From: Archaeoglobi archaeon
GTDB lineage: Archaea; Halobacteriota; Archaeoglobi; Archaeoglobales; Archaeoglobaceae
Assembly (NCBI GenBank): GCA_029259415.1
Contig: JAPDIW010000017.1
Coordinates: 1-45,269, forward strand
Direction of reading: 5' to 3'
Length of the DNA stretch: 45,269 bases
Shown: in pieces, positions 1 to 45,269 of the stretch
Numbering within the stretch: the stretch's first letter is position 1
How the letters are laid out: every line of letters starts with the position of its first letter
Translations under genes and position numbers: made by a program
Notes under the pieces: model-generated
Seen by the model: the letters and a program-made list of their open reading frames with translations, nothing else
Databases searched by the model: none
Told to the model about the DNA's origin: nothing

Positions 1-2
1 CA

Positions 3-140
3 TTCGGATTGCGACGATTGCACCGCTATACGAGTAGATCCGTGTATAAGTATGCAGTTCTGAACGTCCTTTTGATTGGCTTGGTTGCTGCTCTGGGCTT
101 TAGGGAAAAGAAGGTACTGCAGAGATTGGCTGAGATGTGA
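3..140 (+). CDS. C-terminal end of a membrane protein, cut by the window edge
   Basis: An open frame enters at the window edge and ends at a TGA at 138-140. The roughly 45 visible residues contain one hydrophobic stretch (a likely transmembrane helix) followed by a short charged tail. The start and any other domains lie outside the window. I do not recognise the family. Its position just before other small membrane and exported proteins suggests it belongs to the same accessory region. Confidence 0.4.
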   Translation, partial: FGLRRLHRYTSRSVYKYAVLNVLLIGLVAALGFREKKVLQRLAEM

Positions 141-164
141 TTTGGTAAGGACCCTATATATTGT

Positions 165-527
165 TTGTTATTTCTTATTTTACTTCTTGTAGCTTTAGCC
201 GCCAGTCTAATCTGGATGCAGTCCGAGAACGTGAGGGTGTCGTCGAATCTGTGTGAGCCAAGAAAAGATGTTGTCCTGAAGTTTGTTGAAGATGCACTGT
301 CCAGAGATCTTGGTGTTCTAACGCTGGCGATAGACGATGAGTACTATAAGTGGTTGAAAAACAACACTGGTTGGATTGAGGTGGAATACGCAAAAGGAGA
401 CGTTAAAAAGGTTTTAATATTCAAAAGTTGGAAGACGGGTGTTATTGCCGTTCTCAGGGATGGATGGCACTGCTACGGATTAAATGGAAGTGATGTTGAT
501 GCGCTTTTCACGCAGGCCTGTCGCTGA
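165..527 (+). CDS. Small membrane-anchored protein of unknown function
   Basis: A 120-residue reading frame starts at a TTG, with no better start visible. Residues 1-18 are strongly hydrophobic and would act as a signal anchor or signal peptide. The rest is a soluble, probably extracytoplasmic domain rich in aromatic and charged residues, with three cysteines (one near residue 30, two near the C-terminus) that might form disulfides. I do not recognise the family. No obvious Shine-Dalgarno sequence supports the start, so it could shift by a few codons. Confidence 0.5.
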   Translation: MLFLILLLVALAASLIWMQSENVRVSSNLCEPRKDVVLKFVEDALSRDLGVLTLAIDDEYYKWLKNNTGWIEVEYAKGDVKKVLIFKSWKTGVIAVLRDGWHCYGLNGSDVDALFTQACR

Positions 528-590
528 TTTGATTTGGTACGGTGATAACGCTTTAACTGTCGGACTGATGAAGAAAAACAAGGTGGGAGC

Positions 591-1646
591 ATGCAAAAGC
601 GCATCGTCGTGACGATCGTGGTTGCGCATTAGTTATTCTGACCCTTCACAGCCTTTTTCCCATACAGAATTCTGCCGAACGGTTCAACCTACTGACCCAG
701 AAAGAACTGTGACACTGAGACCGGTGGTTTACTAAGCCTTCCAAATGGAAGTGTAATAGAGGTGAAGGACAGAAATCCCTTCCCGTTCGAAATTGAGCTT
801 GATGAAAATGCTAAGAACCTGAAAGTGCCGGAGAAGATCAAAGTGTACGGCTACGAACTTTACCAGAAACCGGACGAAGTGTCTGGAATAGCCAAGTCTT
901 TCGGCGTGCCCGCAGACAAACTGTATTACAATGAAGTCACGCACGCTTACCTCTATCACGATGACAAGCTGAGTTTCGAGTACTACACCCCAACAGGCTA
1001 TTTCAGGGTGGTCTTCAAGACACCAACTGGAGAAAAATTAGCTCTCCTTCAAAACTCCGGATTACTCAACTACGAATACCGAGAAATTAAAGGAGAGCCG
1101 GGAAAGTTCTTTGCCAGAGTCTTTGACGACTATCCGCCCAACATCGGCGTGATGGTAAAATCGGACGAATCCGGGGTAAAAAGTTTTGAAGGGTTGCTTC
1201 TCAAAAATGTGCGTTTTTCAAGAGCAGCTACAGAACTATGCCAGTCGAAGTTATTCCGGAAAAGCTGGCTGAACGGGTTAGGGGAGATGTCGAGGCTAAT
1301 GACTGGTACCTGAGCAACCTTGCCTTCACGAAGCTGACGATTACAAACATCTCACTCGTTTACACAATCGCTCCAGATGGTATACTGCCGGTTTACATGC
1401 TGCATGGCAAATACGTGCTTGAGTATGGTGGGATTAAAGATTCAGGAGAAATTAATGGGACAATGATTGCTGTACTATCTTAACTTTTTGAGGATTGCTA
1501 CCTTCGCCATATACAACAACCAAAACGCTGAGATGGCAAGAATTCGCCTTCCTACCGATGTATGGCTATCTACAGAAATTGAGGAAGTGAATTTTCAGCT
1601 TTTTCAGGAAAATGTTAAGTGCTTTTTCATAGCCATTAACAGATGA
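591..1646 (+). pseudogene. Frameshifted exported-protein gene
   Basis: An ATG at 591 has a good Shine-Dalgarno (AGGTGGGAG, 581-589) and opens a signal-peptide-like sequence, but the frame hits TAG at 630. The hydrophobic segment continues in another frame (626-709). Coding returns to the first frame (about 702-1313), shifts again near 1215-1238 (to the stop at 1481-1483), and a plausible continuation runs from 1488 to a TGA at 1644-1646. The translations join into one aromatic-rich extracytoplasmic protein of roughly 340 residues. Shifts come in compensating pairs. I do not recognise the family; decay of one gene explains the pattern better than several tiny genes. The final 1488-1646 piece is the least certain part. 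Confidence 0.55.
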
Positions 1647-1656
1647 GGGGATGCCG

Positions 1657-2169
1657 GTGAATAGAATGGTATGTGTCGTTGCAGCGCTGTTTGTGCTGGT
1701 TGCGAGTTTGACCTCAGTGGGGGCTCAGAGTGGTAAAATTAACGATGGACAGATCGAACCAAAAGCCGTCTATGGAGCATCAGTCAACTTCGATCCATAC
1801 ACAGTCGTCCCATATCAAAAAACGGTTGTCTATGGTGAAGTCTCTAATGGGCCGATCCCACCATCTCCTGCCTACCAGTGGTTTTTCGCCCTCCTAATCG
1901 ATGGTAGACTTGCAAAGCCGAAATTGATTGCGACGAACTTGCCGGGTAACCCAGAGATATACTACCACGCAGACTGCCAAGTTATACCGGGTGGTGCTTG
2001 GGAAATTGTCCAGAGTGGATGGAACTTCGTACAACCGTATACTTACTGGGCAAAAGTGGAAACATACGGGTACAGAGCTGGTACGTACGTTGCAAAAGCT
2101 GGAGCAGACCCTGAGCACGGTGGAACACTTTGGGGATATTTTGCAACAGCCTACTTGTATGTGGAGTAA
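1657..2169 (+). CDS. Exported protein of unknown function
   Basis: The N-terminus is a clear signal peptide: a short basic region, a hydrophobic core of about 17 residues, and a small-residue cleavage region ending in Gly-Ala-Gln. The mature part (about 145 residues) is rich in Tyr, Trp, Pro and Gly and has few charges, which suggests a beta-rich extracytoplasmic domain. I chose GTG 1657 because GAGGGG at 1645-1650 is well spaced from it; ATG 1651 directly abuts that site, and ATG 1666 is another possibility. The gene is intact, unlike the one before it, and is followed 18 bases later by a permease gene with which it may be co-transcribed. Confidence 0.6.
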   Translation: MNRMVCVVAALFVLVASLTSVGAQSGKINDGQIEPKAVYGASVNFDPYTVVPYQKTVVYGEVSNGPIPPSPAYQWFFALLIDGRLAKPKLIATNLPGNPEIYYHADCQVIPGGAWEIVQSGWNFVQPYTYWAKVETYGYRAGTYVAKAGADPEHGGTLWGYFATAYLYVE

Positions 2170-2187
2170 AAATTGGGGGTTTTAGTA

Positions 2188-3207
2188 ATGAATAAATTAT
2201 TTTTTGTTTTTAAATTAAAGAACAGCAAGAAAAGAGTCGTTTTAAATTCCCTTGTGTTATCGTTAATAGTTTCATCCTCGTTATACTATACTGAGATGCA
2301 CTCATCCTTCTTTCAAGAGAAGCTCGCTCCGTTTGTTGATTCGAAGTACGACGTGAAAGTAACCGCCCTGATAAACGACAGTCTCATGAGTGAGATCTCC
2401 AATAAAAGTTTTGTTGAGGGTGCGGTATTTGCACTTATCGCAGATCTAAAATTTAACGACAAACGCGTAGTGGGCGTTCTTGTTGATGATATTTCTAAAC
2501 TGAACATGACAAATTACAAACCAACGCTTGTCGAGGGCAATTTAAGTGGGCGTATAATAGTATCTCAGGATTTAGCAGCAAAACTCAATTTAGAGGTTGG
2601 AGATACTGTGGTGGTTTGTCCGGCATATGGCAATCAGTGCGTTGCGATGTCTGTCTCTGGTATTGCAAAGTTTCCACCCATCGCTGACATAGATGCAGCA
2701 GTGGAGTATCCTGAAGAATTTAAAAAATACTATGCCAGCAGACTCCCCACGCATGCACTTTTTGGGGAGGCGTATGTAAAACTCAAAAGTGGTGCAAGTG
2801 ATAAATATATAAGAAAAATTAGCTCTATAGCAGTTGATGTCTATCATAGAGACGAGAAGTTAAGAGACTTAAAACAGCAGGTCAATGTCGAGAAGCGCAG
2901 CCCGTTTTTTATTGTATACGTGTTTTCGTGGATTTTTGCGGCAGCAATCATAACATTCGCGGAGTCCAGTGTCTTCACGCTAAACATCAGAAAATTCAAG
3001 TTTTTGTGCGGATTTCGCTACGTTGGTACTCAGTTTGTGCTTTATATTCTGCCTCAGATTATCGTTTCCGCAGTAGCCGGTCTCGTTGTGACGAAATTAA
3101 TTTTCGGCAGGATCTCATATGAGTCTGCCGAATTACTTACGGCGTATTTATTTTTAGTGCTGATTTCAGCTTACGCAAGTGCATACATTGTAATGAGGGG
3201 GAGGTGA
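2188..3207 (+). CDS. MacB/FtsX-like ABC transporter permease
   Basis: About 339 residues with the layout of a single MacB/LolC-type permease: one N-terminal membrane helix (about residues 16-35), an extracytoplasmic domain of about 200 residues like the MacB periplasmic core, then three C-terminal helices. In the known family such proteins couple an ATPase in the cytoplasm to work on exported substrates. No ABC ATPase gene occurs next to it or anywhere else in the window, so its partner must lie elsewhere or be absent. ATG 2188 is preferred over TTG 2173 because a G-run at 2175-2179 is well spaced from it. The stop overlaps the next start (TGATG), indicating translational coupling to the regulator downstream. 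Confidence 0.6.
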   Translation: MNKLFFVFKLKNSKKRVVLNSLVLSLIVSSSLYYTEMHSSFFQEKLAPFVDSKYDVKVTALINDSLMSEISNKSFVEGAVFALIADLKFNDKRVVGVLVDDISKLNMTNYKPTLVEGNLSGRIIVSQDLAAKLNLEVGDTVVVCPAYGNQCVAMSVSGIAKFPPIADIDAAVEYPEEFKKYYASRLPTHALFGEAYVKLKSGASDKYIRKISSIAVDVYHRDEKLRDLKQQVNVEKRSPFFIVYVFSWIFAAAIITFAESSVFTLNIRKFKFLCGFRYVGTQFVLYILPQIIVSAVAGLVVTKLIFGRISYESAELLTAYLFLVLISAYASAYIVMRGR

Positions 3208-3665
3208 TGGCTACGATTCCAGGCGTAGCTGAGCTAATCATCTGGATCCCCATGCTGTGTATCCCGCCGATTTTAATTTACTACGATGCAAAGAAGAGGG
3301 GGAAGAACCCATATTTCTGGTCTTCAGCGATCTTAATTGGGCTGCTGCTGAACTACATTGCCGGACTTTTGCTGGTAGCTGCATACGTCGTGCATCGTGC
3401 TGTAAATCCGCACTTGGTGGAAACTGCAAAAGATGATTTTCTGAACCTGTTCAACTTGAATGAGAGAAAGGTAATCGAATGTTTGCTGAATCACGGTGAG
3501 ATGAATCAAAGCGAGATCGTGGCGAGAACCAAGCTCAGTCACGCAACCGTGTCAAGGATACTGGCAGATCTTGAGTCGCGAAATATCGTTGTAAGATACC
3601 GCGACGGAATGCAAAAGGTTGTCAAATTGAGCGACGACGTTAAATCGAAGTTGAAGCTGACGTAA
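3207..3665 (+). CDS. Membrane-anchored winged-helix transcriptional regulator
   Basis: The protein has two predicted membrane helices in its first 60 residues (roughly 5-26 and 38-62) separated by a short basic loop, then a winged helix-turn-helix domain (about 80-150) of the MarR/ArsR-like type, with the pattern 'NQSEIVARTKLSHATVSRIL' as its DNA-recognition region. This combination is common in archaea, where the anchored regulator is thought to act on nearby genes. The start at ATG 3207 shares its A with the stop of the permease gene, so the two are coupled. Likely targets are its own operon or the caspase-like gene downstream, whose upstream region contains inverted repeats. Confidence 0.75.
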   Translation: MATIPGVAELIIWIPMLCIPPILIYYDAKKRGKNPYFWSSAILIGLLLNYIAGLLLVAAYVVHRAVNPHLVETAKDDFLNLFNLNERKVIECLLNHGEMNQSEIVARTKLSHATVSRILADLESRNIVVRYRDGMQKVVKLSDDVKSKLKLT

Positions 3666-3790
3666 AACGCATTTTGATGATGGAAACTTACACATCGAAT
3701 CCTGCTATAGCGGAAGGATTCTGGGGGCTGAGGGGAGAATAATTTTAGCGCTATATTAATGGATTCCATAACATTAAGCAGTCTCCTTAC

Positions 3791-3836
3791 CGTTAAGCGT
3801 TTTGCTGAATGTTAAGTGATCCGCTTAACGTTCAGC
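3791..3836. promoter_or_regulatory. Overlapping inverted repeats, candidate operator
   Basis: The intergenic region contains CGTTAAGCG (3791-3799) and its exact inverse CGCTTAACG (3822-3830). It also contains GCTGAATGTTAAG (3804-3816) facing CTTAACGTTCAGC (3824-3836) with one mismatch. A further ATTAAGC lies at 3773-3779. The repeats sit just upstream of a BRE/TATA-like element (about 3866-3880), about 25 bases before the start of the caspase-like gene. This fits a multi-site operator, or an RNA hairpin if transcribed. The protein that binds is not known; the winged-helix protein encoded just upstream is an obvious candidate. Confidence 0.5.
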
Positions 3837-3865
3837 ATTTTACTGAATTTTAAAATAAATCTTAA

Positions 3866-3880
3866 CGAAAAATTTAAATA
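3866..3880 (+). promoter_or_regulatory. BRE/TATA promoter for the caspase-like gene
   Basis: CGAAA followed by an AT-rich TATA-like element (ATTTAAATA) is centred about 25 bases upstream of ATG 3902, the usual archaeal spacing to a transcription start. No Shine-Dalgarno precedes ATG 3902, so the transcript is probably leaderless. Confidence 0.5.
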
Positions 3881-3901
3881 TTTGCTATGCGATGTATTAT
3901 C

Positions 3902-5180
3902 ATGGACAGCGTGAGGTTAGGAGTGGGGTTGGTTGTACTGGCACTGCTTGTAGCCGTGCCGAATGCACTGGCAACGACAGCAGCGGTTCTATGCAGGAAT
4001 TCCAGTAAAAGCTATTACGAACGAGCACGGCTACATGCTAATCGACGTGAAAACCAACCAGACGATCCTCTACTTCAACCACACAGCCATTAACGAAAAT
4101 TTGGATGGTAAACCAGCCATAACGAAGGATGAGGCTGTTAAAATTGCCAAAGAGCTGTGTGGCGAGGATTACACGCTCATTAGGGTTACTGGAAACCCCT
4201 ACGACTACGATTTGCAGTTTGAAAGACAGATAAACGGAATAGCCATTTTCGGCGAGGACTGCTACGTTGTGGTAAACAGAATGACTGGCAAAATTGCAGC
4301 CTTCAGGAAAATGCCGGTTGAGGAGGTTAAGGTTGAGCCAGTTGTCAAAGTAAAGAAGGAAGGAGCTCTGAAGATTGCAAAAGCCAGAACTGCGAAGCTC
4401 TACATAGTCCCTGGAATCGGTACTGTGTGGTTCACTGACAGATATGCGGTTGATGCCGCGAGCGGGAAAATTTTGGGCGATGACTTTCAGAGGTTTATGG
4501 AGGAAAAGTATAGGACTACGGTGGATTTTGGGAAACTTGAGAGTGAAGTGTGGGCGAAGAAAGTTAAGTCTGAAATGAGTTCGGAAGGAGTGGATAACGA
4601 TCAGGGAGCGGTGTTCAGAGCTGACGATGACATGTGCAAGGATGATATCGATGCTGCTGAAGCGTCGATGGAAACGCCATACAGCTACTGGTACCCTTGG
4701 TCGTGGGATGATGATGCAGATGACTATGATATAGTAAGTAGCGATAGCACTGTGAACTATATTCTCGGCCATTTCGAGGCAGTTTATTATTCTGGACATG
4801 GAAACCGCTATTGCATAGCTCTGGGTGGGACTGGAAGCAGTAGTACATACTGCACTTATGATATAGCGAGCGGAAGACAAACAAGACTCTTCGTGGTCTC
4901 AGCGTGCTATGCTGGCAGAAACAGCTTTAGCGATATGCTTGTTCAGAAAGGCGTGCAGTGCGTTATTGGTGCATCTGGCGAGATAGCGGATATCCAGTAC
5001 TGGTGGGGATACTCAGCCTGTGCAGACTGGGCTGGCAGGTTCTGGGACTGGGCGACAGGGAACGTTAATGTAGCTTATCAGAAGAGTGCCCACGAGGCAA
5101 GGATTGCTGCAAACACGGCCGTTTGGAAGAAGGAGTGCAACTTTGACAGCGAGAAAGGTTACTGTGATATTTACATCTGA
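3902..5180 (+). pseudogene. Caspase-like (clan CD) exported protease gene with one frameshift
   Basis: ATG 3902 starts a convincing signal peptide (about 24 residues ending Ala-Leu-Ala), but the frame must shift near 3980-4010 to enter the long downstream frame that runs to 5180. The joined product is about 425 residues. It has a PepSY-like N-terminal region (about residues 35-150), a linker, and a C-terminal caspase/gingipain-like domain. The proposed catalytic dyad is His (CAT 4797-4799, in a Ser-Gly-His-Gly motif) and Cys (TGC 4905-4907, in a Ser-Ala-Cys-Tyr motif). Many cysteines suggest disulfides and an extracytoplasmic location. The single shift may be a real mutation, a sequencing error, or rarely a programmed event. 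The rest of the frame is undamaged, so decay is recent if real. Confidence 0.7.
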
Positions 5181-5182
5181 CC

Positions 5183-5602
5183 ATGCTACTCGAAATTTCT
5201 CTCCTTACTTTTTTGACTGTGTACGACGCTAAGATGGCGACTGTAATCTTTACTGCATCGATTGCATCACTTTACACATCGCTCCTCACTGGATTTGCAG
5301 TTATCAGGAATTTGCAGATCGTTAAGGAAAGGTTTTGGCCCGTGCTGACTGCGATGGCCGCTTTGGGAATACTAAGCGTGGGTGCGATCTGCCTGTTAGA
5401 CCTTTACACCACCAAGCATATCGTCGTATCAGTCGGTGTGATGTTCAACACCTTGCTTGGATTTATCGCAAGCTTTGCATACAGAAACTGCAAAAGATGG
5501 GAGATTATTTCCTTCTGGATAATCACCGGACTAATCTTGGATGCTGCTGCGATGCAGCTCAATATAAGGGTTTGCTTCGATCTTATGCACTTTAAAGGGT
5601 GA
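5183..5602 (+). CDS. Four-TM membrane protein linked to the caspase-like gene
   Basis: This 139-residue protein has about four hydrophobic helices and short charged loops, including a 'KERFWPV' loop after the second helix. It starts two bases after the caspase-like gene stops, so the two are almost certainly co-transcribed. A second protein of the same kind, with the matching 'EKRFLPV' loop, follows the second caspase-like copy (6696-7120), so the pair behaves as a linked unit. Function is unknown; a partner, anchor or immunity role for the protease would be inference. Confidence 0.6.
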   Translation: MLLEISLLTFLTVYDAKMATVIFTASIASLYTSLLTGFAVIRNLQIVKERFWPVLTAMAALGILSVGAICLLDLYTTKHIVVSVGVMFNTLLGFIASFAYRNCKRWEIISFWIITGLILDAAAMQLNIRVCFDLMHFKG

Positions 5603-5607
5603 TCGTA

Positions 5608-6255
5608 ATGGTAGAGAGAAAGTTTTACGCTTTAATTTCGATCTTCTCGCTTGTGGTTTTTGTTACAATTTTCCTTATACACTACTACGCCTACGTTGGC
5701 ACAGGGACGATCGAGGGAATTAAAATGGAGCTCAGCGTATACAGGTACCTCGTTGAAGTCCAAGCAAACGACAGTTGCACATTTTATCTGCCTGTTCCAA
5801 GTAAAGACAGTAGGGTTATGGAACTTAACCCCACCCTCATGAGCGCCCCTGAAAACTGGAGCTGGTCGATTGTAAACATACGTTACGGAAAGATGCTGGA
5901 GTTGAACGTAACAGGGGGCGGTACGTTTGAAGCACATCTCTATCCAGATGAACCCGTAAACACGAAACATCCAGAGTATCTGCTTGAGCCCAGATACAAC
6001 CTTAGTACGAGCAGATATACGACAAACGTTTACGGCAATTGCTCAGCAAACGTGCACGTCGAAATTGTTGGAGAGAACCATTGGTATGAATACAGAAAAT
6101 TCTACCTGTGGTCTAAAAAAGCTGTGAGATGCGAATGTTACAAGGACTGGGTCGATGCCAGCATTGAAAGGGCTGGATGGCTCGAAGTTGAAGGCAGGCT
6201 GGAAACAGAAAAGGAATGTCATGGGGAATGCCTGATGTGTGTATGGTGCCAGTAA
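5608..6255 (+). CDS. Membrane-anchored extracytoplasmic protein of unknown function
   Basis: The first 25 residues form an uncleaved-looking signal anchor. About 190 residues of extracytoplasmic domain follow, with several Asn-X-Ser/Thr sites and a Cys-rich C-terminus (seven Cys in the last 50 residues). ATG 5608 is preferred to GTG 5599 because GGTGAT (5598-5603) is positioned as its ribosome-binding site. The gene overlaps the end of the four-TM gene region, so it is probably in the same operon. A degraded relative lies at 7256-7558, sharing the patterns Thr-Phe-Tyr-Leu-Pro and Tyr-Gly-Lys-Met-Leu and an aromatic Val-His-Val segment. I do not recognise a named family. Confidence 0.55.
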   Translation: MVERKFYALISIFSLVVFVTIFLIHYYAYVGTGTIEGIKMELSVYRYLVEVQANDSCTFYLPVPSKDSRVMELNPTLMSAPENWSWSIVNIRYGKMLELNVTGGGTFEAHLYPDEPVNTKHPEYLLEPRYNLSTSRYTTNVYGNCSANVHVEIVGENHWYEYRKFYLWSKKAVRCECYKDWVDASIERAGWLEVEGRLETEKECHGECLMCVWCQ

Positions 6256-6683
6256 CTCGTATGGGGATGGTAAAGTCTCTGTGGGGGTGTGACGTATGCC
6301 AGGGATAAGATTTGGGAGATCTACAAAGATCTACATGTTGATGACTGGAATGTTGGAGCTCTCTACTCAGGGCACGGAAACAAGCCGGGTAACGGATATG
6401 ATAAAGGGGAGTGCATAGTTCTAAAAGGCACTGGAAAGGACCCTAAGGTATGGTATTGCAAAGAAAATGTCGGCAACAGCCTGCAAACACGTCTGTTTGT
6501 AATACAAGCCTGCTATGCAGCCGATAATAATCCAGATTCCCTTGCCAACGTGCTAGTGGAAAAAGGTTGCAGTGTGCGATCGGTGCAACAGGCAGCATAC
6601 ACGACTACGATGCGCTTGGTTTACCACATGCAGGGTTCTGTGATTTGGACAGAGAGGTTGGGAACTGCAACATCTATATTTAG
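6239..6683 (+). pseudogene. Fragment of a second caspase-like protease gene
   Basis: A relative of the gene at 3902-5180 can be read through at least two frameshifts. 'VYGASNSYGDGKVSVGV' is in one frame (6239-6289) and the main part follows in the frame open from 6289. This keeps the Ser-Gly-His-Gly motif (His codon 6373-6375) and the Gln-Ala-Cys-Tyr motif (Cys codon 6511-6513). A shift near 6575-6590 then restores an Ala-Ile-Gly-Ala-Thr-Gly segment and the ending Cys-Asn-Ile-Tyr-Ile before TAG 6681-6683, which mirrors the intact copy's Cys-Asp-Ile-Tyr-Ile end. About 40 residues present in the first copy are missing near the C-terminus. The N-terminal half and signal peptide are gone. Confidence 0.65.
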
Positions 6684-6695
6684 GGGGAAAATCTG

Positions 6696-7120
6696 ATGCT
6701 CTTCAATTTTTTAATTCCCTCAATCCCACTCCCATTTCCTATTTACATAGTTCTGCTGCCCTCATCGTCGTCAACACGCTTTTCCTGCTGGCATATTCGC
6801 AGCTGTTTAAGGTGGAAATCTATGAGAAGAGATTCTTACCCGTTACTCTCTTGCTCACACTAACCGATTTTGCTTCGCTTATATTTCTTGCTTTGGCATC
6901 TCCGATACCGTATCTGCTTTACAGGCTGTTTTCAGTGTCAGCGGACCTGACATCTTACCTTCTGCTTGTTTTCATCTGCGTAATAGAGGGGGCAGTTTTA
7001 GCTCGGGTATCGTCTCTCGCTCTCGTTAAAGCAAATAAGAAGGTTCTTGCAGCCTCCTGGATTTTCGCCAACACTGCTTCCACCACCGCCTACATGCTTC
7101 TGGGAGGTGTGTCCCCATGA
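6696..7120 (+). pseudogene. Frameshifted second copy of the four-TM protein gene
   Basis: ATG 6696 opens a hydrophobic protein whose frame breaks near 6740-6760. The continuation ('ALIVVNTLFLLAYSQLF' onward) is in another frame and runs to the TGA at 7118-7120. The joined product would have about four membrane helices and shares the 'EKRFLPV' loop and general layout with the intact protein at 5183-5602. Like that one, it directly follows a caspase-like gene. A shorter protein starting at GTG 6812 could still be made. Confidence 0.55.
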
Positions 7121-7245
7121 TTGGCTTGGCAGATTGGTTTGGGGATGTTGAAGGAGTTAATATGATGGAGATGGGTAATAGTGTGAAGTGTAAAGCTGGC
7201 GGCGAGATAGCGATGTGGCAGAGGACAGCCCACGAGGAGAGTTAA
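7117..7245 (+). pseudogene. C-terminal fragment of a third caspase-like gene
   Basis: A 42-codon frame starts at ATG 7117, overlapping the preceding stop. It contains Ala-Asp-Trp and the pattern 'AMWQRTAHEES', which match the Ala-Asp-Trp and 'AYQKSAHEAR' stretch near the C-terminus of the intact copy at 3902-5180. This is the very segment missing from the second copy. It ends early at TAA 7243-7245. It is either a third remnant or a displaced piece of the second copy. Confidence 0.4.
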
Positions 7246-7255
7246 TGCTACTACG

Positions 7256-7558
7256 CTTCCGTATATCAAGGTTTATGGGGTGGGGGTGAAGAATGCAACT
7301 TTCTACCTCCCGTGGAAGGACGATGCAAGATTCCTCTGCCGGAGGATGTATCGGTTGTGGACACCGAATATGGTAAGATGCTGAAGATGAAGAAGAGAAA
7401 ATGCTTCAGCTACGATAGCGTAGTTATGTTAAATGCTATGCTACGGAAGTGTCCATGTCAGCGTTGCGGTTAGAGCGGATAACTACTGGTGGGAGAATGT
7501 GTGGTGGTACAAGAGATGGCATCGAATGGCTATAGTGATAGGATTTGGATCTGCATAG
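7256..7558 (+). pseudogene. Remnant related to the anchored protein at 5608-6255
   Basis: Across several frames this stretch encodes Asn-Ala-Thr-Phe-Tyr-Leu-Pro, then Glu-Tyr-Gly-Lys-Met-Leu-Lys, then 'SVHVSVAVRADNYWW' and a Trp-rich segment ending at TAG 7556-7558. These occur in the same order as matching segments of the protein at 5608-6255. No frame is open throughout and no start remains, so it is a degraded copy. It fills the otherwise gene-free gap before the isomerase gene. Confidence 0.5.
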
Positions 7559-7602
7559 GGCATTGTGCCAAAATTTTTAACCTTTCAACAAAAGATTAAA
7601 CC

Positions 7603-8544
7603 ATGCAGGAAGTCCTCGAAGCAGCAGAAAAAATCAAGAGCATGGAAGTGAGGGGGGCGGCGAGAATTGCCAAATTTGCCGCTGAAATCCTGATGAAATT
7701 TGCTGAGAAAGCTTCTCCCGAGAAGTTTGATGAAGAGATGAAGTGGGCTGCAGACACCCTTCTCAACACACGCCCAACGGCGGTAAGCCTATACAATGCG
7801 ATAAACTACGTGATGCGTTACAGCGGTGAAAGCGTTGATGAGAAGAGGAAGAGTGTTATAAGGAGGGCGAAGGAGTTCATTAACTGGGTCGAGACCGCGC
7901 AGAGGAAAATCGGTGAGATTGGGGAGAAAAGGATAAAGGACGGTTACACCGTAATGACCCACTGCAACTCCTCCGCTGCCTTGTCAGTGATAAAGAGAGC
8001 TCATGAGAACGGAAAGGACATTAGGGTCATAGCCACCGAATCGAGGCCAAGGTGGCAGGGGCACATAACAGCTAGGCAATTAAGGGAGGCAGGGATTGAT
8101 GTGACTTTAATCGTTGACTCTGCTGTAAGATATTTCATCGACGACGTGGACTGTGTTGTGGTTGGAGCTGACACGATAACCGCCAATGGTGCTTTGATAA
8201 ACAAAATCGGCACTTCACAAATTGCTCTTGCAGCAAAGGAGGCGAGAGTCCCGTTTATGGTTGCCGCTGAAACGTACAAGTTCAGCCCCAAAACGCTCTT
8301 CGGGGAACTTGTTGTTATTGAAGAAAGAGATGCGAGAGAAGTCGCTCCAGAGGAATTGCTGAAGCTTGGAGTGAAGGTGAGAAATCCGGCTTTCGATGTT
8401 ACTCCGAGGGACTACATTGACGTTATTATCACGGAAATCGGTGCAATCCCGCCTGAAATGGCCTATGTAGTGATTACTGAGAGGTTGGGCTACGCCGGAA
8501 TAGAAGAGGAGGAAATAACGCTGAATTCAAGGCACTTCGATTAG
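7603..8544 (+). CDS. Ribose-1,5-bisphosphate isomerase (eIF-2B-like family)
   Basis: This enzyme of the archaeal AMP/pentose bisphosphate pathway converts ribose 1,5-bisphosphate to ribulose 1,5-bisphosphate, the substrate of type III RuBisCO. The 313-residue protein belongs to the eIF-2B alpha/beta/delta-like family. Its Thr-His-Cys-Asn-Ser motif places Cys121 and the Val-Gly-Ala-Asp motif places Asp190, the same 69-residue spacing as the catalytic Cys and Asp of the Thermococcus kodakarensis enzyme (Cys133, Asp202). Many databases call such proteins translation initiation factor aIF-2BII, which is probably wrong. A TATA-like element (about 7574-7580) lies about 25 bases upstream of the ATG, so the message is probably leaderless. 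AMP phosphorylase and RuBisCO are not in the window. Confidence 0.88.
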   Translation: MQEVLEAAEKIKSMEVRGAARIAKFAAEILMKFAEKASPEKFDEEMKWAADTLLNTRPTAVSLYNAINYVMRYSGESVDEKRKSVIRRAKEFINWVETAQRKIGEIGEKRIKDGYTVMTHCNSSAALSVIKRAHENGKDIRVIATESRPRWQGHITARQLREAGIDVTLIVDSAVRYFIDDVDCVVVGADTITANGALINKIGTSQIALAAKEARVPFMVAAETYKFSPKTLFGELVVIEERDAREVAPEELLKLGVKVRNPAFDVTPRDYIDVIITEIGAIPPEMAYVVITERLGYAGIEEEEITLNSRHFD

Positions 8545-8591
8545 TTATTTTTGATTGCGAAAACTTTTTGACCCCACCACGAATTTCTAAT

Positions 8592-9437
8592 GTGAACAAG
8601 ATCCGGGCGTTAATTGAAGTAACCAAGCCGAAGCAGACCTTCCTTTTGATGATTACTTTCTTAGTCTCCTATATCGTCGCCCGCGGAGGGGCTGACTTCA
8701 ATTTCCTCATTGCTACATTCTCAATGTGGCTAGCCATTTCCGGGACGACAGCAATCAACATGTGGCTCGACAGGGACATTGATTCCATAATGCCCCGAAC
8801 GAAGCAAAGACCCGTCCCAGCAGGAATTTTGAAACCCTCAGAATGTGCTGCCTATGGTGTAGGAATTTTTGCTATCGGCCAGGCACTTGGATTCCTGATA
8901 AGCTTTGAGTTCGCTCTTGTAGTTTTCCTCGGCCTCTTCTTTGACATCGTCGTTTACACAATTCTTCTGAAGAGGAGAAGTCCCTACTCCATCGTCTTGG
9001 GTGGGTTTGCGGGTGCGATGCCTGCTCTGGCAGGTTGGGTTGCGGTGCAGGGCTTCACCCTGCCGGGATTCATAATTGCCGCTATCGTTCTTCTCTGGAT
9101 CCCATCTCACATCTGGTACATTTCAATGCACTACGAAGAGGACTACAGGCTGGCCAATATTCCAATGTATCCTCTTGTGGTGGGAATGGAGAGAGCTTCG
9201 TGGATGATAGTTCTCGCCACAGCTGCGATGCTCGTCTTAGCTGCAAGCCTCTACATCTTACTACCGCTTGGAGTTTTCTATCTCGTCATATCCACATCTG
9301 CGGTGGCATTTTTCCTTTTAAAGGCGATAAAGTTTGCTCTCTCTCCCGACAGAGTTAAGGCAAGGAAAATGTACAAGCTTGCGAGCATGACTCTTGGCTT
9401 AGTATACTTTTCCCTTCTTCTGGGTGTATTTTTATAA
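8592..9437 (+). CDS. Heme O synthase-like UbiA prenyltransferase
   Basis: An integral membrane protein of about 281 residues with eight to nine predicted helices. The first polyprenyl-diphosphate/Mg site reads Asn-x3-Asp-x3-Asp (in 'NMWLDRDIDSIMPRT'). The second cytoplasmic loop has 'EEDYRLANIPMYP', close to the corresponding loop of protoheme IX farnesyltransferase (CtaB/CyoE/COX10). These features place it with heme O synthases rather than menaquinone or geranylgeranylglyceryl-phosphate enzymes. I chose GTG 8592 because the homologous region begins just after it; TTG 8568 adds eight residues of no clear value. Use of heme O in a strict anaerobe would be unexpected, so the true substrate may be a modified heme or a quinone ring. 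Confidence 0.75.
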   Translation: MNKIRALIEVTKPKQTFLLMITFLVSYIVARGGADFNFLIATFSMWLAISGTTAINMWLDRDIDSIMPRTKQRPVPAGILKPSECAAYGVGIFAIGQALGFLISFEFALVVFLGLFFDIVVYTILLKRRSPYSIVLGGFAGAMPALAGWVAVQGFTLPGFIIAAIVLLWIPSHIWYISMHYEEDYRLANIPMYPLVVGMERASWMIVLATAAMLVLAASLYILLPLGVFYLVISTSAVAFFLLKAIKFALSPDRVKARKMYKLASMTLGLVYFSLLLGVFL

Positions 9438-9460
9438 ACAAGGCCTTCTTACTTAAGCCA

Positions 9461-10822
9461 ATGTGGAGCATTCTTAAGGCGGTCCGTGAAAATCCGGAGA
9501 TCCTTTACGAGTCTCAAAAAAGAAGAGGGTTGAGTGTTGAAATCGTTGATAGGGCAGTAGAACTTGACAGGAAGCGGAGAGAGAAGCTTAAAGAAGTTAA
9601 TCAGCTAAGAAAGCGGAGAAACGAGCTTGCACGCAAGGTGAAGGAGGCGAAGGGTGAGGAGAGAGCGAAAATTATAGAGGAGGCAAAGACCATTTCAGAA
9701 GAGGTTAAAAGGGCGGAGCAGGAGCTTAAAAAGCTTGAGACTGGGCTTGAGGAGGTTCTGCTTTCAATTCCTAACATAATTCACGAGACCGTTCCAGTGG
9801 GGAAGGACGATACTGAGAACGTGCCGATAAAGTACTGGGGGAAGGCGAAGGTTTACTTTGAAGACGTCGATTCATTTGTCGAGATGACGCAAGGAATGGC
9901 GGAGTATGAAGTGACCGATGTAAAGCCTGTTGGCCATGCTGACGCTGTTGAAATTTTCGGCTGGGCTGATCTTGAGAGAGCGGCGAAGGTGGCTGGAGCG
10001 AGGTTTTACTACCTGCTGAACGACCTCGTCTGGCTTGATTTTGCTTTGATGATGTACGCTCTCGATTATCTCAAGAAGACGGGATTTACAATCGTTAATC
10101 CACCCTACATGATGCGAAGAGAGGCCTACAGTGGAGTTACGGCCTTCAGCGACTTTGAAGAGGTGATATACAAGGTTGAGGACGAGGACCTCTACCTCAT
10201 AGCGACGAGCGAGCATCCTATCGCTGCCATGCACATGAAGGAAGTTCTGGAGGAGCGAGAGCTACCTCTGCTTTATGCCGGAGTCTCTCCCTGCTTCAGA
10301 AAAGAGGCTGGAGCGCATGGAAAGGACACGAAGGGGATATTCAGAGTCCACCAGTTCAACAAGGTGGAGCAGTTCGTCTTCTCTCTGCCGGAACAAAGCT
10401 GGGACTGGCATGAAAAACTTTTGGAAAATGTGGAGAAGCTGTGGCAGGGGTTAGGCATTCCGTACAGAATCGTGAACATCTGCACCGGAGATTTGGGGAT
10501 TGTAGCGGCCAAAAAATATGACCTTGAGGCGTGGATGCCTGCTCAGGGCAAATACAGAGAGATGGTCTCCTGCAGCAACTGCACGGACTGGCAGAGCTAC
10601 AGACTCAACATAAGGTTTGCAGAGGAGAGAGGAAAGCCGAGCAAGGGGTTTGTCCACACTCTAAACTCAACAGCCATCGCCACGACAAGAGCCATCACAG
10701 CCATCATCGAGAACTTCCAGCAGGAAGATGGAAGGGTTGAAATTCCGAAAGTGCTGAGAAAATATCTCGAGCCCATTGAATCCGCCCCCAAGGACTTCAT
10801 CCTGCCAGCAAAAACTCAGTAG
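9461..10822 (+). CDS. serS: Seryl-tRNA synthetase
   Basis: Charges tRNA-Ser with serine. The 453-residue protein is the common (bacterial-type) class II enzyme, not the rare methanogen type. A long coiled-coil tRNA-binding arm occupies about residues 25-105. The catalytic core includes Thr-Ser-Glu-His-Pro (serine pocket), motif 2 around 'GVSPCFRKEAG', and motif 3 near the C-terminus ('GRVEIPKVLRKYL'). Length is normal. Its 3' end overlaps by seven bases the end of the convergent M24 peptidase gene. Confidence 0.95.
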   Translation: MWSILKAVRENPEILYESQKRRGLSVEIVDRAVELDRKRREKLKEVNQLRKRRNELARKVKEAKGEERAKIIEEAKTISEEVKRAEQELKKLETGLEEVLLSIPNIIHETVPVGKDDTENVPIKYWGKAKVYFEDVDSFVEMTQGMAEYEVTDVKPVGHADAVEIFGWADLERAAKVAGARFYYLLNDLVWLDFALMMYALDYLKKTGFTIVNPPYMMRREAYSGVTAFSDFEEVIYKVEDEDLYLIATSEHPIAAMHMKEVLEERELPLLYAGVSPCFRKEAGAHGKDTKGIFRVHQFNKVEQFVFSLPEQSWDWHEKLLENVEKLWQGLGIPYRIVNICTGDLGIVAAKKYDLEAWMPAQGKYREMVSCSNCTDWQSYRLNIRFAEERGKPSKGFVHTLNSTAIATTRAITAIIENFQQEDGRVEIPKVLRKYLEPIESAPKDFILPAKTQ

Positions 10823-11907
10823 AGCCTTATGAACTTCTCGAAGGGTGTAAGGACTTCACAATCTTTTTCTCTCACGACAACAGTATCTTCAACTCTTACA
10901 CCCCCGATTTTAGAGTAGTACAGCCCAGGCTCAACGGTGACCACCATTCCCTTCTTCAGCTCGACGCTCAGCTCACTAATCCTCGGCTCCTCGTGCACTT
11001 CAAGTCCAATTCCGTGGCCGGTGGAGTGTATAAACCCCTCTCCTTTCTCCGTCTTGAAGCCGTAGCTGTTAAGCACGTCCTTCACCAGCTGGTGAACATC
11101 TCTCGCATCAACTCCGTCTTTTATCATTCCAATCGCCTTTTCCTGCGCGTCAATAACAGCTTTGTACATCTCCTCCAGCTCGACATTTTTCCTCAAAAAT
11201 ATCGTTCTCGTAAAGTCGGAGTAGTAAAGGTGGTCAACGCTCTTCGGAAAGACGTCGAGAACTACGTGATCCTCTATCTTACCCCTTCCAATCTCGTGTG
11301 GGTCGGAAGAGGCTTTTCCCGATGATGCAATAGTGTTCTCCGCCAGATATCCCTCAGAAAACAGCTTGACCTCAACTGCTCTCCTCAACTCCTCGCAGGT
11401 TTTAAAGTTGAAGTTTTCCACCACCCACTTTACACATCTCAGGATTGCGTTGCTGGTGTCCCTGATTTTTTCAATTTCAGAAGAGCTCTTAATAATCCTC
11501 AGCTTCGCAAAAGGGTTCCTTACAACCTCCACCTGAAAGTGCTTCATGAGCTCAAATGAGATATAAGTTGGCAGCTCTTCCGGGAGAAGGAGCTTCCTGC
11601 ACCTCCCCTCCTTCAAAACCGACACCAGAATGTCCAGATACGCCTTCTTTGCGTCTTTCATCTCCTTCAGCTTGTCCATGTATCCGAGGTCGTTGAGCGA
11701 AACAACTTCTTTAACTCTGCTCTCCCTCTCCGCCCTCCTCTTTTCCATTTCAGGAACAATAAGGATATCAGAACCGTCAATACCTGCAATGTACGTTAGC
11801 GGGTCGTATGTCTTGAACTTCGTCGCGTAGTAGAAGTTTGCATCGTTGCTCGAACCGTGGAGGATTATGAAGTCGGCATCGTGTTCCCTGAGAAACTTGG
11901 CAATCAT
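10816..11907 (-). CDS. M24 family aminopeptidase / Xaa-Pro dipeptidase
   Basis: A cytoplasmic metallopeptidase of 363 residues with an N-terminal creatinase-like domain (about 1-140) and a C-terminal pita-bread domain. The five metal ligands are visible in order: the two Asp in 'VLDVFPKSVDHLYYSDFTR', His in His-Ser-Thr-Gly-His-Gly, Glu in Val-Glu-Pro-Gly and Glu in Arg-Val-Glu-Asp. This suits a Pro-dipeptidase or aminopeptidase P-like enzyme releasing residues next to proline; exact specificity cannot be read. It is convergent with serS and divergent from the acyl-CoA synthetase gene. Confidence 0.88.
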   Translation of the reverse strand: MIAKFLREHDADFIILHGSSNDANFYYATKFKTYDPLTYIAGIDGSDILIVPEMEKRRAERESRVKEVVSLNDLGYMDKLKEMKDAKKAYLDILVSVLKEGRCRKLLLPEELPTYISFELMKHFQVEVVRNPFAKLRIIKSSSEIEKIRDTSNAILRCVKWVVENFNFKTCEELRRAVEVKLFSEGYLAENTIASSGKASSDPHEIGRGKIEDHVVLDVFPKSVDHLYYSDFTRTIFLRKNVELEEMYKAVIDAQEKAIGMIKDGVDARDVHQLVKDVLNSYGFKTEKGEGFIHSTGHGIGLEVHEEPRISELSVELKKGMVVTVEPGLYYSKIGGVRVEDTVVVREKDCEVLTPFEKFIRLY

Positions 11908-11948
11908 GGGAAGAAATAAGGAGGCCGGGTTAAAAGTTTTGGGTGGCT

Positions 11949-11996
11949 AAAATTTTGTAGTGGTAAATTCAGAACATACCAAAATTTTCTTATACT
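11949..11996 (+). promoter_or_regulatory. Promoter region with inverted repeat upstream of acyl-CoA synthetase
   Basis: AAAATTTTG (11949-11957) is repeated inverted as CAAAATTTT (11980-11988), next to a TATA-like CTTATACT (about 11989-11996). With a transcription start about 25 bases further on (about 12017), the second arm touches the promoter, so a repressor site is plausible. The AT-rich arms make chance occurrence possible. Confidence 0.35.
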
Positions 11997-12039
11997 CATG
12001 ATTAGGTTGAGTATTAATGATACTAGAGAGGTGGGTTTG

Positions 12040-13653
12040 ATGAGTGAGGCGTATAACTACCAGCTTTTGCTGAAACACATTCTGGAGTATGGTGTGAACT
12101 ATGCACCAAAGCAGGAGGTTGTTTATAGGGATTTAAGGAGGTTTACATATAGGGACATCTATGAGAGAGTCCACAGGCTTGCAAGTGCGCTGGAAGAGCT
12201 TGGCGTAAAGAAGGGGACGAAGGTTGCAGTTCTTGACTGGGACAGCAACCGCTATCTCGAATGTTACTTTGCTATCCCAATGATGGGAGCTGTTCTGCAT
12301 ACGGTAAACGTAAGACTGAGCCCTGAGGATCTCCTCTACACAATGCAGCATGCAGAGGATGAGGTTGTTCTTGTTTACAAGGACTTTGTACCGCTTGTTG
12401 AATCAATTTCAGACAAACTTGATACTGTGAAAAATTATGTCGTTATGACCGACGACACTATGCCTGAGACAAAGCTCACTGACATAGAGTATGAAGAGAT
12501 GCTGAAAAAGGCGAGTCCTAACTATGAATTCCCGGACTTCGACGAGAACACCATGGCAACCTTGAGCTACACTACAGGCACAACGGGGAGACCTAAGGGT
12601 GTCTGGTTCACCCATAGAAAACTTGTCCTACATACTTTAGCGGGGAGTGTTGCACTTACCGGTATCCGTTCTCCTCTCCGCCTGACTGGAGATAACGAGG
12701 TTTACATGCCCCTTACCCCAATGTTCCATGTCCATGCTTGGGGAGTACCATATATGAGCTGGCTTCTTGGCCTCAAACATGTCTATCCTGGAAGATATGA
12801 ACCTCAAATGATTGCAAAGCTTGTGCTGACTGAAAAGGTTACCTACAGCCACTGTGTCCCGACAATTCTGCAAATGATCGTTGATAACCTCCCCGAAGGT
12901 TTCAAGTTCCCAGGCTGGAAGGTTCTTATTGGCGGAGCGAAGCTCCCGAAGGGTCTTGCACTAAGAGCGAGAGAGAAAGGAATATACACAATGGCTGCAT
13001 ACGGTATGTCGGAAACTTGCCCAGCTTTGACAGGAGGCTTCCTGAAGCCACACCTGCTTAATGTTGACGAAGAAAAGAAGCTTGACCTGTCGATAAAGAC
13101 TGGCATTCCATTCCCGTTGGTTTACGTTAGAGTCGTGCACGACGACTTCACGGATGTCAAGCCTGACGAGCAGGACATGGGTGAGGTTGTTGTGAGGGCA
13201 CCGTGGCTTACCGACAGCTACCTCAAGGATCCGGAGAAGACGAAGGAGCTCTGGGAGGGAGGCTGGCTGCACACCGGAGACATCGCCGTCATGGATGAAG
13301 AAGGATATATAACAATCGTTGACAGACTGAAGGATGTTGTCAAGAGCGGAGGAGAGTGGATTTCAACACTCACTCTTGAAAACCTCCTGAGTCTGCATCC
13401 CAAGGTTAGAGAGGTTGCGGTTATTGGTGTGCCGGACGAGAAGTGGGGAGAGAGGCCGCTTGCAATCATCGTCCCAATGCCCGGAGAAAAGCCGACACAG
13501 GAGGAACTGAGAGAGCACCTAATGAAGTTTGTAGAGGAGGGCAAGATAACGAAGTGGGCAGTCCCGGACAGATTTGAGATCGTCGATGAGATACCGAAGA
13601 CCAGCGTCGGCAAGATAGACAAGAAAGTCCTAAGGCAGATGTACTCTCGCTAA
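12040..13653 (+). CDS. AMP-dependent acyl-CoA synthetase (fatty-acid--CoA ligase)
   Basis: Activates a carboxylic acid to its CoA thioester through an acyl-adenylate, feeding beta-oxidation. About 537 residues with the full ANL-family signature: P-loop-like 'YTTGTTGRPKGV', adenylate motif Tyr-Gly-Met-Ser-Glu-Thr, hinge 'GDIAVMDEEGYITIVDRLKD' and the C-terminal lysine in 'PKTSVGKIDKK'. It most resembles medium/long-chain ligases. ATG 12040 is chosen because GAGGTG (12028-12033) precedes it by six bases and the predicted transcription start lies between it and the upstream ATG 11998. It ends in a T-rich stretch shared with the convergent PAS-protein gene. Confidence 0.88.
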   Translation: MSEAYNYQLLLKHILEYGVNYAPKQEVVYRDLRRFTYRDIYERVHRLASALEELGVKKGTKVAVLDWDSNRYLECYFAIPMMGAVLHTVNVRLSPEDLLYTMQHAEDEVVLVYKDFVPLVESISDKLDTVKNYVVMTDDTMPETKLTDIEYEEMLKKASPNYEFPDFDENTMATLSYTTGTTGRPKGVWFTHRKLVLHTLAGSVALTGIRSPLRLTGDNEVYMPLTPMFHVHAWGVPYMSWLLGLKHVYPGRYEPQMIAKLVLTEKVTYSHCVPTILQMIVDNLPEGFKFPGWKVLIGGAKLPKGLALRAREKGIYTMAAYGMSETCPALTGGFLKPHLLNVDEEKKLDLSIKTGIPFPLVYVRVVHDDFTDVKPDEQDMGEVVVRAPWLTDSYLKDPEKTKELWEGGWLHTGDIAVMDEEGYITIVDRLKDVVKSGGEWISTLTLENLLSLHPKVREVAVIGVPDEKWGERPLAIIVPMPGEKPTQEELREHLMKFVEEGKITKWAVPDRFEIVDEIPKTSVGKIDKKVLRQMYSR

Positions 13654-15671
13654 ACTTTTTTAAATTCCTTTTCTATTTTTGACACGTCGTAGATTTGCCT
13701 CTCTATTTTGGCGATTCTTTCCGATTTTGCCCAGGAAACGTCGAGCTCTTTAACAATTTCAACGATTCTTTCAATCTGCCTGAATATCTTGTCCCTGACC
13801 TCTTCATCCTCAATGTAAATTTCAGTAAAAGCCCTGATGGCTGCGAGTGGATTCCTTATTCTGTCAACGAGGTAAGCTAGCGTTTTTATGTTCTCAACAA
13901 GCTGTTTGAGTAACTCTTCTCTTCTTTCCTCATCTTCCATAGATTTGAAGGCAAATGCGATGTCGTCAATCAGTGTTTTCAGCAAAGACCGCATTTCCTC
14001 ATCCACTCTTTTCACACACAGAAAGCCGTACGTTTTTTCGCCGTAACTTATTTCAATACATTCTCCCCCAATAGGTTTCTCTACAATTTTTGCGGAATAA
14101 TCTGACAATGTCTCCTCTATCTTCTTCACAAGTTCTCCGCGGTCGCGTATCCTGACTATTGCTTCGTTAACTTCCACCATTTCTCTCAACAGCTTGTTCA
14201 GCTTTCGAAGTTCAGTTATCTCCTGCGCGATCACTAGGCAGTGCTTTTCACCCTTAACTTCAATCGGCAGGTAGAAGTTGATGAAGTATCTTCCACTCCT
14301 CTCATCTTCAAACTCAACAAGCGAATCTTCCTCGAGAGCTTTCTTGAGGTACATGAGCCTTCTTTCTGCAACATCTGCTGGAAAAATTTCAGATAAAGTT
14401 CTGCCTATCGGATTTTCCCCAATGCTTTTCACCATCGCTGGATTTGCTTCGACAAACCTCCCTTCTTTATCCAGAATCGCAATAAGGACAGGAGAATGCG
14501 TAAAAACTGCCCTGTATCTTTCTTCACTCTCCTTTATCTCTCTTTCCATCTTTATTTTCTCGGTGACGTCTGAGGCAATGGAAATGCCGTAAATCCTTCC
14601 TTTAGCATCCCTATAAATCGTGTTGCGCCACTCACACGTGATGGTTCTACCGTCTTTCGTTAAATTCTCGTTTATCGAGTGCGTGTAAATCTCTCCTTTG
14701 AGGATTCTTTTCGCAATTTGCCGCATTTTGCCCTTCAGCGGCTCTGGAACGAGGAGTTCAATGATATCTTTTCCAAGAACCTCTTCTTTTTTCCATCCAA
14801 AAATCACCTCTGCTCTCCTGTTCCAGTCTACGATCCTTGACTTATCGTCAAAAACGATAATAGCTAAGGGTGAGTAGTTGAAAACAGATCGGTATTTTTC
14901 CTCGCTCTCTTTTAGCCTCTCCTCCAGCTTAACCCTTTCAGTCACATCCCTGAAGTTCCCAACGAACCCTGTAACTTTGTTTCCTTCCCACAGCAGCCTG
15001 ACGTTGCCTTCAATAAATATTTCCTGTGAATCCTTTCGCTTGACCTTGAATAATAGTCCGGAAAGATTTTTTCTCTCCCTGAAAGCTTTGTTGTAGGCCC
15101 TGAATATCTCATCTGCCACTTCTTTGCTGAGTTTCAGGACTTCTGCAAAGTTCCTGCCTCTCACTTCTTCCCTAGAATAGCCAAAAGTTTCCTCAAACGC
15201 CTTGTTCACTTCAATAAAATTCCCTTCCAAGTCGGTCACGGCAATTATGTCGAGAGAGTTGTCGAAGAAATCCCTGTACCTCTCTTCTGTTCTTCTCCTT
15301 GCCGTAACATCTCGCAGAATGAGTAAAACCGCTCGTTTACCCCTGAAGGTGATGGGAGTTGGGTTCGTTTCGAACCAAACCTCTCTCCCATAGGGAAGGA
15401 TGAAAAGTTCTTCATACGGCTCAACTTCTTCACCTCTCATCACCTTGGACATTCTCTCTACCGCGATTGCCCGGTAGTCTGGGTGAATGAATTCGACAAG
15501 TTTCTTCTCCATAAGGTCTTCTACGGAGACATACTCTAAAGCTTTGGGATTGGCGTAAAGAACTCTTTCACCATCGTGAATAATGACAGGATCCGGACTG
15601 CGCTCGGCTATTATCTTCAAAGTCTCGTCATCGGCCTCTGTAATGTTTTTGCGTTTCAGGTCATCCTTCAC
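13650..15671 (-). CDS. Four-PAS sensor protein lacking histidine-kinase catalytic parts
   Basis: A 673-residue soluble protein. Four PAS domains are visible (about residues 20-125, 128-250, 258-380, 388-495), several followed by PAC-like motifs. Then comes a short region with some GAF character (about 505-580) and a helical region like a histidine kinase dimerisation domain (about 590-673). In that region the usual His-x-x-Arg-Asn-Pro-Leu motif reads Val-Asp-Arg-Ile-Arg-Asn-Pro-Leu, with Asp603 where the phosphorylated His should be, and the protein ends about 70 residues later with no HATPase domain. It would often be called a histidine kinase but cannot be one by itself. It may sense a ligand or redox state and act through dimerisation with another kinase. 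No membrane helices are seen. Confidence 0.8.
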   Translation of the reverse strand: MKDDLKRKNITEADDETLKIIAERSPDPVIIHDGERVLYANPKALEYVSVEDLMEKKLVEFIHPDYRAIAVERMSKVMRGEEVEPYEELFILPYGREVWFETNPTPITFRGKRAVLLILRDVTARRRTEERYRDFFDNSLDIIAVTDLEGNFIEVNKAFEETFGYSREEVRGRNFAEVLKLSKEVADEIFRAYNKAFRERKNLSGLLFKVKRKDSQEIFIEGNVRLLWEGNKVTGFVGNFRDVTERVKLEERLKESEEKYRSVFNYSPLAIIVFDDKSRIVDWNRRAEVIFGWKKEEVLGKDIIELLVPEPLKGKMRQIAKRILKGEIYTHSINENLTKDGRTITCEWRNTIYRDAKGRIYGISIASDVTEKIKMEREIKESEERYRAVFTHSPVLIAILDKEGRFVEANPAMVKSIGENPIGRTLSEIFPADVAERRLMYLKKALEEDSLVEFEDERSGRYFINFYLPIEVKGEKHCLVIAQEITELRKLNKLLREMVEVNEAIVRIRDRGELVKKIEETLSDYSAKIVEKPIGGECIEISYGEKTYGFLCVKRVDEEMRSLLKTLIDDIAFAFKSMEDEERREELLKQLVENIKTLAYLVDRIRNPLAAIRAFTEIYIEDEEVRDKIFRQIERIVEIVKELDVSWAKSERIAKIERQIYDVSKIEKEFKKV

Positions 15672-15752
15672 TAATTTATGATTGCTTTTCCAATAGATAA
15701 GCTTTCCCCATTATTACGATGAAAGTCATCATGAACTAAACGTTGGTTATTA

Positions 15753-15950
15753 TTACTCATCATCAAAAATGAATATATCCTCTATTTTAACATTAAAAAC
15801 CTTGGCTATCCTGTAGGCGAGCTTTAGCGATGGGTTGTATTTCCCCTTTTCAAGAAACACTATCGTTTCTCTTCTAACCCCAACCTTTTTTGCAAGCTCT
15901 TCTTGGGTCATATTGTGTTTAGCTCTGTATTCCTTTATTCTCGTCTTCAT
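15753..15950 (-). CDS. Small XRE-family (Cro/CI-type) transcriptional regulator
   Basis: The 65-residue protein is almost all helix-turn-helix, with the classic '[17 protein letters not shown]' helices and an acidic tail. Such minimal regulators (YozG-like) usually control their own operon. It follows the DUF2178-like membrane protein gene by 44 bases on the same strand, and the pair is a recurring archaeal and bacterial combination. The palindrome at 16384-16400 upstream of the pair is a likely target. Confidence 0.88.
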
Positions 15951-15994
15951 ACCACATCACTCTTAGTAGTTAAATTTGAAAGTTGAATACACCT

Positions 15995-16357
15995 TTAAAC
16001 AGCTCTCCTCGAATAGAAAGCGTAAAAGCCAATGTAAAGTATCAGGATGGCACAAACGGCAAACCCAAGAACGTAACCTACGTCATTTCCCGCGGCAATC
16101 AGCAATGCACTCAGCAGTGCAGCCGACATACCGAACAGTTCGAGAGTCCTCCTTGACGCCTTCTCGGACACTCTTTCAATCCTCTCATCCTCCAGAACCT
16201 CATCAACTCTACCTCTCGCCACTCTCAGCAGTACAAGTGCTGCAATGACCGCTATTAACGCCAAATACGGCTGTCTGCTCTCCACAGCATACCCTACAGT
16301 TGCACCAAGCACAACTGCCAGTGCAGTCCCAAATAAAGCGAACCTCTTCCTGTCCAC
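15995..16357 (-). CDS. DUF2178-like membrane protein
   Basis: About 120 residues with four predicted membrane helices: two close to the N-terminus, a charged cytoplasmic loop of about 25 residues ('DEVLEDERIERVSEKASRRT'), then two more. The layout and the acidic-basic loop match DUF2178 proteins, which are typically encoded beside a small XRE regulator as here. It starts at a GTG with a GAGGGTGA-type ribosome-binding site. Function is unknown. Confidence 0.72.
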   Translation of the reverse strand: MDRKRFALFGTALAVVLGATVGYAVESRQPYLALIAVIAALVLLRVARGRVDEVLEDERIERVSEKASRRTLELFGMSAALLSALLIAAGNDVGYVLGFAVCAILILYIGFYAFYSRRAV

Positions 16358-16383
16358 TCTCTCACCCTCATTTGTTAAGTATT

Positions 16384-16400
16384 TCTAACATAATGTTAGA
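16384..16400. promoter_or_regulatory. Palindromic operator upstream of the DUF2178/XRE operon
   Basis: TCTAACAT-A-ATGTTAGA is a perfect palindrome with a one-base centre, 27 bases upstream of the DUF2178-like start. Further TGTTA/TAACA half-sites flank it (GTTAAG before, TTTAACAT after), giving a small cluster. This is the expected form of an XRE-dimer binding site and probably mediates autoregulation. Confidence 0.55.
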
Positions 16401-16551
16401 TGTTTTTAACATTTTCGCCTGCAACCCTTCCACACTTTGACAATCCCGTCCATAACTTGAACGGAGAAATAAGAGAAAAATTTAAATCCAGTCTAAGCCA
16501 TCCCAACTAAGTGACTTCAGAGTTTTCCAAAAAACGCGCTGTTGTGAGAGC

Positions 16552-17412
16552 ATGATGCTGGAAAAGTTGGAGGAAAGGAAAGAACAACTCGAAAAAGAGC
16601 TTCAAGAATTCATCAGGAAGAGAGATGAGTTGAATGCTGCAGCGAGGGAGTATGCGAACAAAAGGGATGAGCTGAACAAGAAAGTCAGAGAAATGCTGGC
16701 TGCGACGAAGGACGTGAAGAAGAAGAGGGATGAGCTGAATGCTAAGGTAAAGGAGATCAGGGCAAAGAGAAATGAGATTTTCAAGGAAGTGGATGCGCTT
16801 TATAAGGAAGTGGACAAGCTGAGAAGGAGCATCGACAAGGGAGGCAGACCACTTGGAGAGATCGAGAAGGAGATAAGGAGGCTGGAGTTCAAGCAGCAAA
16901 CTGCTGTTCTGACGATAGAGAAAGAGAGGGCTCTGGTAGAGAGAATTGCCAAGCTGAGGAAGGAGCTTGAGGAAAGGAAGGCCCAGCTTGAGAGACATGA
17001 AGAGTTCAAGAGACTGATATCGAGGATAAGAGAGCTGAAGGACCAGGCAAGAGAACTGCTGAATGAGTTGAAGGCGTATGCTGAAGAGGCAGACAAGTAC
17101 CACGAGCAGCTAACCCAAATGTTCAGCGAGATCGACGAGACGAGGAAGCTGGCCGATGAAATGCATGAGAAGTTCATAGAGAGCAAGAAGGAAGCGGACA
17201 GGTGCCACAACGAGGCGATAAGGAGGAGAAAGGACATCAAGGATCTTGAGAAGGTAATAAAGGCTTTGAAGTCAAAGCAGGTTAAGAGCAAGGAGCAGAG
17301 GGAGAAGGAAGAGCTTATAAGGAAAGCGAAGGAAATCTACGAGATGTTCAAGAGAGGAGAGAAAATTGAAACAGAAGACTTGCTCATACTGCAGAGGGCC
17401 GGGCTGATATAG
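16552..17412 (+). CDS. Archaeal coiled-coil protein (COG1340 type)
   Basis: A 286-residue, highly charged protein that is nearly all predicted coiled coil, with repeated Lys/Arg-Arg-Asp-Glu-Leu-Asn heptads in the first 80 residues and a short non-coiled C-terminus ('ETEDLLILQRAGLI'). It matches the uncharacterised archaeal coiled-coil family COG1340, sometimes mislabelled as a phosphatase. A TATA-like element (AAATTTAAAT near 16479-16488) lies upstream. The 3' end overlaps the convergent iorB gene by 29 bases. A structural or scaffolding role is a guess. Confidence 0.75.
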   Translation: MMLEKLEERKEQLEKELQEFIRKRDELNAAAREYANKRDELNKKVREMLAATKDVKKKRDELNAKVKEIRAKRNEIFKEVDALYKEVDKLRRSIDKGGRPLGEIEKEIRRLEFKQQTAVLTIEKERALVERIAKLRKELEERKAQLERHEEFKRLISRIRELKDQARELLNELKAYAEEADKYHEQLTQMFSEIDETRKLADEMHEKFIESKKEADRCHNEAIRRRKDIKDLEKVIKALKSKQVKSKEQREKEELIRKAKEIYEMFKRGEKIETEDLLILQRAGLI

Positions 17413-17989
17413 CCTGATTATAACCCATTTTTAATGCTTTCAGGTTTAGATCGACAATTTTGCTTTTCATCGTCTCTTTTATAGCCTCTTCAACGTGCTC
17501 TATGCTGAATGGCATGCTGTAATACCCAAAAAGCATCCCAACGACGACAATATTTGTTGCCAGAACATTGCCAGCCTTCTCCGCAATTTCAGAAGCATTA
17601 ACAGGTATGACCCTCGGAGTTATTTTCCTTAGCTCGTTGATGATGTCATCAAGATCAGGATAGGTTGCCGATCCCGCTGTGACAGAAGGGGGGATTATCT
17701 TTCTCGTATTAAGAATTACGAGGCTATTTCTGTTCAGAAACTTTGCATAGCGGAGAGCTTCTGCAGGTTCGAGAGCGATCATGACATCCGCTCCACCCTC
17801 TGGAATGAGAGGTGCCTTGACATCCCCAATTCTCACATGAACCTCAACGCTTCCTCCCCTCTGCGCCATTCCGTGAGTTTCAGCAGTAACCACATTTAAT
17901 CCAGCTTTCATCGCTGCCCTCGCTATTATTCCAGAAGTTGTTAAAGCGCCCTGTCCGCCAACACCGACAACGACTATGTTCAGCCTCAT
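17384..17989 (-). CDS. iorB: Indolepyruvate:ferredoxin oxidoreductase, beta subunit
   Basis: The beta subunit works with IorA to oxidise aryl 2-oxoacids from aromatic amino acids to aryl-acyl-CoA, reducing ferredoxin. The 201-residue sequence has the gamma-type 2-oxoacid oxidoreductase fold signature 'VVGVGGQGALTTSGI' at the N-terminus and 'ETHGMAQRGGSVEVHVRIG' about 30 residues later. The IorA gene is not adjacent, although the two are often side by side; it must lie elsewhere. Length is normal for the family. Confidence 0.87.
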   Translation of the reverse strand: MRLNIVVVGVGGQGALTTSGIIARAAMKAGLNVVTAETHGMAQRGGSVEVHVRIGDVKAPLIPEGGADVMIALEPAEALRYAKFLNRNSLVILNTRKIIPPSVTAGSATYPDLDDIINELRKITPRVIPVNASEIAEKAGNVLATNIVVVGMLFGYYSMPFSIEHVEEAIKETMKSKIVDLNLKALKMGYNQAISARPSAV

Positions 17990-18019
17990 CTGTCATCCTT
18001 CGGCTTTATGCATTTAAAC

Positions 18020-19441
18020 TTAGCTCTGTTCCATGCCCACTGCCGATAGCAACCTCTTCGTAATTGCTTCCGTTATCAGCTTTGCAAGCAAGTCTTTTTC
18101 GTTCGTTTCTCCAAAGATTCCGAGGGGTATCTGCGCTCCTGCAGCATGCGCATGGCCACCAGCGCTTCCGACATCACTAAAAGCTCTTCTGAGAACCTCA
18201 CCCATGTGAATCCTTACATCTTTGTTTCTGGCCGAGACATAGACAGTGTCCTTTATCACACCAAAAACAACCACGGTGGAGATACCTTCAAGCTTCAGCA
18301 GGAAGTCTGCTGCTTGAGGTAACGCATCCCTGTCGTTGATGAATCCGGCAAAGCTTATGAGGAAGCTGGAATAAACCTGCCTGTTTTTGATTGCAGTACC
18401 CAGAATGTCGAGCGTTTCTGTTGAGATGGATGGACTCTCAATTTTCTCAATCAGATCATGGTCAACGAATGGGTAGAGGAATGCACAGGCCAGAAAGTCT
18501 GCCGTCCTGGTGTTTCTCTTAAACTCATCAGTTTCGCTCTTTATTCCAAAGAAGAGTGCAGTCGCAAGGATTTTGCTCGGAGTTATTTTCAGCTCCTTTA
18601 TGTATTCTGTAAGAATCGTAGCAGCAGCTCCAACATCATCTCTGAGGTCAACAAAGTCTGCCACGACCTTCTCTGCAGGATGGTGGTCGATTACAATGGA
18701 GATGTCTATTTCAGGTGGTATAGAGTTGTTAACTCCGGGCCCTGAAGAATCAACAATTGCAAAGGCGTCATAGTGGCTTAAATCCACCTCATCCGCCCGA
18801 ATCATCGGTATTTCGAGCAGGTTGACCATGGCTCTGTTTTTCTGATGCAAAATTTCTCCGTAGTAAAGAATGTCCGCAATAACGTCGAACTGCTTTGCAA
18901 TCTCCCTCAGGGCGTATGCCGACGAGATTGAGTCCGGGTCGGGGTTATCATGGGTAAAAATGCCGAGCCTCTTCCCTCTCAGCGACTCCATTATATTCTT
19001 GAGCTTCTCTATCTTTTTCAGCGTCTCCATCTTCTTTATTTTATCCATGAATGCCTGTTTTACGGCATCAGCCACAAGAACTACCAGATTTGCCCCTGCC
19101 TCCTCGAATTCCTCTTTTCTTTTGGGTGAAGAGACCCTCACGATTGTGTAAACGTCCGAAACGCTTCGCAACGCTTTGACAGCTTTAAGATTCAGCTCGT
19201 CGTCAGAACTTGTAATTAGGACGGCAGAAACTCCCTCAAGGTCAAGGTTTTTGTAGAAGTTCTCGTCAGTCGGATCTGCAATTAGTGCATCAAATCCCTC
19301 GTCTTCAAGCAACTCAATCTTTTCCTTGGACTTGTCAACGGCAAGAACCTTTTTTCCCGCAGCAGTTAGCTCTCGGACAAGCCCCACACCGGCGGCTTCA
19401 CTGCCGATGACTATGTAATCGTACCTGCCGTTTTCGGTCAT
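18020..19441 (-). CDS. TrkA-N / DHH-DHHA1 phosphoesterase fusion
   Basis: The first 140 residues or so form a Rossmann TrkA-N (RCK) domain beginning 'DYIVIGSEAAGVGLV'. A DHH phosphoesterase follows, with His-Asp-Asn-Pro-Asp-Pro-Asp-Ser (about residues 163-170), an Asp-Ser-Ser-Gly motif and Ile-Asp-His-His-Pro, and a C-terminal DHHA1 domain with Gly-Gly-His-Ala-His-Ala-Ala-Gly. Such enzymes use Mn to cleave small nucleotides such as cyclic dinucleotides or nanoRNA. The fused RCK domain, which in potassium channels binds NAD or cyclic di-AMP, suggests a nucleotide-sensing role, but that is inference. It is preceded by a TATA element near 19465-19475 and palindromes. Confidence 0.85.
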   Translation of the reverse strand: MTENGRYDYIVIGSEAAGVGLVRELTAAGKKVLAVDKSKEKIELLEDEGFDALIADPTDENFYKNLDLEGVSAVLITSSDDELNLKAVKALRSVSDVYTIVRVSSPKRKEEFEEAGANLVVLVADAVKQAFMDKIKKMETLKKIEKLKNIMESLRGKRLGIFTHDNPDPDSISSAYALREIAKQFDVIADILYYGEILHQKNRAMVNLLEIPMIRADEVDLSHYDAFAIVDSSGPGVNNSIPPEIDISIVIDHHPAEKVVADFVDLRDDVGAAATILTEYIKELKITPSKILATALFFGIKSETDEFKRNTRTADFLACAFLYPFVDHDLIEKIESPSISTETLDILGTAIKNRQVYSSFLISFAGFINDRDALPQAADFLLKLEGISTVVVFGVIKDTVYVSARNKDVRIHMGEVLRRAFSDVGSAGGHAHAAGAQIPLGIFGETNEKDLLAKLITEAITKRLLSAVGMEQS

Positions 19442-19470
19442 TTCAGAGTCAAAAAATCGAAGGAGTATTA

Positions 19471-19488
19471 AACGTTTCCGGTAACGTT
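19471..19488. promoter_or_regulatory. Near-palindromic operator before the TrkA/DHH gene
   Basis: AACGTT (19471-19476) and AACGTT (19483-19488) flank a CCGG centre, making an 18-base palindrome with only the two bases beside the centre unmatched. It lies immediately upstream of the TATA-like element for the minus-strand gene starting at 19441. This is a plausible regulator site; no binder is identified. The rest of the 19442-19633 gap shows nothing else convincing. Confidence 0.4.
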
Positions 19489-19633
19489 TTACACCCTAAT
19501 TCGCGGTAAATACAAAATCCAGAGGTTTTTTATGGGTCTTACTATCATCAAGCATAACAGGTCGGAGATTTACAAAAACAGGAGCCACATGGAGGATTAT
19601 TGTAAGAATAACAGCTAGAAAAGAAAGATGTTT

Positions 19634-20662
19634 TTATATTTCCTTCAAAGCCTCAATTAACCTGTCGTTCTCTTCGGGTTTCCCAACTGTAATCCTGATA
19701 TGCAGCCCTTCCAGCCCCATAACGCTTGCATCTCTGACTAAGATGCCTTTTTCAGCCAGCTTTTCTATCACACCCTCTTTATTTGCCTTTACAAGCACAA
19801 AATTGGCGTCAGATGGACAAACTACGAGCCAGTCGATTCTCCTAAGCCTCTCAATCAACCTCTCCCTCTCAGCGACTATTTTTCTCTTGACCTTCTCGTA
19901 ATAGTCCAGTGATCTCAACGCGGCAATTGCCGTCTCCACTGCCGGATGGCTGATGCTGAATGGGAGTCTTACTTTCTCAATTGCCTCTGCAATCTCCGCA
20001 CTGCAAACAGCATATCCTACCCTCATTCCGGCGAGGCCAAAGAACTTGGAGAAGCTCCTGAGCACAATGAGGTTTTCGAACTCCTCAACCATATCTATCT
20101 TGGAATCGTCGCTGAACTCAACGTACGCCTCATCAAGCACAACATAATCTGCACTTTCAGCGACCTTTTCAACGACTTCCCTGCTTAAACTGTTGCCAGT
20201 AGGGTTGTTAGGAGAGCACAGAAACACGAGCTTCGGTCTCTCCTTTGCGATGGCTTCTGCATCAACATCATACCTCTCAAAAACGGGGAAGCTGATGGAT
20301 GCGTTGCGGAGCATGGCATAGATGGAGTAGAGCGTGTAGGAAGGCATCGGAATCACGACTTTATCAAGCTCCTCAACTATAATGTTGCAAATGCATGAGA
20401 TTATTTCAGATGCTCCGCAACCTACTGCTATGTTCTCAACCTCAAAGCCTATATATTCTGCAATCGCCTTTTTCAGCCGGAAGTAATCTGCTTTTGGGTA
20501 TCTCGAAATCTTGTTTACAGCTCTCAAATACGCCTCTTTAACCTCCTCACTCGGTTCATACGGATTCTCATTCGAGGCGAGGTTTACAATCTCTTTGTCA
20601 GGAAAGTCTTCGGGAAAAAGGCCGGCATCGTATGGGTTGATTAATCTGATAACGTTTCTCAT
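19634..20662 (-). CDS. hisC: Histidinol-phosphate aminotransferase-like enzyme (copy 1)
   Basis: A fold-type I PLP aminotransferase of 342 residues. Family marks are Ser-Asn-Glu-Asn-Pro-Tyr near residue 30, Pro-Asn-Asn-Pro-Thr-Gly, the Asp-Glu-Ala-Tyr motif, and the PLP-lysine in '[16 protein letters not shown]'. It is the last gene of an operon with an F420-type oxidoreductase, an RHH protein and an actin-like gene, overlapping the oxidoreductase gene by four bases (ATGA). A second HisC lies at 35181-36233, so one of the two may have another substrate, for example aromatic amino acids or threonine phosphate as in CobD. Confidence 0.78.
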
Positions 20663-21555
20663 ACAACCACTTCTTTTAATCTTTTGACGGATTCAATATC
20701 ACGGAAAAAGGGGTCTGCAAGCACCACATGGTCGCAAAGTTGAAGCAAGGACTTTATTCTCGCCTTTACATCTTCAGCACTCCCGCCTATGGTGAAGTTG
20801 CTGAGAAGGAAGTCCCTATACTTGAAAAGAGCTTCAGCTCCCTCCTGCTCTGCAATGCTCCCCCCTTCCCATCTTGTTCTAACGAGGGACATGATATCCA
20901 CTTTCGATAGCTCATTCGCAATATTCTCAAACCGGAACTCTTCTATGAGCCTCCTGCTCCCAGTAAAGACTATTGCCGCTGCCAATAACAGGTCTTCTTC
21001 ATTGTCGCTCGGCAAAATCAAAGCAGGTCCGTAGGCTGCTTTGAATGAGGTATCAGCATAGCTGAGGAGCCAAGATATGAATTCCTCTTTCACCGAATTA
21101 AACAGAACTCCATCTGTCTCTTTAGAGAGAGCGGTGGTCATGGGAGAGCCTGCACCGACAACGACCGGGAAATCAAATTCGTTCAAGAAATTCAGGCACT
21201 TTTTTAGCTTTCTGTAACCGTCTTTCGGGTCTGCGTAGCTACCCGCCCCCACTCCGACAATGAATCTGTCACCGTATCTTTCTCTTAGCCTTTCAACGCC
21301 CGAAATTATCCTCTCACAACCTTTCTGTGCTGAAAGAACCCCGAATCCGACTTTCAGATTACTGCATAAGCTGACAACCTCAGCCACCTTGAATGGGTCT
21401 TCGAACCCCTCAAATTCCCCGATCCATATTATTTCGACCCCAGCTTTCTCGGCAATTCTGACTCTTTCCTCTATCTCTTTTTCGCTCAAATCGCCGTTTA
21501 TGTTCAGACCAACCTTACCAATCGAGAAGTTTTTTGACCTTGGGTAGCTTTTCAT
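20659..21555 (-). CDS. Luciferase-like / F420-dependent oxidoreductase (Mer paralogue)
   Basis: A 298-residue TIM-barrel protein of the bacterial luciferase family, which in archaea includes methylene-H4MPT reductase (Mer). Seen are an N-terminal 'VGLNING' strand, '[17 protein letters not shown]' in the middle and a C-terminal '[13 protein letters not shown]' helix typical of the family. True Mer is about 330 residues, and this is shorter and more divergent, so it is probably a paralogue with an unknown substrate. The ATG lies 41 bases inside the upstream RHH gene in another frame; no better start exists downstream. Confidence 0.68.
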
Positions 21556-22042
21556 CCTTTTTCTCTTCCTCAGACACTATGCTTTCAGACTTTGTTTTCG
21601 GTCTGTATCCAAGCCTGTCTCCGTAAAGCTCAACTACGAACTTCGCTGCAATCTTTGCGAGGTCGTACATCTTCGCCTCCGTGAGCTCCCTGAACTCAGT
21701 TCTGCGCTTGTCCTTTCTCTTGTCCACGTAGTATAGGCAGAAAAGACACCTGTAAGGAGATATGGGTGTGGGTTCCTTATCCGAGAACACGTCTTCGAAA
21801 GTCTCAACAGCACAGTAAGCCCCATCGCTGAACTTACAGTACCTCACTCTCTCATCTGCTATCTCCTTAGCCACTCTCAAGAACTCGTTCAGCTCGCCTG
21901 TAACCTCTGCCTTCTTCCCCCTCTTGAAAAAGTACCACTCAAGAAGAAGGTAGACGAACTCGGACGGAGTTACGCCAGACTCCTCGCACTTTTTCATCAG
22001 CAGTTTTTCCATATCTGGCGGAATCTCCACCGTTATCTTCAT
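21515..22042 (-). CDS. Ribbon-helix-helix protein with a four-cysteine cluster, partner of the actin-like gene
   Basis: Residues 1-45 form a ribbon-helix-helix DNA-binding domain: a beta strand 'KITVEIPPD', then two helices with '[16 protein letters not shown]'. Beyond it lie Cys69, Cys77, Cys99 and Cys102, spaced to bind a metal ion or an iron-sulfur cluster, then a charged C-terminal region. The start overlaps the actin-like gene's stop (ATGA), so the two are translationally coupled. In plasmid ParMRC systems an actin-like ATPase is likewise followed by an RHH protein (ParR) that binds the centromere. The Cys cluster is not a feature of classic ParR. Metal binding is inferred. Confidence 0.65.
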
Positions 22043-23046
22043 TTCTTGCTCTTCCTCCCTTTCTTGGTTTCTTCAGCGTCGAGAATTTCGACTTCACCCT
22101 CAGCCTCCGCCTTTCCTCCTTTCTCCTCCTCAACAAGTGACTTGGCGAGGATGTAGTATCCGATGGAGTTCGCCTTTATCGGCTCATCAGGTCTTTTGAC
22201 ATCTCCTATATCGCTGAAGCTCTCCTTGAACATCTCGTAAACTCCGGGAAGCATGCTTCCTCCACCCGTGATTGCGAAGTTCTCCACCAGCGTCGTCGAT
22301 AAACCTTCAAGAACAAGCTTAACCCTGCTCGCTATCCTCTCCACCCAAGTTTTTACGTAGCCTTCATACTCCGGCATTATTTCCTCCCTGCTAACGCTTA
22401 CCTTCTTTCCTCCCCTTATCCTGCCAATTTCGTATCCCTCTGTAGTAAGGAGCTTAGTCATCTCTTCAGGAGTTATGCTGATGCCAATCCTGTTTCTGAC
22501 GGCAACTTCAAGGTTCTCGTAAAGCTTGTCAACGCCCATCAGCATTGTGTCTCCTTTGAGGTACTCCATGTCTGCAATTACGAGCACGTCAGTCGTTCCA
22601 AAGCCTATATCGACACACACTCCAGTCTCCATCCCCATGTAAGCCATAGTCCCGACAGGCTCAGGGAATATCAGAACCTTCGAATTTAAAGCGGATTCTA
22701 GCTCTTTTTTCAGCTCTTCTCTCTCCTTTCGAGACGATTTAACAGGAAGCCCTGTTGCTATAATCCCGTTCTTCACTTTGAGCTTGCTCAGACCGTATTT
22801 TGCCAGTTCGAGGTAAGAAGTGTGCAGCACTCTACCCTCATGAAGGGGTCTGAGAACCTCAACGTTTTCCATTGACTGGACTATTGAAAGAGCTTCATCG
22901 CCAATATATACGCTCTTAGTCTCCCCCTTCAGACTCCAGTCCTTTTCTTCACCATAAGCCACGATGGAAGGATAAAGAAGAACATTTTTTCCATCCGCAG
23001 TTATCTTGGTGTAATTCGTGCCAATGTCAAGACCAACCGGTTGCAT
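22039..23046 (-). CDS. Actin-like ATPase (ParM/Ta0583-like)
   Basis: A 335-residue member of the actin/Hsp70 ATPase fold. Phosphate-1 is 'VGLDIGTNYTKI' (residues 4-15), the connect region is around 'FPEPVGTMAY' (127-136), phosphate-2 is 'VCVDIGFGTTDVLV' (143-156) and the adenosine motif is 'AITGGGSMLPG' (258-268). A lysine/glutamate-rich tail (305-335) may bind DNA or a partner. It resembles ParM and the archaeal Ta0583 group more than crenactin or MreB, and is probably a filament-forming ATPase. ATG 23046 is chosen over ATG 23121 because homology begins right after it and a TATA-like element (centre about 23069) lies 23 bases upstream, giving a leaderless message. Its neighbours suggest DNA segregation or DNA-linked scaffolding; this is inference. 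Confidence 0.78.
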   Translation of the reverse strand: MQPVGLDIGTNYTKITADGKNVLLYPSIVAYGEEKDWSLKGETKSVYIGDEALSIVQSMENVEVLRPLHEGRVLHTSYLELAKYGLSKLKVKNGIIATGLPVKSSRKEREELKKELESALNSKVLIFPEPVGTMAYMGMETGVCVDIGFGTTDVLVIADMEYLKGDTMLMGVDKLYENLEVAVRNRIGISITPEEMTKLLTTEGYEIGRIRGGKKVSVSREEIMPEYEGYVKTWVERIASRVKLVLEGLSTTLVENFAITGGGSMLPGVYEMFKESFSDIGDVKRPDEPIKANSIGYYILAKSLVEEEKGGKAEAEGEVEILDAEETKKGRKSKK

Positions 23047-23119
23047 GTTTTCAGTAGATTTACCAATATAAAAAATTTCTTCGGGATAGGTTTTTAAAGG
23101 TGTGGAACGATAAAAAACC
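23047..23119. promoter_or_regulatory. Divergent promoters between the actin-like and RHH genes
   Basis: On the minus strand TTTTTTATATT (about 23063-23074) is spaced for a leaderless start at 23046. On the plus strand TTTTTAAA (about 23091-23099) is spaced for a leaderless start at 23120. The two promoters sit back to back in 73 bases, so a regulator binding here could control both. No repeated centromere-like sites are visible within this gap. Confidence 0.5.
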
Positions 23120-23695
23120 ATGGTAAAAATCAGGCTTCACACGACAGTGTCATCTGATACAGTGAGGAAAATCGAGGATTTGAAGAAAAAATACAGGACA
23201 ACAAGCAGCGTAGTTGAAAAGGCAGTTGATTTGCTTTATGCTTCTGACAACCTTAGCAGTTTAAGAGAAGATGACATACTAATCCTCGCATTTGTCAAAG
23301 AGCTGAACTTCATGCTGTGTGCGAAGGACCACTACACCGCCCTCGCTGAGTGTGATGCTGAGAGGGCTGTGAAAGAAAGTATGATTGAGATGGCCGTCAA
23401 GTACCTCTCGAAGAAGCCGATAAGCGACCTCGATTTTGAAGATTTGCTTAAAACTGTTGGAAAGCTCTGGAACCTGTTGAACAGGGCTGAGCATGCTGAG
23501 GTGCAGAGGGACGGGGAGAAGATAAACTTCGTCTTCTATCACGACATGAGAAGCGAAGCCGTCTCGAAACTCCACCTTAACCTGTTAAGGTATCTCTACG
23601 AAAAGTACTACAGCAAAAAGTATGAAATGAAGGTCGATACCATAACCGTAAACGGCTTCTCAGTACTCTTCCTCCCAAAGAAGTCCGTTAATTGA
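23120..23695 (+). CDS. Ribbon-helix-helix regulator, divergent from the actin-like operon
   Basis: Residues 1-42 form an RHH/Arc-like domain ('KIRLHTTVSSDTVRKIEDL', then a Ser-rich turn and helix). About 145 residues of unfamiliar C-terminal domain follow, ending in a beta-rich segment ('VDTITVNGFSVLFLP'). I do not recognise the C-terminal domain; it could sense a ligand. The divergent arrangement with the actin-like operon suggests that it represses or activates that operon and itself. The 3' end overlaps the convergent alcohol dehydrogenase gene by 36 bases. Confidence 0.65.
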   Translation: MVKIRLHTTVSSDTVRKIEDLKKKYRTTSSVVEKAVDLLYASDNLSSLREDDILILAFVKELNFMLCAKDHYTALAECDAERAVKESMIEMAVKYLSKKPISDLDFEDLLKTVGKLWNLLNRAEHAEVQRDGEKINFVFYHDMRSEAVSKLHLNLLRYLYEKYYSKKYEMKVDTITVNGFSVLFLPKKSVN

Positions 23696-24802
23696 CTTTC
23701 TCACGACCTCCCTAACATCCTCTTTTCTCACGATTCTGGGATTTCTCTGAACGTGCTTTTCGCTAAGGAAAATTCTTTCGGTAATCTCCTCAACGTCATT
23801 GTCGCTCGCTCCAACGTCACTCAGCCTGTAGGGAATTCCAACATCCTTTAATAGCTTGGCAAAACCGATTCCTGCTTTAAGGGCTGTTTCTCTCAAAGAT
23901 TTGCCCTCCTCACCGAGGGCTCTCGCAATCCTCGCATGCTTCTCAAGGTTCGCGATGGCGTTGTACTGCAGAACGTAAGGCATCGTCATCCCTACACTCC
24001 TGCCGTGGGGGCTGTTGTGGATGTGGTTGTGCGCATAGCCGAGCGCATGCCCCAATGAAGTTCCGGCGGAGTTGAAGGCAATTCCTGCGAGAAGAGAAGC
24101 AAATGCCATTTGAATTCTGGCTTTAACATTACCACCATTCGCGTAAGCTTCCCTCAAAGCGTTCGGTATGATTCTGAAAGCCCTTTCAGCAAACATGTCC
24201 GAGACTGGATTTGAGTATAGAGACGTGTACGCCTCGATGGCGTGGCAGAGTGCATCTATGCCTGAGCTTGCTGTCACGTGCGGAGGTGCGGAAATAGTAA
24301 GCTTTGGATCAACTAAAGCTGTATCGGCATAGAGGGATTCGTCATCGAAGACGTACTTAACCTCTCTTCCCGGAATTTTGAAAACTGCAAGCTTTGTAAC
24401 TTCGGAACCTGTACCTGCCGTTGTTGGACAGAGTATCAGCCTGCACTTCCTCTCAGGCAGCTTTTTTTCCATCAAATCCAGTGCTTTAACTTTTTCTCCC
24501 CCGGCAACAGCTGTAAGCTTTGCAACATCAAGAGTGCTCCCTCCTCCAACACCCACCACTGTGTCGAAGGTGAATTGGTCAACGATTTCATCAACAACGC
24601 TTATTTCTGGCTCTGGCTCTACATCCGAAAAAACCTCGTAGTCGAAGCTGAAGTCCTGCTCTTCAACAAACTTTTTGACAGCCCTGTCAACGATGAAGAT
24701 TACTTTTCTACCCTTAAGCCTCTCAACTTCCTCCTCAAGGCTGCACAGCCTCCCCCATCCAAAAACGATTCTCACACAGAAAAATTCAAAGCTTTCATCC
24801 AA
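23660..24802 (-). CDS. Iron-containing (group III) alcohol dehydrogenase
   Basis: NAD(P)-dependent interconversion of an alcohol and an aldehyde or ketone. The 380-residue protein has the nucleotide-binding Gly-Gly-Gly-Ser-Thr motif ('VVGVGGGSTLDVAK'), 'PTTAGTGSEVT', and the metal site spread over Asp/His in 'SGIDALCHAIEAY' and the His residues of 'GTSLGHALGYAHNHIHNSPHG'. It is the last gene of a seven-gene catabolic operon, overlapping the exporter gene by eight bases. Its substrate is not clear from sequence; a 2-oxo or aldehyde intermediate from the operon's ThDP enzyme is a reasonable guess. Confidence 0.87.
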   Translation of the reverse strand: MDESFEFFCVRIVFGWGRLCSLEEEVERLKGRKVIFIVDRAVKKFVEEQDFSFDYEVFSDVEPEPEISVVDEIVDQFTFDTVVGVGGGSTLDVAKLTAVAGGEKVKALDLMEKKLPERKCRLILCPTTAGTGSEVTKLAVFKIPGREVKYVFDDESLYADTALVDPKLTISAPPHVTASSGIDALCHAIEAYTSLYSNPVSDMFAERAFRIIPNALREAYANGGNVKARIQMAFASLLAGIAFNSAGTSLGHALGYAHNHIHNSPHGRSVGMTMPYVLQYNAIANLEKHARIARALGEEGKSLRETALKAGIGFAKLLKDVGIPYRLSDVGASDNDVEEITERIFLSEKHVQRNPRIVRKEDVREVVRKSINGLLWEEEY

Positions 24803-25529
24803 TCAAACCACCTCCATATCTCAGACTCACCACCAAAGAGAGTAAAACGATAACTCCAAGAATTATTCTCTTCAACCTCTCCCCATCCGTCCTCAAAAGT
24901 ATTCTACTCCCTATTGCATATGCGATGAGGATGGAAGGAGCGAGAGCGAAAAAATCGGCCAGAATTTCGGAGTTAACATGGCCAAAGGCGAAAAACGCTG
25001 AGAGCGTGACGGTATCTATGACCACTAAATACGTAATCATAAAGCTCCTGATGTAGCTTGCCGCATAGCCCTGATTTGCAAGTGCGATTACGATTTGAGG
25101 GCCGTTGACGCCAGTTATAACTCCCATTGCTCCGCTGAGAAAACCCATGCTGAGGAAAAGTGGTTTGGTTCTTTTTACCTTTAAGTCCACACCAAAAAGC
25201 ATGACGGCAGCCATAATTCCCATCCCAATTCCTATCGCAAGTCCAATGATTTCCTGAGGTAAGAAGCCGAAGAAAAGAATTCCCACGGCTATCCCGGAGA
25301 AGGCTCCCAGATAGATTTCCTTCAGACTGAAGTTCATCCTCTCCTTGAAAAGAAAAATCAGGTTAACAAATGATTCAAGGAGGATTATGAGAACCACGGC
25401 CTCTTTGGGGGGCATCAAATTGGAGAAGATTGGAGAGAGCAGAATGGCGCTGCCAAAGCCTGTCACAACTCTGACTGTAAAAGCGGTTAAGGTGAGAAGG
25501 AACATTGCAGCAATTGTTGGCTCATTCAT
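24795..25529 (-). CDS. TauE/SafE-family membrane exporter
   Basis: A polytopic membrane protein of 244 residues with seven to eight helices and the internal repeat of the TauE/SafE (former DUF81) family, including 'GFGSAILLSPI' near the N-terminus and the matching 'GVITGVNGPQIVIAL' in the second half. Family members move sulfite, sulfonates, sulfoacetate or other organic anions. It overlaps the dehydrogenase gene upstream by four bases (ATGA), so it is translated with the operon and probably exports or imports an acid intermediate. Confidence 0.8.
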   Translation of the reverse strand: MNEPTIAAMFLLTLTAFTVRVVTGFGSAILLSPIFSNLMPPKEAVVLIILLESFVNLIFLFKERMNFSLKEIYLGAFSGIAVGILFFGFLPQEIIGLAIGIGMGIMAAVMLFGVDLKVKRTKPLFLSMGFLSGAMGVITGVNGPQIVIALANQGYAASYIRSFMITYLVVIDTVTLSAFFAFGHVNSEILADFFALAPSILIAYAIGSRILLRTDGERLKRIILGVIVLLSLVVSLRYGGGLIG

Positions 25530-26371
25530 TGCAGTCCCAGAAACTCCAGCAGTCTTCTTAGCTTCTCAACCCTCTCCTCATAGGCCTTAGGTCCGTATTC
25601 GTATATTCCCTTTCCTGCCTTCACTCCTACCTCTCCCCTCTCTATCTTCTCCTGCAGCCACTGAGGTGGCTTGAATTTCTCATCGCCAAACCTGTTGTAG
25701 AGGTAGAGGGAGGCGTAGTAGGCAACGTCAAGGCCGATGTAGTCGAGATTGCCAAGAGGGCCAAAGAGAGTGTAGAGAAGTCCAAGATGGTGCTTCCAAA
25801 CTCTGTCAATCTCCTCACCTCCTACACCTTCTTCAATCATTTTCGAGGCTTCGCTGAGAACGGCTGCGTTAAACCTGTTCACTAGGGACTGACTTCTGCA
25901 AACAACGACCTCCTTTCCAAGCCCTTTCAAAAAACTCTCCACAAAGGAGATTTCCTCGCTGTCCGTGTATTTCGAAATAACGATTTCGACGAGGGGCATC
26001 ACGTGTGGCGGGTTCATCCAGTGAACTCCCATAAACCTCGACGGATTCTCAAGTTTCTCCGCTATATCATCAACGCTTATAACAGACGTGTTGGAGCAGA
26101 GAGTAGCTTTGGTGAGCTTTTCAATCTCTCTTAGAACTTCAACTTTGGTGTTAAGGTCTTCAAAAACAGCTTCCATCACAATGTCACAGTCTCTGGCCTT
26201 TTCAAGGGAGGTCGTAAACTCCACTCTTCTCAAAAGCTCGTCTGGAATCTGCTCTCTTGCAGCCTCCAATGCCTTTTCGCTGACATCCTGCAGAGTAACT
26301 TCATGCTTCTCTGCAATGGCCATAGCAATCCCTCTTCCCATTAGCCCCGCTCCAACCACCATAACCTTCAT
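25526..26371 (-). CDS. 3-hydroxyacyl-CoA dehydrogenase
   Basis: Oxidises (S)-3-hydroxyacyl-CoA to 3-oxoacyl-CoA with NAD. The N-terminal Rossmann fold begins 'VVGAGLMGRGIA', the catalytic-His motif appears as 'GVHWMNPPHVMPLVE', and the C-terminal dimerisation domain contains 'PLGNLDYIGLDV' and 'GVKAGKGIYEY'. The 281-residue length matches single-domain members. Pairing with a CoA ligase suggests a beta-oxidation-like step on the operon's substrate. The last codons overlap the next gene's start. Confidence 0.9.
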   Translation of the reverse strand: MKVMVVGAGLMGRGIAMAIAEKHEVTLQDVSEKALEAAREQIPDELLRRVEFTTSLEKARDCDIVMEAVFEDLNTKVEVLREIEKLTKATLCSNTSVISVDDIAEKLENPSRFMGVHWMNPPHVMPLVEIVISKYTDSEEISFVESFLKGLGKEVVVCRSQSLVNRFNAAVLSEASKMIEEGVGGEEIDRVWKHHLGLLYTLFGPLGNLDYIGLDVAYYASLYLYNRFGDEKFKPPQWLQEKIERGEVGVKAGKGIYEYGPKAYEERVEKLRRLLEFLGLQ

Positions 26372-27294
26372 TCTTTCACCTCTGCAAGCGTTCTAAGGTG
26401 GTCTTCAACAATTTCCTCTGGATTTTTCCACCTTATCTCCCAGTCAAGCTCTTCAATTCTGCTGTATTTGTCAATAACTCCTGTTTTCTCCACCATTTCG
26501 GTCATGAGCGTCCATTGCTGAGCTATTTTTTTGCTTTCATCATCAATCCTGAATTTTGGTTTGAATTCAGGTATGAATTTCTTCACCGCTTTCATGATCT
26601 CCTTTATTGAGAGGACAACACCACCAGCGTTGAATATAGGTTGTGAAACGCTGTCTTTACTGTAAAGCTTGAAAACAAGCTCTGCAGCATCCTTCACGTA
26701 GAGAACCGGGAGCTTGGCTTCCTGGGGCAAAGATATAACGGACGAACCTTTGAAGAAGGCATCATCGATTAGAGATGAGAAAACAACACTTGCCCCCAAA
26801 CCTTTCCTCAGGGGACCTATGAGGATTGGCAATCTCACAGCTCTGAAGTCTATCCCGTAGTTGTATCTGTAGTATGTTCCGAGAATCTCGGAGCACGCTT
26901 TGGTTGCTCCGTAAAAGGTTGTTGGGTCTCTGTAGGAAAATTCGGTAAACGGATAACTTTTCGGGCCGTAAACGGAGTGACTGCTGGTGAAAACAACTTT
27001 TTTAACGTCAAAAATCCTGCACGCTTCGAGTACGTTTAGTGTTCCTTCAGCATTTGCTCTAAACGCATCCACGTGACTTTTTTCAGCCTTTATAGAAAGC
27101 TCTGCTGCGGTATGGATAATGCCATCAATATCGTGCTTCCTGAAAACCTCAGCAATATCTGACCATGCTGTAATACTACCAAACTCGAAAACACCTTCCT
27201 TACTCTCCTTTAAATCGAGAATTACCGGAGATTCGAAGTGTCGAGCTACAACCCTTCCCAGAAATCCTGCTCCTCCTGTGATCAGTACCGCCAT
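26368..27294 (-). CDS. NAD-dependent epimerase/dehydratase
   Basis: An extended short-chain dehydrogenase of 308 residues. The NAD motif Gly-Gly-Ala-Gly-Phe-Leu-Gly is at residues 7-13. The catalytic Ser-Ser and Tyr-Gly-Ala-Thr-Lys triad is visible in 'VVFTSSHSVYG' and 'FYGATKACSE'. It would often be labelled UDP-glucose 4-epimerase, but its place in a catabolic operon with no sugar genes argues for a different substrate, such as a hydroxyacid or lactone. It lies one base after the ThDP enzyme gene. Confidence 0.75.
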   Translation of the reverse strand: MAVLITGGAGFLGRVVARHFESPVILDLKESKEGVFEFGSITAWSDIAEVFRKHDIDGIIHTAAELSIKAEKSHVDAFRANAEGTLNVLEACRIFDVKKVVFTSSHSVYGPKSYPFTEFSYRDPTTFYGATKACSEILGTYYRYNYGIDFRAVRLPILIGPLRKGLGASVVFSSLIDDAFFKGSSVISLPQEAKLPVLYVKDAAELVFKLYSKDSVSQPIFNAGGVVLSIKEIMKAVKKFIPEFKPKFRIDDESKKIAQQWTLMTEMVEKTGVIDKYSRIEELDWEIRWKNPEEIVEDHLRTLAEVKE

Positions 27295-27295
27295 C

Positions 27296-28927
27296 CTACC
27301 CCTCCGAACCGGTAAGAAGGTAGGCGAGGGGCGATATTTCTTCGAGCTTTACCCTCACGTCCAGAACCGCAGGCAATCCAGAGTCAAAAGCCCTGTTCAC
27401 AGCACTCTTCACATCCTCTGCTTCCTCCACAATCTCCCCATACCCACCAAGGCTTTCGGCAAACTTGTCGTACCTTGCGTTCGGGTTGAGCATAACCCCA
27501 TACATTGCCCTTTCAGGTGATTTGGTCGAAAGAAGCCTCGTGTGATTAACAAGTCCCCATGCTGAATCATTTACCACGATAACAACGATCTGCAAGCCGT
27601 GCCTGACTGCCGTGTCTATCTCAGCGCCATTGAAGAGGAAGCTTCCGTCGCCTGTGACAACAAAAACTCTTTTTTCAGGTTCAGCCGCCTTTGCAGCTAT
27701 TCCCATCGGAATGCCAGCCCCAAGATGACCGAATGGCCCCTGGGAGCTTATAATCTTGCCTTTTTTGAGGTAAAGTAAACCCCATGCCGTAGTCTCCCCT
27801 CCGTCGAGAATGACAATGTCATCCCTTCTTAAGACTTCATTCAGTTCCTTCATGAGCCTCTGGGGCTTCATGGGCTTCTCTTCTCCCTTTGCTGCTTCAT
27901 CAAACATCCTGTCCACTCCCTCCATTATAGGTCTGGTCCAGTTCTCGAATCTCTTCTCACCCTTAAGCATTTCCAGAGCCTTGGAGAAGAAGAATCCTGC
28001 ATCACAGTTTATTGCAACATCAACATACCTGTTTTTGGCGAGCTCGTAAGCATCTACATCAACATGCACGGCTTTGCCTCTGAACTTCTGTCCAAAGCCT
28101 AAGAACTCGTCAAACCTCGTCCCAACGACAATAACCAAATCGCTTTGCATCACCGCAGGAGACGCTGAGGCTTGGCCAGCAAACAGGGGGTGGTCTGGAG
28201 CGATGCAGCAACTTCCCAACCCGCTCACGCAGACCGGAATTGAAAGCTTTTCAGCAAATGCTCTCATCAGATTTTCTGCCCTGCTCCAGTACACTCCAGC
28301 TCCAACCACTAAGAGGGGCTTTTCTGCGTTCTGCAGCATTCCAAGAACTCTGTGGATGTATTCATCCTCACATCCCACCCTGCCGGTGTATCTGTAGTTA
28401 CTCGGCTCTGCAAACTCAACCTCGCCCTCAAAGTCCGCATTCAAGACGTCCTTCGGGATTTCGAGAAGCACAGGTCCGCACCTCCCGGACAACGCTCTCC
28501 TGAAAGCCTCTTGGATGTATTCGTGTAGTCTGTGAGTGAAGGGTACGAGCCTTGACCACTTTGTATACTCTCTCACCCAGAGGTAGCCGTCAATCTCCTC
28601 GAAAGCCTCTCTATCGAGATTCTCGTACTTGCTGTGCCCTGCTATCGCTATTACAGGACTTGAGGCGTAGTAGGCCTGAGCTAAGGCGGGCATCAGATTT
28701 GCCAGTCCGGGACCGGTGGGGACAATGCAGAAACCCGGCCTTCTTGTAACTCTAGCGTAGCCGTCAGCGGCATTGCCTGCAGCCTGCTCGTGCCTTGTAA
28801 ACACTACTTTCACACCTTCGGCCTCCAAATACTCACAGACTGGCAGAATTTCCCCGCTTGGCAAAGTAAAGGCACAGTCTATTCTCTCTTTCAACAAAGC
28901 TTTTGCAACAGCTTCAGCACCGTTCAT
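27296..28927 (-). CDS. Thiamine-diphosphate enzyme (acetolactate synthase / benzoylformate decarboxylase-like)
   Basis: A 543-residue three-domain ThDP enzyme. The catalytic Glu lies in 'VFTRHEQAAGNAADGYAR' (N-terminal domain), the central domain has 'LLVVGAGVYWSRAE', and the ThDP/Mg motif is Gly-Asp-Gly-Ser ... Asn ('VVTGDGSFLFNGAEID' to 'VVNDSAWG'). It could be labelled the acetolactate synthase large subunit, but no regulatory small subunit is nearby and the neighbours are catabolic. A 2-oxoacid decarboxylase or a 2-hydroxyacyl-CoA lyase fits equally well. It sits 11 bases after the MFS gene. Confidence 0.8.
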   Translation of the reverse strand: MNGAEAVAKALLKERIDCAFTLPSGEILPVCEYLEAEGVKVVFTRHEQAAGNAADGYARVTRRPGFCIVPTGPGLANLMPALAQAYYASSPVIAIAGHSKYENLDREAFEEIDGYLWVREYTKWSRLVPFTHRLHEYIQEAFRRALSGRCGPVLLEIPKDVLNADFEGEVEFAEPSNYRYTGRVGCEDEYIHRVLGMLQNAEKPLLVVGAGVYWSRAENLMRAFAEKLSIPVCVSGLGSCCIAPDHPLFAGQASASPAVMQSDLVIVVGTRFDEFLGFGQKFRGKAVHVDVDAYELAKNRYVDVAINCDAGFFFSKALEMLKGEKRFENWTRPIMEGVDRMFDEAAKGEEKPMKPQRLMKELNEVLRRDDIVILDGGETTAWGLLYLKKGKIISSQGPFGHLGAGIPMGIAAKAAEPEKRVFVVTGDGSFLFNGAEIDTAVRHGLQIVVIVVNDSAWGLVNHTRLLSTKSPERAMYGVMLNPNARYDKFAESLGGYGEIVEEAEDVKSAVNRAFDSGLPAVLDVRVKLEEISPLAYLLTGSEG

Positions 28928-28938
28928 AACACCACCTG

Positions 28939-30141
28939 TTAGAATTCCTCCAGCTCTCTCCCCTTCGTTTCAGGAAGAAGCCACGGGAATATGCACATGA
29001 GAAGGAACGCGATACCCCCAAGCAACATTCCGTAAAGCAGGCTTGAGAAAGTCGCAACGTAGCCGACAATTAGCCCGCCCACAGACAGACCTCTTGCAAC
29101 GCTGAAGATTACGGATGTAGCTGTCGCCCTGACTTTTGTGGGGAACATCTCGCTGCTCCATACTCCAAAAAGGGCGTGTGAGCCAAAACCAACAGGTATG
29201 ATGAAGAGGGAAAGTAAGGCAAGACCGGGATTGTAGTTTATCAGCGTGAAGTAGGCGAGCATGAGACATCCGATAAGCCCAATTGATGCGGAAAAGGCGA
29301 AACTCGACCTTCTGCCGACATAATCGCTGATGAACCCGAAGAATGGCAGAACAACCATGGCGACGAGTGAAATCTGCAGAACAATCAAGCTTGCCTCTTC
29401 TGGGCGGTAGTTGAACTGCCTTATGATAAACGTTGGAGACCAGTCAACTATTGCGTGATAGGCAAATTCCGCAAGCCAGAACAGGAAGGTTGCAAGAGCG
29501 AGCATTTTTAAAAGATTCCTGTCTTTGGCTATCTCTTTAAGGCTAAGCGCTCTCTCTTCTTCAACATGCTTTTCCCATATTCTCGACTCCGGCAGGTATT
29601 TGGCGAAGAGTATCAGGAATGGGATGGGGTAGAGTGTAACGAAAAAGCATGCCCTCCAGCCGTAAATCGGGTAGATCAGGGAAACTGAAAGTGCAGAAAG
29701 GATGAAGCCGAAAACGAAGGTTGCGTGAATCAGCCCTCCAAACAGCCCCCTTCTTTTCGGGGAGTAGAACTCGCTCATGTAGGTGAATGCAAGCCCCCAG
29801 GTCACTCCCATTCCCGAAATGATTCTTAAAATTGCAAGTGCCCAGAAATTAGGGGCAAAAGCTGACAGTACGCTGAAAACCGCAACCCAGAGTATCGAAA
29901 GAATCAGAGCGTTTTTCCTTCCGAACCTGTCCCCCATCTCTCCGAAAAGCATCGCTCCAAATATGCAGAAGATGTACTGGGCGGAGAATATGAACCCAAC
30001 TTCGAGCGTTCCAACGTTGAAGTCATTCATTATAGGCTCAGCAAGGAAGTTTAGCAATGTAAGCCCCACAGCGTCATGAGACCAGCCAATAGCAGCTGCA
30101 AGAAGGACAATCAGTTTCTCGAACTTGGAGAATGTATCCAT
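28939..30141 (-). CDS. MFS transporter of the aromatic-acid/proton symporter type
   Basis: Twelve predicted membrane helices in 400 residues with the MFS loop motif 'GEMGDRFGRKNALI' between helices 2 and 3, and an Asp early in helix 1 ('SHDAVGL') as in aromatic acid symporters (PcaK-like). 'LPESRIWEKH' marks the central loop. It most probably imports the acid activated by the CoA ligase encoded next to it. The upstream palindromes at 30172-30201 suggest that it has its own promoter, serving this and the five downstream genes. Confidence 0.82.
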   Translation of the reverse strand: MDTFSKFEKLIVLLAAAIGWSHDAVGLTLLNFLAEPIMNDFNVGTLEVGFIFSAQYIFCIFGAMLFGEMGDRFGRKNALILSILWVAVFSVLSAFAPNFWALAILRIISGMGVTWGLAFTYMSEFYSPKRRGLFGGLIHATFVFGFILSALSVSLIYPIYGWRACFFVTLYPIPFLILFAKYLPESRIWEKHVEEERALSLKEIAKDRNLLKMLALATFLFWLAEFAYHAIVDWSPTFIIRQFNYRPEEASLIVLQISLVAMVVLPFFGFISDYVGRRSSFAFSASIGLIGCLMLAYFTLINYNPGLALLSLFIIPVGFGSHALFGVWSSEMFPTKVRATATSVIFSVARGLSVGGLIVGYVATFSSLLYGMLLGGIAFLLMCIFPWLLPETKGRELEEF

Positions 30142-30171
30142 GAAAAACTTAATGAATTAAAAAGCTAAAAA

Positions 30172-30201
30172 TTTTATGCAAATAAATATGCATAAAATGC
30201 A
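30172..30201. promoter_or_regulatory. Inverted repeat, candidate operator for the catabolic operon
   Basis: TTTTATGCA (30172-30180) and TGCATAAAA (30189-30197) form a perfect nine-base inverted repeat with an eight-base AT spacer. A second palindrome overlaps the right arm (TGCAT-AAA-ATGCA, 30189-30201). They lie 31 bases upstream of the MFS start and just after the ligase stop, where a repressor would block the internal promoter. It is AT-rich but too ordered to be a simple run. Confidence 0.5.
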
Positions 30202-30204
30202 CAT

Positions 30205-31515
30205 TTAGAGCTCTTTTCTGAGGTCGAGAACTCTCTTGGCTTTCCCCTTTGACCTTTCAATCGTCCCCTTCTCAACCAGTTCCACATTTGTCCTCAGCCC
30301 AAGCTCCTTTTGAAGCTCTCTCTGAACTTTTTGCTGTAGCCTCTGCAAGTCGAAAAGCTCACCTGTGAAAAGCTCGTCCCTGACCTCAACTCTGACGGTG
30401 ATTTCATCAAGACTGCCGTTTCTGGTAATCACAACTTGGAAGTGGTCTCCGACCTCAGGAATTTGCATCAGCACATGCTCTATTTGGCTCGGGAAGACGT
30501 TTATACCCCTTACGATTATCATGTCGTCGCTCCTTCCCAATATGCGGTGTATTTTCGGATGCGTTCTCCCGCAGGAGCACTCATCATCCATTATGAAAGT
30601 TATATCGCCCGTCCTGTATCTCAGCACTGGCAAAGCCTCTTTTGTCAGAGATGTGAGGACAAGCTCGCCCTTCTCTCCATCAGAAACAGGTTCTCCCGTC
30701 TTTGGATCGATAATTTCAACGAGATAGTGGTCTGCCCAGATGTGCAGCCCGTTCTGCTCCTCACACTCAAACGCCACTCCCGGGCCGTTCATCTCACTCA
30801 AGCCATAGCTGTCGTAGGCCTTTATGTTGAAGGCATCTTCAAGCCTTTTCCTCGTGTTATCGCTCCATGGTTCAGCACCGAAACATCCTATCCTCAGGCT
30901 CAGCTTATCATCTAAGCCAAGTTCTTCAGCAACCTCTTTGACGTGGAGTGCGTAGCTCGGAGTGGAGTGTATCGCTGTTGTCCCAAAATCGGCCATGCAT
31001 CTAACCTGCCTTTGCGTGTTTCCCACACCTGCGGGGATGACCATCGCTCCTATCCTTTCCGCCCCATCATGGATGCCCAGTCCACCGGTGAAAAAGGCGT
31101 AGTTTGCCATATTCTGGAAAACGTCCCGTTTTCTAACTCCAACCATGTAGAGGCATCTTGCGACAAGGTTGATCCAGTTTTCAAGGTCGTTGGCTGTGTA
31201 TCCTACAACCTTCGGCTTTCCAGTTGTTCCGCTTGAGGTGTGAAGCCTGACGATTTTCTCCTTTGGTACTGCAAACAGCCCGAAGGGGTAATTTTCGGCA
31301 AAGTCTTTTTTCGTGGTGAATGGCAGCTTTGCAACATCTTCAAGTCTTTTTATATCGTCAGGATGAACTCCCGCAGCCTTGAGCTTTTGCCTGTAATGAG
31401 CTACATTCTCGTACGCGTGCCTCACCACCCACCTCAACCTCTTAAGCTGAAGCTCTCTCAGCTCTTTCTTTGGCATTACTTCCTCCTTCTGCCAGTAAAG
31501 CTCGCTGTAGGCCAT
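30205..31515 (-). CDS. paaK: Phenylacetate--CoA ligase-like enzyme (PaaK family)
   Basis: Activates an aryl acid (phenylacetate or a relative) to its CoA ester with ATP. About 436 residues with PaaK-family marks: 'SSGTTGKPKVVGYT' nucleotide loop, Ser-Tyr-Gly-Leu-Ser-Glu adenylate motif, 'RYRTGD' and the Cys pair of 'DECSCGRTHPKIHRILGR', then 'DDMIIVRGINVFPSQIE'. ATG 31515 is preferred over ATG 31527 because GGTGAT is well spaced before it. It is the first gene of the catabolic operon and could equally serve the IorAB pathway for aromatic amino acids. Confidence 0.88.
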   Translation of the reverse strand: MAYSELYWQKEEVMPKKELRELQLKRLRWVVRHAYENVAHYRQKLKAAGVHPDDIKRLEDVAKLPFTTKKDFAENYPFGLFAVPKEKIVRLHTSSGTTGKPKVVGYTANDLENWINLVARCLYMVGVRKRDVFQNMANYAFFTGGLGIHDGAERIGAMVIPAGVGNTQRQVRCMADFGTTAIHSTPSYALHVKEVAEELGLDDKLSLRIGCFGAEPWSDNTRKRLEDAFNIKAYDSYGLSEMNGPGVAFECEEQNGLHIWADHYLVEIIDPKTGEPVSDGEKGELVLTSLTKEALPVLRYRTGDITFIMDDECSCGRTHPKIHRILGRSDDMIIVRGINVFPSQIEHVLMQIPEVGDHFQVVITRNGSLDEITVRVEVRDELFTGELFDLQRLQQKVQRELQKELGLRTNVELVEKGTIERSKGKAKRVLDLRKEL

Positions 31516-31517
31516 TC

Positions 31518-31532
31518 TTATCACCATGATAA
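31518..31532. promoter_or_regulatory. Palindrome at the start of the ligase gene
   Basis: TTATCA-ccA-TGATAA (six-base arms) overlaps the ribosome-binding site of the ligase gene, downstream of a TATA-like element (ATTTAAATA, about 31562-31573 on the minus strand). A protein bound here would block transcription or translation of the operon's first gene. It differs in sequence from the TGCATAAAA palindrome at 30172-30201. Confidence 0.35.
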
Positions 31533-31646
31533 AGTGTATCTTTCTGTCATGAAGGAGGCAGGATTTAAATACTTCACCATACTGTTTAATTCAATAAGAT
31601 TGAAGAGCAAAAGGCTTTAAAAGCCACGGCCTTTATTTATCCCTGA

Positions 31647-31720
31647 GGGGCCGTAGGGTAGCCTGGTGATCCTCTCGGCTTTGGGAGCCGGTGACCCGAG
31701 TTCAAATCTCGGCGGCCCCA
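31647..31720 (+). tRNA. tRNA-Pro (anticodon TGG)
   Basis: The acceptor stem GGGGCCG/CGGCCCC, D arm, anticodon stem TCGGC/GCCGG with loop TTTGGGA (anticodon TGG), and T arm CCGAG-TTCAAAT-CTCGG all fold. The discriminator is A and CCA is not encoded. A TATA-like element (CTTTAAAAG, about 31614-31622) lies about 29 bases upstream. No intron is present. Confidence 0.95.
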
Positions 31721-31762
31721 CTTTAAGATAAAATGCGGCAAGAGTGAAACGCTATAGAACCA

Positions 31763-32416
31763 TCAGAACCTAACCGTTACAGCAAACCCCTCCCCTACTC
31801 TTTCAATCTTCTCAATCCTGCACCTTCTAAAGAAGGAGTTGCCATCGCAGATTGTCGGAGAATTTTTACCTCCGATGAATAAGGAGCCATAGTATATTCT
31901 CATCTCGTCAACGAGGTTATCAGAGATGAGAGAAGAAATGAGCGTTCCTCCTCCCTCAACCATCAGCCTTCTGACACCCTTTTCGTAAAGGTGATCGAGC
32001 AGGGCGGAGAGGTCTACTCTATCCTCTCCGATAACCGCAACCTCTGCAAACTTCTTAACTTCACTTATCCTATCTTCTGGAGCAAGTTTGGACACGGCAA
32101 TCAGAGTTCTCACCTCCCCATTCAGAATTCTGGAGTTGAGCGGCACCCTGCACCTGCTGTCCACTACAACTCTCAGCGGGTTTGGCTCTCTACCTTCCTT
32201 AACCCTCTTCTCCCTCAGTGTCGCACTCTTCACCGTAAGCCTCGGATCGTCGGCAATAACCGTGCCTATCCCGACCATAATGGCGTCGCTCTCAGCTCTC
32301 AACCTGTCCACGATCTCCAAGTCCTCCTCACACGAGATCCTCAACTGCCTCCTGCTCTCATCACTTATTTTGCCGTCAAGACTGGCTGCAACGTTCACAA
32401 AAACATGAGGGCGCAT
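31763..32416 (-). CDS. arfC: 2,5-diamino-6-ribosylamino-pyrimidinone 5'-phosphate reductase
   Basis: Riboflavin and F420 flavin-core synthesis: the NADPH-dependent reduction of the ribosyl side chain of the diaminopyrimidinone. The 217-residue protein is the stand-alone archaeal reductase (homologous to the RibD C-terminal domain and to yeast Rib7). Marks are the N-terminal 'VNVAASLDGKIS', 'DAIMVGIGTVIADDPRLT' and 'RLMVEGGGTLISSL'. No deaminase domain is fused, as expected in archaea. It follows moaA by one base on the same strand. Confidence 0.9.
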   Translation of the reverse strand: MRPHVFVNVAASLDGKISDESRRQLRISCEEDLEIVDRLRAESDAIMVGIGTVIADDPRLTVKSATLREKRVKEGREPNPLRVVVDSRCRVPLNSRILNGEVRTLIAVSKLAPEDRISEVKKFAEVAVIGEDRVDLSALLDHLYEKGVRRLMVEGGGTLISSLISDNLVDEMRIYYGSLFIGGKNSPTICDGNSFFRRCRIEKIERVGEGFAVTVRF

Positions 32417-32417
32417 T

Positions 32418-33308
32418 TTATCCCTTAAAATAAGGCTCTCTTTTTCTTACTGTCTCTATTATCACCTTCTTCAACTCTTCTCCGTGCTTTCCATCAATCG
32501 CGACTGTGTAATCCCTCAGGAGACAAGGCTTGAGCTTACCGTCAGAAGTGACCCTCATTCTGTTGCAGTGCATGCAGAAGGCTGTGTTATCCATTGGCTT
32601 CACAAACTCAATAACACCTTTGGGGGTGAAGTACTGTATTCTGCGGTGCATCGCCCTGATTCTCCTTTGCGTGGAGATTTTCGCATATTCCTCCTCAATT
32701 GCCGAAATGTCGAAGAAGTACTTCTCGAATCCGGGGAATGGGACGAGCTCAATTACCTGAAGGATTGCCTTTGTCTGGCTGTCGTTGAAGGAATTCGTGA
32801 AGCTAAGAAGCTCCTCCACCTCGTTCTCATTAACTCCCTTCATAACGAGCATGTTCACCTTTACCGGAGTTAGCCCAACCTCGCACGCCTTCTCGATCCC
32901 TCTTATTACCTTCCGAATATCCCCAAACTTCGTTATCCACCTGTACTTCTCCGCGTTGAGTGTGTCAAGGCTGACGTTTACTCTGCTAAGTCCGCACTCC
33001 TTCAGCTCATCCGCATATTTTTCAAGGAGAATTCCGTTGGTCGTCATGGAGATTTCCTCGAAATCGGGAAGATTCTGGATTATGTCAAGAATGTCCTTTC
33101 TCAGCAGTGGCTCTCCACCTGTAATTTTCAGCTTTCTCACTCCAAGCTCGCGAAATGCTCTGGCAATCTCAATTATCCTATCCGCACTGATTTCCTTCCC
33201 GGGGTTTTTCTCACCCTCTTTATGGCAGTAGAAGCACTGGAGGTTGCATTTGTTCGTCACAGCGATCCTCAGGTTCGTTACAACTCTCCCGTACTCATCT
33301 TTGAGCAT
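32418..33308 (-). CDS. moaA: GTP 3',8-cyclase
   Basis: The first step of molybdopterin/tungstopterin synthesis, a radical SAM enzyme acting on GTP. The N-terminal cluster is Cys21-x3-Cys25-x2-Cys28, the SAM-binding 'ITGGEPLLR' follows, and the second [4Fe-4S] cluster uses Cys245, Cys248 and Cys262. Length (296) is normal for archaeal MoaA. The final Gly-Gly seen in bacterial enzymes reads Lys-Gly here. The start lies 31 bases inside the mobA reading frame, so the two are coupled. Confidence 0.95.
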   Translation of the reverse strand: MLKDEYGRVVTNLRIAVTNKCNLQCFYCHKEGEKNPGKEISADRIIEIARAFRELGVRKLKITGGEPLLRKDILDIIQNLPDFEEISMTTNGILLEKYADELKECGLSRVNVSLDTLNAEKYRWITKFGDIRKVIRGIEKACEVGLTPVKVNMLVMKGVNENEVEELLSFTNSFNDSQTKAILQVIELVPFPGFEKYFFDISAIEEEYAKISTQRRIRAMHRRIQYFTPKGVIEFVKPMDNTAFCMHCNRMRVTSDGKLKPCLLRDYTVAIDGKHGEELKKVIIETVRKREPYFKG

Positions 33309-33880
33309 AACTCCTCAGCCCTCTTTAAATCCTCAGGAGTGTTAATGTTGAAAAATGAAATCAGCTCCTTATCAAACTTTCTCAGGTTTTCCACCGGGTA
33401 ATAAACGACGTTCAAATTCTCTAAGGGAATGAGTATTTTCCTATCCCCTCTAACAATTGCCTTCTCAAGCTCGTCAACTGCTCTTTCCGAGTAATAGGCG
33501 AGTAGGGGCTCTGGATATTCGTGCTTTGGTAGGAGAACATCACAACCGAGTCTTTTCCCCTCATTGTAGAGATTCTCAACAACCGCGGGTTTGACGAAAG
33601 GCATGTCTATTGCGGTGACAACGCAGCTTCCAAAGTGTTTCAGGGCAGCATGAATTCCGGCAATTGAGCCAACGTTTTTATAGATATCCCACATAAACTC
33701 AGCATCGTACCTTGAGGATAGCCTTTTTGCCTGCTCCTCATCTCTGCAAACGAACACGGTTTGATAGGACGAATATTTTTCCAGAGCCCACTCAATGAGC
33801 TTTTTACCGCATAGCGTGATTTCGGTCTTTTCCATGCCTATTCTCCTTCCCACCCCTCCAACAAGCACTGCGACTTTCAC
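33278..33880 (-). CDS. mobA: Molybdenum cofactor guanylyltransferase
   Basis: Attaches GMP to molybdopterin (or tungstopterin) to make the dinucleotide cofactor. The 200-residue nucleotidyltransferase has the N-terminal 'VLVGGVGRRIGMEK' motif, Asp in 'TAIDMPFV' and the C-terminal 'FNINTPEDL'. It starts at GTG 33880 and is first in the mobA-moaA-arfC operon. It shares a short divergent promoter region with mfnA. Confidence 0.88.
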   Translation of the reverse strand: MKVAVLVGGVGRRIGMEKTEITLCGKKLIEWALEKYSSYQTVFVCRDEEQAKRLSSRYDAEFMWDIYKNVGSIAGIHAALKHFGSCVVTAIDMPFVKPAVVENLYNEGKRLGCDVLLPKHEYPEPLLAYYSERAVDELEKAIVRGDRKILIPLENLNVVYYPVENLRKFDKELISFFNINTPEDLKRAEELCSKMSTGEL

Positions 33881-33926
33881 CGAGCTACATTAGTTAGGTA
33901 TTTATTACACTTTTCCGAGGTTTGCC

Positions 33927-35030
33927 ATGGACGTCATCGATGAGCTGAGGGCTTACAGGGAGAAGGACATTCCCTACTCAAGGGTTCTTAGCTCCATGTG
34001 CACTGTACCTCATCCTGTTGCAGTTGAGGCTCACAAGATGTTCATAGAAACCAATCTCGGAGATCCGGGAATTTTCAGAGGAACGGTTGAACTTGAAGCA
34101 AAACTGATGAAGCTGATCGGCGAAATTCTCCACTGCAAAACCCCCGCAGGTTACATCTGCTCTGGTGGGACTGAGGCGAACATTCAGGGGATAAGGGCTG
34201 CAAGGAACGTTCAAAGAAAGGATAACCCCAACATAGTAATTCCAAAGACCGCACACTTCTCGTTTGAGAAAATCGGAGATATTTTGGGGGTTGAAATCAG
34301 AAGAGCGGGAGTTGATGAGGAGTACAAGGTTGACGTCGGGCAGGTTGAGGACCTGATGGATGAAAACACGGTTGCAATTGTTGGAATAGCGGGAACAACC
34401 GAGCTTGGGCAGATCGACCCCATACCGGAGCTCTCAAAGCTTGCAGAAGACAGGCAGGTGGAGCTTCATGTTGATGCGGCCTTCGGAGGGCTCGTGATTC
34501 CATTCATGGATGACCCATATCCGTTCGATTTCCAGAATAAGGGCGTCTCGTCCATAACAATCGACCCGCACAAAATGGGAATGGCGACAATTCCTGCTGG
34601 AGGAATTATTTTCAAGGACGAGAGCTACTTGAGGGCCTTGGAAGTTGAAACTCCCTATCTGACTTCAAAAACTCAGTTCACGCTAACCGGCACGAGACCC
34701 GGCACAGGAGTTGCCTCAGCCTACGCGGTTCTCAAATCCCTCGGTTTTGAGGGGATGAAAGAGGTTGTTAAAACATGTCTGAAGAACACACGTATCCTTG
34801 TTGAAGAGATGGGGGCTTTGGGCTTTGAGCCTGTGATTGAACCTGTGATGAATGTTGTGTCATTCAGAACGGAGGAAGCGGATAGACTTAAGGAGGAGCT
34901 TTACAGGATGAATTGGGTTATCTCAACCATAAGAGAGCCAAAGGCAATCAGGTTTGTTGTTATGCCTCATGTCACGGAAGAAGTTATTAAGAGTTTTATA
35001 AGCGACTTCAGGAAAGTTTTGAGGAGGTGA
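33927..35030 (+). CDS. mfnA: L-tyrosine / L-aspartate decarboxylase
   Basis: Makes tyramine for methanofuran, the C1 carrier that Archaeoglobus shares with methanogens, and/or beta-alanine for CoA. The 367-residue group II PLP decarboxylase has 'SGGTEANIQGIRAAR', the His-Val-Asp-Ala-Ala-Phe-Gly motif and the PLP-lysine in 'TIDPHKMGMATIPAGG'. A TATA element (GGTATTTATTAC, about 33896-33907) lies about 25 bases upstream. It starts a plus-strand operon running at least to ahcY. Confidence 0.92.
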   Translation: MDVIDELRAYREKDIPYSRVLSSMCTVPHPVAVEAHKMFIETNLGDPGIFRGTVELEAKLMKLIGEILHCKTPAGYICSGGTEANIQGIRAARNVQRKDNPNIVIPKTAHFSFEKIGDILGVEIRRAGVDEEYKVDVGQVEDLMDENTVAIVGIAGTTELGQIDPIPELSKLAEDRQVELHVDAAFGGLVIPFMDDPYPFDFQNKGVSSITIDPHKMGMATIPAGGIIFKDESYLRALEVETPYLTSKTQFTLTGTRPGTGVASAYAVLKSLGFEGMKEVVKTCLKNTRILVEEMGALGFEPVIEPVMNVVSFRTEEADRLKEELYRMNWVISTIREPKAIRFVVMPHVTEEVIKSFISDFRKVLRR

Positions 35031-35034
35031 GACA

Positions 35035-35184
35035 ATGGAGGTAAGGCTTGTTGTCGATGGGGAAGACATTGAAATGAATGAATTCGTGACCAAGGTTTTC
35101 GGCAGAGTTATCGAGGCTTTGGTTTCAACGCTGAAGGGTGTTGACGAGGACTGGGATATAGTTCAGATTGAGGTTGTGCGGTGA
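35035..35184 (+). CDS. Small conserved archaeal protein of 49 residues
   Basis: A small acidic protein with a strong ribosome-binding site (GAGGAGGTGA, 35021-35030). It overlaps the start of hisC (GTGA), so the three genes are coupled. The sequence alternates a beta hairpin ('MEVRLVVDGEDIEM'), a helix ('FVTKVFGRVIEALVSTL') and a final strand ('WDIVQIEVV'). I recall similar proteins in other archaea, but no function. Its fixed place between mfnA and hisC suggests a small regulatory or assembly role. Confidence 0.75.
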   Translation: MEVRLVVDGEDIEMNEFVTKVFGRVIEALVSTLKGVDEDWDIVQIEVVR

Positions 35185-36233
35185 GAGGGTTGCTGAGGAA
35201 GTGTGTTGAGCTTTCCAAATACATCCCCGGCAAGAGCATTGAGGAGGTTAAGAGGAAATACGGACTTGAGAGAGTCGTAAAGCTCGCCTCAAACGAGAAT
35301 CCCTACGGCCCAAGTCCGAAAGCAATTGAGGCTTTCAGGAGCTATTCTGATCTGCACATCTATCCAAATCCCGATTACGGAGAGTTAAGAGAGAAGATTT
35401 CTGAATACACCGGATGGGATGTGGAAAGAATAGTGATTGGCGCAGGTATTGATGGGATTCTCGAAACACTCTTCAAAATTCTCATTGACGAGGGTGATGA
35501 GGTTGTAATTCCGATTCCGAGCTTCCCCTACTACCACATACTCACCAAGCTAAGCTGTGGAAAGGAAGTTATTGTCAGGAGAGGGAAGAACTACCAGATC
35601 GACGAGTCGATTTTCGATGTCATAAATAATAAAACAAAACTCATACTCATCTGTAATCCGAACAACCCTACGGGAAATGCTGAGAAAGCTGAGATTATAG
35701 AAGAAATCGTGCAGTTAACTGATGCAATCGTTTTTATTGATGAAGCCTACGTGGAGTTTTCCGACTTCTCAATTGACGTAGATGCAGAAAACGTTGTTAT
35801 TGCCAGAACGTTCTCCAAAGCTTTCGGACTGGCGAACCTTCGAATAGGGTATGCTCTTCTGCCTGAGTGGCTTGTTAGTCCATTTAAGGCTGCTATGACT
35901 CCCTTCCCCCTCTCCACTCCTGCCGCAAGGGCGGCAGAAGCAGCCATTGACGATATTGAGTGGATGCGAAAGTGCGTGGAGAAGATTAAGGCAGAGAGGG
36001 AGAGGTTGTACAGAGAACTGAAGAGGTGCGTTGAAGTTACTCCTTCCCAGGCAAACTTCCTCTTTTTCGAGAGTTCTGTGGAGAACCTTGCTGAAGAGCT
36101 TCTGAAGAGGGGAGTAATAGTGAGGGACTGCAGTAATTTTGCTGGCTGCAAAAACCACATCCGCGTTACCGTTGGAAAGCCTGATGAGAACGACATGTTC
36201 CTACAGGCGTTGAAAGAGGTGCTTGAATGCTGA
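35181..36233 (+). CDS. hisC: Histidinol-phosphate aminotransferase (copy 2)
   Basis: PLP-dependent transfer of an amino group to imidazole acetol-phosphate. The 350-residue protein has '[14 protein letters not shown]', 'PNNPTGNAEKAE', '[12 protein letters not shown]' and the PLP-lysine in 'RTFSKAFGLANLRIGYAL'. It starts at GTG 35181, overlapping the small gene upstream. It is more typical of HisC than the copy at 19634-20662 and is probably the biosynthetic enzyme. The next gene overlaps it by seven bases. Confidence 0.87.
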   Translation: MRGLLRKCVELSKYIPGKSIEEVKRKYGLERVVKLASNENPYGPSPKAIEAFRSYSDLHIYPNPDYGELREKISEYTGWDVERIVIGAGIDGILETLFKILIDEGDEVVIPIPSFPYYHILTKLSCGKEVIVRRGKNYQIDESIFDVINNKTKLILICNPNNPTGNAEKAEIIEEIVQLTDAIVFIDEAYVEFSDFSIDVDAENVVIARTFSKAFGLANLRIGYALLPEWLVSPFKAAMTPFPLSTPAARAAEAAIDDIEWMRKCVEKIKAERERLYRELKRCVEVTPSQANFLFFESSVENLAEELLKRGVIVRDCSNFAGCKNHIRVTVGKPDENDMFLQALKEVLEC

Positions 36234-36766
36234 TTGCTTTAACCGGCACACCCGGAACGGGAAAGAGCAGTGTTGCAGAGCTGTTGAGGAGGAAAGGATA
36301 CAGGGTTGCGAGCGTCGTTGAGCTGGCAAAAAAGTACGACTGCATAATTGATGAAGAGGACGGGGAGTTTGTTATAGATATTGAGAAGCTTGCCGCTAGG
36401 ATAGAGGATTTTGATGGGGTTGTTGAAGGGCACCTCTCCCACCTTTTAAAGCCGGATTTGGCAATCGTATTGAGATGCAACCCCGCTGTGCTGAAGGAAA
36501 GGTTGAGGGAAAGAAAATGGAGTGAGGAGAAGCTGATGGAGAATGTTGAGGCGGAGTTACTCGATGTAATCCTCGTAGAGGCACTTGAGCAGGCTGGAGA
36601 AGTTTACGAGATAGACACGACTGAAATGAGCGTTGATGAGGTTGCGGATGCTGTTGATAGCATCATAAAGGGAGATGAGGAAGTAAGGAAAAGGTATAAG
36701 CCCGGAAGGATAGACTGGCTCTCCGAGCTTGAAGACAGGCTGGACGAGTTAGTAAGGAAGGTGTGA
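36227..36766 (+). CDS. AK6/Fap7-type adenylate kinase
   Basis: A 179-residue P-loop NMP kinase with Walker A 'GTPGTGKSS' (residues 7-15), 'VVEGHLSHLL' and the lid 'RLRERKWSEEKLMENV'. This matches the AK6/Fap7 family, which in archaea and eukaryotes binds ribosomal protein S11 and aids late small-subunit maturation, in addition to adenylate kinase activity. Its position near the rRNA operon, though not directly linked, is consistent with such a role. It overlaps hisC and is followed three bases later by ahcY. Confidence 0.88.
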   Translation: MLIALTGTPGTGKSSVAELLRRKGYRVASVVELAKKYDCIIDEEDGEFVIDIEKLAARIEDFDGVVEGHLSHLLKPDLAIVLRCNPAVLKERLRERKWSEEKLMENVEAELLDVILVEALEQAGEVYEIDTTEMSVDEVADAVDSIIKGDEEVRKRYKPGRIDWLSELEDRLDELVRKV

Positions 36767-36769
36767 GAA

Positions 36770-37987
36770 ATGGAGGGATTCAGGAAGATAGAGTGGGCAG
36801 AGCGCTACATGAAGGTTCTGGGAAAAATCAGAGACAAGTTCAGAAAGGAGAAGCCGTTAGAAGGTCTTAAAGTTGGAATGGCTCTGCATGTGGAGGCGAA
36901 GACTGCTGTTCTGGTTAAAACTCTTGTCGATGCAGGAGCGGAGGTTGCGATTACAGGCTGCAATCCGATGAGCACTCAGGATGATGTGGCTGATGCTCTG
37001 AGAGAAATCGGGATTGCCTGCTTTGCAAAGAGGGGAATGAATGTTGACGAGTATTACGAAGCACTGAGAAACGTGATAAGGATAAGACCAGACATCGTAA
37101 TTGACGATGGTGCCGACCTCATTTTTCTCCTCCATGGAGAGATGGAGAGCTACGCTGAGAACGTGAAAGGAGCGAGTGAAGAAACCACGACGGGAGTGAT
37201 AAGACTCAGGGCTATGGAGAGGGAAGGAGTACTGAAGTTTCCCGTTATAGCTGTTAACGATGCCTACACGAAATATCTGTTTGACAACCGCTATGGTACG
37301 GGTCAGTCTGCAATTGATGGAGTAATCAGGGCCACAAATCTGCTGATGGCAGGCAAGACAGTGGTTGTCGCAGGCTATGGATGGTGTGGCAGAGGAATAG
37401 CGATGAGGGCAAGAGGAATGGGAGCAAACGTCGTTGTTACTGAGGTTGATGAGATAAGAGCTCTGGAAGCGGTGATGGATGGATACAGAGTTATGAGGAT
37501 GGAGGAAGCTGCGAAAATTGGAGACATCTTTATCACGGCTACCGGCAACAGAGATGTTATCAGGGAGGAGCACATCAGAAGGATGAAGGATGGAACAATA
37601 CTCGCCAACGCTGGACACTTTAACGTTGAGATCGACATTCCAGCGCTTGAAAGAATGGCAAAGGCGAAGAGGGAGGCGAGGAAGTACGTTACCGAGTACG
37701 ATTTAGGAGAGAAGAGAGTTTACCTGCTTGCAGAGGGGAGGCTGGTAAACCTTGTTGCTGCCGATGGTCATCCTGTCGAAGTTATGGACACGAGCTTCGC
37801 CAATCAGGCGCTTGCTGCCAAGTACATCGCAGAAAACTGGGAAAAGCTGGAAAGAAGGGTTTACAGACTGCCTGAAGAGCTCGACAGGATGGTTGCGAGA
37901 ATGAAACTCGAATCGATGGGAGTGGAGATCGACGAGTTGACTGAGGAACAAATCAGGTATTTGAGTGACTGGAGGTGCGGAACTTGA
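36770..37987 (+). CDS. ahcY: S-adenosylhomocysteine hydrolase
   Basis: Removes the SAM by-product S-adenosylhomocysteine; archaeal members may prefer the S-inosyl form. The 405-residue protein shows '[14 protein letters not shown]', '[13 protein letters not shown]', '[14 protein letters not shown]', the NAD site '[24 protein letters not shown]', and the C-terminal '[15 protein letters not shown]'-type motif. All central catalytic residues appear present. Its stop overlaps the start of the small membrane protein gene. Confidence 0.95.
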
Positions 37988-38391
37988 TCTGGACTTACAG
38001 AGCTTTGAACAATCCAGCAGCGAGGAAGAAGTGGTTAATCTTCGTTTTGCTGATAATTGTCGCAGGATTTGGCTTTACAGCCTACAAAATAGCTACCGGA
38101 GCAGAAGTTGGAAAATCACTTATAGTTGCGGCAATTTTCGCATTTTTCGTTTCTCTCTATGCCATCATAACCCTTGGAAAGCCGAGGCATTACTATATTG
38201 AGGGGGATTACGTTTACTACAAACCCTTCAAGACCAACCTGAAGAAGATCAAGGGATTTGAAGTTGACGAGGAGAAAAAAGTCATAAGGCTGAAGGGAGC
38301 GGGGATTTTTTCCGTCAGAACCCTATACTTTGACAATCATGACGACTTGAGGCAGGCTGTCAGAAGGCTGGAAAGAATAGTGGAAAAGTAA
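37984..38391 (+). CDS. Small membrane protein of unknown function
   Basis: About 135 residues with two predicted membrane helices (about 17-37 and 45-65), then a soluble beta-rich domain with a PH-like feel ('[23 protein letters not shown]') and a final helix. I chose TTG 37984 because GGAGGTG (37971-37977) is spaced six bases before it; GTG 37975 overlaps that site. It overlaps the ahcY stop. Function is unknown. Confidence 0.65.
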
Positions 38392-38421
38392 CTGTTTTAT
38401 TTAGAAGGTTTAGGTTAAACT

Positions 38422-39486
38422 ATGGTTTCTCTCACCGCCTGCATGCAGTGTGCAGTGTGCAGCTCATCCTGCAGCATGCGATACACCATGAACGTCAGAA
38501 AGCTCATAGCGCGCTATATTTCCAAGGGAGAGTTCTGGAGCGAGGAGCTCTGGAACTGCACCACCTGCCACGTTTGTCAGGATAGATGTCCGAGGGGAAT
38601 ACCTATCACAGATTTGATTGTTGAGGCGAGGAGCAGGGTTATAGAGACAGGCAGAGTTCCGGGAGATGTTAGAGAGATGCTTGAGAGCATTCAGAAGTTC
38701 GCCAACCCCTTTGGAGTGGGGAAGGCAAAGAAGAGAGAGTGGCATCAGGGCAAGTTCAGGTTTGCCGATGAAGGAGAGTTCGAGTATCTATTCTTTGCAG
38801 GCTGCGGGGTTGTTGATAAGAGAATTGCGGAGGTTGCGAGGAAGGCTGGAGAACTGCTGGAGGCTGCTGGGGTAAACTTCGCCATTCTGAGGGAGGAGGG
38901 CTGCTGCGGTAACGATGTCAAGGCTGTCGGAGAGGAGGGACTTTTTGAAATGCTTAAGGAGGAAAACCAGGCTGTTTTTGAGGAGTATGGTGTGAAGAAA
39001 GTTATTGTAATCTCTCCGCACTGCTACAACACTTTCAAAAACGATTACGGGCTTGAGGTGTACCACATTTCCGAAGTTCTGCTTAAAGCTATTCAGGATG
39101 CGAGTTTGAGGTTCAGAAAAGTAATCGAGGCGAGAGTCGCTTTTCACGACTCGTGCTATCTGGGAAGATACAACGGGCTGTATGATGAGCCAAGAGAAGT
39201 TCTTAAAGCGATTCCCGGTGTTGAGCTTGTCGAGATGCTGAGAAATCGGGAGAACTCCCTTTGCTGCGGAGCTGGAGGAGGCAACATTGTTAGAGACGTG
39301 GAGTTCAGACCGTCCCTCAAAAGAATAGATGAGGTGGGTATAGTGGCTGCTGATGTTCTCGCAGTAGCATGTCCCTTCTGCCTGATGATGCTTGAGGATG
39401 CCGCAAAAGTCAGGAAAGCTGATGTAAAGGTCGTTGATATTGTAGAGCTGCTTTACGAGTCAGTTTTTGGTGTTGAGGAGGAATAA
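38422..39486 (+). CDS. HdrD/GlpC-like iron-sulfur oxidoreductase
   Basis: A 354-residue protein with two N-terminal [4Fe-4S] sites (Cys-x2-Cys-x2-Cys-x3-Cys at about residues 8-18, and 'CTTCHVCQDRCPRG') and two C-terminal CCG domains (Cys-Cys-Gly in 'EEGCCGND' and 'SLCCGAGGG'). The layout matches heterodisulfide reductase subunit D and related GlpC-like proteins, which pass electrons between a membrane carrier or flavoprotein and a disulfide. No membrane cytochrome partner (HdrE) is adjacent. The redox partner is unknown. A TATA-like element lies near 38393-38402. Confidence 0.82.
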   Translation: MVSLTACMQCAVCSSSCSMRYTMNVRKLIARYISKGEFWSEELWNCTTCHVCQDRCPRGIPITDLIVEARSRVIETGRVPGDVREMLESIQKFANPFGVGKAKKREWHQGKFRFADEGEFEYLFFAGCGVVDKRIAEVARKAGELLEAAGVNFAILREEGCCGNDVKAVGEEGLFEMLKEENQAVFEEYGVKKVIVISPHCYNTFKNDYGLEVYHISEVLLKAIQDASLRFRKVIEARVAFHDSCYLGRYNGLYDEPREVLKAIPGVELVEMLRNRENSLCCGAGGGNIVRDVEFRPSLKRIDEVGIVAADVLAVACPFCLMMLEDAAKVRKADVKVVDIVELLYESVFGVEEE

Positions 39487-39503
39487 AGGTTAAAAAGAGG
39501 GGC

Positions 39504-40277
39504 TTAAGCCTCCTCCTTTGATTCTTCTTTCTCTTCACTCTCAGATTCCTCTTTTTCCTCCTCACTTGCTTCTTCCTTCTCGGTCTCCTTGAGCTCCTCT
39601 CCTAGCTTTAGAAGTTCCTGCTCCCTCTCAAATCTTTCGATGATTTCAATCTCCTTGATGTCTGTTGCCTCAAAAATCTCCTTCACGGCTCTGTATCTGC
39701 CGATTAGGAAGAGCTGGTTCAGGTAAACGTCACTTGAAACCTCAACAATGGCCTTCTCACCCTCAATCTTGACATCTTTGACGTCGATGCCTGTGTGGAT
39801 GACGAAGAGTGCTTTGATTTTATCCTCCGGCTTTTCAAGCTTTTCCTTGATTTCGTACTCGAATATGATTTTCTTACCTGCAAGTGGGTGGTTGAAGTCA
39901 ACTATTACCCTCCTCCCCACTATTCTTTCAACCGTTCCAATTCTGTCTCCGATTCTAACCCTCTGTCCTATCTCTGGCCTCTCCTTGAACCTGTTTATGC
40001 TGAAAGTGTCCTTTAGCTCTGGGTTGTACTCACCGAAGGCCTTTTCCGGAGGAATTTCAACCGTACCTTTGTAACCCACTTCTTTGCCCTTGATGTCCTC
40101 CTCAAGTCCCGGCAGGATGTGTCCTTTCCCTATAACAGCGTAGATGTCCCCGTATCTGGCGTTCTCATTGTATATTCCATGCTCTTTTGCCACCTCTTCG
40201 TCCGTAGTATCGACAATAGTCCCGTCTTCAAGCTTCGCAGTATAGCTGAGCCTGATGAAGTCACCATCCGATATCAT
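39504..40277 (-). CDS. slyD: FKBP-type peptidyl-prolyl isomerase (SlyD-like)
   Basis: A cis-trans proline isomerase and chaperone. Residues 1-90 form the FKBP domain with an inserted flap ('YTAKLEDGTIVDTTDEE', 'GDIYAVIGKGHILPGLEEDIKG'). An IF (insert-in-flap) domain includes 'NHPLAGKKIIFEYEI'. A long C-terminal region of charged coil follows, ending in a Glu/Lys-rich tail. ATG 40277 is chosen because the domain begins right after it and GGTGGTG precedes it; upstream in-frame ATG 40349 would put 24 unlikely residues in front. TATA (about 40308-40318) fits. Confidence 0.9.
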   Translation of the reverse strand: MISDGDFIRLSYTAKLEDGTIVDTTDEEVAKEHGIYNENARYGDIYAVIGKGHILPGLEEDIKGKEVGYKGTVEIPPEKAFGEYNPELKDTFSINRFKERPEIGQRVRIGDRIGTVERIVGRRVIVDFNHPLAGKKIIFEYEIKEKLEKPEDKIKALFVIHTGIDVKDVKIEGEKAIVEVSSDVYLNQLFLIGRYRAVKEIFEATDIKEIEIIERFEREQELLKLGEELKETEKEEASEEEKEESESEEKEESKEEA

Positions 40278-40285
40278 TAACACCA

Positions 40286-40318
40286 CCTTTTTAAGCCCCA
40301 AGGGGCGGGTATAAAAAG
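40286..40318. promoter_or_regulatory. Interleaved divergent promoters for slyD and the CYTH gene
   Basis: TTTTTATACC (about 40308-40318, read on the minus strand) is spaced for the slyD start at 40277. CTTTTTAAGCC (about 40287-40297) is spaced for the plus-strand start at 40325. Each TATA element lies within the other gene's leader, so the two would compete for the basal machinery. Confidence 0.35.
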
Positions 40319-40324
40319 ATTGAG

Positions 40325-40870
40325 ATGGAGGTTGAGGCAAAGTTCCCATACGTCGAAGGTGTGGAGGAGAAAGTCAGAGAAATAGCAGAACTAATCATAG
40401 AAAAATATGAGCATGACGTTTACTTCGCTCATCCATGCAGGGATTTTGCTCAGACCGATGAAGCAATCAGGATAAGGAGAGATGTTGAGGGGATAACCCT
40501 AACCTACAAAGGTCCCAAAGTTGATGCAGAAACCAAAAGCAGGGAGGAAATTAAGCTCAAAGTGAAAGATTTTGAATCAGCGAGAAGGATTCTTGAGAGG
40601 CTCGGATTCAAACCTGTTGCAGAGGTAAAGAAAGTCAGAAAAATCTATGGTTTTGGAGATGCCATAATCTGCGTTGATGAGGTGGAGGACTTAGGAAAGT
40701 TTGTTGAAATTGAGATTGAGGCCGAGAATTTGGGGGTGAAGGAGAAAGTTTTTCAGATTGCCGAGCAGCTAGGCTACTCAAGGGAGGATAGCATCAGAGA
40801 GTCGTATCTTGAACTCATCTTACAGAAAAAATCACGAAAAGACTCATCTGAAACCGGGCAAAAGTCTTAA
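40325..40870 (+). CDS. cyaB: CYTH-domain protein (class IV adenylate cyclase / thiamine triphosphatase family)
   Basis: A 181-residue CYTH tunnel-fold protein. The N-terminal Glu-Val-Glu-Ala-Lys matches the family's Glu-x-Glu-x-Lys motif, followed by basic residues ('AIRIRRDVEGITLTYKGPK') and acidic strands ('EDLGKFVEIEIEAE') that line the triphosphate tunnel. Members hydrolyse or cyclise triphosphates; cyclic AMP production in archaea is unproven, and a polyphosphatase or triphosphatase role is as likely. Confidence 0.85.
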   Translation: MEVEAKFPYVEGVEEKVREIAELIIEKYEHDVYFAHPCRDFAQTDEAIRIRRDVEGITLTYKGPKVDAETKSREEIKLKVKDFESARRILERLGFKPVAEVKKVRKIYGFGDAIICVDEVEDLGKFVEIEIEAENLGVKEKVFQIAEQLGYSREDSIRESYLELILQKKSRKDSSETGQKS

Positions 40871-40937
40871 ATATCGATTGATGCGGGAGCTATTTACATC
40901 ACACTGGTTGGTTGAAGGTGAAGGCTTGAGCAAAAGC

Positions 40938-40947
40938 CTTATAAACC
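40938..40947 (+). promoter_or_regulatory. rRNA operon promoter (TATA)
   Basis: CTTATAAACC is a strong archaeal TATA box. It would place transcription start near 40968-40971, before the leader hairpin and about 180 bases upstream of mature 16S. The region 40871-40937 shows no other clear element. Confidence 0.55.
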
Positions 40948-40982
40948 TAAAAACCAAATAAGATGTTGCCAAGAGCGAAAAA

Positions 40983-41053
40983 CCGTGGGTCCGGCAAGTG
41001 CCCCGAAAGGGCGTAAGCCCGTGATGAGGGGAAGCCTTCCTACCCACGGTATA
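40983..41053 (+). ncRNA. Candidate H/ACA-like K-turn hairpin in the 16S rRNA leader
   Basis: An eight-base stem CCGTGGGT (40983-40990) pairs perfectly with ACCCACGG (41042-41049). Above it lie two single-stranded pockets of about ten bases each, then an upper stem CCCC/GGGG carrying a K-turn-like loop (a CGA-type strand facing GTGATGA, the box C-like motif) capped by GGGC/GCCC. ATA (41051-41053), an ANA-type trinucleotide, follows the lower stem. This is the layout of a single-hairpin archaeal H/ACA guide RNA bound by L7Ae. An alternative is a leader structure that helps ribosome assembly. CCCAC (41043-41047) could instead pair with GTGGG (41056-41060), so folding should be tested. Confidence 0.4.
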
Positions 41054-41088
41054 TTGTGGGAGGACCGCAGGTGAAATGCGGTCTGATG

Positions 41089-41122
41089 TGGGCTTGCCAG
41101 CAGAGTAAACCGGCAGGCGAGG
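41089..41122 (+). other. 5' strand of the 16S bulge-helix-bulge processing stem
   Basis: TGGGCTTGCCAGCA (41089-41102) and CCGGCAGGCGAGG (41110-41122) pair perfectly with 42677-42690 and 42657-42669. Between them GAGT pairs with GCTC (four bases, with one G-U), leaving three-base bulges AAA (41107-41109) and ATA (42674-42676). This is the exact motif cut by archaeal tRNA-splicing endonuclease to free pre-16S RNA. Confidence 0.9.
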
Positions 41123-41150
41123 GATGTATTCACCGCTTTAGCCCCCGCCA

Positions 41151-42642
<1,492 letters not shown>

Positions 42643-42656
42643 AAAGGTGCGTTCAG

Positions 42657-42690
42657 CCTCGCCTGCCGGGCTCATATGCTGGCAAGCCCA
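42657..42690 (+). other. 3' strand of the 16S bulge-helix-bulge processing stem
   Basis: It pairs with 41089-41122 as described there. Its three-base bulge is ATA (42674-42676). The stem ends two bases before the tRNA-Ala, so cleavage here separates 16S from the tRNA. Confidence 0.9.
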
Positions 42691-42691
42691 T

Positions 42692-42763
42692 GGGCTCGTA
42701 GCTCAGCGGGAGAGCGCCGCCTTCGCGAGGCGGAGGCCGCGGGTTCAAATCCCGCCGAGTCCA
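42692..42763 (+). tRNA. tRNA-Ala (anticodon CGC) in the rRNA spacer
   Basis: A complete cloverleaf: acceptor GGGCTCG/CGAGTCC with one G-U pair, D stem GCTC/GAGC, anticodon stem CCGCC/GGCGG with loop TTCGCGA giving anticodon CGC, and T arm GCGGG-TTCAAAT-CCCGC. The discriminator is A; CCA is not encoded and there is no intron. A tRNA-Ala at this place is standard for euryarchaeal rRNA operons, though the anticodon is more often TGC. Confidence 0.95.
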
Positions 42764-42871
42764 TTATTACGTGCACCCGGCGATGAAAGTCGTCGGGGAA
42801 GGGTTGATGGGCAAACTTGCCCAGGTGAAGCCGTGCAGAGGTTCGTCCCCAAATGCAATCTGGGACCGGCT
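42764..42871 (+). other. Spacer between tRNA-Ala and 23S, 5' part of the 23S processing stem
   Basis: About 108 bases with local hairpins (CCCGGCGA/TCGTCGGG near 42777-42796 and GGGCAA/TTGCCC near 42809-42822). By analogy with 16S, part of this should pair with sequence beyond 23S to form a second bulge-helix-bulge stem, but the 3' strand is outside the window. No gene is visible here. Confidence 0.6.

Positions 42872-45269
<2,398 letters not shown>

Follow-up and report, generated by a model that had tools for sequence, protein, structure and literature searches.

A decaying tandem array that pairs a predicted exported, clan CD-like protease with a four-TM protein in an Archaeoglobi genome

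The question raised by this locus is what a tandem array of a protease-like gene, a small membrane protein gene and an anchored protein gene might do, and what the array is made of now that it is falling apart. The DNA analysed, here called the window, is the whole 45,269-nucleotide stretch from the genome of a heat-loving Archaeoglobi archaeon. The original prediction described co-duplicated tandem copies of the three genes in progressive decay. HMMs trained on relatives from other genomes, with no window sequence among them, recover the main copies far above ten shuffled windows used as a control (top score 8.7 bits), so the similarity between copies is above background; the third-copy pieces are real but weak. 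From 5′ to 3′ the order is protease 1, four-TM a, anchored protein, truncated protease 2, frameshifted four-TM b, a fragment of protease 3 and a fragment of a second anchored gene (Table 1). The array arose by duplication and is now decaying through truncations and frameshifts, and no copy in this genome is obviously intact. It occupies a site where three related genomes carry another gene, namely G001, which we take to be an A. fulgidus-like genome, and G002 and G003 (Archaeoglobus sp. UBA230); homology to the G001 flank starts at 7570. A search of positions 1-9500 of the window gave no Rfam match.

Table 1. Features of the array and its upstream element (positions in the window).
Feature	Position	Strand	Evidence
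Promoter/operator-like element upstream of protease copy 1	3769..3880	+	Alignment with island promoters
Signal-peptide segment of protease copy 1, out of frame with the remainder	3903..3986	+	Hydropathy, G002 comparison
Protease copy 1: YcdB/PepSY-like propeptide and clan CD-like catalytic domain (predicted)	3963..5180	+	Profile 708 bits, C25 profile match
Putative four-TM protein, copy a	5183..5602	+	Profile 75.6 bits, low-confidence model
Signal-anchored protein with extracytoplasmic domain (predicted)	5599..6255	+	Profile 71 and 65 bits
Protease copy 2: 5′-truncated, internally deleted, frameshifted	6289..6696	+	Profile pieces, DNA match
Putative four-TM protein, copy b, frameshifted	6696..7120	+	Profile in two frames, DNA alignment
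Third protease copy, fragment	7117..7245	+	Residue and DNA match to G003
Second anchored-protein copy, remnant	7256..7558	+	Weak profile, DNA match

The HMM match of protease copy 1 runs over 3981-5177 and its His/Cys dyad is kept (codons 4797-4799 and 4905-4907), but even this gene is frameshifted: the signal peptide (MDSVRLGVGLVVLALLVAVPNALA; segment MDSVRLGVGLVVLALLVAVPNALATTA, hydropathy peak 2.37) is split from the body by one extra base near 3990 relative to G002. Downstream of the shift the ORF bears no sign of relaxed selection, with a dN/dS of 0.08 against G002 and a non-synonymous distance to G003 about equal to that of G002 to G003, and the frameshift would therefore be recent or an assembly error. 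Copy 2 retains the GHG and QACYA motifs, so the dyad motifs do survive in the first two copies as claimed. It is matched at 6355-6573 (68.6 bits) and 6636-6680 (16.9 bits), a further piece at 6558-6614 (8.2 bits) not rising above shuffled windows; it has lost the signal peptide, the propeptide and some 40 internal residues, keeps the exact C-terminus, and matches in its DNA copy 2 of G001 (E 4e-33). The third piece was not recovered by the relatives-only protease profile; it is recognized by GGEIAMWQRTAHE, identical at 12 of 13 residues to the G003 protease, and by DNA identical to G003 at 36 of 46 positions (E 4e-5, in a small database). Four-TM copy a is matched at 5198-5575 and copy b in two frames, at 6696-6773 (23.7 bits) and 6752-7117 (132 bits), with a 7-base deletion near 6775 in the DNA alignment with relatives that would be harder to attribute to sequencing error than the copy-1 shift. 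The anchored gene is matched at 5608-6213, and its remnant at 7339-7410 (19.2 bits) and 7448-7525 (6.6 bits), with 33 of 41 bases shared with G003 (E 1e-4).

Such pairs do occur elsewhere in the Archaeoglobales, in other Archaeoglobus genomes and in one other genus. Intact versions in the same order are present in G002 and G003, which both read protease, four-TM a, anchored, four-TM b; in G002 a 39-residue C-terminal remnant of a second protease lies just 5′ of four-TM b, in the order of the window. G001 has two protease-TM pairs, with the propeptide of the first damaged, and G024, from the other genus, has the protease and the TM protein only. The window genome itself carries a second decayed locus of the G024 type, on contig C1, with a broken protease, an intact four-TM gene, a two-TM ArsR-type regulator and an exported protein. 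Within the family set of 55 genomes, the window genome included, the protease is found in four genomes of the genus (again with the window genome) and one of the other genus; a wider sample of 394 phylum genomes yields the protease family in only 5. An alignment search of the 394 adds only two weak matches, in two genomes of other families, and these were discarded as full relatives because only the propeptide is covered. Single-protein searches of genome contig and viral contig collections gave no match, an alignment query of the same collections matched only Archaeoglobus sp. UBA230, and no viral contig in that search carries the protease.

What kind of protease is this? The label “caspase-like” is right at the level of the clan (clan CD-like), but by profile comparison the domain is nearer to Peptidase_C25 (gingipains) than to C14. 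With hhalign, the catalytic domain matches Peptidase_C25 (PF01364) at probability 91 and E 1e-6, with the GHG His and the Cys in register over 74 columns and a GAS/GxS segment following, and a repeat of the comparison scored 48.5 versus a maximum of 25.7 in 100 column shuffles. Peptidase_C14 (caspase/metacaspase, PF00656) likewise has a His/Cys dyad behind hydrophobic strands, but here hhalign gives a probability of 25 with the alignment outside the dyad, the best score is 14.1 bits versus a gathering cut-off of 21.4, and the protease, unlike C14, would be exported behind a YcdB-like propeptide. DUF6345, tried as a homologue, found no support in profile comparison. Among the profiles compared (C25, C14 and DUF6345, with C11 addressed by Pfam only), C25 is thus the nearest to what looks like a clan CD-like catalytic domain. 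The protease nonetheless differs from C25 in falling below the Pfam cut-off (hmmscan of the window and relatives returned no PF01364 match), in having another propeptide, in being shorter and in being paired with a four-TM gene. His and Cys are invariant in six protease relatives, together with six further cysteines. Intact relatives have a signal peptide, which supports the claim of export, and a DUF4901/YcdB-like propeptide (two of them score 24.9 and 24.6 bits, short of the PF16244 cut-off of 27, with E about 3e-5), and the protease is hence predicted to be a zymogen made of signal peptide, YcdB/PepSY-like propeptide and catalytic domain. None of the protease, four-TM and anchored proteins reaches the cut-off of a curated family, and PDB sequence searches found no credible relative; since the AlphaFold2 model from two sequences was poor (pLDDT 38), a clan CD fold is only a sequence-based prediction.

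The supposed functional link between protease and four-TM protein is supported by five genomes in which the two genes keep the same order and spacing. In every genome with the pair, only a few bases separate the protease stop from the start of the four-TM gene, or the two genes overlap; in the window four-TM a starts 2 bases past the copy-1 stop. Ten four-TM sequences align as a single family with an invariant A and W, and they diverge far faster than the protease. Because hydropathy gives two to four strong segments per protein and the structure model with its four long helices is of low confidence, four TM segments are plausible only. Four-TM genes are intact where the protease is lost or broken, as in copy b of G002 and G003 and on contig C1 of the window genome, and a dN/dS of 0.14 for the b gene between G002 and G003 indicates that such orphans are kept under purifying selection. 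The anchored protein has one N-terminal TM segment and its gene overlaps four-TM a (5599/5602); not being found beside the G024 protease or the G001 copies, it loses the place in the core module that it was first given.

The history of the locus is mosaic. In the core genes flanking the array the window genome is nearest to G001 (92-93%), then G003 (88-90%), then G002 (83-87%); in the copy-1 protease the order is instead G002 (85%), G003 (65%) and G001 (46%). Four-fold degenerate sites shared with G002 number 82/134 in the copy-1 protease versus 45/148 and 32/114 in two core genes (p 2e-9); for four-TM a and the anchored gene together the figure is 16/57 (p 3e-5). The window-G002 DNA match spans 3793-5196, starting in the promoter and ending 14 bases into the four-TM gene. 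Since the G002-like sites and the DNA match stop at the protease/four-TM junction, the copy-1 protease and its promoter were recently exchanged with a distant Archaeoglobus lineage without the partner. Such a swap, together with the fast divergence of the four-TM protein, argues against a tight one-to-one interaction. The promoter is not private to the protease. Upstream of copy 1, TTAAC/GTTAA repeats lead into an A/T-rich TATA-like box, and the region can be aligned to the promoters of five further genes for exported proteins in the islands of G002 and G003. A 30-base core has three copies in G002 and two in G003, always in these islands and nowhere else in the 55 genomes. The window copy has diverged by a one-base deletion and is not matched by the core pattern. 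The shared element points to a local regulon of exported proteins.

The reading that we lean towards, with somewhat better than even confidence, is that of a surface protease of gingipain type, exported and held inactive by its propeptide, whose membrane partner would retain it, activate it or hold it in check. Synthesized behind a Sec signal peptide and a YcdB/PepSY-like propeptide, the protease would cross the membrane and fold with its conserved cysteines probably in disulfides; removal of the propeptide would give the active enzyme, which would cut proteins at or near the cell surface through its gingipain-type His/Cys dyad. The four-TM protein, from the adjacent cistron, would sit in the membrane and retain, activate or restrain the protease, the anchored protein would be an accessory, possibly a substrate or receptor, and the module would ride in recombining islands whose exported-protein genes share a local promoter.

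The main rival, still a live one, gives the partner the role of immunity: the exported protease would attack competing archaea, the four-TM protein would protect the producer's own membrane or surface proteins, and orphan four-TM genes would be immunity against neighbours. Patchy distribution, tandem duplication and horizontal protease swapping all fit such a scheme, and in descriptions of polymorphic toxins caspase-like peptidases figure as processing domains as well as toxin domains (PMC3482391). The persistence of four-TM genes beside lost or broken proteases also fits, although the hand-made tally behind it (four-TM intact in 8/9, protease full-length and intact in 3/9, p 0.05) is small, barely significant, drawn from non-independent cases and confounded by a protease gene 3 times longer. 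On the other side, exchange of the protease without its partner would break a toxin-immunity pair, no known defence family is matched, and polymorphic toxin systems tend to be lacking in hyperthermophiles (PMC3482391). We consider this reading unlikely, and a shade more doubtful still is its fullest form, a hitherto unreported system of antagonism or kin discrimination among hyperthermophilic archaea with a gingipain-like protease as weapon, four-TM immunity, allele swapping and orphan immunity genes. Less probable again is plain nutrition, with an extracellular protease digesting environmental protein, as other clan CD exoenzymes of archaea do, and the four-TM protein as an export or anchoring helper. 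True C25 proteins do occur in 22/148 genomes of the phylum, and exported clan CD proteases are known in the genus from globupain, a peptidase C11 from an Archaeoglobus MAG (PMC10315481); yet a scavenging enzyme sits poorly with so narrow and patchy a distribution, with the strict coupling to a four-TM gene that evolves fast, and with a promoter common, in one island, to other exported proteins with no assigned function. The link to defence or lysis first floated for this locus fares worst. A triggered protease that kills the cell from outside the membrane would suit a protease with a small membrane protein by loose analogy to effector pairs only, and we hold it very improbable: the signal peptide would place the action outside, the three core proteins match neither PADLOC models nor PHROGs families (a neighbouring regulator matched PADLOC only via its winged helix), and none of the viral contigs searched carries the protease.

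Among known systems globupain is close, being likewise an exported clan CD cysteine protease and a zymogen of the same genus, properties predicted here from sequence; unlike globupain, the protease has no Pfam C11 match, a separation made by Pfam only, and the text consulted on globupain mentions no four-TM partner (PMC10315481). Open-access papers yielded no description of the protease-four-TM pair or of the locus. The protease and the four-TM protein make up a small pair of families that lack a curated name, range very narrowly and, in recombining islands, have a promoter element in common with other exported proteins. Should the four-TM protein control the protease, the pair would offer a simple model of how archaea govern a surface protease at the membrane; should it confer immunity, the pair would be an antagonism system in organisms said to be mostly without polymorphic toxins (PMC3482391). 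Both readings can be tested on the intact copies of G002, G003 and G024.

One gene behind the shared promoter core encodes a DUF6345 exported protein. DUF6345 proteins, with a separate PepSY-like gene (PF19872), are encoded alongside the protease in the G002 island, behind the shared promoter element, and have GHG and Cys motifs, but profile comparison shows no similarity to the protease; the literature searches turned up no paper on DUF6345. In the window, 582-1491 is a broken copy of the gene that follows the DUF6345 gene in G002 (L025 1931-2832), and the DUF6345 gene itself is missing nearby; the neighbouring exported-protein cluster is therefore decaying too. Positions 1651-3665 hold an operon-like set without homologues in the related islands examined, namely genes for a 172-aa protein that is exported, for one of 344 aa with three or more TM segments and for a two-TM winged-helix protein that is DUF7343/MarR-like. 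Immediately 3′ of the module, Archaeoglobus sp. UBA230 carries three tandem paralogues of an exported protein of about 400 aa that has no assigned family (L026:7530-11286). DUF6345 members elsewhere adjoin ArsR-type two-TM regulators, and such winged-helix proteins recur beside DUF6345 or protease genes (L045, L048, L027:8438-8902, L029:4492-5019), which suggests a shared kind of membrane-linked regulation.

Follow-up and report, generated by a model that had tools for sequence, protein, structure and literature searches.

What does an actin-like gene do on an archaeal chromosome when it is followed directly by a gene for a ribbon-helix-helix (RHH) protein? Chromosome movement in archaea other than the Sulfolobales is largely an open question, and such a gene pair lies within the window analysed here, 45,269 nucleotides of an Archaeoglobaceae archaeon (contig JAPDIW010000017.1). 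The initial annotation had described a ParM/ParR-like locus of three genes, encoding an actin-like ATPase (hereafter ACT), an RHH protein with four cysteines (RHC) and a second, divergently transcribed RHH protein; all three reading frames are present where it had placed them.

ACT (335 residues; 22039..23046, minus strand) belongs to the actin superfamily of ATPases according to its Pfam matches, an AlphaFold2 model and a 20-member alignment. Its reading frame can be extended to 23121; we assigned the start to the ATG at 23046 because the conserved N-terminus of all orthologs begins there and a TATA-like element lies upstream. Three Pfam models matched above their cut-offs, namely MreB_Mbl (63 bits, 2.4e-17), ALP_N (41.1 bits, 2.7e-10) and MreB-like_C (32.4 bits, 1.6e-7). 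The phosphate and adenosine motifs, which had been read as intact, proved to have cores that are invariant in 20 orthologs: the phosphate-1 motif DIGTNYTK (23005..23028, minus; D7, I8, G9, T10, N11, T13 and K14), the phosphate-2 motif DIGFGTTD (22588..22611, minus) and the adenosine motif GGGSMLPG (22243..22266, minus; TGGGSMLPG with the preceding threonine, with G261-G263 and L266-P267 invariant). The model (pLDDT 84.8) matched the actin fold, with MreB as the nearest PDB entry (TM 0.73, 21-23% identity) followed by actins and MamK; ParM was absent from its best 50 structure matches. Residues 312-335 (22042..22113, minus; pLDDT below 50) are predicted to form a disordered tail, in which an acidic linker leads to a Lys/Arg-rich end, KKGRKSKK, and nearly all ACT orthologs keep this Lys-rich end.

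RHC (175 residues; 21515..22042, minus) begins with an ATG that overlaps the ACT stop codon by four nucleotides (ATGA), and the overlap, noticed already in the initial annotation, recurs at the same -4 spacing in 19 genomes. Its residues 1-46 (21905..22042, minus) were identified as an RHH domain by hhalign against the genome's own RHH_1 proteins (94.6% over 39 columns, with 0 of 27 control segments above 30%); the Pfam signal for this domain is weak, with RHH_1 matching in 3 of 22 members and RHH_5 in 4 of 22. The domain is followed by the cluster C69-x7-C77-x21-C99-x2-C102 (21737..21838, minus), whose spacing is exactly as first described, whose four cysteines are invariant in the aligned orthologs and which we found in every complete RHC detected. 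This invariance is firm; metal or redox gating through the cysteines is a guess and only possible. A monomer model of RHC was poor (pLDDT 63) and matched no known fold, so that, as far as such a model can tell, the cysteine segment is without a known counterpart. Sub-threshold Pfam matches to Radical_SAM were noise driven by the cysteines and we dropped that identity, as we did a distant RHC-like match (G159) that proved to be an RHH protein without the cysteine cluster.

The C-terminal part of RHC runs from an ordered helix through a variable linker of 11-38 residues to an amphipathic motif, [VI]xK[LI][LIV]x(1-2)W, with which the protein ends; in the window it reads VKKLLDW (21518..21538, minus), and its conservation in ACT-bearing genomes leads us to propose it as an ACT-binding helix. 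All 37 ACT-bearing genomes with a complete RHC end keep the motif, and both ACT-less genomes with a full RHC deviate from it (KKALDW in G013, KLLDL in G016); the association with ACT has a Fisher p of 0.0013, a value that reflects two events only, spotted after the fact. The C-terminal helices of ParR and arcadin-2 sit in a hydrophobic groove of their actin partners, and a tryptophan matters in that of arcadin-2 (PMC5173319). New here is the conserved amphipathic motif of RHC behind a variable linker, a layout also found in ParR and arcadin-2, where it serves to bind their actins; this motif is the best evidence available at the sequence level for a putative physical contact between ACT and RHC.

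The two genes are also inherited together. We surveyed 394 genomes sampled evenly from the phylum, 55 of them Archaeoglobaceae and 339 others; full-length ACT and RHC were confined to the Archaeoglobaceae (0 of the 339 others), and in a named genome collection RHC occurred only in Archaeoglobus, Geoglobus, Ferroglobus and other Archaeoglobales records. Among the 55 family genomes, 38 have both genes, three RHC only (one through a contig break), two ACT only (both incomplete assemblies) and 12 neither; the corresponding numbers for the 40 near-complete genomes are 29, three, zero and eight. With related genomes treated as independent, the co-occurrence has a Fisher p of 8e-8 for all family genomes and 2e-6 for the near-complete ones. 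Losses are joint, one genus being without both genes in five of five genomes and another in six of ten. Of the 38 genomes that have both, 32 carry the genes side by side and six carry them on separate contigs. The description of a chromosome-borne actin-like/RHH pair stands: the pair keeps its gene order, is operon-like and is lost as a unit. No MreB-type actin was found in the ACT-less family genomes, which argues against substitution by another actin there and indicates that the ACT-RHC system is dispensable within the family. A link to motility was dropped, as a genus without the pair still has archaellins. RHC may have a second role, since two genomes (G013 and G016) retain it without ACT. 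We found no mention of the pair in the open-access literature.

The unit does not extend to the third gene of the initial annotation. The divergent gene (23120..23695, plus) does encode an RHH protein, its N-terminus aligning with same-genome RHH_1 proteins at 93.5% against 30% or less for controls, but its family is a multi-copy one, and it adjoins ACT only within the window's genus, lying 2.2 kb off in G003; we therefore judged it to be outside the unit and dropped the three-gene arrangement. This Archaeoglobaceae family has a conserved C-terminal domain, gives no Pfam match and reaches six copies per genome. On the other side, directly after RHC, lies c2 (20659..21555, upper end approximate; minus), which encodes a divergent MER-like protein of the LLM fold and is a same-strand neighbour in many genomes. 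Synteny had hinted at c2 as an obligate third partner, a candidate we rejected because it is found without ACT and RHC and is missing from several genomes that have both. The c2 protein evolves fast: outside its closest relative the identity is 28-58%, against about 60% or more for ACT. It carries an invariant DPxFR end and may have lost F420 chemistry.

By sequence and by analogy, then, we favour the reading that ACT and RHC are a chromosome-encoded actin-adaptor pair working like ParM-ParR, to which we assign a probability of roughly one half. ACT would polymerise with ATP and RHC would dimerise through its RHH domain, while the four-cysteine segment would bind a structural metal, probably zinc. 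RHC would dock its C-terminal helix in a hydrophobic groove of ACT, as ParR and arcadin-2 do with theirs in their partners, and would thereby link ACT filaments to DNA, possibly the chromosome, at sites that would be something other than a parC array beside the genes. We also count in favour of this reading that the cell-cycle features of A. fulgidus are Sulfolobus-like and unlike those of polyploid euryarchaea (PMC5120986).

A comparison of 21 upstream regions yielded a single common element, the archaeal TATA-box-like element of the ACT-RHC unit (GAAATTTTTTATAT; 23066-23079, minus), and no shared operator or palindrome. The absence of parC-like repeats claimed earlier was borne out: parC-type iterons are absent from 22950-23250 according to a repeat finder that does detect pSK41 parC, our positive control, and three related loci gave scattered two-copy repeats only. 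Any RHC sites must therefore be elsewhere. Positions 2, 4 and 6 of an RHH ribbon face the bases, and we applied this numbering to RHC by alignment. Position 2 is always Lys or Arg and position 4 mostly Thr or Ser, as in DNA-binding RHH proteins; position 6 is Asp or Glu in 51 of 51 rows of two overlapping alignments, where same-genome RHH_1 proteins have Ser, Thr or Arg. DNA binding or tethering by RHC is thus plausible from its residues but not secure. This invariant acidic residue at a DNA-facing position, together with the lack of an operator or centromere-like site at the ACT-RHC loci, is what would be expected if RHC were an actin regulator instead of a DNA adaptor, its C-terminal helix capping or depolymerising ACT filaments and its RHH domain serving for dimerisation only. 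There are precedents, as arcadin-2 acts in this way on crenactin (PMC5173319) and a chromosomal ParR promoted the depolymerisation of filaments that had matured (PMC12270681). RHH domains, however, nearly always bind DNA, and the first two of the three ribbon positions of RHC conform to that use; we regard an RHC that only regulates actin as an unlikely alternative.

Less probable again is that RHC acts chiefly in transcription, as an autoregulator or a regulator of wider reach, and shares no more than an operon with an independent cytoskeletal ACT. RHH_1 proteins are typically transcription regulators, the two genomes that retain RHC without ACT would fit such a role, and RHC, when apart from ACT, is often still beside c2. 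Yet the regions upstream of ACT share nothing beyond the TATA box, not one of the 40 near-complete genomes has ACT without RHC, and the C-terminal motif is unexpected in a simple repressor.

The most ambitious form of the adaptor reading makes the pair a dedicated actin-driven machine for chromosome segregation or tethering in the Archaeoglobaceae, with a metal- or redox-sensitive RHH-Cys4 adaptor joining chromosomal sites to an archaeal actin that is neither salactin nor crenactin; we hold this to be doubtful, below both of the preceding alternatives in probability. Very improbable is a reading of ACT as an ASKHA ATPase that forms no filaments, for example a chaperone or a reactivase, and not as a cytomotive actin: sequence cannot show polymerisation and ACT has weak matches to the EutJ and GlmL models, but these lie far under cut-off, and the top sequence and fold matches are MreB, MamK, ALP_N and actins.

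How close, then, is the ACT-RHC adaptor pair to ParMRC, the type to which it had been assigned? Both ParMRC, the type II plasmid partition system (R1, pSK41), and the bacterial cParMR systems have a gene for an actin-like ATPase followed by one for an RHH adaptor with a linker, and bacterial chromosomal ParMR pairs polymerise (PMC12270681). Like ACT, pSK41 ParM matches both ALP_N and MreB-like_C above the gathering cut-offs (70 and 35.9 bits); a Mycoplasmatota ParM/StbA protein has exactly this pair of domains, one MreB that we tested was without ALP_N and one salactin without either. A motif of the type [EQ]P[VM]GT[LM] is common to ACT, pSK41 ParM and the Mycoplasmatota ParM/StbA protein. Unlike ParMRC, the ACT-RHC pair is chromosomal, archaeal and family-wide, its locus is free of parC iterons, RHC carries the four-cysteine segment, and the best structural match of ACT is MreB rather than ParM, of which a closed beta-barrel subdomain is typical. 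What survives of the original assignment is the actin-like/RHH pair with its ParR-like layout; against it stand the missing iterons and operator, the acidic ribbon residue and the fold nearer to MreB. Since parC, when looked for, was absent, we file the pair as working like ParMR and not as a member of ParMRC. A tree placing ParM inside ACT was not used to argue membership; we treated this placement as long-branch attraction, the ParM branches being too long to place.

Among archaeal actins, salactin resembles ACT in being chromosomal. PMC10746226 describes it as an actin of Haloarchaea and other Methanotecta with a proposed role in DNA partition at low ploidy, and reports homologs in Archaeoglobi. 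We nevertheless rejected the identification of ACT as the Archaeoglobi salactin: ACT scores below the salactin cut-offs (12.6 against 27.1 bits for PF25229, 15.5 against 400 bits for NF053533), true salactin orthologs (E about 1e-95; L241-L245) coexist with ACT as a separate gene in Ferroglobus- and Geoglobus-type genomes, and a tree with ACT and salactin as one group was rejected (p-AU 0.004). No salactin ortholog was found in the window's genus. The two differ further in that no RHH partner comparable to RHC is reported for salactin in the accessible portion of PMC10746226. Three related genomes carry a third MreB-like gene (G012, as L246; G184; G226).

Crenactin and arcadin-2 offer another likeness, an archaeal actin whose partner has a C-terminal amphipathic, Trp-containing helix, but crenactin is of another actin lineage, and what is available of PMC5173319 does not describe arcadin-2 as having an RHH fold. 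MreB and MamK give ACT its strongest single Pfam match and its nearest folds, yet identity is only about 20-23% and ACT falls far below the NCBIfam MreB cut-offs (57 against 293 bits, 43.5 against 365.75 bits). Ta0583 of Thermoplasma and the pSK41-type Alps have the same ALP_N/MreB-like_C architecture as ACT; the direct sequence match between ACT and Ta0583 is weak and of low identity, and we know of no RHH-Cys partner of Ta0583. The structure of pSK41 ParM has been reported as closest to Ta0583 (PMC4911067). Judging by its domain matches and predicted fold, ACT is a clade of its own among actin-like proteins, between MreB and the pSK41/Ta0583-type Alps.

Salactin is the only archaeal actin that we found with a proposed role in DNA partition; on the adaptor reading ACT would be the second, and tied to an RHH partner of its own. 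The predicted actin-binding tail of this partner makes the pair open to direct biochemistry, the objects being two proteins, one peptide and one cysteine cluster. The pair would also bear on the recent finding of ParM-type systems on bacterial chromosomes, where their roles are unknown.

The surroundings agree with the earlier statement that no plasmid or integrase genes lie nearby: the scanned reading frames are metabolic or housekeeping, accompanied by an rRNA operon and two tRNAs. A search for a plasmid or phage origin of the pair gave no close match, and we dropped such a source for want of a near relative of that kind. Nor is ACT-RHC clearly close to the replication origin, which we count against the adaptor reading: the distance averages 0.17 of the circle, with a p of 0.06 that rises to 0.19 when each genus contributes a single value. 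Elsewhere in the window, 18020-19441 (minus) encodes a TrkA_N, DHH and DHHA1 fusion, that is, a nucleotide-binding plus phosphoesterase protein, and a DUF7121 protein (16552-17412, plus) faces a long antisense reading frame (16507-17103, minus) that is likely a mere shadow ORF. The rRNA operon occupies 41151-45269 (plus), with tRNA-Ala in the spacer between the SSU and LSU genes, and the contig end falls inside the LSU gene.
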